From positions 1 through 38,734 of the forward strand of contig JAFROT010000033.1 in assembly GCA_017429525.1 (NCBI GenBank): 38,734 nt of DNA. Direction: 5' to 3'. Position 1 is the first letter of the stretch, and every line of letters starts with the position of its first letter. The stretch is from Bacteroidaceae bacterium. Lineage in GTDB: Bacteria; Bacteroidota; Bacteroidia; Bacteroidales; Bacteroidaceae. Made by a program: the position numbers and the translations under genes. Below the pieces are notes generated by a model that saw only the letters and a list, made by a program, of their open reading frames with translations, made no database searches and was not told where the DNA came from. Of this stretch, positions 1 to 38,734 are shown in pieces.

Positions 1-16
1 AACAAAAAATTTCAAT

Positions 17-24
17 TATATTTG
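17..24 (+). promoter_or_regulatory. Putative -7 promoter element upstream of the sialate O-acetylesterase
   Basis: TATATTTG matches the Bacteroidota -7 consensus TAnnTTTG. The matching -33 element would lie before base 1 and cannot be seen. It would give a leader of roughly 140 bases before the ATG at 170. A similar element, TATATTTG on the minus strand (81 to 74), points the other way, and both lie near an 8-bp inverted repeat (TAGGAGTG 34-41, CACTCCTA 94-101). The assignment is by consensus only. Confidence 0.4.
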
Positions 25-169
25 CAGTCGTCATAGGAGTGTGGATTGATTGTAACTTGTTGTTTAGCAGCTACAAATATACAAAATAATTCGCACTCCT
101 ACAATTTTTCAAGCATATTTCTTATACCGAACTCACGTTAAATTAAAGACTAAACCTATTTACAACACG

Positions 170-2257
170 ATGAAAAGACTATTTCTCTCGCTGGCGCTCG
201 GACTGGCCTCCGTCGCCACGTACGCCGAAGTGAAGCTGCCAGGTTGGATGTCGTCCAACATGGTTCTGCAACAGCGTACAACCATGCACCTGAAGGCTAC
301 CGCCAAGCGCGGTGCCACCGTCAAGATCACTACGTCGTGGGACAAGCAGACTGTACGTGTGCAAGCCGACGCCCAGACGGGCGCCTTCGCCTTCGACCTG
401 CACGTGCCCGCAGCTGGTGGGCCCTTCACCATCACGTTCGACGATGGCAAGCGCCTCACGCTCAGCAACGTCATGGCTGGCGAAGTGTGGTTCTGCAGCG
501 GCCAGTCTAACATGGAGATGCCCGTCAAAGGCTGGGGAATGATCAACAACTGGGAGCAGGAAGTGGCTAATGCCAACCATCCGCTCGTACGCCTGTTCCA
601 GGTGGATCGTGCCGTAGCCCACACGCCGCAGACACGCGTGCCCCTGGGCCACACGAAAGGGTGGGCCGTCTGCTCGCCCCAGATGGTGGAGGAATTCTCG
701 GCCGCGGCTTATTTCTTTGCCCGCGAGGTGTCCCAGAAGCTGGGCATAGCCGTCGGCGTTGTCAACAGCTCATGGGGCGGCACGCCTGCCGAGAGCTGGA
801 CCAGCCACGAGGCTCTCGCCGAGGTCACGGGCTTCGAGCAGCACCAGAAGCGCGTGTTCGAGACGGGCTTTGACGAGCAGAAAATCAACAAGCTCTATCA
901 GGACGAACGCGTAGAATGGTCGCGCGAACTCTACGCCGACGACAAGGGGCTGGACGACGGCCAGCTGGACCGTGCCCTGTGGGCTGCCACCGACTTGGAC
1001 GACAGCAGCTGGCCGGTCATGAAGCAACCCATGCCCTGGGATAATCACGACGCGATGAAGACCTTCGACGGCGTTGCCTGGTTGCGTCGCGTGGTCGACA
1101 TCCCCGCCGAGCTCGCTGGCAAGGAACTCAGGATGAGCCTCGGCACGGTCGACGACGAGGACGTCACCTACTGGAACGGACAGCGCATAGGCCTGACGGC
1201 TGGCTGGAACCTCGGCCGCGTTTATACGGTGCCCGCCTCGCTCGTCAAGGCCGGCCGTAACGTCATCACCGTACGCATTTATGATACCAGCGGCAACGGC
1301 GGCTTCTGCGGCGACGCCAAGGATATGAACCTGACGGCTGGCAACAAGATCATCTCCATCGCCGGCGACTGGCGCTACCAGAAGAGCCTCAACGCCAAGG
1401 ACGTGAAGTCCGTGGCCGGAAAGGTGGAGCCCAAGTCGCCCAACGACCCGTGGTTCCCGGCTAACCTCTACAACGGCATGGTTGCCCCCTTCCTGGACAT
1501 GCCCATCCGAGGGTTCGTCTGGTATCAGGGCTGCTCCAACGTGGGGCGCGCCATCCAGTATGAGAGCCTCTTCGAGCGGATGATCCTCGACTGGCAAGCG
1601 CGCTTCAACCGCCAGGCCGAGGTGGCTCCCTTCCCCAAGCCTCAGACCGACGACCGCCGCCGTGCCTTCTTTGCCCAGCAGGAGAGCAAGGCGCTGCCTT
1701 TCTATTTCGTGCAGATTGCCAACTACCGATGGGAGAAGGACGTCCAGCCCAAGTCTGAATGGGCCGCCATCCGTGAGGCTCAGCGCAAGGCTACTCAGCT
1801 GGACGGCGTAGGCATGATGGTCAACATCGACATCGGCATGGCCATGGACATCCACCCCAAGAACAAGCAGGAGGTGGGCCGCCGTCTCGCGCTGCTTGCG
1901 CTCAACCGCACCTATGGCCGCCAAGAGGCTTGCGCTGCCCCCGAGTACTATCAGATGCAGGTGCGTGAGGGCAAGGCCGTCCTCTCCTTCCGTCCGGTTC
2001 AGGGCAGCGATGCCCTCGCTGAGAACGCTGACATCAAGGGCTTTACCATCGCCGGCCCCGACCACGTCTGGCATGTCGGCAAGGCGCACACCGAGGGCGG
2101 GCGGTTCATGCAGCGAGTCGTGGTCGAATGTCCTGAAGTCCCCAACCCTGTGGCCGTGCGCTATGCCTGGGCCGACAATCCTCCATGCGACCTGAAGACG
2201 GTCTCCGGTCTGCCCGTAGGTCCGTTCCGCACCGACGATTGGCCCGATTTCAAGTAG
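170..2257 (+). CDS. Secreted sialate O-acetylesterase (SGNH/SASA family)
   Basis: Predicted 695-residue enzyme that removes O-acetyl esters from sialic acids or other acetylated sugars, probably in the periplasm. Residues 1-19 form a signal peptide ending at TYA. The nucleophile block GQSNMEM (Ser113) sits in GEVWFCSGQSNMEM, typical of the family. A DIHP block (Asp560, His562) supplies the other likely catalytic residues. The middle (about 255-405) looks like the beta-sandwich insert often seen in Bacteroidota members (GVAWLRRVVDIP, LGTVDDEDVTYWNG). Length is normal for the long form. The ATG at 170 is the only start that keeps the signal peptide. The gene stands alone and is convergent with rnhB. 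Known members act on host mucin sialic acids, but many relatives de-acetylate plant polysaccharides, so the substrate is uncertain. Confidence 0.88.
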   Translation: MKRLFLSLALGLASVATYAEVKLPGWMSSNMVLQQRTTMHLKATAKRGATVKITTSWDKQTVRVQADAQTGAFAFDLHVPAAGGPFTITFDDGKRLTLSNVMAGEVWFCSGQSNMEMPVKGWGMINNWEQEVANANHPLVRLFQVDRAVAHTPQTRVPLGHTKGWAVCSPQMVEEFSAAAYFFAREVSQKLGIAVGVVNSSWGGTPAESWTSHEALAEVTGFEQHQKRVFETGFDEQKINKLYQDERVEWSRELYADDKGLDDGQLDRALWAATDLDDSSWPVMKQPMPWDNHDAMKTFDGVAWLRRVVDIPAELAGKELRMSLGTVDDEDVTYWNGQRIGLTAGWNLGRVYTVPASLVKAGRNVITVRIYDTSGNGGFCGDAKDMNLTAGNKIISIAGDWRYQKSLNAKDVKSVAGKVEPKSPNDPWFPANLYNGMVAPFLDMPIRGFVWYQGCSNVGRAIQYESLFERMILDWQARFNRQAEVAPFPKPQTDDRRRAFFAQQESKALPFYFVQIANYRWEKDVQPKSEWAAIREAQRKATQLDGVGMMVNIDIGMAMDIHPKNKQEVGRRLALLALNRTYGRQEACAAPEYYQMQVREGKAVLSFRPVQGSDALAENADIKGFTIAGPDHVWHVGKAHTEGGRFMQRVVVECPEVPNPVAVRYAWADNPPCDLKTVSGLPVGPFRTDDWPDFK

Positions 2258-2270
2258 GGGAGTCAGCTGG

Positions 2271-2332
2271 CTCACCAATTCATCAGGCTCGCCAATTCAT
2301 CAAGGCTTACAAATTCATCAAGGCTCATCAAG
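2271..2332. repeat. Short tandem repeat, unit 17-18 bp
   Basis: Three near-copies of CTCGCCAATTCATCAAGG follow each other at 2271-2287, 2288-2305 and 2306-2323, with a partial fourth (CTCATCAAG) to about 2332. They lie just after the stop of the esterase gene and before the terminator hairpin. No coding function is seen. Confidence 0.7.
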
Positions 2333-2352
2333 TGGAGCGCCTTCTTACCCAT

Positions 2353-2390
2353 CCCAGCCTCTCCATGTGGAGGGGCTGGGCTGCTTTTGC
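2353..2390 (+). terminator. Rho-independent terminator after the esterase gene
   Basis: A 12-bp stem (CCCAGCCTCTCC 2353-2364 with GGAGGGGCTGGG 2369-2380, one G-U pair) closes a 4-base loop. CTGCTTTTGCT follows, giving a modest T run in the plus direction. It separates the convergent esterase and rnhB genes. Confidence 0.65.
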
Positions 2391-2392
2391 TC

Positions 2393-3025
2393 TCAAAACA
2401 GCGTCAGCTGCTCCTCGGGCAGTAGGCGGAAGGTCATGCGGTGGTGGGGCGAGGGCCCATACTTGCGGATGGCCTCTCTGTGCGCCTTGGCCGGATAGCC
2501 CATATTACGTTCCCATCCGTACTGCGGGAACTCGAGGGCCAAGGCTTTCATGCGGTCGTCGCGGTAGGTCTTGGCCAGCACGCTCGCCGCTGCAATGCTC
2601 ATGTAGGTTGCATCACCCTTCACGATCGTGTCGGCCGGCGTCGCACGCTCATTCCTGGACCCGTCAGGCAGCAGCGAGTGATAAGGCATCCACCGATTGC
2701 CGTCGACCAAGATGTGCCCGACCTCCACGCCCAGCTTGTCCAGCGCGCGCTGCATGGCCAGAATCGAACAGCAGAGAATGTTGAGCCGGTCAATCTCGGC
2801 AGGCGAGCACTCGGCCACAGCCCAAGCCACGGCTTCGCGCTCAATCACTTCGCGCAGGGCATAGCGTTGTCGCTCAGTCAGCTGCTTGGAATCGTTCAGC
2901 AGTTCGTTTTCAAAATCAGCAGGCAGAACGACAGCCGCCGCGAACACAGGCCCTGCCAGGCAGCCACGTCCGGCCTCGTCGCAGCCTGCCTCAACGACAT
3001 CAGGAGTATGGAAGACTTTTAACAT
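2393..3025 (-). CDS. rnhB: Ribonuclease HII
   Basis: Predicted 210-residue cytoplasmic endonuclease that cuts RNA in RNA-DNA hybrids and starts removal of misincorporated ribonucleotides. The active-site block [16 protein letters not shown] gives Asp16 and Glu17. ILVDGN supplies Asp108, and [14 protein letters not shown] supplies a fourth acidic residue near 156. The frame stays open a further 103 codons upstream, but the ATG at 3025 ([14 protein letters not shown]) matches the family N-terminus and normal length. The upstream extension is only the antisense of the neighbouring gene. It lies 47 bases downstream of the DUF4421 gene on the same strand, so the two are probably co-transcribed. 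Confidence 0.95.
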
Positions 3026-3072
3026 AAGGCGGCAAAGAAAAAGGTTTGCGGTAGCCCTCGGCGGGCAAGTAG

Positions 3073-4107
3073 CTATAGGCGCATGCCCACGAAGAAGCGG
3101 GCTCGCCACTTGTTCTGGTTGATGACGAGGATGTCGTCGGCGAAGGCCGAGTTGTTCATCACGAGGGTGGCTCCGGCAAAGTAGCGGGGCGAGAAGTTGT
3201 AGACAATGGCCGCGCGCTCGTTGAACATCATGTTCAGGTGGACGCGATGAGCCTTCTGCCTCTCGCCGTCGATGGTCAGGTTGTTGCTGTTGATGACGAC
3301 GAACGTGGGCAGCACGGACAGGTGGAGAAGCCACCTACGCCCTGGCACCCAGTTGAAACCATAGCCGCCGCCGATGCCTATGTGCCCGGTGTGAAGGCGC
3401 AGGTCGGATGCCTCAGGCTGCCGCTGCTCCAGCTTGTCGGTGGTCTCGATGCTCCCGCCCTGATAGCTGAAGCCTGCCAGCCATGAACCGGCCGAACGCC
3501 GTTGCAGATAGCTCTGGGTGAAGGCGGCCGCGTAGGAGAAATGGCGGTGGTTGAAGATGTAGTAGCCAGCGATGTTCATCACCTTCATCTTCGCGTCGCC
3601 TGCCTCCAGCCGCCATTTGTCCAAGTCGCTCGTGATGTCGCCCACCAACGATTCGGAGCGCTGGTAGCTGAAGTCCAGGCTCACGCGGCTGCCGAAGTAG
3701 TTCGCGTTGAGCTCATAGTCCTTGTAGGCGCCGCTTATCTTGGCGGGATTGACGGCCAGGGCGAGCGTGAGCCCCCTGAAGGAGGCGGCCAAGCTGATGG
3801 TGGTCTTGTGCTTAGTGCTGAAGTCCGCCTTCTCCTGGATCCCGTTCTCCTTACTCTTCGCGTGGAGGGTGTTGCCCGTCTGGTTGAGCCTCAGCTTCAG
3901 CGTCAGCGTACCTACGGGGCGCACGACATAATAGGTGTCGTAGGGCGTGCGGTAGTAGCGGGCGGTCAGCATGCTGTCTACCTGCTGGCCTCGCTTGCGC
4001 ATGCCTGCCGGCACGATGGAGCGGAGCTTCTCGGCAAATGTCTGCGCCGAGGCTTCGGCGAGGAAGCCGCAGAGCAGGCATAGCACGATGACGGCTTTTG
4101 TTCTCAT
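3073..4107 (-). CDS. DUF4421-like secreted/outer membrane protein
   Basis: 344-residue protein with a clear signal peptide ([22 protein letters not shown]). It resembles the Bacteroidota DUF4421 family in overall appearance: an early block [15 protein letters not shown], then many alternating amphipathic strands (for example [20 protein letters not shown]) and a final strand [11 protein letters not shown] ending in an aromatic-hydrophobic-Arg-Leu pattern. That pattern suggests an outer-membrane beta barrel. The function of the family is unknown. It precedes rnhB, probably in one transcript. A consensus promoter lies about 200 bases upstream (4305-4340), with a small decayed reading frame in between. 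Confidence 0.7.
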
Positions 4108-4117
4108 AGGGAGAGCA

Positions 4118-4261
4118 CTATTTAATAATTGTTGTGGCGCGGGATTTATCTCGTAGCGCCGCCGAGGGCGATGTAGAGTGCGATGACAGCCTGCGCTCCG
4201 AGGTCATTGCGCCAGCCGTCAAGCCAAGCACAATGGCCACTTTACGCAATTGTCTTTTCAT
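4118..4261 (-). pseudogene. Possible remnant of an outer-membrane efflux (TolC/NodT-type) gene
   Basis: On the minus strand an ATG at 4261 opens a 47-codon frame beginning MKRQLRKVAIVLGLTAG, which looks like the start of a signal peptide. In another frame the sequence down to a TAA at 4146 reads GAQAVIALYIALGGATR. This resembles the C-terminal tail of RND-type outer-membrane efflux proteins (typically ...VxLYKALGGGW). The layout is what an internal deletion plus a frameshift would leave: the first residues, then the last residues, with the body missing. A consensus promoter lies directly upstream. The match is short, so this is a suggestion, and a chance small ORF is the alternative. Confidence 0.35.
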
Positions 4262-4304
4262 ATTGTTGGGATTATTGATTTGGTCGTATCTCTCATCTGC
4301 GCTG

Positions 4305-4340
4305 CAAATATACGAATATATTTTGGCCTAGAAGAACAAA
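4305..4340 (-). promoter_or_regulatory. Promoter for the DUF4421-rnhB transcript
   Basis: Reading the minus strand, TTTG (4340-4337) is followed after 24 bases by TATATTTG (4312-4305), a good match to the Bacteroidota -33/-7 promoter apart from a slightly long spacer. Transcription would begin near 4300, run through the remnant frame at 4118-4261 and reach DUF4421. Confidence 0.5.
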
Positions 4341-4616
4341 TTGTGCATTTTTTACCCTTTTGACAACAAAAAGTCGGTTCATCACGCTATCACCCATCCG
4401 AACGGGAGGCAGCAGCGCGCCCCCCCGCTCAGCCATGCCGTCCGCGGCCGCACAACACATCTTTGCCATTATTTTGGAACTTTTTGGAGGCAAAAGAAGC
4501 GAAACAGCATCCATAGAACGTCTGATTTTCATTCAGTAAATGATAAGAAAAAAACAAAGGGCTCACAGTGGATTAGTGCATTTCCGAAACTTCAGTATAT
4601 CATCACCATTGCTTTT

Positions 4617-4730
4617 CGGTTTTCCAACCGGTTGGAAAACTGATTATATATAGGTGCTAACGGTTTTCCAACTGGTTGGAAAACTGAATTCATATAGAGC
4701 TTAACAGCTTTGCCACTGGTGGCAAAGCTG
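4617..4730. repeat. Array of three palindromes with exact 44-bp period
   Basis: Three 22-bp palindromes begin at 4619, 4663 and 4707, exactly 44 bp apart. Left arms are GTTTTCCAAC, GTTTTCCAAC and GCTTTGCCAC. Right arms are GTTGGAAAAC, GTTGGAAAAC and GTGGCAAAGC. The third copy differs from the others at three arm positions, and each change is matched in the opposite arm, so pairing is kept. Spacers between palindromes are also similar (TGATT..ATATAG..GCTAAC and TGAATTCATATAG..CTTAAC). The third copy extends to a 12-bp perfect arm (4705-4716 with 4719-4730). Confidence 0.9.
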
Positions 4731-4746
4731 AATATGTACGGTGGGA

Positions 4747-4812
4747 TGTTCGCAGGTGACTTGTCAGTTGTTCGCAGGGGACGTCTGAGTTGTTCGCGAG
4801 TGTCGTAGAGTG
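4747..4812. repeat. 22-bp tandem repeat, three copies
   Basis: TGTTCGC recurs at 4747, 4769 and 4791, exactly 22 bp apart. The first two units agree over most of their length (TGTTCGCAGG, then GAC, then GAGT or CAGT), and the third is more diverged. It begins 16 bases after the palindrome array and ends just before the stop codon of the isomerase gene. Confidence 0.75.
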
Positions 4813-4828
4813 TAGCGTTCTGATGGGT

Positions 4829-5806
4829 TTAGCGCGCCCATGCCTCGAGGAGGCGCACTTCGGTGGCGTCGGGTGAGGTAATGGTGAAGTCGGCCTGCGA
4901 AGCGGGGATGAGGCATGAGAAGCCTTTGTGGAGGGTGACGCTGTTGTCCTCGTGGTCTGTGATGATGGCTGTGCCCTGGAGGCAGGAGAGGGTGACGAAG
5001 CTGTCCTCCTGGAGCAGGGGGCGACGGAGGCTTGTGCTGGTGGTGAGGACGTTGACGACGAAGTAGGGACAGTCGACAACGCAGGTGGCGCCTTCGGCGG
5101 GGGCTGTGTAGTGGGTGCGATAGTCGGGGTAGACGCGGAAATCGATGGCGTCGCGTGCCTCGAGGGTGTGGAGTTGGCGGGGCTTGCCGTCGAGTCCGAG
5201 GCGGTGGTAGTCGAAGAGGCGGTAGGTGATATCGGAGCTCTGCTGGATCTCGCATACCATAATGCCGCCGCAGATGGCGTGAACCCGTCCGGCAGGGATG
5301 AAGAAGACGTCGCCAGCATGCACCTCGTGGCGGGCGAGGACGTCGACGATGGAGCCGTCGTCAACTCGGCGGGCATAGTCGTCCTTGGAAATCTCCTGAC
5401 TGAAGCCTACGAGCATGGAGGCGCCGGGGTCGGCCTGCATGACGTACCACATCTCGGTCTTGCCAAGGGAGCCGTGGCGCTCGCGGGCGAGTTCGTCGTT
5501 GGGATGCACTTGGATGGAGAGGTCCTGTGCTGCATCGATGAATTTGACGAGCAGGGGTAGCTGGGCTCCGTAGCGCTCCATGATGTGGTCGCCGAGGAGT
5601 ACGGCGCCGTATTCGCTGATGAGGCTGTGGATGCTGCGTCCGGTGAGGCGTCCGTTGCGCACATGCGACTCGCTGGAGGGCACGTCGCTGATTTCCCAGC
5701 TCTCGCCAATGGGTTGCTGGTTGGGAGCGAGCCCTTTGAGGGCCCTGAGCTTGTGGCCGCCCCATACGAGTTCGTGGAGGTTTGCTTGGAAGAGAAGTGG
5801 ATACAT
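4829..5806 (-). CDS. manA: Type I mannose-6-phosphate isomerase (cupin)
   Basis: 325-residue cytoplasmic zinc enzyme interconverting mannose 6-phosphate and fructose 6-phosphate, linking mannose use and GDP-mannose synthesis to glycolysis. Zinc ligands are visible as Q99 and H101 in SIQVHPNDELA, E118 in GKTEMWYVM and H176 in PAGRVHAICGG. The N-terminal block LVWGGHKLRALKG and GESWEISD are typical. The length fits the short bacterial form of the family. The ATG at 5806 gives the expected N-terminus MYPLLFQANLHELVWGG. A promoter-like TAACTTTG lies just upstream. It is the last gene of the minus-strand run, and its 3' side ends in two repeat arrays. Paralogues in this family can act in other sugar pathways, so the symbol is by family. 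Confidence 0.9.
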   Translation of the reverse strand: MYPLLFQANLHELVWGGHKLRALKGLAPNQQPIGESWEISDVPSSESHVRNGRLTGRSIHSLISEYGAVLLGDHIMERYGAQLPLLVKFIDAAQDLSIQVHPNDELARERHGSLGKTEMWYVMQADPGASMLVGFSQEISKDDYARRVDDGSIVDVLARHEVHAGDVFFIPAGRVHAICGGIMVCEIQQSSDITYRLFDYHRLGLDGKPRQLHTLEARDAIDFRVYPDYRTHYTAPAEGATCVVDCPYFVVNVLTTSTSLRRPLLQEDSFVTLSCLQGTAIITDHEDNSVTLHKGFSCLIPASQADFTITSPDATEVRLLEAWAR

Positions 5807-5831
5807 GCGATGAGGTTTTGGTTTGCGGTTG

Positions 5832-5859
5832 CAAAGTTACTCTAAAATACGCAAGCAAA
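5832..5859 (-). promoter_or_regulatory. Putative promoter of the mannose-6-phosphate isomerase gene
   Basis: The minus strand reads TTTG (5859-5856), 16 bases, then TAACTTTG (5839-5832). The -7 element matches consensus, but the spacer is shorter than usual. The leader would be about 20 bases. Confidence 0.45.
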
Positions 5860-5917
5860 CGTGTACTTTCTTGTCAAAAAATGACACTTCTGTGACAAAA
5901 TGCAGGAGTGAGAAGGG

Positions 5918-6520
5918 CTATTTGTCCTCTTTTTCCTTCGCGGTCTGAATCTGGCAAAGGAATTCGGCACGTGTGGCAGGATCATCGAATGCTCCGATGT
6001 GGTGCATGGTGACGGTGTCGGCATTCTGCTTGGCGACGCCGCGCATCTGCATGCAGAGATGGCGAGCCTCAACGACGACCATGACGCCGAGCGGGTTGAG
6101 GGCCTCCTGGATGCACTCGGCAATCTGCTCGGTCATGCGCTCCTGGACTTGGAGGCGATGGCTGAAGGTGTTGACTATGCGGGCGAACTTGGACAGCCCT
6201 GTGATCTCGCCGTTGGGGATGTAGGCTACGTGGACGTGCCCGAAGAAGGGTAGGAGGTGGTGTTCGCAGAGCGAGTAGAACTCGATGTCCTTGACGACAA
6301 CCATGTTATGGTAGGTCTCGCGGAAGAGGGCCGAGCGGAGTATGGCTACGGGGTCTTCGGCATAGCCGCGTGTGAGTTCGAGCCATGCGCGAGCGACGCG
6401 TACGGGCGTCTTGAGCAGTCCTTCGCGCTCGGGGTCTTCGCCCAGGAGGGGAAGGATTTGCGTGTAAAGTGCAGCGAGCGCGTCTTGGCGTTGTTGCAGT
6501 TGTTGCTGGAGCGAGTCCAT
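5918..6520 (-). CDS. folE: GTP cyclohydrolase I
   Basis: 200-residue enzyme converting GTP to dihydroneopterin triphosphate, the first step of tetrahydrofolate synthesis. Zinc-binding Cys85 and His88 lie in [20 protein letters not shown], with Cys156 in [11 protein letters not shown]. The blocks [13 protein letters not shown] and [18 protein letters not shown] are diagnostic. The frame continues 87 codons upstream, but that stretch is low-complexity antisense of the SPOR gene. The ATG at 6520 ([15 protein letters not shown]) gives normal length and lies 4 bases after the SPOR gene stop codon. Conserved linkage with tpiA and a SPOR protein suggests one operon. Confidence 0.95.
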
Positions 6521-6524
6521 GGTT

Positions 6525-7130
6525 TTAGTAAGTGGCAATGATTTTAGTCTTGACGATGGATGCCTCGCGGAAAGCCCCTGTCTGCCGCATGCGGCTGAGC
6601 ATGCTGGCTGCCTCCTCGCGCGTCTTGAAATCGCCGACGCGGCAGATCCATCGCGGACTGATGAAATTGGTGTAGACGGAGATGTCTTCGAAATAGTTGC
6701 GTACGACGCCAGCCATGCGGTAGGCCTCGGTCTTGGACTGACGGTTGTTGCCTCCGGCGTAGACCTGGATGCGGAAACCATTCATTCGCACGCGTCGTCC
6801 CGTGTTGAAGACGATGGTGGAGTCGAGGCTTTCCTGTACCAGTGAGTCGGTGGAGGCTAAGAGGCTGCTATAGCTGCGGTGCGTAGGGGCAGGAGGCAGC
6901 ATATTCTTGCGTCCGGGTGCGTAGCTGACGAGGCCGTTGACGAGCGCGTTGATCTCGGCGTCTTGATGGAGCGTCACCGTTCCCTCACCCGCCCGATAGC
7001 GGGTGAGGTACTCGGTGAATGTCTCCTGTGCGTTCAAGGGATTGAGCGCAGCTGTCAAGCAACAAATAAGAAATAATAAACAAGTGGCTGACGTGTAGCC
7101 GCTGTAGAAGTGCTTTCTCATCATAGTCAT
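6525..7130 (-). CDS. SPOR-domain exported protein
   Basis: 201-residue protein with an N-terminal signal or anchor ([35 protein letters not shown], shown by its hydrophobic core around residues 15-28). A C-terminal SPOR domain spans about 118-195 ([13 protein letters not shown], ... [18 protein letters not shown]). SPOR domains bind septal peptidoglycan lacking stem peptides, so a role in the cell envelope is likely. Starts at 7130, 7124 and 7121 are all possible (ATG ACT ATG ATG); the first is listed. It sits between tpiA and folE, an arrangement familiar from Bacteroidales. Confidence 0.85.
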
Positions 7131-7178
7131 TTATTATTCGTTATCTGTTATTCATTGACAGTTGATAGGCAAAAGGGT

Positions 7179-7937
7179 TTACTTCCAAGCGTCGATAATG
7201 CCGCAGAAGTCGGCACACTTGAGGGCAGCGCCACCGATGAGGCCGCCGTCGACGTCGGGCTTGGAGAAGATCTCGCGTGCGTTGCTGGGCTTGCAGCTGC
7301 CGCCATAGAGGATGCTGACGTTCTCGGCAGCAGCCTCGCCGAAGCGACCTGCGATGACGCCACGGATGAAGGCGTGCATGTCCTCAGCCTGCTCGGCGGT
7401 AGCGGTCTTGCCGGTGCCGATGGCCCACACGGGCTCGTAGGCGAGGATGATATTGGCGAACTGCTCCTCGGTGAGGTCGAAGAGGCTGTCGGCGAGCTGT
7501 GCGCCTACGACTTCGTTCTGCTTGCCTGCCTCGCGCTCCTCGAGCACCTCGCCGATGCAGAAGATGACCTTCAGGCCATTGGCCAGGGCGAGATTGACTT
7601 TCTCCTTGAGGATCTCGGCGGTCTCGCCATAGTAGGCGCGACGCTCGCTGTGGCCGAGGATGACGTACTGAGCGCCAGTGCTCTTGACCTGAGCGGCGCT
7701 GACTTCGCCCGTGTAGGCGCCTTTCTCCTTGTCGGCACAGTTCTCAGCGCCGAGGCCGATGACGGTGTCAGCGACCACGTCGGCTACCTTGGCCAAGTGG
7801 ATGAAAGGAGTGCAGATGACGACATCGCAGTTGGGCTTCTCAGCAGCGAGAGCTTCTTTGAGTTCGGTGGCCAGTGCGAGGCCTTCTTGCAGGTTGAGGT
7901 TCATTTTCCAGTTGCCTGCTACGATTTTCTTTCTCAT
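7179..7937 (-). CDS. tpiA: Triosephosphate isomerase
   Basis: 252-residue TIM-barrel enzyme interconverting dihydroxyacetone phosphate and glyceraldehyde 3-phosphate in glycolysis. Visible active-site elements are Asn9 and Lys11 (VAGNWKMN), the histidine in [10 protein letters not shown], the catalytic glutamate in [14 protein letters not shown], and the phosphate-binding ILYGGS. Length is typical. A consensus promoter 80 to 115 bases upstream suggests its own transcription start at the head of a tpiA-SPOR-folE operon. A GC-rich inverted repeat sits in the predicted leader. Confidence 0.97.
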
Positions 7938-7980
7938 AGTTGAATTTCTTATTATGGGTTTGTTGCTTAATGGCGTGATT

Positions 7981-8007
7981 GCGGCGCCTTTGGAGGCATG
8001 GCGCCGC
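7981..8007 (-). promoter_or_regulatory. GC-rich hairpin in the predicted tpiA leader
   Basis: GCGGCGCC (7981-7988) pairs perfectly with GGCGCCGC (8000-8007) around an 11-base loop. It lies between the predicted start of transcription (near 8011) and the tpiA ATG at 7937, so it would form near the 5' end of the mRNA. It lacks a following T run in either direction and is therefore unlikely to be a simple terminator. An mRNA-stability or attenuation role is inference. Confidence 0.5.
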
Positions 8008-8017
8008 TATTTGGGTG

Positions 8018-8052
8018 CAAAGATAGTGCTTTTTGAGACGCGAAGGTTCAAA
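8018..8052 (-). promoter_or_regulatory. Promoter for the tpiA operon
   Basis: The minus strand reads TTTG (8052-8049), 23 bases, then TATCTTTG (8025-8018), matching the Bacteroidota -33/-7 elements. The location in the 143-base gap after the DoxX gene supports it. Confidence 0.6.
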
Positions 8053-8080
8053 AGCGGCAAGTTTTTTGCTTTTTAGGCCG

Positions 8081-9262
8081 TTATTCTTCCGACGGAGCCG
8101 CTTCTGTTGCTGGTGCCGGCTGTTTTTTGTGCCTCCTTCGCCACCAACGAACGCTGGCTACGCTGCGGTCGAGGAAGGTAATCGCCAAGAGGGGCAGGAG
8201 GTACCAGAGGAGGAGGTTGAGCAGAAGACGCTGATGGCTGGCAGGTTGGGGATGGGCGAGTGGAAGGGCGTGGAGGGGGGCGTTGAGTTCCTCCTTGGTG
8301 GGCAATAGATGATGACTCCATTTGGCTACAATGGTGCCGTCGTGGAGGAGCAGCACGGCGGGATTGTTGCGTGCCATGGTCTTGAGGGTCAGTTCGTCGA
8401 CGAACTCGAACGCGTACTCAGCGCCCGTGAGGTCCTGCCAGCGATGGATGGCGGTCTCGTCGGATGCGGTGAGGCAGTCGAAGCGATAGCCATAGCGGTG
8501 GGCGTAGTCGTAGAGGACGTTGATGTCCTCGAGGTTGCTGTCGTCGGCTATCTCGAGATAAGGCGCGACGAGCAGGAATGAGTAGGAGGTGTCGGCCAGG
8601 AGCTCGTCGGTCGTCAGCTGTCCGTCGATCTCGAAATCGAGGATCTCAGGTTGCTGCTCGGGATCGTCGGGCCACTGCATGGCCGTAGGGATGTGCTGTC
8701 CGATGTGGAACGGACGGAAGTCGATGACGGGCTCGGCATAGATGCAGAGCAGCGCCAGGAAGAGGGCGTAGGCGATACTGTAGAGCGAGATGATCCATTG
8801 TGTGCTCTCCGAGATGACGCGTGTGAGCAGGTTGCCTCGCCAGAAGATGATGATGGCGCAAGCGAGAAGGACGAGATTCTTCCAGAAGGTCTGCCAGTTG
8901 GTAAGATGAATGGCATCGCCAAAGCAGCCGCAATCAGCAACGGCATCCGTAGCAGCCAGCCACAGCGTGAGCGGCGTGTAGAAGAGCATGAACAGGAGGA
9001 TGGTGGTCGTCGTAAGGCGTCGCCGTATGCCGAAGAACAGGTAGATGCCCAGGCAGAACTCCAGCAGGGCCATGGCGACAGCCAGGATGAGTGGGAAGGG
9101 CGCCACGGCGAGGCTGCTCAGGTCCAAAGCGGCTGCGTAGTCCTCAATCTTATACTGCGTCCCGACGGGGTCGATGAGTTTGACGAGGCCTGAAAAAACG
9201 AAAGTGGCGGACACTACCAGCCGGCACGTGTTCACCACTGTCCATAGGAGTTTATTGCTCAT
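8081..9262 (-). CDS. DoxX/MauE-like membrane protein with a C-terminal thioredoxin-like region
   Basis: 393-residue inner-membrane protein. Residues 8-145 resemble DoxX/MauE, with four membrane segments near 8-30, 52-77, 86-104 and 129-141. A DCGCFGDA motif at 110-117 (two cysteines) is typical of MauE-like redox proteins. A further membrane segment lies near 157-175. Residues about 205-320 look like a thioredoxin-fold domain without a CxxC (YSFLLVAPYLEIAD, then NPAVLLLHDGTIVAKWSHH). A last membrane segment lies at 346-364, with a basic tail. A role in envelope redox chemistry is inferred; the family's exact function is not known to me. The gene is 7 bases downstream of DUF1599 and thus in the same transcript. 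Confidence 0.8.
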   Translation of the reverse strand: MSNKLLWTVVNTCRLVVSATFVFSGLVKLIDPVGTQYKIEDYAAALDLSSLAVAPFPLILAVAMALLEFCLGIYLFFGIRRRLTTTTILLFMLFYTPLTLWLAATDAVADCGCFGDAIHLTNWQTFWKNLVLLACAIIIFWRGNLLTRVISESTQWIISLYSIAYALFLALLCIYAEPVIDFRPFHIGQHIPTAMQWPDDPEQQPEILDFEIDGQLTTDELLADTSYSFLLVAPYLEIADDSNLEDINVLYDYAHRYGYRFDCLTASDETAIHRWQDLTGAEYAFEFVDELTLKTMARNNPAVLLLHDGTIVAKWSHHLLPTKEELNAPLHALPLAHPQPASHQRLLLNLLLWYLLPLLAITFLDRSVASVRWWRRRHKKQPAPATEAAPSEE

Positions 9263-9269
9263 TAGGCTT

Positions 9270-9806
9270 TCAGAACGTGAGTTTGATGAGGGCGAAGACG
9301 GCGTAGTTCATCATGTCCTTGTAGTTGGCATCGATGCCTTCGCTGACGAGGGTGGCGCCGCCCAGTTCCTCAATCTGCTTGGTGCGGAATATTTTCTGTA
9401 GGATAATGTCGGTGTAGCTGCTGACGCGCATGCCTCGCCACGCCTCATCGTAGTCATGGTTCTTGCGGAGCATGAGCTGAAGTGAGTCCTCAGCGAGGCG
9501 GTCGTACTCGACGATGGCCTGTTCGGCTGTCATATCGTCGGGCTTCTCTGCAATGCCGTGCTCGAGTTGGATGAGGCCGATGATGGAGTAGTTGACAATG
9601 GCGATGAACTCGGGTCGTATGCCTTCGCCAACGCGCGATTCGCCTTTCATCTCGAGCGAACGGATGCGGTTGGCTTTGATGTAGAGTTGGTCGGTGAGGG
9701 AAGGGATGCGCAAGATACGCCACGCAGCACCGTAGTCGTGAAGCTTCTTGATGAAGACGTCGCGACACTCACGGAGCACGGAGCGGAACTGTTCTTCGGT
9801 GTTCAT
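9270..9806 (-). CDS. DUF1599 protein with two copies of the domain
   Basis: 178-residue cytoplasmic protein built of two similar halves. The first has KKLHDYGAAWRILRIPSLTDQLYIKANRI, shown here by KLHDYGAAWR and SLTDQLYIKA. The second has KNHDYDEAWRGMRVSSYTD and ILQKIFRTKQIEEL. Both halves end in a similar helix (FIAIVNYSIIGLIQLE and YKDMMNYAVFALIKL). This duplicated arrangement is the DUF1599 signature. The function is unknown; the HDY..AWR pattern has been compared with all-alpha NTP pyrophosphatases, which I cannot verify here. The start at 9806 is 3 bases after the peptidase gene stop, indicating tight coupling. Confidence 0.85.
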   Translation of the reverse strand: MNTEEQFRSVLRECRDVFIKKLHDYGAAWRILRIPSLTDQLYIKANRIRSLEMKGESRVGEGIRPEFIAIVNYSIIGLIQLEHGIAEKPDDMTAEQAIVEYDRLAEDSLQLMLRKNHDYDEAWRGMRVSSYTDIILQKIFRTKQIEELGGATLVSEGIDANYKDMMNYAVFALIKLTF

Positions 9807-9809
9807 CCC

Positions 9810-10775
9810 TTAAGAATATTTCAGGATCTGACCTGGACGGATCTTCGACTTGTTACGCAGACCATTCATGCGGCGCAGCTTGTCGACCGAGATGCCGTGC
9901 TTGCGTGCAATGCTGCTGAGCGTCTCGCCCTTACGAACCTTGTGGATGCGGGTTCGTGTGGCCTCCTGCGCATCGCGCTGTGCCATCGCTTTGGCGGCAG
10001 CACTCTCGCTGCTGGTATAGCGCACTTCCTCGTTGTGCTCGTCGGTCGAGCCATCGTGCTTACTTAATAAGGTACCGCGCCCGCGCCCGCGAAAGACGTA
10101 GAAATCGCCCGTGACGTCCTGAGCTGCAAAGTCGAAGAGCTTGGCCGGGTCGATGTATTCGCCTAAGAGGCGTGTCTCGAAATGGAGGTGTGTGCCCTTG
10201 CTGAAGCCCGTGTTGCCTGCTAAGCCAATGGGATCGCCAGCCTTGACGGTATGGCCCTTCTTGGTGAGGTGCTTGGAGAGGTGTCCGTAGACGGTCTCCA
10301 GTCCGTTGGCGTGGCGGATGACGACGACGTTGCCGTAGCCCGATGGCTGGTAGTCGACCACGCGCACTTTGCCGTCGAAGGCTGCGCGGATGGTGTCGCC
10401 ATGGTTGGCATTGATGTCGATGCCTTTGTGCTGGCGGCGGAAGCGAGGACGATAGCCGTAGTTGGAGGTGACGATGCGATTGCTGGTGGGCATGCAGAAG
10501 CCACGGAGGTCGATCTTGTACTCACTGGGCAGCTGCACGTTGCCATAGAGGTTGATGTGGGAGTCTTCCCAGTCGGGGTAGAGTTCGGCTGCGGGATCGT
10601 CGAGGAATTCTTCTTGTTCTTTCTGGAAGAGGCGTTGGATGGCGATGCTGTCCACGGCGCGCATCTTCTTGTCAACGGGTGCCTGTCGGGCTAAGAGGTC
10701 TTGCCCATGCATGGGCGTCACGAAAGTAGTCAGCGCGAAGGCTATGAAGGAAGTTTTGATGAAGTGGCGAAACAT
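9810..10775 (-). CDS. Secreted M23 peptidase with C-terminal LysM domain
   Basis: 321-residue peptidoglycan hydrolase. A signal peptide covers about residues 1-25 (ending HGQ). The M23 domain spans roughly 100-215, with zinc ligands in RRQHKGIDINANHGD (His116, Asp120), a histidine in VYGHLSKH near 165, and GTHLHFE (His196, His198). A LysM domain at about 277-320 (VRKGETLSSIARKHGISVDKL ... IRPGQILKY, shown in part) binds peptidoglycan. The open frame starts 17 codons earlier, but the ATG at 10775 (MFRHFIKTSFIAFAL) gives a proper signal peptide. It probably cleaves peptide cross-links during wall growth; the full metal site argues for an active enzyme. Confidence 0.92.
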   Translation of the reverse strand: MFRHFIKTSFIAFALTTFVTPMHGQDLLARQAPVDKKMRAVDSIAIQRLFQKEQEEFLDDPAAELYPDWEDSHINLYGNVQLPSEYKIDLRGFCMPTSNRIVTSNYGYRPRFRRQHKGIDINANHGDTIRAAFDGKVRVVDYQPSGYGNVVVIRHANGLETVYGHLSKHLTKKGHTVKAGDPIGLAGNTGFSKGTHLHFETRLLGEYIDPAKLFDFAAQDVTGDFYVFRGRGRGTLLSKHDGSTDEHNEEVRYTSSESAAAKAMAQRDAQEATRTRIHKVRKGETLSSIARKHGISVDKLRRMNGLRNKSKIRPGQILKYS

Positions 10776-10819
10776 TATTTTAGGGTAAGTTTGTTTTCGG
10801 GGTTGAAGTGAATAAGGGC

Positions 10820-11281
10820 TTAGCACTCGTCGATGGAGTAGATGTAGCCTTGGAGGGCACTCTTGTAGTCAAAGATCTCTTCGGGGCTGAAGAAACGTGC
10901 AAGCTCAATGGCGGCATTCTCTACGGAATCAGAGGCGTGAACGATGTTCTGCTGATTGCTCATCGCATAGTCGCCACGGATGGTGCCGGGATCGGCAGCG
11001 CGACCATTGGTGAAGCCTGTCATGGCGCGCACGACCTGAACAGCTTCGACGCCACTGATGGCCATGGCCACGACGGGCGAGGCCTTCATGGAAGCCGCAA
11101 GGGCGGGGAAGAAGGGACGTTCGACGAGGTGAGCGTAGTGCTCGCGAAGAATCTGGTCGGTCAGTTGCATCATCTTCATGCCTGCAATACGGAGGCCGCG
11201 ACGCTCGAATCGGCTCACAATTTCGCCGATGAGCTGACGTTGTACGCAACTGGGTTTGAGCAGTACAAGGGTTGTTTCCAT
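10820..11281 (-). CDS. ndk: Nucleoside diphosphate kinase
   Basis: 153-residue enzyme transferring the terminal phosphate between nucleoside triphosphates and diphosphates. The N-terminal strand METTLVLLKPSCVQR and the phospho-histidine block NIVHASDS (family consensus NxxHgSDs) are present. Length is standard. The frame is open 23 codons upstream, but the ATG at 11281 matches the family start. It heads the minus-strand run; a promoter-like TAAATTTG (11333-11326) lies 45 bases upstream. The 44-base gap to the peptidase gene is compatible with co-transcription. Confidence 0.95.
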   Translation of the reverse strand: METTLVLLKPSCVQRQLIGEIVSRFERRGLRIAGMKMMQLTDQILREHYAHLVERPFFPALAASMKASPVVAMAISGVEAVQVVRAMTGFTNGRAADPGTIRGDYAMSNQQNIVHASDSVENAAIELARFFSPEEIFDYKSALQGYIYSIDEC

Positions 11282-11325
11282 GCTTAGCTTTGCTCTTTGA
11301 TGATGTATGAACAATATTTCGGCGA

Positions 11326-11333
11326 CAAATTTA
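11326..11333 (-). promoter_or_regulatory. Putative -7 element for ndk
   Basis: The minus strand reads TAAATTTG, matching TAnnTTTG. No clear TTTG was seen at the expected -33 distance. The position suits a short leader for ndk. Confidence 0.4.
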
Positions 11334-11439
11334 GGCAAAATATTCGACATAGACGAAAACGTTAACGCTTTTTATCATTTTAAACTTTCTTTCTTGTTCC
11401 ATGTCAAAGGAAAAACACTTCATTTAACGTTTGTCAATA

Positions 11440-12648
11440 ATGAAACGCACTTTCTTGGTTGCACTGCTGTGCATGCTCGTCCTGCCGATATGTGCGCAGG
11501 ATGAGCCTGAGCGTGCGGCTCGTCGCGGCGGTCGCGGCGGCACGCGCTTGTTCCAAAATTTCTTGCCTCCGGCCACGCCCGATGCCGAGGGCCATCACGT
11601 CAATGCCCATGGCGGTTGTATCATCGCTCATGAGGGCCGGTGGCTGTGGTATGGCGAGGCGCGTCCCGAGCAGGGCTTCACTTCGCTCGGCGTTAACCTC
11701 TATTCCGCTCCCTTGGACGCCACGCCCCGTGTGGCGGACGACCCGCTGTCGCTGCCGTGGACCCATCAGGGGCTGGCGCTGTCGGTCGTCGACGAGGAAG
11801 GCTCGCCCATTGAGCGTGGATGCATCATCGAACGCCCTAAAGTCGTATGGAATGAACGGACGAAACAGTTCGTCATGATTTTTCATCTCGAACTGAAGGG
11901 CCAAGGTTATGCTGCGGCAATGACGGGCTTCGCCACCAGCCCCACGCCTGAAGGCCCGTTCACGTTCCATCACGCTCAGCGTCCTAATGCCAATCGTTGG
12001 CCGGCGGACTTCGCTGAGGCCGATGTGCAGAAGGCCCTTTCGTTGGACGAGAACGACTACAAAGAGTGGTGGACGCCCGAGTGGCGGGTGGCCATCAAGG
12101 ACGGCCTGCTACTGGCCAAAGACCTGAAGGCTGGGCAGATGAGTAGGGATATGACCGTCTTCATTGACGATGATGGTACGGCTTGGCATATCTACTCCTC
12201 GGAGGAGAATCTCACGATTCAGGCTGCAGAGCTGACTCCTGACTACCTGGGTTATACGGGCCGTTACTATCGCATCGCACCGGGCGGCCAAAATGAGGCT
12301 CCGTGTCTGCTGAAGCGCGATGGCATCTATTGGTTGATCTGTAGTGGCTGCACAGGTTGGACGCCGAACGAGGCGCGCATGTTTTCGTCGCGGAGCATTG
12401 CAGGGCCGTGGACACAACATGAATCGCCGATGCGTGGCGAGGGCGCCAAGCGTACATTTGGCGGTCAGGGCACTTGGGTTTGGCACCAAAAAGCTCAGGG
12501 AACAGGAACTTCCGAGAGCCTCTTCTTCATGGCGGACGTTTGGAATCCCCGCAGTCTGGCCAACTCGCGTCACCTCTGTCTGCCCATCACTTTTGCCGAG
12601 GACGGTAAGCCCGTCATAGAGCAGAAAAAGAGAGCCATTGAGCGTTGA
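11440..12648 (+). CDS. Secreted glycoside hydrolase, GH43-like
   Basis: 402-residue protein with a signal peptide (MKRTFLVALLCMLVLPICAQ) followed by an Arg/Gly-rich stretch (ARRGGRGGTR). The body resembles five-bladed beta-propeller GH43 enzymes, especially the subgroup with an early HAHGG-type block: here NAHGGCIIAHEGRWLWYGE. IERPKVVWNERTKQFVMIFH and SRDMTVFIDDDGTAWHIYS (shown in part), NEAPCLLKRDGIYWLI and TEGPFTF-like repeats are also present. In the exo-beta-1,3-galactanase subgroup the usual aspartate base is absent, and His/Asn occupy that region, consistent with what is seen. An upstream TTG (11431) also opens the frame, but the ATG at 11440 is preferred. It stands directly upstream of the L-galactose operon, suggesting release of galactose- or fucose-containing side chains; the exact substrate is unknown. 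Confidence 0.7.
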   Translation: MKRTFLVALLCMLVLPICAQDEPERAARRGGRGGTRLFQNFLPPATPDAEGHHVNAHGGCIIAHEGRWLWYGEARPEQGFTSLGVNLYSAPLDATPRVADDPLSLPWTHQGLALSVVDEEGSPIERGCIIERPKVVWNERTKQFVMIFHLELKGQGYAAAMTGFATSPTPEGPFTFHHAQRPNANRWPADFAEADVQKALSLDENDYKEWWTPEWRVAIKDGLLLAKDLKAGQMSRDMTVFIDDDGTAWHIYSSEENLTIQAAELTPDYLGYTGRYYRIAPGGQNEAPCLLKRDGIYWLICSGCTGWTPNEARMFSSRSIAGPWTQHESPMRGEGAKRTFGGQGTWVWHQKAQGTGTSESLFFMADVWNPRSLANSRHLCLPITFAEDGKPVIEQKKRAIER

Positions 12649-12702
12649 AAGTTTTGCTCATGTTTCAAGTGTTTCTTCTTTTTTTCGTCCAAAAGTAGAA
12701 AT

Positions 12703-12736
12703 AATGGCGTCTGTTTGTAGCGGACGTCATTTTTTT
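12703..12736 (+). terminator. Rho-independent terminator after the GH43-like gene
   Basis: AATGGCGTC (12703-12711) pairs with GACGTCATT (12723-12731), 9 bp with one G-U pair, around an 11-base loop, followed by a run of T. The loop contains the TTTG of the next promoter, so terminator and promoter overlap. Confidence 0.7.
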
Positions 12737-12747
12737 GTGTATCTTTG
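12714..12747 (+). promoter_or_regulatory. Promoter of the L-galactose catabolic operon
   Basis: TTTG (12714-12717), 22 bases, then TATCTTTG (12740-12747). Both elements match the Bacteroidota consensus. The start of transcription would fall near 12753, about 20 bases before the first ATG. The -33 element lies in the loop of the preceding terminator. No regulator gene is present beside it. Confidence 0.65.
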
Positions 12748-12773
12748 TCGGCAGAAACTAGTCTATAAAACTC

Positions 12774-13727
12774 ATGAAGATGGAATATCGGAAATTAGGG
12801 AAGACAGGCCTAGAGGTGTCGGCGCTGAGTTTTGGCGCTTCGTCGTTGGGCGGTGTCTTCCATGAGATTGATGAAGGTCGTGCCGTAGAGACTGTCGCCG
12901 TGGCTCTCGATGGAGGCATGAACCTTATCGACGTGTCGCCCTATTATGGTCACTATCGCGCTGAGCGCGTGTTGGGCCGTGCTCTGCGCCAACTGCCGCG
13001 TGAGCGCTATATCCTCTCGACGAAGGTGGGGCGCTACGGCAAGGATGGCGTCAATACGTGGGACTACAGCGGCCGCCGTGCGCAGGAGAGCGTCTACGAG
13101 AGTATGGAGCGCTTGGGCGTGGACCACATCGACCTCATCCACGTCCACGACATTGAATTTCAGGCGGCTCTGCCCGGAGGCCTGCAGAAGGTGGTCGATG
13201 AGACGTTGCCAGCTCTCGTAGAACTCAAGGAGAAGGGGGTGGTGAGCCATGTCGGCATCACCGACCTGCAGATTGATAACCTCCGCTGGGTCATCGACCA
13301 CAGTCAGGAAGGCACCGTAGAGACCGTGCTCAACTTCTGCCATTACTGCCTCTGCGACGACGCCCTTGCCGACCACCTCGATTATTTCGAGGCTCATGGC
13401 ATCGGACTCATCAACGCTTCGCCATTGTCGATGGGCCTGCTGTCGCAACGCGGCGTACCCGCTTGGCATCCAGCGCCTAAACCGTTGGTTGAGGCCTGCC
13501 GTCGCGCCGCCGAGCACTGCACCGCCAAAGGTTATCCGATCGAGAAACTGGCCATGCAGTTTGCCGTCAGCAACCCACGCATCCCCTCGACGCTCTTCTC
13601 GTCGGCCAACCCCGACAATGTGCGTCGCAACCTGCAATTTATCAGCGAGCCTATAGACTGGCAGCTGGTCAAGGAAGTACAAGAGATTATAGGCGATCAA
13701 AAACGAGTGACATGGGCCAACTCATAA
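12774..13727 (+). CDS. Aldo/keto reductase, probable L-galactose 1-dehydrogenase
   Basis: 317-residue NAD(P)-dependent enzyme expected to oxidise L-galactose at C1 to its lactone. The catalytic tetrad is visible: Asp53 and Tyr58 in NLIDVSPYYGH, Lys84 in LSTKVGRYG, His123 in DLIHVHDIEF. The sequence follows plant L-galactose dehydrogenase closely in blocks such as AERVLGRALRQLPRERYI, IDLIHVHDIEF, LINASPLSMGLL and PAWHPAP. L-fucose is a close analogue and may also be used. The gene overlaps the next by 16 bases, implying coupled translation. An alternative ATG is at 12780. The assignment rests on the family and on the neighbouring lactonase, L-galactonate dehydrogenase, tagaturonate reductase and altronate dehydratase; the same enzyme order is known for L-galactose use in Bacteroides vulgatus. 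Confidence 0.82.
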   Translation: MKMEYRKLGKTGLEVSALSFGASSLGGVFHEIDEGRAVETVAVALDGGMNLIDVSPYYGHYRAERVLGRALRQLPRERYILSTKVGRYGKDGVNTWDYSGRRAQESVYESMERLGVDHIDLIHVHDIEFQAALPGGLQKVVDETLPALVELKEKGVVSHVGITDLQIDNLRWVIDHSQEGTVETVLNFCHYCLCDDALADHLDYFEAHGIGLINASPLSMGLLSQRGVPAWHPAPKPLVEACRRAAEHCTAKGYPIEKLAMQFAVSNPRIPSTLFSSANPDNVRRNLQFISEPIDWQLVKEVQEIIGDQKRVTWANS

Positions 13728-14656
13728 TCGATGCGCATAGCCACCTGTGGCTTCGGCAAGACACGCAGTGGAACGGCCTCGCCATTCGCACGAAAGAGGG
13801 GAACGGCAGCCGCTCGGAGTTCCTCGGCGAAGAACGTCAGATGCTCCCGCCCTTCATGATCGACGGCCGCAATACGGCCGAGGTGTTTCTCTCAAATATG
13901 GACTACGCGCGGGTGGAAGCCGCAGTGGTTGTGCAGGAGTTCATCGACGGACTTCAGAACGACTATCTGCTCACGGTTCAGCGCTGCTATCCCGACCGCT
14001 TTTTCTGCTATGCCATGGCCGACTATCTTCGTGATGGTTTCTATGAGCAGGCATCGCAATTGCTGTCCGTCGACGGCTTCCGTGGTATGGCCATTCCCGG
14101 GCACAGACTGCTGGGACGTAACCTGACTGCCCCCGAGATGATGAAGATGTTCAAGTTGATGGAGCGTAGCGGCAAGTATTTGAGTATCACCCTCGCTGAT
14201 GGCGACCAGCAGGTGGACGAGTTGCGAGAAGTCATCGAGGAATGTCCTCGTCTGAGGATTGCCATTGGGCACCTCGGAATGGCCGACCAGCCCACGACGC
14301 CTCCGTGGGCGAACGAGAGCTGGCGGCGGCAAATTTTGTTGGCTCGTGCCGAGAACGTTATGGTCGAGAGCGGCGGCATCACTTGGCTCTACAATGATGA
14401 GTTCTATCCCTTCCCATCGGCCGTGCGTGCCATTCGTGAGGCTGCTGATCTCGTAGGCATCGACAAGCTGATGTGGGGCTCGGACTATCCCCGCACCATC
14501 ACGGCCATCACTTACCGAATGAGCTACGACTTTCTCCGCCGCAGCGAACTGCTGTCGGCTGACGAGCAGGCGGCTTTCCTTGGCACGAACGCGCAGCGCT
14601 TCTACGGCTTCGCGGACCTGCCCGAACTACCTTATATTAAGAATATGTCTGAATAA
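13712..14656 (+). CDS. Amidohydrolase-superfamily sugar lactonase, probable L-galactono-lactonase
   Basis: 314-residue TIM-barrel metal hydrolase of the COG3618 group. The HxH metal motif is in LIIDAHSHLW (His9, His11). A histidine in RIAIGHLGM and the conserved aspartate in MWGSDYPRT complete the site. COG3618 enzymes open sugar lactones such as L-fucono- and L-galactono-1,5-lactone and 2-pyrone-4,6-dicarboxylate. Here it would hydrolyse the product of the upstream dehydrogenase to L-galactonate. The ATG at 13712 lies inside the end of that gene, giving MGQLIIDAHSH; no later ATG keeps the HxH motif. Cytoplasmic, no signal peptide. Confidence 0.82.
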   Translation: MGQLIIDAHSHLWLRQDTQWNGLAIRTKEGNGSRSEFLGEERQMLPPFMIDGRNTAEVFLSNMDYARVEAAVVVQEFIDGLQNDYLLTVQRCYPDRFFCYAMADYLRDGFYEQASQLLSVDGFRGMAIPGHRLLGRNLTAPEMMKMFKLMERSGKYLSITLADGDQQVDELREVIEECPRLRIAIGHLGMADQPTTPPWANESWRRQILLARAENVMVESGGITWLYNDEFYPFPSAVRAIREAADLVGIDKLMWGSDYPRTITAITYRMSYDFLRRSELLSADEQAAFLGTNAQRFYGFADLPELPYIKNMSE

Positions 14657-14686
14657 ATCAACTCACATCAATAACCGACTACCACA

Positions 14687-16507
14687 ATGAAAACTTACCC
14701 TAAGATTGGGATTCGTCCCACTATCGACGGTCGCCAAGGCGGCGTCCGTGAGAGCCTTGAAGAGAAAACCATGGCATTGGCCAAGGCCGTGAAAGAGCTG
14801 ATTGAATCGAACCTCCGCAATGGCGACGGTTCGCCCGTGGAGTGCGTCATCGCCGACTCTACCATCGGCCGCGTGGCTGAGAGCGCCGCCTGTGCCGAGA
14901 AATTTGAGCGCGAGGGCGTAGGCAGCACCATTACGGTCACTTCCTGCTGGTGCTACGGCTCTGAGACGATGGACATGAATCCGTACTACCCGAAAGCCGT
15001 CTGGGGCTTCAACGGTACAGAACGCCCGGGAGCCGTCTATCTGGCTGCCGTGCTGGCCGCTCATGCCCAGAAAGGCCTGCCCGCCTTTGGCATCTATGGT
15101 CATGACGTTCAGGACCTTGACGACAATACGATTCCCGAGGACGTCGCTGAGAAGATTCTGCGCTTCGCCCGTGCAGCGCAGGCCGTGGCTACGATGCGCG
15201 GCAAGAGCTACCTCTCGCTAGGCAATACGTGCATGGGTATCGCAGGTTCCATCGTTGATGCCGACTTCCTGCAGCACTACCTCGGCATGCGCACGGAGTA
15301 TGTCTCACTCGTTGAGATTCTGCGTCGCGTTGACTTCAATATCTTCGACCCCGAGGAGTTCAAGAAAGCAATGGCGTGGGTTGAGAAATACTGCAAGCCT
15401 CAGGAAGGTCACGACTACAACGAGGACCGTCCGCTTTTCCCCGGTACCCCCATGACCACCTTCAACGGCAAGGGCAAAGGAAAGAACCGCGAGGAGAAAG
15501 ATGCCGACTGGGAGTTCACCGTCAAGACGATGATGATCATCCGTGACCTCATGCAGGGCAATCCGCGCCTCTTGGAGATGGGTTACAAAGAAGAGGCTCT
15601 CGGTCACAACGCACTCTTCGGCGGTGTGCAAGGCCAGCGCCAGTGGACCGACTACAAACCCAACTTCGACTTCCCCGAATCTATGCTTTGTACGTCGTTC
15701 GACTGGAACGGACCGCGTGAGGCTGGTGTGTTGGCCACGGAGAACGACTTCCTCAACGGCTTGTCGATGCTTTTCGGGCATCTGCTGACCAACCGCGGCG
15801 TCATGTTCTCAGACATTCGTACCTATTGGAGCCCCGAGGCAGTAGAGCGCGTGGCAGGAAAACGACCCGAAGGCGCTGCAGCAGGTGGCTTTATCCACCT
15901 CATCAACAGCGGTGCAACGACTCTTGATGCCACTGGTGCCATGATCGATGCTGAAGGCTGTCCGACGATGAAGCCTCATTGGGAGATCACCGATGCCGAC
16001 GCCGAGGCCTGCCTGAAGGCAACCAGCTGGATGCCTGCCGACCGCGACTATTTCCGTGGCGGAGGCTATTCGTCGCACTTCGTCACACGTGGTGGTATGC
16101 CGATGACGATGATGCGCGTAAACCGCGTTGCTGGCCTCGGCCCAGTGTTGCAGCTGGCTGAAGGCTGGACGGTAGAACTCGACCCGAAGACACACTATAT
16201 CCTTGACAAGCGCACTGATCCCACTTGGCCCACGACTTGGTTCGTGCCTCGCCTCGACCCGTCGAAGGACTGCTTCAAGGATGTCTATAGCGTCATGAAC
16301 TGCTGGGGAGCCAATCACGGTGCCATTGCCTACGGCCACATCGGTGCCGACCTCATCACGTTGTGCTCTATCCTCCGCATCCCCGTTTGCATGCATAACG
16401 TCGCCGATGCCGACATCTTCCGTCCTGCAGCCTGGAATGCCTTCGGTATGGACAAGGAGGGCGCAGACTACCGTGCCTGCCAGAACTTCGGTCCCATCTA
16501 TAAATAA
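14687..16507 (+). CDS. fucI: L-fucose isomerase
   Basis: 606-residue isomerase interconverting L-fucose and L-fuculose, and in many bacteria D-arabinose and D-ribulose. Diagnostic blocks include [37 protein letters not shown] (part), [18 protein letters not shown], the metal-site region [14 protein letters not shown] and [17 protein letters not shown]. Length is close to the E. coli enzyme. It lies between the lactonase and the permease in a tight operon. The partners of the usual fucose route (fuculokinase and fuculose-phosphate aldolase) are not in the window, which makes its role in this operon an open question. It may also act on L-galactose, which is 6-hydroxy-L-fucose; this is inference. 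Confidence 0.93.
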
Positions 16508-16516
16508 ATAGGTATA

Positions 16517-17833
16517 ATGGAAACACCCAGTCAAAATCATTCCAGTCTCATCCCCCGCAAATATCTGCTGCCCTTCATACTCGTGACGCTGTGCTTCGCC
16601 CTCTGGGGCTTCGCCAACGACATCACGAATCCAATGGTGAAGGCCTTTTCGAAGATCTTCCGCATGAGCGTTACCGACGGTGCGCTCGTGCAGGTGGCCT
16701 TCTACGGCGGCTACTTCGCTATGGCCTTCCCGGCGGCGATGTTCATCCGTCGCTTCTCGTATAAATCAGGTGTGCTCATGGGTCTCGGCCTTTACGCCAC
16801 GGGTGCGTTGCTGTTCTTCCCTGCCAAACTTATCGGCGTCTATGGCTGCTTCCTCATCGCTTACTTCATCATGACGTGCGGCCTCTCGTTCCTTGAGACG
16901 AGTTGCAACCCGTATATCCTCTCGATGGGCGACGAGCAGACGGCCACCCGGCGTTTGAACATGGCGCAGTGCTTCAATCCCTGCGGCAGCATCATCGGCA
17001 TGTTCGTCGCGATGAACTTCATTCAGGCACGTCTGAATCCGCTCAGCAGCGAGGAGCGTGGACTGCTTCCCCCTGAGGAATTTGAGGCGTTGAAGGCCTC
17101 CGACCTCAGTGTGCTCGTCTCGCCCTACCTGCTCATCGGAGCGGTGATTGTGCTGATGTTCTTCGTCATCCTCTTCACGAAGATGCCTAAGAATGGCGAC
17201 CAGAATCACTCCTTGGACCTCGGCCCCACGATGCGCCGATTGCTTCGTCTGCCGCGTTACTGGGAAGGCGTCATCGCGCAGTTCTTCTACGTCGGTGCAC
17301 AGATTATGTGCTGGACGTTCATCATCCAATATGGTACGCGCGTGTTCATGGCCGAAGGCATGAGTGAGCAGGCCGCTGAGGTGCTGTCGCAGCGCTTCAA
17401 CATCGCGGCGATGCTTCTGTTTATCTGTTCTCGTTTCATCGCCACCTACCTGATGAAATGGCTGAAGCCTGCGACACTGCTTGTCATCTTTGGCGTGCTG
17501 GCGATGGCCTTCACAGCAGGCGTCATCGGTTTCCAGGGCCGTATGGGCATGTACTGTCTGGTGGCCGTCAGCGGTTGTATGTCGCTGATGTTCCCGACCA
17601 TTTATGGTATTGCCCTCGATGGTCTGGGCGACGATGCCAAGTTCGGCGCAGCAGGTCTGATCATGGCCATCCTCGGAGGCTCCGTGCTGCCTCCTTTGCA
17701 GGCAATGATCATTGACCAAGGTACCGTTTTTGGCCACTTCCCCGCCACGAACGCCTCCTTCATCCTGCCCTTCATCTGTTTCCTCGTCGTGGCTGTCTAT
17801 GGACGCCGTATGGGACATTCCTCAAGGATGTAG
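16517..17833 (+). CDS. fucP: FucP-type MFS sugar/proton symporter
   Basis: 438-residue inner-membrane transporter with about 12 hydrophobic segments. FucP/GluP hallmarks are FALWGFANDITNPMVKAFSK (residues about 26-45) and GYFAMAFPAAMFIRR. LSFLETSCNPYILSMG and RRLNMAQCFNPCGSIIG follow, and GAAGLIMAILGGSVLPPLQA near the C-terminus. The acidic Asp in WGFANDI and Glu in FLETSCN are the positions used for proton and sugar coupling in FucP. It starts 9 bases after fucI. The context suggests import of L-galactose and/or L-fucose. Confidence 0.9.
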   Translation: METPSQNHSSLIPRKYLLPFILVTLCFALWGFANDITNPMVKAFSKIFRMSVTDGALVQVAFYGGYFAMAFPAAMFIRRFSYKSGVLMGLGLYATGALLFFPAKLIGVYGCFLIAYFIMTCGLSFLETSCNPYILSMGDEQTATRRLNMAQCFNPCGSIIGMFVAMNFIQARLNPLSSEERGLLPPEEFEALKASDLSVLVSPYLLIGAVIVLMFFVILFTKMPKNGDQNHSLDLGPTMRRLLRLPRYWEGVIAQFFYVGAQIMCWTFIIQYGTRVFMAEGMSEQAAEVLSQRFNIAAMLLFICSRFIATYLMKWLKPATLLVIFGVLAMAFTAGVIGFQGRMGMYCLVAVSGCMSLMFPTIYGIALDGLGDDAKFGAAGLIMAILGGSVLPPLQAMIIDQGTVFGHFPATNASFILPFICFLVVAVYGRRMGHSSRM

Positions 17834-17887
17834 GATGTGGATTGCTCTTTCGTATTTGACATTTTGCATTTTATATGATATCTATCA

Positions 17888-18904
17888 ATGAAAGCATTAC
17901 AAATCACAACAGTACATCAATTGGACGTCGTTGAGCTGCCCAAGCCTCAGCCGGCTGCAGGCGAAGTGCTCTTACGCATCAGTTACGTTGGTTTCTGCGG
18001 CTCCGACCTGAATACCTATCGCGGGCGTAATGCCTTGGCACTGAGCCCCGTCATTCCAGGTCATGAAATCAGTGCCATCGTAGAGGCAGTCGGCGAAAAC
18101 GTTCCCGATGGTTTGCACGCTGGTCAGCGCGTGACCGTCGACCCCTATACCGCCTGTGGCAATTGCCCCAGTTGTCGTCGGCGGCGCTACAATGCCTGTC
18201 AGCACAATGAGACGCTCGGCGTACAGCGCCACGGGGCCATGCGCGAGTTCATCTGCGTGCCTTGGCAGAAAATCATCCCCGCTGAAGGTCTTGCACCGCA
18301 GGACATCGCGCTGATTGAGCCTATGAGCGTAGGCTTCCACGCCGTAGATCGTGGCCAGGTGACGGATGCCGACATCGTGTTGGTCATCGGCTGCGGCATG
18401 ATTGGCGTGGGTGCTATCGTGCGGGCAAGCCTGCGCGGCGCTACGGTCATCGCCATGGACCTTGACGATGAAAAACTGGCGTTGGCGCGTGAACTCGGTG
18501 CTACAGCCACCGTCAACAGCGGCACAGAGGATGTTCATGCCCGCCTGCAAGAGCTTACCGACGGTGCTGGTCCCGACGTGGTCATCGAGGCCGTAGGTGC
18601 AGCAGCGACTTACGCGACGGCTGTCAATGAAGTAGCGTTCACGGGCCGTCTCGTCTGCATTGGCTATGCCCCGGGCGACGTCACCCTGCCCACTCGCTTC
18701 TTCGTGCAGAAAGAGCTCGACATTCGTGGCTCGCGCAACGCCCTGCCCGACGATTTCCGTGCAGTCATCCGTTACCTGCGTCGTGGCAGTTGCCCCACCG
18801 AACGTCTCATCTCAGGCATCGTCAAGCCCGACGAGGCCGCAAAGGCTATGGCCGACTGGGATTCCGCTCCCGGCAAAGTATTCAGAATCCTCGTTAAGTT
18901 TTAA
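17888..18904 (+). CDS. Zinc-dependent alcohol dehydrogenase, probable L-galactonate 5-dehydrogenase
   Basis: 338-residue medium-chain dehydrogenase. Catalytic zinc ligands are Cys37 (GFCGSDLNTY) and His59/Glu60 (IPGHEISAIVEAVG). The structural zinc site is Cys90, Cys93, Cys96 and Cys104 (TACGNCPSCRRRRYNAC). A nucleotide-binding turn VIGCGMIGVGAI follows near residue 170. The family includes sorbitol dehydrogenase, threonine dehydrogenase and L-galactonate 5-dehydrogenase (LgoD). Placed between a lactonase-permease block and tagaturonate reductase, it most likely oxidises L-galactonate to D-tagaturonate with NAD. It follows the permease after a 54-base gap and precedes the reductase by 3 bases. 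Confidence 0.8.
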   Translation: MKALQITTVHQLDVVELPKPQPAAGEVLLRISYVGFCGSDLNTYRGRNALALSPVIPGHEISAIVEAVGENVPDGLHAGQRVTVDPYTACGNCPSCRRRRYNACQHNETLGVQRHGAMREFICVPWQKIIPAEGLAPQDIALIEPMSVGFHAVDRGQVTDADIVLVIGCGMIGVGAIVRASLRGATVIAMDLDDEKLALARELGATATVNSGTEDVHARLQELTDGAGPDVVIEAVGAAATYATAVNEVAFTGRLVCIGYAPGDVTLPTRFFVQKELDIRGSRNALPDDFRAVIRYLRRGSCPTERLISGIVKPDEAAKAMADWDSAPGKVFRILVKF

Positions 18905-18907
18905 TCT

Positions 18908-20389
18908 ATGCTTATGCAACCTTTGAATTCTACTACAGCTCCTAAGGTCATACGTCCGGAGCGTATCATTCAGTTTGGCGAAGGCAACTTCCTTCGCGCA
19001 TTCATTGATTGGATCGTTTGGCAGATGGATAAAAAGACCGATTTCGATGCTTCTGTCGTGATCGTTCAGCCCATTGCCCAAGGCATGGCGGAGCGCTTGC
19101 AGGCGCAGGATTGTCTTTATCATGTCAACCTCCAAGGCCTTATTGATGGCCAACCGGTGAACACTTTAGAGATGATTGATACCGTCAGCCGTACCGTCAA
19201 CCCATACACCCATCACGATGATTATTTGGCGTTGGCCTCATTGCCTGATGTGCGCTTTGTCATCTCCAATACCACCGAGGCTGGCATTGCGTTTGACCCT
19301 GCTTGTCGCTTGAACGACGCTCCGCCTTCCTCTTATCCTGGCAAGCTCACGCAGTTGCTTTACCACCGCTTCCGTGCTTTCAACGGCGATCCTTCCAAGG
19401 GCCTTATCATCATGCCCTGCGAACTTATTTTCCAGAACGGACATCACCTTGTGGATTGTATCCGCAAGTATATTGATCTGTGGAAAGAAGATCTGGGAAC
19501 CGATTTCGAGTCGTTCCGCCAATGGTTCGAGCAGTCGTGTTACGTGTGTGCCACGCTTGTTGACCGTATCGTCCCGGGCTTCCCGCGCAAGGACATTGAC
19601 GCCATCCAGCAGAAAGTGGGCTACGCCGATCAGATGGTCGTGCAGGCCGAGGCTTTCCATCTTTGGGTTATCGAGACGGCACCCAATTTGCCGTTGGAGC
19701 AGCTTGCTCGCGAGTTCCCTGCTGACAAGGCCGGCCTGCACGTGATTCTCACCCACGACGAGTCGCCTTACCACGAACGTAAGGTGACGCTGCTCAACGG
19801 GCCGCACACGGTGCTGTCTCCCGTGGCCTTCTTGGCTGGGCTGAACATTGTTCGCGATGCTTGTCAGCATGAAGTCATCGGTCCCTTTATTCATCGGGTG
19901 ATGTTCGAAGAACTATTGCCGACATTGAATCTTCCCGAGGATGAACTGCGCCGCTTTGCCGACGATGTGATGGAGCGCTTCTGCAATCCATTCGTCGACC
20001 ACCAATTGACGAGCATCATGCTCAACAGCTTCCCCAAGTTCCAGACGCGCGACCTGCCTGGCCTGAAGACTTACCTCCAGCGCAAAGGCACTCTGCCTCG
20101 TGGCATTGTTCTCGGTCTGGCTGCAATCTGCGTCTATTACCGCGGAGGTCAGCGTGCCGATGGTACACCTATCCAGCCCAATGACGACTCACGTATCATC
20201 CAGCTGCTTGCCGACTTATGGCATACGGGTGATACACGAAAAGTGGCAGAAGGAGTACTCGGTGCAGCCGACCTCATCTGGCATGAACACGGCAATCTCA
20301 ACGCCATACCCGGTCTCACCAATCTCCTCACCGAGAGCATCGACAGCATCCTTGAGAAAGGGATGATGGAGACGGTGAAAACCCTTTAA
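18908..20389 (+). CDS. uxaB: Tagaturonate reductase (altronate oxidoreductase)
   Basis: 493-residue mannitol-dehydrogenase-family enzyme reducing D-tagaturonate to D-altronate with NADH. The N-terminal nucleotide-binding segment reads RIIQFGEGNFLRAFIDWIVW. VRFVISNTTEAGIAFDP is highly characteristic of UxaB, and the catalytic-domain block DKAGLHVILTHDESPYHERK follows, then KVTLLNGPHTVLSPVAFLAG (in part). Length is close to E. coli UxaB. It starts 3 bases after the L-galactonate dehydrogenase. In this operon it would take the tagaturonate made from L-galactonate; it could also serve galacturonate catabolism, which shares the intermediate. Confidence 0.92.
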   Translation: MLMQPLNSTTAPKVIRPERIIQFGEGNFLRAFIDWIVWQMDKKTDFDASVVIVQPIAQGMAERLQAQDCLYHVNLQGLIDGQPVNTLEMIDTVSRTVNPYTHHDDYLALASLPDVRFVISNTTEAGIAFDPACRLNDAPPSSYPGKLTQLLYHRFRAFNGDPSKGLIIMPCELIFQNGHHLVDCIRKYIDLWKEDLGTDFESFRQWFEQSCYVCATLVDRIVPGFPRKDIDAIQQKVGYADQMVVQAEAFHLWVIETAPNLPLEQLAREFPADKAGLHVILTHDESPYHERKVTLLNGPHTVLSPVAFLAGLNIVRDACQHEVIGPFIHRVMFEELLPTLNLPEDELRRFADDVMERFCNPFVDHQLTSIMLNSFPKFQTRDLPGLKTYLQRKGTLPRGIVLGLAAICVYYRGGQRADGTPIQPNDDSRIIQLLADLWHTGDTRKVAEGVLGAADLIWHEHGNLNAIPGLTNLLTESIDSILEKGMMETVKTL

Positions 20390-20407
20390 CTTTGAACGCT
20401 ATCCTGC

Positions 20408-21877
20408 ATGAAAGAGTTCCTACAGATCAATCCAGCTGACACTGTGGCTGTGGCCCTGCGAGCACTGCCTGGCATCCCTGCTGGTCATAAATTTGCCCTT
20501 CGGGACATAGCTGAGGGCGAAGATGTCATAAAATACGGTTATCCCATAGGTCATGCTACGCGTGCCATCGCCAAGGGAGAACTCGTGGATCATCACAATA
20601 TCGCAACGAACCTCAGTGGAACGCTGGATTATAGTGAGATAAGACTGGACTCTTCCCCCGCCACAGAAAGGGCTGGGGAAGAGTCCTCTGCCTTTTGGGG
20701 CTTTTTGCGTCCCGACGGTCAGGTGGGCATTCGCAACGATATCTGGGTGATCCCCACTGTAGGCTGTGTCAATGGCATTTGTAGGCAGATTGTAGAGCGT
20801 GCGAAGCAAGGCATCGTGTCGGGAAAAAACGCAGATGTTGACTTCGCGTATTTCCCTCACAACTACGGCTGTTCGCAGTTAGGCGACGACCACGAGAATA
20901 CGCGTAAGATCTTGCGCGATATGGTGCTGCATCCCAATGCGGGCGGCGTGCTGGTCGTGGGCCTCGGCTGCGAGAACAACCAACCGCGCGAGTTCGAGCG
21001 GTTGCTTGGCGACTACGACCGCAGCCGCATCCGTTTCCTCGTCAGCCAGGAAGTGGAGGGCGATGAGGTCGAAGTGGGTGCGGCTATCGTCAGGGAGCTC
21101 TATGAGCAAGCGCTTTCTGACTCGCGTGTGTGCGTACCTATTTCTTATTTGCGCGTGGGCCTCAAATGCGGTGGTTCGGACGGGTTCTCGGGCATCACGG
21201 CCAATCCACTTCTGGGCGCTTTCACCGATTGGCTCTGTATGGAGCAAGGCGGAACAGCCGTTCTCACAGAGGTGCCTGAGATGTTCGGTGCCGAGACCAT
21301 CCTGATGCGCCGTGCTGTCTCAGCCGAAGTCCTCCAGCAGACCAAGGATCTCATCAATGATTTCAAGGAATACTTTCTGAGCCATGGGCAGCCTGTGGGC
21401 GAGAATCCATCGCCAGGCAATAAGGCGGGCGGTATCTCCACGCTTGAGGAGAAAGCCCTCGGTTGTACGCAGAAAGCAGGTTCAGCACCAGTGGTCGGAG
21501 TGCTTGAGTATGGAGAGCAATTGGGCCCTCGGGCGTCTGGTCTCCATCTCCTCTCCGCCCCTGGCAACGACCTCGTGGCAAGCACGGCTCTTGCTGCCGC
21601 AGGATGTCAGATTGTGCTTTTCACGACAGGCCGTGGTACGCCCTTCTCGACGTTTGTGCCGACGTTGAAGGTGTCCACCAATAGCGATCTCGCCTGTCGC
21701 AAGCCGCAATGGATTGATTTTGATGCGGGTGTACTGCTTGATGACGTCGCTATGGACGAACTGCTACAACGCTTCATCGCGTATGTCATTGACGTCATCT
21801 CCGGGCGTGAGCATACGACCGCTGAGCGTCATGGCAACGCGGAATTCGCCATCTTCAAGACAGGCGTTACGCTCTAA
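20408..21877 (+). CDS. uxaA: Altronate dehydratase
   Basis: 489-residue dehydratase converting D-altronate to 2-keto-3-deoxy-D-gluconate. The N-terminal SAF domain (about 1-75: MKEFLQINPADTVAVAL ... GYPIGHATRAIAKGELVDHH) is joined to the large catalytic domain. There, GQVGIRNDIWVIPTVGCVNG, PHNYGCSQLGDDHENTRKIL (part), LKCGGSDGFSGITANP and SAPGNDLVASTALAAAGCQI are diagnostic. The linker near residues 81-94 is encoded by a hairpin with 12-bp perfect arms, listed separately, and is somewhat longer than I would expect. It ends the operon, 12 bases from the convergent queA. KDG kinase and aldolase must lie elsewhere. Confidence 0.93.
   Translation: MKEFLQINPADTVAVALRALPGIPAGHKFALRDIAEGEDVIKYGYPIGHATRAIAKGELVDHHNIATNLSGTLDYSEIRLDSSPATERAGEESSAFWGFLRPDGQVGIRNDIWVIPTVGCVNGICRQIVERAKQGIVSGKNADVDFAYFPHNYGCSQLGDDHENTRKILRDMVLHPNAGGVLVVGLGCENNQPREFERLLGDYDRSRIRFLVSQEVEGDEVEVGAAIVRELYEQALSDSRVCVPISYLRVGLKCGGSDGFSGITANPLLGAFTDWLCMEQGGTAVLTEVPEMFGAETILMRRAVSAEVLQQTKDLINDFKEYFLSHGQPVGENPSPGNKAGGISTLEEKALGCTQKAGSAPVVGVLEYGEQLGPRASGLHLLSAPGNDLVASTALAAAGCQIVLFTTGRGTPFSTFVPTLKVSTNSDLACRKPQWIDFDAGVLLDDVAMDELLQRFIAYVIDVISGREHTTAERHGNAEFAIFKTGVTL
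20647..20686. repeat. 40-bp inverted repeat inside the altronate dehydratase gene
   Basis: GGACTCTTCCCC (20647-20658) and GGGGAAGAGTCC (20675-20686) are perfect 12-bp arms around a 16-base loop. The reading frame stays open through it (DSSPATERAGEESS), and the encoded stretch falls in the linker between the SAF and catalytic domains. This looks like an in-frame palindromic insertion. Confidence 0.85.
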
Positions 21878-21889
21878 GGCCGTAAGCCA

Positions 21890-23119
21890 TCAAGGCATTA
21901 GCAGACTGCTGTCGCCGTAGCTGAGGAAACGGAAATCGTTGTCGAGGGCGTAGCGATAGATGTCGCGCCAGCGATTGCCGCCTACGAAGGCCGAGACGAG
22001 TAGCAGGAGCGTCGACTGTGGTTGATGGAAATTCGTCACCATGCGTCGGACGATGTGATACTCATAGCCAGGAGCAATAATGATCTGTGTGGCTGTGTGA
22101 AGGGCATCGGCATGGTTGCGGTCCATCCATGCGAGGATAGCTTGGAGAGCGTCCATTGACGAACAACGGGCAACATTCGTCGCTCCCGATTCGTCATTCT
22201 CGTACGGCTCCCATTGTTCAACCTTCATCTCCTCTTCGGTGATATCGGGGTCGGACAGAATCTTCTTGCCGATGTAGTATAAGGATTCGAGCGTGCGTAC
22301 GCTGGTCGTGCCGACAGCTGTACATTCACCCTTATGGCGGATGAGTGCTTCGACGACGCTGCGTGGCACGTAGATCCATTCGCTGTGCATCTCGTGTCCC
22401 TCGATGCGTTCGCTCTTGACGGGCTTGAATGTGCCGGCTCCCACGTGGAGCGTCAGTTCTGCGCGTTCAATGCCTCGGCGGTCAATGGCTTCGAGCACAG
22501 CTGGCGTGAAATGGAGTCCTGCAGTAGGAGCTGCCACGCTGCCTTTCACCTTCGAGTAGACGGTCTGGTAGGTGCGGAGGTCGCTCTCTTCTGTCTTGCG
22601 GTTCAGGTAGGGTGGGATGGGGAGCTCGCCGCAAGCGTCGAGCACCTGTGCCCAAGTGATGTTGTCATCGGACCAGCTGAAGCGGATGAGGTCTCCCTCG
22701 CCCTTCTCAACCCGCAGTTCCAGCGTCTTGCCTTCAACGTCAATCTCCCTTTTCAGTGCGCTTTCCTTCCATTTCTTGGCGTTGCCAATAAGGCAATGCC
22801 ATTGGCATTGTCGAGTCTGCTGGAACATCAACACGTAATCGTGCGGAACGGCGGGTTCCAGACAGAACACCTCGATGAGGGCACCCGTTTCCTTGCGGAA
22901 ATGGAGGCGTGCCTGGATGACACGCGTGTTATTCATGACCAGTAGCGACCCTTCGGGCAGCAATTCGGGGAGGTCGCGAAAATGGCGATGGCTGATGTGC
23001 CCGTGGTCGTAGATGAGCAGTTTCGAAGCATCGCGCTCTGCGAGTGGATATTTGGCAATCCGTTCGTCGGGCAGCTCGTAGGCGAAGTCTGCGATGCGTA
23101 TGTCTTTTGGCGAATTCAA
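21890..23119 (-). CDS. queA: S-adenosylmethionine:tRNA ribosyltransferase-isomerase (queuosine synthesis)
   Basis: Enzyme transferring the ribosyl part of SAM to preQ1 in tRNA to make epoxyqueuosine. Diagnostic blocks are IRIADFAYELPDERIAKYPL, LLVMNNTRVIQARLHFRKETG, VAAPTAGLHFTPAVLEAIDR, LTLHVGAGTFKPVKSE, GTTSVRTLESL and MVTNFHQPQSTLLLLVSAFV. No ATG occurs near the family N-terminus. The TTG at 23119 (reading LNSPKDIRIADF, 409 residues) suits the family best. Upstream GTG codons at 23143 and 23161 would add 8 or 14 residues, so the start is uncertain. It is convergent with altronate dehydratase and closely follows the DUF2027-Smr gene (57 bases, or 15 if the GTG at 23161 is used). Confidence 0.92.
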   Translation of the reverse strand: MNSPKDIRIADFAYELPDERIAKYPLAERDASKLLIYDHGHISHRHFRDLPELLPEGSLLVMNNTRVIQARLHFRKETGALIEVFCLEPAVPHDYVLMFQQTRQCQWHCLIGNAKKWKESALKREIDVEGKTLELRVEKGEGDLIRFSWSDDNITWAQVLDACGELPIPPYLNRKTEESDLRTYQTVYSKVKGSVAAPTAGLHFTPAVLEAIDRRGIERAELTLHVGAGTFKPVKSERIEGHEMHSEWIYVPRSVVEALIRHKGECTAVGTTSVRTLESLYYIGKKILSDPDITEEEMKVEQWEPYENDESGATNVARCSSMDALQAILAWMDRNHADALHTATQIIIAPGYEYHIVRRMVTNFHQPQSTLLLLVSAFVGGNRWRDIYRYALDNDFRFLSYGDSSLLMP

Positions 23120-23176
23120 TTCCTGACTTTTAATTTTTAACACTATACTTTCAACTCTCACTTCTCAACGCTCTGC

Positions 23177-24556
23177 TCACCTGATCGTCACCATTGTAGC
23201 GCCGTGCCCGTAGCGTTGGAAGGGAGCGTCTTCGTAGGTACAGGTGCGGTAGCGGTGAGTCAGTTCCTTGATGAGTGCTTCGCGCAGTACGCCATCACCT
23301 TTTCCGTGGATGAAGACGATGCGCTGTCCTTTCTTGCGGATATTGCGGTCCATCATGATACGGAACTCAGTGAGCTGCGTGTTCAGCAGCACGCTGGGCG
23401 AGAGACCCTCGATGTTGTCGAGTAGGGCTTCGATATGCAAGTCCACTTCCAGGTAGTCGCGCTTCTGCTCGTCGGCAGCCCGTTCACGACGTTGTTGCTC
23501 AGCTTTGCGTGCCATTTCCTGTGCCTGCAATGCTTTCTGCTCGGCTTTGAGTGCGCGCTTGGCAGCTTTAAGGGCTTCGCGCTCTTCCTCACGTGTGCGC
23601 TGGGGTACGACGGGTGCTGCTGAACTGAGGGATTCAAGCGTCGTGATGTAATCGGGTAGGGGAGGATTGGGCTCATTCGAGCGTTCCTGCCTGTCCTGTG
23701 AGCGCGGAGCATCACTGCGTTCTGGGCGCTCATTTTCATGTACGGCTTTCGTGTCTGAAGCCTTGTTATGTGTCGGGCGCTCATTTGCGTTTACGCTTTC
23801 GTCCCCGTTCCCATACTCTCCTCTCATGGCATCGAGCACCTCTTCAGCCTCGACAAACACTTGGCGGATGGGTCGGTCGTCGCGTACGATATCGTAGATG
23901 AGTGCCGGCTCGCGGAAGAAAGGCGACGGCTGGAATACGTGTAGCTTGTAGAACTTCACCATGTCCAATCGCAACTCTACGCCTACGGCGGGCTTCAGCA
24001 TGAAAGGCTTGTCCTGTTTCCATGCAATCAGTTGAACGCTCAGCCGTTCGAGGTCGTTCAGCATCGAGCGGTCGAATGTCTCCACGTACTGCTTCGTGTT
24101 GGGCTCTATAGTCCCTTGCCAGCGCAGATGCCATGCGGCACCCTCGTTGTTGGCGAAGGCTGCGCTGACGTAGTAGTTAGAGTCGTTGATGAGGTACGCC
24201 TCAAAGCGAGTATTGCTCAGTTCGCGTGAGTTCTCGGGTACGAAAGCCAGGCAAATGTTCAGCAGCTCTCCGCCCTTGCGCTCTTGAGGCTTGGGTTGGT
24301 AGCTGATTGGGCGCTCCGAGGGGTCGTCGTCGACATTGTCGTCAAGATAGCGAAAGCGTGGCGCAGGCTTCTCGGTCTCTTTCTTCTTGCGTTCGAAATT
24401 GTTGGCATTCGTCTCAATCACCACTACTTGCGACCGCAGCATGGGGATGTCGAAGCCGTCGGCATCCTCTATCAGCACGATGTCCTTGCCTTGGAAACCT
24501 GTGATGCGTCCGCCCCCGACTTCGTTCAGAAATCTTACTTGATCACCTATTTGCAT
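23177..24556 (-). CDS. DUF2027 and Smr-domain protein
   Basis: 459-residue cytoplasmic protein. The N-terminus (MQIGDQVRFLNEVGGGRITGF, shown in part) is a small barrel domain like that in MutS2-type proteins. A DUF2027 region spans about 110-260 (LNICLAFVPENSRELSNTRF, IYDIVRDDRPIRQVFVEAEE, in part). A charged linker with repeated NERP units follows (260-330). Then a predicted coiled coil rich in Ala, Lys, Glu and Arg (about 345-385) and a C-terminal Smr domain (about 385-459; VDLHIEALLDNIEGL, IVFIHGKGDGVLREAL, GHGATMVTIR). Smr domains are nucleases or nucleic-acid-binding modules linked to ribosome rescue and recombination control. The ATG at 24556 is preferred over the longer frame, whose extension is atypical and would place the promoter inside the gene. 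Confidence 0.85.
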   Translation of the reverse strand: MQIGDQVRFLNEVGGGRITGFQGKDIVLIEDADGFDIPMLRSQVVVIETNANNFERKKKETEKPAPRFRYLDDNVDDDPSERPISYQPKPQERKGGELLNICLAFVPENSRELSNTRFEAYLINDSNYYVSAAFANNEGAAWHLRWQGTIEPNTKQYVETFDRSMLNDLERLSVQLIAWKQDKPFMLKPAVGVELRLDMVKFYKLHVFQPSPFFREPALIYDIVRDDRPIRQVFVEAEEVLDAMRGEYGNGDESVNANERPTHNKASDTKAVHENERPERSDAPRSQDRQERSNEPNPPLPDYITTLESLSSAAPVVPQRTREEEREALKAAKRALKAEQKALQAQEMARKAEQQRRERAADEQKRDYLEVDLHIEALLDNIEGLSPSVLLNTQLTEFRIMMDRNIRKKGQRIVFIHGKGDGVLREALIKELTHRYRTCTYEDAPFQRYGHGATMVTIR

Positions 24557-24581
24557 AAATCCTATTCTTTTAATTTGGGCG

Positions 24582-24589
24582 CAAAGATA
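24582..24589 (-). promoter_or_regulatory. Putative -7 element for the DUF2027-Smr gene
   Basis: The minus strand reads TATCTTTG, a full match to TAnnTTTG, 26 bases before the ATG. No TTTG is seen at -33. The position supports the ATG at 24556 over the longer reading frame. Confidence 0.5.
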
Positions 24590-24717
24590 CAAAAAAGTTT
24601 CGTGCCTTGACTTCCCTTCTGTCAGTTTTTCATCTCTTTTCCCTGATTCTTCCACTTTTTTATCGCCGTATGGCTTTTTTTAACGGAACCTTAGCCCCTA
24701 TACCTTAAACTTTTTAT

Positions 24718-24725
24718 TACCTTTG
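24718..24725 (+). promoter_or_regulatory. Putative -7 element for tex
   Basis: TACCTTTG matches TAnnTTTG, 59 bases before the tex ATG. The -33 region is T-rich but has no exact TTTG. It is divergent from the element at 24582-24589. Confidence 0.5.
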
Positions 24726-24783
24726 CACCATCACTGAAGCCATTCCCCCCTTCAACGTTTCAACTTTTCATCCCCTATCCGAT

Positions 24784-26967
24784 ATGCAATCATCATTTGC
24801 TTCACTCATCGCCCAGCGCCTCAACCTGCGCGAACGTCAGGTCGAAGGCACGCTCGTCCTCCTCGACGAGGGCGCTACCATACCCTTCATCGCCCGTTAT
24901 CGCAAGGAGCGCACAGGCGCTCTCGACGAGGTGCAGATAGCGGCTATCGCCGAGCAGAACGACCGTCTCAAGGAAATTGCCAAGCGCAAGGAGACCATCG
25001 TCAAGACCATCACCGAGCAGGAACGGATGACCCCCGAACTCAAGGCACGCATCGATGCCTGTTGGGACACCACCGAGCTCGAAGACATCTACTTGCCCTA
25101 CAAGCCTAAGCGGCGCACACGTGCTCAGGTGGCACGCGAACACGGCCTCGAGCCCTTGGCCAATCTGTTACTGATGCAGCGTGAGTCCCATCCAGCGAAA
25201 GCCGCCGAGCGTTTCCTCACACCCGAGGTGCCAACGGCCGAGGAAGCGCTGCAAGGGGCACAGGATATCATCGCCGAGATGGTCAGCGAGGATGAACGCT
25301 CGCGACAGGCCATCCGTGGCATCTTCCGTCGGACGGCCGTTATCTCGTCTAAGGTCGTCAAGGCCAAGGCCGAGACCGACGAGGCAGCCAAGTTCTCTGA
25401 CTATTTCGATTGGAGTGAGCCCCTGCGCCGTTGTTCCAGTCATCGCCTGCTGGCCATGCGCCGTGGTGAGGCTGAGGGCGTGCTTCGCGTCAGCATCAGT
25501 GTCGACGACGATGAGAGCGTAGGGCGTCTGCAGCGTTACTATGTTCACGGTCGTGGTGCGTCGTCGGACCTCGTGGCCGCAGCTGTCGCTGACGGCTATA
25601 AGCGCCTGCTCGCACCCTCTATCGAGAATGAGTTCGCAGCCTCCAGCAAGGAACAAGCCGATGATGAGGCCATCCGCGTCTTCGTTGAGAACCTGCGCCA
25701 GCTGTTGCTCGCAGCCCCGCTCGGCCAGAAGCGTGTGATGGGCATTGACCCCGGTTTTCGCACGGGTTGCAAAGTTGTCTGTCTGGACGCTCAGGGCAAT
25801 TTGCTCCATCATGAGGCCATCTTCCCCCATCCGCCTGTGCGTCGTCCTGCAGAGGCTGCCGAGGCACTCGATGAGATGATTTGTAAATACAAGATCGAAG
25901 CCATCGCTATTGGTAATGGTACTGCTAGTCGTGAGACCAAGGCTTTCGTGGAGATGGTCGTCAGCAATCGTTCAAATGCCCTCAACGATGTGAGGAGCCC
26001 AGAGGCTATTCCTATCTTCGTTGTCTCTGAGGACGGTGCTTCGGTCTATTCCGCTTCGAAGGTGGCACGCGATGAGTTCCCCGACGAAGACGTCACCGTG
26101 CGCGGAGCCGTCTCCATCGGCCGCCGACTGATGGACCCGCTGGCCGAACTTGTCAAGATAGACCCCAAGAGCATCGGCGTCGGTCAGTACCAGCACGACG
26201 TCGACCAGTCGAAACTCCGCCGCAGCCTCGACCAGACCGTTGAGAGCTGTGTCAATACAGTGGGTGTCGATGTCAACACGGCCTCCGTCCACCTGCTCAC
26301 CTATGTCAGTGGTCTCGGTCCCGCGCTGGCCAAGAATATCGTCGACTATCGGCGCGAGAACGGAGCCTTCACCTCGCGTGCCCAGTTGAAGAAAGTACCG
26401 CGCTTAGGCCCTTCTGCCTTCGAACAATGCGCAGGCTTCTTGCGCATCAGTGGGGCTAAGAACCCGCTCGACAACAGCGCCGTCCACCCTGAACGCTATG
26501 CTCTCGTCGAGCAGATGGCCAAGGACCAAGGCTGCCACGTTTCTGACCTCATCGCGAGCAGCGACCTTCGCGCACGCGTAGATATACAAAGGTATGTCAG
26601 CGCCGATGTCGGACTGCCCACCCTCACCGATATCATGCACGAACTGGAAAAGCCCGGTCGCGACCCGCGCGAGCAGGTCGAGGAGTTTGAGTTCGACAAG
26701 AGCGTCACCTCCATCGATGACCTCGTTCCGGGAATGGAACTGCCTGGCATCGTCACGAATATCACCAATTTCGGAGCCTTCGTCGACATCGGTGTCCATC
26801 AGGACGGCCTTGTGCACATCTCGCAGCTTGCCGACCGCTTCGTCAGCCATCCCACCGATGTGGTCAAACTCCACCAGCACGTCCGCGTCCGCGTCACAGA
26901 GGTCGACCATCGTCGCGGCCGTATCTCGCTGTCGATGAAAGGAATGAAAGCAGGCAATCGCGGATAA
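24784..26967 (+). CDS. tex: Tex family RNA-binding transcription accessory protein
   Basis: 727-residue nucleic-acid-binding protein related to eukaryotic Spt6. The order of domains is clear: an N-terminal helical region (RQVEGTLVLLDEGATIPFIA, ARYRKERTGALDEVQIAAI); a YqgF/RNase H-like domain from about 318 (VMGIDPGFRTGCKVVCLDAQ); helix-hairpin-helix repeats about 498-570 (YVSGLGPALAKNIVDYR, LKKVPRLGPSAFEQCAGFLR); and a C-terminal S1 domain about 645-722 (GIVTNITNFGAFVDIGVHQ). Length is slightly below the 770 usual in Proteobacteria. It stands alone, divergent from the DUF2027-Smr gene. Confidence 0.95.
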   Translation: MQSSFASLIAQRLNLRERQVEGTLVLLDEGATIPFIARYRKERTGALDEVQIAAIAEQNDRLKEIAKRKETIVKTITEQERMTPELKARIDACWDTTELEDIYLPYKPKRRTRAQVAREHGLEPLANLLLMQRESHPAKAAERFLTPEVPTAEEALQGAQDIIAEMVSEDERSRQAIRGIFRRTAVISSKVVKAKAETDEAAKFSDYFDWSEPLRRCSSHRLLAMRRGEAEGVLRVSISVDDDESVGRLQRYYVHGRGASSDLVAAAVADGYKRLLAPSIENEFAASSKEQADDEAIRVFVENLRQLLLAAPLGQKRVMGIDPGFRTGCKVVCLDAQGNLLHHEAIFPHPPVRRPAEAAEALDEMICKYKIEAIAIGNGTASRETKAFVEMVVSNRSNALNDVRSPEAIPIFVVSEDGASVYSASKVARDEFPDEDVTVRGAVSIGRRLMDPLAELVKIDPKSIGVGQYQHDVDQSKLRRSLDQTVESCVNTVGVDVNTASVHLLTYVSGLGPALAKNIVDYRRENGAFTSRAQLKKVPRLGPSAFEQCAGFLRISGAKNPLDNSAVHPERYALVEQMAKDQGCHVSDLIASSDLRARVDIQRYVSADVGLPTLTDIMHELEKPGRDPREQVEEFEFDKSVTSIDDLVPGMELPGIVTNITNFGAFVDIGVHQDGLVHISQLADRFVSHPTDVVKLHQHVRVRVTEVDHRRGRISLSMKGMKAGNRG

Positions 26968-27093
26968 TTCTTTATTTTTCGTTTATCGTTCATCGTCGAA
27001 GATAGGCCCATAGGGCTGATATGATCATTCGCCCTTTTTGGGTTTTGCGCCAAATGCTATATGATTGCGAAAAAATATACGAATGAAGGCCTG

Positions 27094-27316
27094 GCTTCCA
27101 CTTTTTGTTATTTTGAGGGGTATAAATAGCTGATTATTATCATATTGATGCTAGTGGAGGCTGCTCGTGTGGCCTCCACTAAGTTTCCACTGCCCACTGT
27201 CAGACTGAAGGGGAGAAAAAGTGGAGGCTGAATGGAAGTATAATGAATAACCTCCACTCTTGCAAGCCGCTTGAAATGAGGATTTTAGATACTATTTTGT
27301 GGCAAAAAGTGGAAGC
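27094..27316. mobile_element. MITE-like segment with 14-bp terminal inverted repeats
   Basis: GCTTCCACTTTTTG (27094-27107) and CAAAAAGTGGAAGC (27303-27316) are perfect 14-bp inverted repeats bounding 223 bp. Inside are a hairpin with 9-bp arms (AGTGGAGGC 27153-27161, GCCTCCACT 27172-27180) and further CCACT/AGTGG motifs on both strands (for example AAAAAGTGGAGGC near 27216 and CCTCCACTC near 27251). No transposase and no clear target duplication were seen, so a non-autonomous element or regulatory repeat is possible. Confidence 0.45.
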
Positions 27317-27395
27317 AAGGGCGAAGTCCCTATTCATATTTTGTTTACGAGTAGAAATGGGCTGTTTGTATTTTCCGTTTCGAGTAGTCGAGTGA

Positions 27396-27483
27396 CCTCA
27401 CGCGTATATACGTGTAGCCTCACGCGTATATTCGTGAAGCCTCACACGTATATTCGTGTAGCCTTATGCGTATAATAACGAGC
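27396..27483. repeat. 22-bp tandem repeat, four copies
   Basis: Units begin at 27396, 27418, 27440 and 27462, exactly 22 bp apart. The first three differ at only a few positions from CCTCACGCGTATATTCGTG plus a TAG or AAG end. The fourth is diverged (CCTTATGCGTATAATAACG). Each unit contains an imperfect palindrome (CACG, GTATAT, CGTG). Confidence 0.85.
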
Positions 27484-27647
27484 GTTTGATTTATAGGACT
27501 GGTCGTTGAAGCGGCAAGGCGACCAAGGCCAGGCATTCGTTTCTGTTTGAGTTCGTGGTCTTGGCTTGTCCTCTTTTTTTTCTCTTATGCTTTTTCTCTT
27601 TTATGATGGTTTTCGTTTGTGTTAACGTTATTTTGTTCCCGTTTTCG

Positions 27648-27677
27648 TTTGGGTTAGCATTATTTTCCTTATCTTTG
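27648..27677 (+). promoter_or_regulatory. Promoter of the exonuclease III gene
   Basis: TTTG (27648-27651), 18 bases, then TATCTTTG (27670-27677), a strong match to the Bacteroidota promoter. The leader would be about 23 bases. A second, similar sequence lies 32 bp upstream, but its -7 region is altered. Confidence 0.7.
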
Positions 27678-27705
27678 TCGCGGAAAATCGTCTATTGAAT
27701 TGTTT

Positions 27706-28470
27706 ATGAGGTTTATCTCTTGGAATGTGAATGGTTTGCGAGCGTGCGACACGAAGGGCTTTCGTGAAGCCTTCTGTACGTTGGACGCCGACTTCTTCTG
27801 CCTGCAGGAAACGAAGATGCAGGAGGGACAACTCGACATCGCCTTCGACGGGTATGAGAGCTATTGGAACTACGCCGAGAAGAAAGGCTACTCGGGTACC
27901 GCCATCTTCACGCGCCATACGCCCATGAGCGTTGCTTATGGCCTTGGTGTCGTGGAGCATGACCATGAGGGGCGCGTCATCACGCTGGAGTACGACACCT
28001 TCTATGTCGTCACCGTCTACACACCCAACTCGCAGGACGGCCTGCGGCGCCTCGACTATCGCATGACGTGGGACGATGCTTTCCGCGACTACCTCTGCCG
28101 GTTGGACGCAAAGAAGCCTGTGCTCGTCTGTGGCGACATGAACGTGGCGCATGAGGAGATTGACCTGAAGAACCCCAAGACGAACCGCATGAACGCAGGC
28201 TTCACCGACCAGGAACGTGAGAAGTTCACCACCCTCCTCGCTGCTGGCTTCACCGACACATGGAGAGCGCGCAACCCCGACGTACGTGACGTCTATTCAT
28301 GGTGGAGCTATCGCTTTCAGGCACGACAGAAGAACGCAGGTTGGCGCATTGACTACTGGTTGGTCAGCAACCGACTCTTCCCGCAGGTGACAGACGCACG
28401 CATCCACACAGAAATATTCGGCTCCGACCATTGCCCTGTAGAGGTGGACGTGGTTATCAGTGAGTCGTGA
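27706..28470 (+). CDS. xth: Exodeoxyribonuclease III (AP endonuclease)
   Basis: 254-residue metal-dependent DNA repair nuclease that cuts at abasic sites and degrades 3' ends. Motifs are Asn7 in SWNVNGLRA, Glu35 in CLQETKMQ, TVYTPNSQ, Asp144 and Asn146 in CGDMNVAHEEIDLKNPK, WSYRFQARQKNAGWRIDYWL (in part), and Asp241/His242 in GSDHCPVE. Length is typical. The frame also opens at a TTG two codons earlier, but the ATG at 27706 is standard for the family. It has its own strong promoter. Confidence 0.96.
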   Translation: MRFISWNVNGLRACDTKGFREAFCTLDADFFCLQETKMQEGQLDIAFDGYESYWNYAEKKGYSGTAIFTRHTPMSVAYGLGVVEHDHEGRVITLEYDTFYVVTVYTPNSQDGLRRLDYRMTWDDAFRDYLCRLDAKKPVLVCGDMNVAHEEIDLKNPKTNRMNAGFTDQEREKFTTLLAAGFTDTWRARNPDVRDVYSWWSYRFQARQKNAGWRIDYWLVSNRLFPQVTDARIHTEIFGSDHCPVEVDVVISES

Positions 28471-28532
28471 AAGGCCCCTTGTTTTTTAAGCTCCGAAATA
28501 GAATAATAAACGACAATTCAAAAGAATTGATT

Positions 28533-29891
28533 ATGAACAAACAACACGACATGAATCGCCGTCAGTTCCTGCGCCAGCTGGGACTCGGATCGGCCTCGGC
28601 TTTCTCGCTCATGGCGATGAGCCCCTTCCAGGCCTTTGGTGCAGAGCAGCCTCGTCTGCCTGCTAACGAAGGCGACATCAAGATGACCTATCGCAAGCAG
28701 AACGGCTCAGGCGAGAACATCTCGCTTCTGGGCTTCGGCATGATGCGCCTCCCGCGCGAACAAGAGGAGGTTGACCGCTTGGTTGACTACGCTATCGCCC
28801 ACGGCGTCAACTACTTCGACACCGCACCCATGTATGGAGGTGGGCGCAACGAGGATGTCGTAGGACAGACGCTCAGCCGCTATCCGCGCGACAAATACTA
28901 CGTCGCCACGAAGATGTCTAACCAGAACCAACAGCTGTGGGACTTTGACAGAGCGAAGGAGATGTACGAAAACTCTTTCCGCAAGTTGCGCGTAGACTAC
29001 ATCGACTACTATCTGCTCCACAGCATTGGCGGCGGAGGCGTCGACAACCTCAAGGGACGCTTCATCAACAATGGCCTGTTGGAGTTTCTCCTTAAGGAGC
29101 GCGAGGCTGGACGTATCCGCCACCTCGGCTTTAGTTATCACGGGGATGTGGCGGCCTTCGACTGGCTGCTCGACCACAACGAGGAGTACCATTGGGACTT
29201 CGTGCAGATTCAGATGAACTACCTCGACTGGCGTCACGCCGGACGTGGGCGTCGCCGCGCCGATGCCGATGCCGAGTACCTCTATGGTCGTCTCGAGAAG
29301 CTCGGCATACAGGTCGTCGTCATGGAACCCATTCGTGGCGGTGGCCTTGCTAATGTGGCCGATGAGATTCGTCAGCAGCTACAAGCTGTACGCCCCGACG
29401 ATAGCCCTGCCACTTGGGGTTTCCGATGGGTAGGCTCTCACCCCAATATCCTCACGACCCTCAGCGGCATGAACCGCATGGAGCACCTCGAGGAGAACGT
29501 ACGCACCTTCTCGCCCCTGCAACCCTGCACCGAGGCCGAGAACGAACTCCTCGCCCGCATCGCCGACCAGATGGCTGGCTTCCCCACTATCGGTTGCACC
29601 ACCTGTGCCTACTGTATGCCCTGCCCCTATGGCGTCGACATCCCATCCAACTTCGCCTTCTACAACAAGGCGGTTACAGAGAAAATGTTGCCGCTGCCCG
29701 AGCCGACGGCCTCAGACTATGCAGAGCGTCAGGATGCTTTCATCAAGGCTTACCGCGATGCTATCCCCGCTGAGAAACGTGCTACGACCTGCGTCGACTG
29801 CGGCCAGTGCCTCGCCAAATGTCCGCAGCAGATTCGCATCCCCAACCAGATGAGCCGCATCGTAGAGCTCACGCGGAAGAGGCGGAAATAA
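28533..29891 (+). CDS. Tat-exported aldo/keto reductase with C-terminal [4Fe-4S] clusters
   Basis: 452-residue oxidoreductase. A twin-arginine signal (NRRQFLRQLGLGSASAFSLM, residues 7-26) predicts export of the folded, cofactor-loaded protein. The aldo/keto reductase barrel spans about 50-330 (LLGFGMMRLPR, VNYFDTAPMYGGGRNEDVVG, ATKMSNQNQQ, IDYYLLHSIGG). The C-terminus carries ferredoxin-like cysteines C355, C358, C361 and C364 (CTTCAYCMPCP) and C420, C423, C426 and C430 (CVDCGQCLAKCP), enough for two [4Fe-4S] clusters. The frame is open 22 codons further upstream, but the ATG at 28533 (or 28551) is right for a Tat signal. The physiological substrate is unknown. A small FMN-binding protein follows and may be a redox partner. 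Confidence 0.88.
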   Translation: MNKQHDMNRRQFLRQLGLGSASAFSLMAMSPFQAFGAEQPRLPANEGDIKMTYRKQNGSGENISLLGFGMMRLPREQEEVDRLVDYAIAHGVNYFDTAPMYGGGRNEDVVGQTLSRYPRDKYYVATKMSNQNQQLWDFDRAKEMYENSFRKLRVDYIDYYLLHSIGGGGVDNLKGRFINNGLLEFLLKEREAGRIRHLGFSYHGDVAAFDWLLDHNEEYHWDFVQIQMNYLDWRHAGRGRRRADADAEYLYGRLEKLGIQVVVMEPIRGGGLANVADEIRQQLQAVRPDDSPATWGFRWVGSHPNILTTLSGMNRMEHLEENVRTFSPLQPCTEAENELLARIADQMAGFPTIGCTTCAYCMPCPYGVDIPSNFAFYNKAVTEKMLPLPEPTASDYAERQDAFIKAYRDAIPAEKRATTCVDCGQCLAKCPQQIRIPNQMSRIVELTRKRRK

Positions 29892-29961
29892 GGCCCTCTC
29901 CCGGCAGGCTCTCCCCCGAGCCCTCCCCAAAGGGATAGGCTCATCCTCTGACCGCCACAAT

Positions 29962-29981
29962 CCCCCTCCCAAGGGAGGGGA
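29962..29981. terminator. GC-rich hairpin between the Fe-S reductase and the FMN-binding gene
   Basis: CCCCTCCC (29963-29970) and GGGAGGGG (29973-29980) form a tight 8-bp palindrome followed by AGATTT. The flanking 70 bases are rich in CTCTCCC and CCCTCCCC motifs that look like interspersed palindromic repeats. Termination is possible but the T run is poor. Confidence 0.4.
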
Positions 29982-30075
29982 GATTTGTGATTGCAACCTG
30001 AATGAAGGGGCGATTAAACCTTTTCAATCTGCCGCGGTCTAAGAAGAAAACGATTATTACAACGATAAGAACATA

Positions 30076-30483
30076 ATGAAAAGAAACACCGCAAACATGA
30101 TCCTCGTCCTCTCCGTTGCCTGCTTGGGCCTCGGGCTGATGAGTCTCCGTCCTGCTGACGAGATTGTCACCAAGGAGAACGGCGCCACCGTCATCAACAC
30201 CACCACCCTTGCCGACGACGTCGAAGGCTATGCCGGCCCTACGCCGCTGAAGATTTACGTGAAGGCGGGTAAGGTCGAGAAGATTGAGGCGCTGAAGAAC
30301 ATCGAGACGCCTAAGTACTGGGCGCTTATTAAGCGCGACTTGCTTGGTAAGTGGAACGGCTTGGCCGTGAAGAAGGCTGCCACACAACAAGTGGACGTCA
30401 TCACGGGTGCCACCTACACGTCTGAGGCTGTCATCGAGAACGTCAAGCGAGGACTCGACTACTACAACAAAAAGAAGAAGTAA
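30076..30483 (+). CDS. Small exported FMN-binding domain protein
   Basis: 135-residue protein with an N-terminal hydrophobic segment (about residues 7-24) acting as signal or anchor. The FMN-binding domain follows (about 45-130). The flavinylation motif DVITGAT (Asp107 to Thr113) fits the Dxx(S/T)GAT consensus at which ApbE transferases attach FMN to threonine, as in RnfG and NqrC. No ApbE gene is in the window. The preceding Tat-exported Fe-S reductase suggests joint function in extracytoplasmic electron transfer, although a 184-base gap with a hairpin separates them. A strong terminator follows. Confidence 0.85.
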   Translation: MKRNTANMILVLSVACLGLGLMSLRPADEIVTKENGATVINTTTLADDVEGYAGPTPLKIYVKAGKVEKIEALKNIETPKYWALIKRDLLGKWNGLAVKKAATQQVDVITGATYTSEAVIENVKRGLDYYNKKKK

Positions 30484-30491
30484 ACGCATTT

Positions 30492-30517
30492 AGGCCTGTT
30501 CTCAGAGCAGGCCTTTT
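30492..30517 (+). terminator. Rho-independent terminator after the FMN-binding gene
   Basis: AGGCCTG (30492-30498) pairs with CAGGCCT (30508-30514) around a 9-base loop and runs into T's (TTTT 30514-30517). It begins 8 bases after the stop codon. Confidence 0.85.
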
Positions 30518-30531
30518 CACCATTTGACTGT

Positions 30532-30572
30532 GCGAGCTATTGTCCATGTGGATGATAGCTCGCGTTTTTATT
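30532..30572 (+). terminator. Second terminator-like hairpin
   Basis: GCGAGCTAT (30532-30540) pairs perfectly with ATAGCTCGC (30555-30563) around a 14-base loop, followed by GTTTTTATTT. It is a second plus-direction terminator only 15 bases after the first. It may insulate the BlaI operon, or end a small transcript starting between the two. Confidence 0.75.
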
Positions 30573-30600
30573 TAGCGTATTCAACGTCAATTTACGTTAA

Positions 30601-30646
30601 ATATTTGGGATTTATTTGCGCATATCGCCAAATATTCCCATATTTG
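30601..30646 (+). promoter_or_regulatory. Promoter and candidate BlaI operator for the BlaI-M56-lipoprotein operon
   Basis: TTTG (30615-30618), 20 bases, then CATATTTG (30639-30646) forms a near-consensus promoter. Over the -7 element lies an 18-bp dyad CAAATAT-N4-ATATTTG (30629-30646), with a third half-site ATATTTG at 30601-30607. BlaI/MecI repressors bind such dyads over their own promoters. The half-site differs from the classical TACA/TGTA type, so this is a candidate only. Confidence 0.5.
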
Positions 30647-30699
30647 CCGCGGATTTCATCAAGGTCTATAGTTGAAACACGCAAATAATAACGAATGAA

Positions 30700-31098
30700 A
30701 TGAATACACTACCCAAACTCACAGAGAAGGAAGAAGAGGTCATGACGCTGATCTGGCGGCTCGGGGCGTGCGCTCCAAAGGAGGTGCAGGCCCTCTACGA
30801 CGAACCCCGACCTCACATCAACACCGTAGCGATGGCCTTTCAGTCGTTGGAGAAGAAAGGCTACCTCAGCCATCGGCCGCAGGGGCGTGGCTACCTCTAC
30901 GAGCCTCAGGTTCGGCGCGAGGACTATGGCACACGGCGCATCAGCCATTTCATCGACGCATTCTTCGGACATTCCTACATGAGTGTCGTCTCGGCGCTCG
31001 TGCGCGACAAAAAGGTAGACGAGGCCGAGCTGCTGCAGTTTCTGGCCGACTTGCGTAAACAAAAAGGCAAGGGCGAACAGACGGAAGACGCTAATTAA
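30700..31098 (+). CDS. BlaI/MecI/CopY-family transcriptional repressor
   Basis: 132-residue winged-helix regulator. The N-terminal helix-turn-helix (LTEKEEEVMTLIWRLGACAP, ... PHINTVAMAFQSLEKKGYL) and wing (SHRPQGRGYLYEPQV) are typical. The C-terminal dimerisation part contains FFGHSYMSVVSALVRDKKV, as in family members cleaved by BlaR1/MecR1. It precedes an M56 sensor by 18 bases. It likely represses its own operon through the dyad at 30629-30646 and is inactivated when the M56 protease is triggered. In Bacteroidota such pairs often have nothing to do with beta-lactams. Confidence 0.92.
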   Translation: MNTLPKLTEKEEEVMTLIWRLGACAPKEVQALYDEPRPHINTVAMAFQSLEKKGYLSHRPQGRGYLYEPQVRREDYGTRRISHFIDAFFGHSYMSVVSALVRDKKVDEAELLQFLADLRKQKGKGEQTEDAN

Positions 31099-31116
31099 TT
31101 AAGAGAGCCTTTCATC

Positions 31117-32850
31117 ATGACCATCTTACTTTATCTCATCAAATGGGCGATTGCCCTTTCGTTGCTCTACGCGATTTATGCGCTGACCCTGCGGCGTGAG
31201 ACTTTCCATTCGCTGAAGCGGGCTGTGCTGCTGGGCGTTCTCGTGGTCAGCGCCGTGCTGCCGTTTGTGCAGTTGCAAGTGGTATCTCCTTTGGGAGCCT
31301 TAACGCGCGGCGCGAGGCCTGTCAGTCTGGACAATCTTATCCTTTCGGGTGATCAAAGCGCTGCGGCTGTGCGTGAAGCCGAGCCTGCTGTCAGGGCTTC
31401 GCTTGATGGTGGGGAGGTTAAAGACAACGGTACGGAGCTGCAAAAAGGTGAAGTGACTGGCGTGCAAGCGAAGCAACCTTCTGAGTGGATTCCCTTCAGT
31501 TTCCTTCTGCTTTGGGGTGGCGGAGCGCTCGTCCTCTTGGTCCTCTATGCTCGTTCGTTGTTGGCGACGTGTTGGATGATTCATCGCAGTCGGCGCGTGA
31601 GGCTGGATGGCGTGTCGAAAGACATCTATGTGCTGGTGAGTGAGCGCATAGCCTCGCCGTGCTCATGGATGCGTTGGATTCTGTTGCCCGAAGAGACGTT
31701 AGCGCAGCCGCAAGAGTTGAGGACGGTCTTGCTGCACGAGCAGGCGCACGTGCGCCTCGGTCATTCCTGGGACATGATTTTGGCCGAGGTGACGGCTCGC
31801 CTGTTGTGGTTCGTTCCTTTAGCCTGGATGGTGCGTCGCGAGCTTGCTGACGTACATGAGTTCGAGGCTGACCAAGCGGTGCTGCAGGCGGGTGTGGCAC
31901 AGACGGCGTATGATGCGGTGCTCGTAGCGCATGCTGTAGGTACACAGTTGCAGCCCGTGGTCAATGCTTTCAATCAAACGCAGGTGAAGGCGCGATTGGC
32001 CATGATGTATGCCAAAGCCAGTAGCCGACGGTCGCGGTTGAAGGCGCTTTGGTTGTTGCCGCTCGTGGGCATTGTCGTCATGCTCTTTGCCTGCTATCGG
32101 GCGAAGCCGTCGCCGCTCGTGGGCACGTGGATGCTGTATGGCGTGCGCTATGGGGAAGATGCTAAGGTGGAAGAATGGCACAAGGCCCCTGCGCATCTAT
32201 ACCGCATCTTCGAGGCGGATAGTACGCTGTGGGAGGTCGTCACCTTCGCCGACACGGAGGATACGCGCACGCAGGCCGTAGGGACATGGACACAGCCGAG
32301 AGCGAACAGTTTCATGGAACACATCCTCTATGCCAACAGGGACTTGCGTGGTTTGAGATTTCCCATGGACCATAGTTCACGCAAACGCCGCTATGACGCA
32401 CGCGCGTTCAGCCTTAGCGAGAAAGGTGATACGCTGTACATACATGATGAGGAGCACGAAGTGGAGCTATGGGTGCGTGTGCCCGACGGGAGTGTGCAGC
32501 GCAGTGAACCCGATGTGCAACGGACGAGCATCGCTCTGGCTGTGACGAGGGTGAGACAGAAGGATTTGCCCAGACAGGTACGTGAACAGCCGGAGACGGC
32601 AGCGCTCTACGCCATGATAGATTTGATTAACAAGAACCGTGGGCCGAAAGATATTCTTTTCTACAAACTGACAAGTGTTGTGCGAACGGGGGAGAGCGTT
32701 CTCGTGTCGACGGAGATGTATGATGAGCACGTCTATATCACCATGAAGCAGCATGAGGGCCAATGGATTATGGATCATTTCTATCCCGAGAACGTGTTTG
32801 TAATGGAGTTATTACGGAAGTGTGTCAATCAAAACCGTACGGAATCATGA
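31117..32850 (+). CDS. M56 (BlaR1-like) membrane metalloprotease with unusual extracytoplasmic domains
   Basis: 577-residue membrane sensor. Membrane segments lie near 4-22, 36-54, 127-150, 226-238 and 309-326. The cytoplasmic protease carries the zinc motif HEQAH (207-211) in VLLHEQAHVRLGHSWD and a downstream HEFEADQA (247-254). After the last membrane segment, about 250 residues lie outside. First comes a lipocalin-like region (about 333-455: PSPLVGTWMLYGVRYGED, YRIFEADSTLWEVVTF, KGDTLYIHDEEHEVELWV) reminiscent of DUF4488-type domains. A second region follows (about 485-565: KDILFYKLTSVVRTGESVLV, YITMKQHEGQWIMDHFYPEN in part) like an NTF2-type fold. There is no penicillin-binding SxxK domain of the BlaR1 type visible. 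It overlaps the lipoprotein start by ATGA. Confidence 0.85.
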   Translation: MTILLYLIKWAIALSLLYAIYALTLRRETFHSLKRAVLLGVLVVSAVLPFVQLQVVSPLGALTRGARPVSLDNLILSGDQSAAAVREAEPAVRASLDGGEVKDNGTELQKGEVTGVQAKQPSEWIPFSFLLLWGGGALVLLVLYARSLLATCWMIHRSRRVRLDGVSKDIYVLVSERIASPCSWMRWILLPEETLAQPQELRTVLLHEQAHVRLGHSWDMILAEVTARLLWFVPLAWMVRRELADVHEFEADQAVLQAGVAQTAYDAVLVAHAVGTQLQPVVNAFNQTQVKARLAMMYAKASSRRSRLKALWLLPLVGIVVMLFACYRAKPSPLVGTWMLYGVRYGEDAKVEEWHKAPAHLYRIFEADSTLWEVVTFADTEDTRTQAVGTWTQPRANSFMEHILYANRDLRGLRFPMDHSSRKRRYDARAFSLSEKGDTLYIHDEEHEVELWVRVPDGSVQRSEPDVQRTSIALAVTRVRQKDLPRQVREQPETAALYAMIDLINKNRGPKDILFYKLTSVVRTGESVLVSTEMYDEHVYITMKQHEGQWIMDHFYPENVFVMELLRKCVNQNRTES

Positions 32851-34214
32851 ATAGTAGGATAGTAACAAGGATGCGCGTTGCGACAGTTCTTCTTCCTGCT
32901 CTTTTGCTTGTCGCCTGCAGACCGGATGGCGCTCTCACGATGGAAGAGCGCGACGCGATAGAGATGGAAGTGGGCGCGCGCGTGACCGAGATTTACGACG
33001 AGGTGTGCATCTGGTACAGCGCCTATCTGGCCGATGTCGGCAAGAACGACTTCGACGCTCGTTTCCTTACCAAAGGATTTCGGCAACTTTATGACGAGGC
33101 GGCGCGCATCGGCGAAGAGAAGAATGAAGTGCCAGCAGGTCAAGACTATGACCATTGGATTCAAGCGCAGGATTGGGGCGGTTTCGTAGCTGTTATCGAT
33201 TCCATTAATGTCTTGGCGCGTGACACAGCTGCTGTGTTCATAGCCCTTAGTAATAATCACGGCGCATATACACCCTTCGCCCTCATGATGGTCAAAGAGA
33301 AGCCTGGCTGCCATGCCTCGGATGGCGTGTGGCTCATCGACGATTTCATCGGATGTGATGCCGCAGGTCATTTCTATGCAACATCAGATAGAGCGTTGAT
33401 GGAAGAATACATCCGCGAGAACAGCCCGTCGGATAAAAATGATGTCCTCAAGCGTCAGGTCAAAGCCCGCGTTCTGGAAATATATGGCGAGATGATTGCT
33501 GCTTGTCAGGCGGCGAAGGCCAAGGGCAAGGTGCAGAGTCTATATAACTTCAACACCGACCGCTTTCTCACGAGGGATTACTGTAAATGGTACGCGCGCG
33601 TAGATTCCATCGATCAGGGGAAGGACGGCGGCGAGACTTTTTTCTTCGATACCGAGCACTGGGGGCTCAACTTAGACCAGGACGGCATTCGCGAGGCGAA
33701 GGTCCTGCGTGTCGGTATATCCAACGTGCCCTCACGCATTCCTGCCTTGCAGGCCGATGTCGTGTTGCGCTTGACATGCGAGACCTATTATTTGAGCCAT
33801 GACACGCTTGTCACTCACTCTGATGTCCACTTGCGGATGGCCTTCGAGCGTGGCAATTGGTATGTAGACGACTACCTCAATGGCTATTCGCCCTATTCCG
33901 AGAAGGACATGATGAAGGCGTATGTCCATCATGAATGGCTGCAAGGTGTGTGGGACTACGAACCCAGTGACGGAGAGGTGGCTTCGCATTACATCATTCG
34001 CGGTGATACACTCATCTATCCCAAGCGTTGCGACCCAGTCGAATTCGAGACTTATACGTTCCAGCTCGCAGGTGATACGCTCTACTTGCGCGATGCGAAA
34101 AGCAATGACGAATGGAAGATGTTCTTCTCGTTCTCTGACGGCAAGCTATGGACCACGGAAGTGTGGCCGGAACACCTTGCAGATTATACATCTCACAGAA
34201 GTTCAGTGCCGTGA
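32847..34214 (+). CDS. Lipoprotein partner of the M56 sensor, with two NTF2-like and one lipocalin-like region
   Basis: 455-residue lipoprotein; LLLVAC gives lipid attachment at Cys24 (Cys16 if the second ATG is used). Two similar regions (DUF3828-like) are seen. One starts at about 36 (VTEIYDEVCIWYSAYLADVG, DFDARFLTKGFRQLYDEAAR, GVWLIDDFIG). The other starts at about 208 (VKARVLEIYGEMIAACQAAK, TDRFLTRDYCKWYARVDSID, NWYVDDYLNG). The C-terminal part (about 370-445: WLQGVWDYEPSDGEV, IIRGDTLIYPK, LAGDTLYLRDAKSNDEWKMF) resembles the lipocalin-like region of the neighbouring M56 sensor (VGTWMLYG, KGDTLYIHDEEHEVELW). Shared modules and the ATGA overlap suggest the two act together outside the membrane. 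The last few residues run into a mobile-element remnant. Confidence 0.75.
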   Translation: MNSRIVTRMRVATVLLPALLLVACRPDGALTMEERDAIEMEVGARVTEIYDEVCIWYSAYLADVGKNDFDARFLTKGFRQLYDEAARIGEEKNEVPAGQDYDHWIQAQDWGGFVAVIDSINVLARDTAAVFIALSNNHGAYTPFALMMVKEKPGCHASDGVWLIDDFIGCDAAGHFYATSDRALMEEYIRENSPSDKNDVLKRQVKARVLEIYGEMIAACQAAKAKGKVQSLYNFNTDRFLTRDYCKWYARVDSIDQGKDGGETFFFDTEHWGLNLDQDGIREAKVLRVGISNVPSRIPALQADVVLRLTCETYYLSHDTLVTHSDVHLRMAFERGNWYVDDYLNGYSPYSEKDMMKAYVHHEWLQGVWDYEPSDGEVASHYIIRGDTLIYPKRCDPVEFETYTFQLAGDTLYLRDAKSNDEWKMFFSFSDGKLWTTEVWPEHLADYTSHRSSVP

Positions 34215-34366
34215 ATATTGGACCGGCGTTCCGAGAACTCGGGTTTGAACAGAGAGAGGTGCGGCATGTACGTGGTTATGTCGTTGTTCGCAACATGACG
34301 GACGAGATGCAGCAGCGCCGCAGGATTATCCGCAACGCTCGAATAATGGTAACAGGTAACAGATAA
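34199..34366 (+). pseudogene. Probable C-terminal remnant of a VirE/DUF3987-type mobile-element protein
   Basis: In a frame different from the lipoprotein, the sequence from 34199 reads KFSAVNIGPAFRELGFEQRE, then VRHVRGYVVVRNMTDEMQQR and RRIIRNARIMVTGNR to a stop at 34366. This resembles the C-terminal end of primase/helicase-like proteins with a VirE N-terminal domain that are common in Bacteroidota mobile islands (pattern: NIGxxLRELGFxxxxxRxxxGYxV). There is no start codon or body. It overlaps the last 16 bases of the lipoprotein gene, suggesting an old insertion or deletion junction there. Assigned from memory of the family, so tentative. Confidence 0.4.
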
Positions 34367-34503
34367 AAACGTGTTTTTTTAACTTTCCTCGCGCGCGCAG
34401 GAACTTTTGAAACTTATTTTGCGTTTTGAGTATCATCAACATATTTTTAAAAAACATCTGTTCCATCTGTTACCTGTTCCTCCTGTTTTGATTATAGTGA
34501 TTC

Positions 34504-34546
34504 CGAAAACAACGAAAACAACGAAAACAACGAAAACAACGAAAAC
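34504..34546. repeat. 9-bp microsatellite (CGAAAACAA)
   Basis: Four perfect copies of CGAAAACAA plus a partial fifth. The unit is a multiple of three, so length change would not shift a frame. No supported gene crosses it. Confidence 0.9.
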
Positions 34547-34939
34547 CTTCTTTGTGTTGCTATGAATGTGCGGCGCCACAGCCAGCTAGCTACATCAGGG
34601 AGAAAACGTAAGTGAATCGGCCGACGCACGTATCTGAATAGCGTTATGCACCTACGTGTGTATCCATGTGTTTCTCCACGCAGTTCACTCATTGCCTAAC
34701 CTTATCCTCTCATCTATGAAGAAGATTCAGAATGGTGTAGCCGTGTTGGTTAACCCTATGAACGTTGAAGAGGCTAGGAAAACTTAGGCAAGAGCACAGG
34801 AGTTCGTCAGTGTGAAGAGGAATGGACGATGAACTCAAAAATGCATCCTTAGGCTTGAAACGAACGGGTAGCAATCAAAGTGAAGGGGTGAAACAGCAAA
34901 AAAAGGGCGCAGGATAGGGCGCCGTATGGTAAAAATGCG

Positions 34940-34947
34940 TATCTTTG
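34940..34947 (+). promoter_or_regulatory. Putative -7 element for the creatininase-family gene
   Basis: TATCTTTG matches TAnnTTTG, 21 bases before the ATG at 34969. No TTTG is found at -33, where the sequence is A-rich. Confidence 0.5.
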
Positions 34948-34968
34948 CGGCAAGTAAAGATAACGATT

Positions 34969-35742
34969 ATGAACAGAGAAATCGACTTGAGCGTCTCGGC
35001 CTACGGCGTCACTCGTGGGCTGGACTATGCCATGGCTGTCTTGCCTTGGGGCGCTACAGAGCCCCATAACCTCCATCTGCCTTATCTGACGGATGCCATC
35101 TTGGCGCATGACGTGGCGGTGGACGCCGCTCAGCGCGCACTCACCGACTATGGCGTGCGGGCGATGGTGCTGCCGCCGGTGGCGATGGGCGCACAGAACC
35201 CCGGACAGCGCGACCTGAAATTCTGCATCCATTATCGCTACGACACGCAGCGGGCCATCCTGGACGACACGGTGGCCTCGCTCGCCCATCAGGGCTTCAG
35301 CAAGCTGCTGATCATCAACGGGCATGGGGGCAACACGTTCAAGAGCATGATCCGCGACCTCGCGGTGGACTATCCTGACTTCCTGATCCTCTCGAGCGAA
35401 TGGTTCACGGTGTTACCCGCCAAGGATTGGTTCGATGAGCCAGGCGACCACGCCGACGAGTTGGAGACCTCGGTGATGATGCATTATCACCCCGAGTTGG
35501 TCGACCTCAGTGAGGCCGGTCCCGGACGGGCGCATGCCTTCGCGCTGTCATCGCTCCGCGAGAAGGTGGCGTGGCTGCCCCGCCATTGGACGCGCGTGAC
35601 CGACGACACGGGCATTGGCAATCCCCATCTCGCTACGGCCGAGAAGGGCAAGCGTTTTGCTGAAGCTGTTGCAGCCAAGTATGCGCTGCTCATCAAGGAA
35701 CTCGCTGCCGTGCAGAGCCTTGATGAACTGTACGAGCGTTAA
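34969..35742 (+). CDS. Creatininase-family metal hydrolase
   Basis: 257-residue cytoplasmic enzyme of the creatininase / MftE / FAPy deformylase (ArfB) superfamily. Metal-binding blocks are LPWGATEPHNLHLPYLTDA (Glu, His and Asp as in family TExHxxHLPxxTD), INGHGGN and HADELETSVMMHYHPE, with GQ..LKFCIHYRY between them. The family hydrolyses cyclic or linear amides; candidate reactions include creatinine ring opening and formamide removal in flavin or deazaflavin synthesis, and the true substrate here is unknown. The frame opens 8 codons upstream, but the ATG at 34969 fits the promoter. A stem-loop follows at 35764. Confidence 0.85.
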   Translation: MNREIDLSVSAYGVTRGLDYAMAVLPWGATEPHNLHLPYLTDAILAHDVAVDAAQRALTDYGVRAMVLPPVAMGAQNPGQRDLKFCIHYRYDTQRAILDDTVASLAHQGFSKLLIINGHGGNTFKSMIRDLAVDYPDFLILSSEWFTVLPAKDWFDEPGDHADELETSVMMHYHPELVDLSEAGPGRAHAFALSSLREKVAWLPRHWTRVTDDTGIGNPHLATAEKGKRFAEAVAAKYALLIKELAAVQSLDELYER

Positions 35743-35763
35743 GTCCTGCGGAATGACGTAGCG

Positions 35764-35797
35764 GCCTAAGGTCGGGCGAAAGCTGAAATCCTTAGGC
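35764..35797 (+). terminator. Stem-loop after the creatininase-family gene
   Basis: GCCTAAGG (35764-35771) pairs perfectly with CCTTAGGC (35790-35797) around an 18-base loop. It lies 21 bases after the stop codon. It lacks a clean T run, so termination is likely but not certain. Confidence 0.5.
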
Positions 35798-35808
35798 TAA
35801 TATAAAGG

Positions 35809-35908
35809 CATTGTCCATTGTCCTTCGTCCATTCTCCATTGTCCATTGTCCATTCTCCATTTTCCATTCTCCATCGTCCATTGTCCATTGTCCATCCTCC
35901 ATTTTCCT
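35809..35908. repeat. Degenerate 7-bp repeat (CCATTGT)
   Basis: About a dozen units of CCATTGT or CCATTCT, CCATTTT and CCATCGT follow one another over 100 bases between two convergent genes, reaching the stop codon of the DUF389 gene. It looks like slippage-generated repeat DNA. No coding function is seen. Confidence 0.85.
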
Positions 35909-35911
35909 TCT

Positions 35912-37249
35912 TTATTCATTGACGATGATGAGGCGAAGGCTGTCGGCCTCGGTGCGTGCGCGCAGCCAGTCGGCAAGCTTCTGCGTCTGCTCGCTCGATA
36001 GACGTTTGGCGGGAGCCGTCTCGGCCAGGGCGACGACGACGGGCACAGCGAGAGCCGTGTCAGTCCGTTGTACGAGGGTACGGGCGAGCGAGAGCGCACT
36101 GACCTCTGGGTAAAGCACCTGCAACTCGGGCCGCAGCTGGGCGGAGAGCGCTTCGTAGCGCTGATAGCCGTCGAGGGCGAGCTCCAGATCGTGGATCTGC
36201 TGGCTCTGCTGGATGGCTGTCTGTTTGTAGTCGGTCTTGGACGTCTGCAACTGCCCTACGAGGTGCAGCAGGCTGTCGCTCTGCGTGCCTTGGATGAGCG
36301 TGAGGTGATAGTCCGCGAGGTTGTAGTCGGGCAGCCGTTGCTCGGCCGTAGTTACCTGCGCGTCGTCCACTTCGCGACCGATGACGGCTACGCGCAGCAA
36401 CTTGGCATCGCGGTCAACGTGCTGCGAGATGATTTGCGTACCCGTCCACGTTAATTCGTTCTCGATGAAGCGTCCTACGTTCTGGTTGAAGAGGCTCTTG
36501 CGAACGAGCGAGAAGGTCATAATGCCGGCAGGAACCAGGGTCAGTACGATGGCGGCCATGAGGACATGCCGAGCGCGTCGGGCGCGTTCGGGCAAGACTT
36601 CCTGATGTTGCTCAAACCCCATCAGTCGCACGCCCAAGAAGGTGGCCGCTGCAATGAACACCGTATTAATAAAGAAGAGGTAGAAGGCGCCGAGGAAGAA
36701 CAGCCACTGGCCCGTGGCAAGGCCGTAGCCAGCGGTGCAGAGCGGAGGCATGAGGGCCGTGGCGATGGCCACGCCCGGGATGACATTACCTTTGCCGCCT
36801 GTGGCTATCGCTACGATACCCGCTGCGCCGCCGAAGAAGGCGATGAGCACGTCGTAGAGCGTTGGGGCGGTGCGCGCCAGCAGTTCGCTCTGCGCCTCCT
36901 TGTAGGGCGAGAGCAGGAAGTAGAGCGTGGCGGTGAGCACGCTGACGAGGGTGGCGACGCCGAAGTTCTTGGCCGACGTCTTCAGCAAGTCCAGGTCGAC
37001 CGTGCCTACGGCCAGACCCATGCCTACGATGGGGCCCATCAGCGGCGAGATGAGCATCGCGCCGATGATGACGGCCGTCGAGTTGACGTTCAGGCCCAGC
37101 GATGCCGTGAAGATGGCGAAGATGAGCACCCACAGGTTAGCCCCTCGGAACGAGGCGTCGGCCTTGATGCGGGCTATCGTCTCGGCCTCGGCTATCTTGT
37201 CGGTGCGCAGGTCGAAGTAGTGGCGGAGGATGGCGGATAGGATGTTCAT
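35912..37249 (-). CDS. DUF389 integral membrane protein
   Basis: 445-residue protein. The N-terminal half has about six membrane segments. The DUF389 signature region is ASFRGANLWVLIFAIFTASL, NSTAVIIGAMLISPLMGPIV and GMGLAVGTVDLDLL (parts), with IATALMPPLCTAGYGLATGQ further on. The C-terminal part (about 255-445) is outside the membrane, starts after a last segment (VLMAAIVLTLVPAGIMTFSL), and contains a helical, coiled-coil-like stretch (LVGQLQTSKTDYKQTAIQQS) and a final alpha/beta region ending LRLIIVNE. Function is unknown; transport is often guessed. The ATG at 37249 is preferred because the promoter lies just upstream, inside the longer open frame. Confidence 0.88.
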   Translation of the reverse strand: MNILSAILRHYFDLRTDKIAEAETIARIKADASFRGANLWVLIFAIFTASLGLNVNSTAVIIGAMLISPLMGPIVGMGLAVGTVDLDLLKTSAKNFGVATLVSVLTATLYFLLSPYKEAQSELLARTAPTLYDVLIAFFGGAAGIVAIATGGKGNVIPGVAIATALMPPLCTAGYGLATGQWLFFLGAFYLFFINTVFIAAATFLGVRLMGFEQHQEVLPERARRARHVLMAAIVLTLVPAGIMTFSLVRKSLFNQNVGRFIENELTWTGTQIISQHVDRDAKLLRVAVIGREVDDAQVTTAEQRLPDYNLADYHLTLIQGTQSDSLLHLVGQLQTSKTDYKQTAIQQSQQIHDLELALDGYQRYEALSAQLRPELQVLYPEVSALSLARTLVQRTDTALAVPVVVALAETAPAKRLSSEQTQKLADWLRARTEADSLRLIIVNE

Positions 37250-37278
37250 GGGCAAGCGGGGGAGATGAAATTTTTGTG

Positions 37279-37310
37279 CAAAAATACAGGCATTTGACTG
37301 AATATCCAAA
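37279..37310 (-). promoter_or_regulatory. Promoter of the DUF389 gene
   Basis: The minus strand reads TTTG (37310-37307), 20 bases, then TATTTTTG (37286-37279), a full match to both Bacteroidota promoter elements. The leader would be about 25 bases. It overlaps the divergent promoter at 37293-37327. Confidence 0.7.
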
Positions 37311-37327
37311 TAAAATGACTACTTTTG
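37293..37327 (+). promoter_or_regulatory. Promoter of the SPFH-domain gene
   Basis: TTTG (37293-37296), 23 bases, then TACTTTTG (37320-37327). It overlaps the DUF389 promoter on the other strand, so RNA polymerase could not occupy both at once. The leader to the ATG at 37473 would be about 140 bases. Confidence 0.5.
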
Positions 37328-37472
37328 TGGCGAAAAGCGGCCCTCGGAAGGTCACTTGTCGCCTGCAGCTCGCATTAAAGGCAAAGGTTGAAGGCTGAGG
37401 ACTCAGCGCCGAAGTCGCCGCTTCGTTCATCAACACTCACGAACTCACGAATTCATAAACACAATACAGATT

Positions 37473-38405
37473 ATGGAAAGCAAGGAATTTACGTACAAAG
37501 GTACTACGTTGAACGGCTTTATGATGCTGTTCTTGAATCTGGCGCTCACGATAGGAGCATGCGCCTTATTCTTTTTCGCTATCGACCGCGAGTCGTGGCA
37601 GATGCTCGTCTGTGGCGGTGTGCTGCTGCTGGTGTCGTTGTTCCTCTGGGCAGGCTTCATGATGTTGGAGCCGGGCGAGGCGCGCGTCGTCATGTTCTTC
37701 GGCAAGTACGTCGGCACCTTCACCCGGACGGGCTACTACTGGATCAATCCCTTCACCACGACCAAGAAGTTGTCGCTGCGCGCTCGCAACCTCGATGCCG
37801 AGCCCATCAAGGTCAACGACAAAGAGGGCAATCCCGTCATGATAGGCCTCGTGCTCGTATGGCGACTGAAGGATACCTATAAGGCACTCTTCGAGATAGA
37901 CTCGCAGACGATGGCTGCCAACACGCAGGCAGGCACCGACGTGAAGTCGATGATGGCCGCCTTCGAACGTTTCGTGCGCGTGCAGAGCGATGCCGCTTTG
38001 CGTCAGGTGGCAGGTCAGTATGCCTATGACGATACCGAGGCGCAGACCGCAGCCATCACCCTCCGCAGCGGGGGCGAGGAAATCAACGACCAACTCGAGG
38101 ACAAACTTACCGAACGCCTGGCTATGGCCGGCATCGAGGTCGTAGAAGCCCGCATCAACTATCTGGCCTACGCCCCCGAGATTGCAGCGGTCATGCTGCG
38201 TCGCCAGCAGGCTACGGCCATCATCGCTGCCCGCGAGAAGATTGTCGAGGGAGCCGTCTCGATGGTCAAGATGGCGCTCGACGAGCTCAGCCAACAGGAT
38301 ATTGTACGTCTCGACGACGACCGCAAGGCGCAGATGGTTTCCAACCTGCTCGTCGTCCTCTGCGGCGAGGACAACGCACAGCCTGTAGTCAACACGGGAG
38401 CGTGA
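37473..38405 (+). CDS. SPFH/Band 7 (stomatin-like) membrane protein
   Basis: 310-residue protein. Two hydrophobic segments (about 16-36 and 44-63) anchor it. The SPFH domain follows (about 65-240: [90 protein letters not shown]). A helical tail ([20 protein letters not shown]) would assist oligomerisation. SPFH proteins form ring assemblies that organise membrane microdomains and hold proteases or other membrane proteins. The gene is divergent from DUF389, with overlapping promoters. Confidence 0.92.
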
Positions 38406-38410
38406 GGAGG

Positions 38411-38527
38411 AGTGAAGAATGAAGAGTGAAGAATGAAGAGTGAAGAATGAAGAATACAAGTTACCTTCAAGTCTTGAGAGTAATCCTTATTCTTCATTCT
38501 TCATTCTTCATTCTAAAAAGGTAACTT
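38411..38527. repeat. 14-bp tandem repeat and interleaved inverted repeats after the SPFH gene
   Basis: AGTGAAGAATGAAG occurs three times in perfect tandem (38411-38452). The last copy and its tail (38439-38455) can pair with 38489-38505 over 17 bp (one G-T pair). A second, separate pair is AAGTTACCTT (38458-38467) with AAGGTAACTT (38518-38527). The 5' arm of the second lies in the loop of the first, and its 3' arm lies outside, so the two stems interleave. ATTCTTC is itself tandemly repeated at 38489-38514. Confidence 0.8.
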
Positions 38528-38565
38528 TATTTAAGTTTCGGAAGTAATGAATATGTTAAGAATTA

Positions 38566-38734
38566 GCCCCGTAGGGGCGATGGATATTAGGCAGGGGTGA
38601 AGCGAAGCGAAACCCCTGCTCCATGACAGCCAAAAACATGAGCCCTGTAGGGGCGACGGAATAATCTCAATCACTCCGTCGTACCTACGGCACTCTGGTT
38701 AACCGTCAACGGAGAGCAGGGGTTTCGCTTCGCT
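38566..38734. repeat. Palindrome-rich REP-like module, cut by the window edge
   Basis: GCCCC-GTA-GGGGC (38566-38578) and GCCCT-GTA-GGGGC (38642-38654) are two copies of one palindrome. Between them is a hairpin (GCAGGGGT 38591-38598 with ACCCCTGC 38612-38619). The 21 bases at 38601-38621, beginning AGCGAAGCGAAACCCC, recur as a perfect reverse complement at 38714-38734, the last base of the window. CGACGGA (38654-38660) pairs with TCCGTCG (38675-38681). This resembles interspersed palindromic repeats seen in Bacteroidota genomes. Confidence 0.75.

Follow-up and report, generated by a model that had tools for sequence, protein, structure and literature searches.

Three phased palindromes near a Bacteroidaceae manA gene are probably a stray solo copy of the DNA-site array of a small mobile element

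The three palindromes lying just beyond the mannose-6-phosphate isomerase gene in the window (by which we mean the whole stretch of 38,734 nucleotides analysed, a contig of a Bacteroidaceae genome) belong with a small mobile element and not with manA: they are a stray solo copy of its DNA-site array. We think it probable that this array is a cis-acting site of the element and is read by proteins of the family DUF6078. The relevant part of the window holds the following features:

3073..4107, minus strand: DUF4421 gene (PF14391), a neighbour outside the element
4619..4640: palindrome 1, type A, GTTTTCCAAC-CG-GTTGGAAAAC, read from the sequence
4641..4662: spacer unit of 22 bp, ATTnCATATAGGnGCTAA-like, related by alignment to the spacers of other copies
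4663..4684: palindrome 2, type A, GTTTTCCAAC-TG-GTTGGAAAAC, read from the sequence
4685..4706: spacer unit of 22 bp, from the sequence and the 22-bp tiling
4707..4728: palindrome 3, type B, GCTTTGCCAC-TG-GTGGCAAAGC, read from the sequence
4747..4797: minisatellite of 22 bp, TGTTCGCAGG..., 2.3 copies, from TRF and the 22-bp tiling
4829..5806, minus strand: mannose-6-phosphate isomerase gene (type I; PF20511, PF21621), a neighbour outside the element

Re-reading the sequence and running a repeat search placed the palindromes where the first-pass annotation had them, at 4619, 4663 and 4707 with start spacings of 44 and 44 bp; its description of palindrome 3, which differs at arm positions 2, 6 and 8 with 3 of 3 differences mirrored in the opposite arm, proved accurate, and Pfam matches put the array next to the 3′ end of manA, ~100 bp past the stop of the isomerase gene. 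The duplication of 44-bp units that it proposed is supported by a 44-bp direct repeat, recovered alongside the inverted repeats of the array, and by a TRF row of period 44 (2.7 copies, score 136). The basic unit, however, is 22 bp and not 44: the minisatellite at 4747–4797 keeps the register of the palindromes (4615 + 6 × 22 = 4747), and a 22-bp tiling runs from 4615 to beyond 4790, with palindrome and spacer three times and then the different minisatellite. In the window array, palindromes of a single family are spaced at multiples of 22 bp, in a register that extends to 4797.

A BLAST search with this region found many matching places across the window's own genome. The pattern TTTTCCANNNNNNTGGAAAAC, with up to two mismatches allowed, has 39 matches there against 3 for a reversed control pattern, and this genome-wide recurrence places the window array far above chance. 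The matches define 19 loci, and at 19 of 19 a pair of GTTTTCCA-N6-TGGAAAAC palindromes is spaced by 44 bp; of these 38 palindromes, 37 are exact at the pattern's 15 fixed letters and the other has one mismatch. One additional match, with two mismatches, stands alone outside the 19 loci. The copies adjoin differing open reading frames. Counting this genome, 4 of the 101 genomes of the genus that were searched contain an array match, most of the genomes surveyed being draft assemblies. We aligned 22 copies without gaps, 19 from the genome itself and 3 from relatives, excluding L054 and L058, whose sites are altered; the outer arm is nearly invariant, the centre and spacer vary, and the distance between the 26-mers is 18 bp in 22 of 22.

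One of these loci, L052 on contig C5 of the same genome, is an apparently complete element of ~3.1 kb, in which the palindrome pair lies between two genes. Its order is end repeat, DUF6078 gene (145 aa; PF19555, E 9.8e-31), palindrome pair, primase-helicase gene (705 aa, with a BT4734-like N-terminal domain (BT4734_N), a VapE-like domain and DUF3874) and end repeat. BT4734-like proteins are described as a family of archaeo-eukaryotic primases, and VirE domains as predicted helicases of mobile elements (PMC5862659). A DUF6078 gene thus adjoins at L052 the same array that, in the window, has no DUF6078 gene beside it. The end repeats are imperfect, inverted and ~110 bp long by alignment, and were missed by BLAST of one flank against the other; the left end is defined by the alignment, the end-search test of the copies having shown the right end only.

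The copies in this genome share longer modules beyond the palindromes. At least one element end is retained in 13 of the 19 (L052 and twelve others) and none in 6, the window copy among them, at which a search for terminal inverted repeats, the criterion for a MITE, found no end. All 13 end-bearing copies carry the array, with the caveat that copies were found by the array; a search of the genome with the end repeats gave few end matches away from arrays. In a relative (G076), L054 and L057 retain pieces of both genes flanking the array and L055 retains a piece of DUF6078; no protein-level remnant of either gene was found at the 18 other copies in the window's genome. Together, the copy ends and the gene pieces indicate that shortened copies keep the array, direct internal deletions being seen only in G076. 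BLAST detected long inverted repeats at L064, L065, L066 and L148 and one of 28 bp at L154, and none at L052, L063, L159, L170 and L172. Inspection by eye of L064, L065, L066 and L148 revealed no target-site duplication, so the argument for mobility is made from copy number, shared ends and shortened copies. L068 (contig C18 of the same genome), the counterpart of the element site in G041, retains part of one end repeat and, after it, a 22-bp tandem repeat of another sequence, and therefore does not represent a clean empty site. Separately, GACACGTCAACTGGTAGCCGGC-like 22-bp tandem repeats follow the palindromes inside two shortened copies, at ~5140–5310 of L053 and ~2060–2220 of L056.

If the array belongs to the element, relatives of the element should carry an array in the same place, and this was tested. 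Between the DUF6078 and VapE genes, L063 has GTTTTGCC...GGCAAAAC at 44 bp, L064 and L065 have GTCCCA-N4-TGGGAC at 22 bp, and L066, in the window's own genome, has GTCTCA-N4-TGAGAC at 22 bp; at L062 (with the sites of L063) and L067 (own genome, with the sites of L066) the array follows DUF6078 with no adjoining VapE gene. In the window's taxonomic family, 114 of 251 genomes sampled carry DUF6078. To these seven genes examined first (L052 and L062–L067) we added 80 fetched from among ~150 matches listed, spread over the listing and weighted to higher scores, for a sample of 87 in which the L159 protein is identical to that of L063. Two or more palindromes with identical 6-bp arms lie near the stop codon (−70 to +300) in 40 of the 87, or 33 of 80 without the first seven; the same was seen in 1 of 1740 shuffles and in 3 of 255 control windows lying further downstream. 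Pairs lie 22 bp apart in 24 loci, 44 in 29 and 66 in 6; a distance of 42 bp was seen in 4 loci, and each of eleven further distances in a single locus; the control distances, in 510 windows, are 45, 60, 64 and 68 only, with none at 22, 44 or 66.

By a looser measure, 22-bp periodicity or a palindrome pair at 22, 44 or 66 bp, with a threshold chosen after the lag-22 autocorrelation results had been seen, a 22-bp array lies beside 66 of the 87 genes, 59 of 80 without the first seven and 42 of 57 clusters (65% protein identity); of 594 control windows, examined for periodicity only, 0 pass. The other 21 of 87 have no 22-bp array by this measure, and include L101 and L151, with 23- and 21-bp arrays in the identical-arm test. 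The array is downstream in 59 cases and upstream in 9, 2 genes having both; eight of the upstream genes fall within one clade of ten (support 99 in a quick tree), and the ninth, L122, which has arrays on both sides, lies elsewhere in that tree. To address a phage origin of the family, a reading that we did not retain, we ran tblastn, which located DUF6078 in 4 plasmid records and in 5 faecal phage records that are unannotated. A 22-bp array follows the gene in both Parabacteroides distasonis records, one of them with an adjoining BT4734/BF3469 gene, and in 4 of the 5 phage records, with none in MT836291; the array in Treponema saccharophilum is weak, and Bacteroides finegoldii has related half-sites, seen by eye only. 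The occurrence of 22-bp arrays beside most sampled DUF6078 genes suggests that DUF6078 reads them.

The 22-bp pitch also shows when no palindrome is asked for. Among the 57 cluster representatives the autocorrelation excess downstream of the gene is 0.129 at lag 22 (z 9.2), while no lag exceeds 0.022 in the controls and, upstream, lag 22 is outside the eight highest. In 80 DUF6078 loci (429,711 bases), TRF placed 44 period-22 rows downstream of the gene; of the 8 rows that fall elsewhere, 7 are just upstream of DUF6078 genes. This concentration, together with the recurrence of palindromic arms with new sequence in different families, makes it quite improbable that the arrays are passive minisatellites, repeats of 22 bp made by slippage and palindromic by chance, with the DUF6078 gene as a bystander, even though 22-bp repeats without a DUF6078 gene do exist (4747 and 27396 in the window; L204; L068).

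The first-pass annotation had pictured three stacked hairpins in the 3′ untranslated RNA of manA. We set this aside: the array is dispersed through the genome, its covariation is that of shuffles, and the predicted minus-strand RNA, which does fold strongly (−51.7 kcal/mol, z −7.6, 0 of 200 shuffles as low), pairs palindrome 1 with palindrome 2 and does not form three hairpins. Nor was an intrinsic terminator of manA found on the minus strand, the sole terminator-like site in 4500–4900 being on the plus strand, and the window has 0 Rfam matches at the gathering threshold. Across the 22 aligned copies most outer arm pairs are without variation; pairing is lost in 13 of 44 cells at the innermost position, and in 30 of 44 at the second position counted from the outside. 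Copies and shuffles have equal covariation scores (0.037 and 0.037), and the sole measure of five to exceed shuffles is the number of further pair types (9 against a shuffled mean of 7.0, reached by 23 of 500). The array family looks like conservation of sequence more than of pairing. Uncompensated changes in the arms, which the annotation had named as an observation that would speak against it, occur at the inner pair and in the third palindrome. Selection on a symmetric site, as the annotation proposed, holds up, and among an RNA hairpin, a DNA hairpin and a symmetric protein site it is the protein site that is favoured.

More generally, arrays might form stem-loops in transcripts, as terminators, as protection of 3′ ends or as structures through which DUF6078 binds its own mRNA. 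The strong fold, the terminator-like match, the one pairing measure and the position of most arrays 3′ of the DUF6078 gene, many of them less than 100 bp from the stop, would fit such a role; against it, an RNA function would not obviously call for a pitch of 22, 44 or 66 bp in sequences that are unrelated, copies in the window's genome adjoin differing reading frames, and, among 127 successive opposite half-sites, 61 are separated by 10 or 12 bp, roughly one turn of the helix, although the search favoured short loops. The array also lies upstream of the gene in one clade. We regard RNA hairpins as improbable: spacings that keep to multiples of 22 bp while the sequence is free, and a clade with upstream arrays, point to double-stranded DNA and away from RNA.

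The array's tie is to DUF6078 and not to the primase-helicase. A VapE gene is present in 10 of the 80 fetched DUF6078 stretches and 70 show none; 5 of these 10 lack an array by the looser measure, including L170 and L172, where VapE directly follows DUF6078, and an origin role for VapE therefore cannot be general. We rejected a tie of the array to VapE itself: 27 of the 30 BT4734_N loci tested, out of many more matches listed, have no DUF6078 gene in the stretch, and three of these 27 (L198, L199 and L204) reach the array threshold, 0.56 at lag 22, in a test of the upstream side. At L204 (at ~46.9 kb on contig C42 of the window's genome), a BT4734_N gene with no DUF6078 nearby, the upstream 22-bp repeat is CATAGGTTCATCGGCTTACGAA in ~7 copies. 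At L112 and L114 (G177 and G160), DUF6078 and the BT4734_N/VapE gene are adjacent but divergent, in contrast to their shared orientation in L052.

The arms differ between families while the 22-bp pitch stays: 33 loci have 29 distinct 6-mers, or ~20 sites when shifted readings and close relatives are combined by eye. A second family in the window's own genome, GTCTCA-N4-TGAGAC, comprises 19 exact palindromes in 9 loci (control 0), 2 of the 9 beside DUF6078 genes; L069, L219, L220 and L223 share long flanks and L222 parts of them, and L221 and L224 have the array alone in common. Similarly, GTGCCA-N4-TGGCAC has 9 palindromes in G096, whose DUF6078 gene at L147 has that array, and 0–2 in nine other genomes of the genus; three are at the gene, three in a second 22-bp array and three single, and the single ones may be chance. 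Palindrome 3 has 10 of 11 complementary pairs in the window against 1 to 8 at the same position in the 18 other copies, so that among the 19 copies of this genome it is intact in the window only. Its arms are similar to the GTTTTGCCA sites that adjoin L062 and L063, two sister DUF6078 genes, and it looks like a site of that sister specificity, in which case its three compensated changes would record an old change of specificity and not local selection on a hairpin.

Sites read by DUF6078, or by another regulator, might instead form an operator array that controls transcription of neighbouring genes with no role in mobility. The array lies between two co-oriented genes in L052, L063–L066, L148, L154 and L159, a promoter-like match occurs within the array of the window (2 such matches, with 0.5 in shuffles), and the 70 of 80 DUF6078 stretches without a VapE gene are in keeping with such a function. 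Yet the array is mostly downstream of DUF6078 and not at its promoter, it is present in all 13 end-keeping copies of the window's genome (again, found via the array), and few end matches lie away from arrays; we consider an operator role rather unlikely.

The preferred reading, of a mobile-element site array read by DUF6078, is built on what was observed: the copy number, the exact spacing, the parent locus, the shortened copies that keep the array and the tie of DUF6078 to arrays of diverse sequence. From these patterns we infer that DUF6078 binds the arrays. In this reading a symmetric dimer, most likely of DUF6078, would bind each palindrome as double-stranded DNA. DUF6078 has four invariant cysteines that may bind zinc; comparing its profile with solved structures yielded no credible match, and sequence searches gave no structurally characterised relative. 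The 22-bp pitch, about two helical turns, would set successive dimers on one face of the helix, with the counterpoint that tandem slippage could keep the unit length without helical phasing. The array would act in cis, as an iteron-like origin or assembly site during replication or movement of the element, and solo arrays, the window's included, would be left behind in intergenic DNA, where they may still titrate the protein. Its adjacency to a primase-helicase gene (L052, L063–L066; 10 of 80 stretches) makes the array a candidate iteron-type replication origin, and in elements with that gene it may serve as origin or assembly site by analogy with pRN1; for stand-alone DUF6078 genes, autoregulation or a selfish relation between gene and site is possible.

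We put forward more tentatively, as a possibility that we lean against, that DUF6078 and its array constitute a new selfish gene–site module of Bacteroidales and some other gut bacteria: an undescribed DNA-binding family in which every member has a palindrome of its own at a fixed 22-bp pitch, the pitch being conserved and the sequence re-specified time and again. Its sites would have spread in the host genome in the form of shortened elements and solo arrays, and certain lineages would have gained a primase-helicase to give a replicating element without a recognised transposase or integrase.

In the openly licensed papers searched on Prevotella and Bacteroidales palindromic repeats, REP/RAYT in Bacteroidetes, VapE elements, iterons with a primase-helicase and minisatellites we found no description of this array, and in the openly licensed papers searched no mention of DUF6078; the first-pass annotation's statement that no described family matches is borne out within what was searched. 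Four known systems are comparable in part. Iteron arrays, located at plasmid and satellite origins next to a replication gene, consist of short repeats spaced by about two turns of the helix, mostly direct and non-palindromic, which the replication initiator binds. The arrays here share this spacing of short repeats, with a replication gene adjoining in some loci; unlike iterons, they are palindromic and lie beside DUF6078 even where there is no replication gene.

The BrickBuilt MITE of Porphyromonas gingivalis, with 19 intergenic copies in one strain, is also a Bacteroidales element with leader and tail ends, an internal short tandem array and some copies lacking ends (PMC4596501). Its repeat, however, is of 23 nt and in its published account not described as palindromic, its ends are CCGAAAGGTCTC-like and its 12-bp inverted repeats resemble those of known insertion sequences, whereas here the units are palindromic and of 22 or 44 bp and the ends are ~110 bp and AATCAATCACT-like; that account reports no parent gene for BrickBuilt (PMC4596501), whereas here the parent locus has DUF6078 and a primase-helicase. 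The archaeal plasmid pRN1 has a minimal replicon of ~3.1 kb with a small repressor gene, a primase-helicase gene and a symmetric DNA element that is essential for replication and is poorly conserved in sequence, its shape being conserved (PMC4234260). The element described here resembles it in size, in the pairing of a small gene with a primase-helicase gene and in its symmetric DNA. The pRN1 element is a single 100-nt stem-loop downstream of the primase gene (PMC4234260); here, by contrast, there are phased palindromes tied to DUF6078 in chromosomal elements, and the origin function is putative.

REP/BIME sequences with their RAYT genes share with these arrays a dispersed, intergenic distribution of palindromes in small groups, some beside the gene of one family (PMC3733652, PMC6006769), and a corresponding reading would have single-stranded palindromes processed by a transposase and spread genome-wide. 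That reading is very improbable here. DUF6078 matches PF19555 only, not the Y1 transposase family, and the genome's three Y1_Tnp matches (one barely over the curated cut-off) are at no array locus of either family. The arrays are head-to-tail at 22 bp and low in copy, whereas REP dimers are described as mostly inverted (PMC3733652), and the window has no GTAG or CGTC tag at the stem foot: its stems are preceded by TTCG, AACG and AACA, and in many other copies a CGTC occurs 14 bp before the outer stem, not at its foot.

If DUF6078 reads these arrays, a family of no known function gains a testable job, with a likely cognate site that can be read from the DNA adjoining many of its genes, and dispersed palindromes that otherwise resemble unexplained RNA hairpins gain an explanation. 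With one 22-bp geometry and differing recognition sequences, such paralogues would amount to a natural experiment on the specificity of protein–DNA recognition. The small primase-helicase element is also of interest in its own right, having end repeats and no recognised transposase.

Two minor features of the window are worth recording. At 27396–27474 there is a second 22-bp tandem array, CCTCACGCGTATATWCGTGTAG × 3.6, half-palindromic (CACG...CGTG) and unlike the arrays of the three DUF6078 genes found in the window's own genome. At 4617–4642, and in the sister copies, CGG...CTG or CAG...CCG stands just beyond the stem as two reciprocal states; this asymmetric mismatch, without a standard pair in 30 of 44 cells, could mark polarity.
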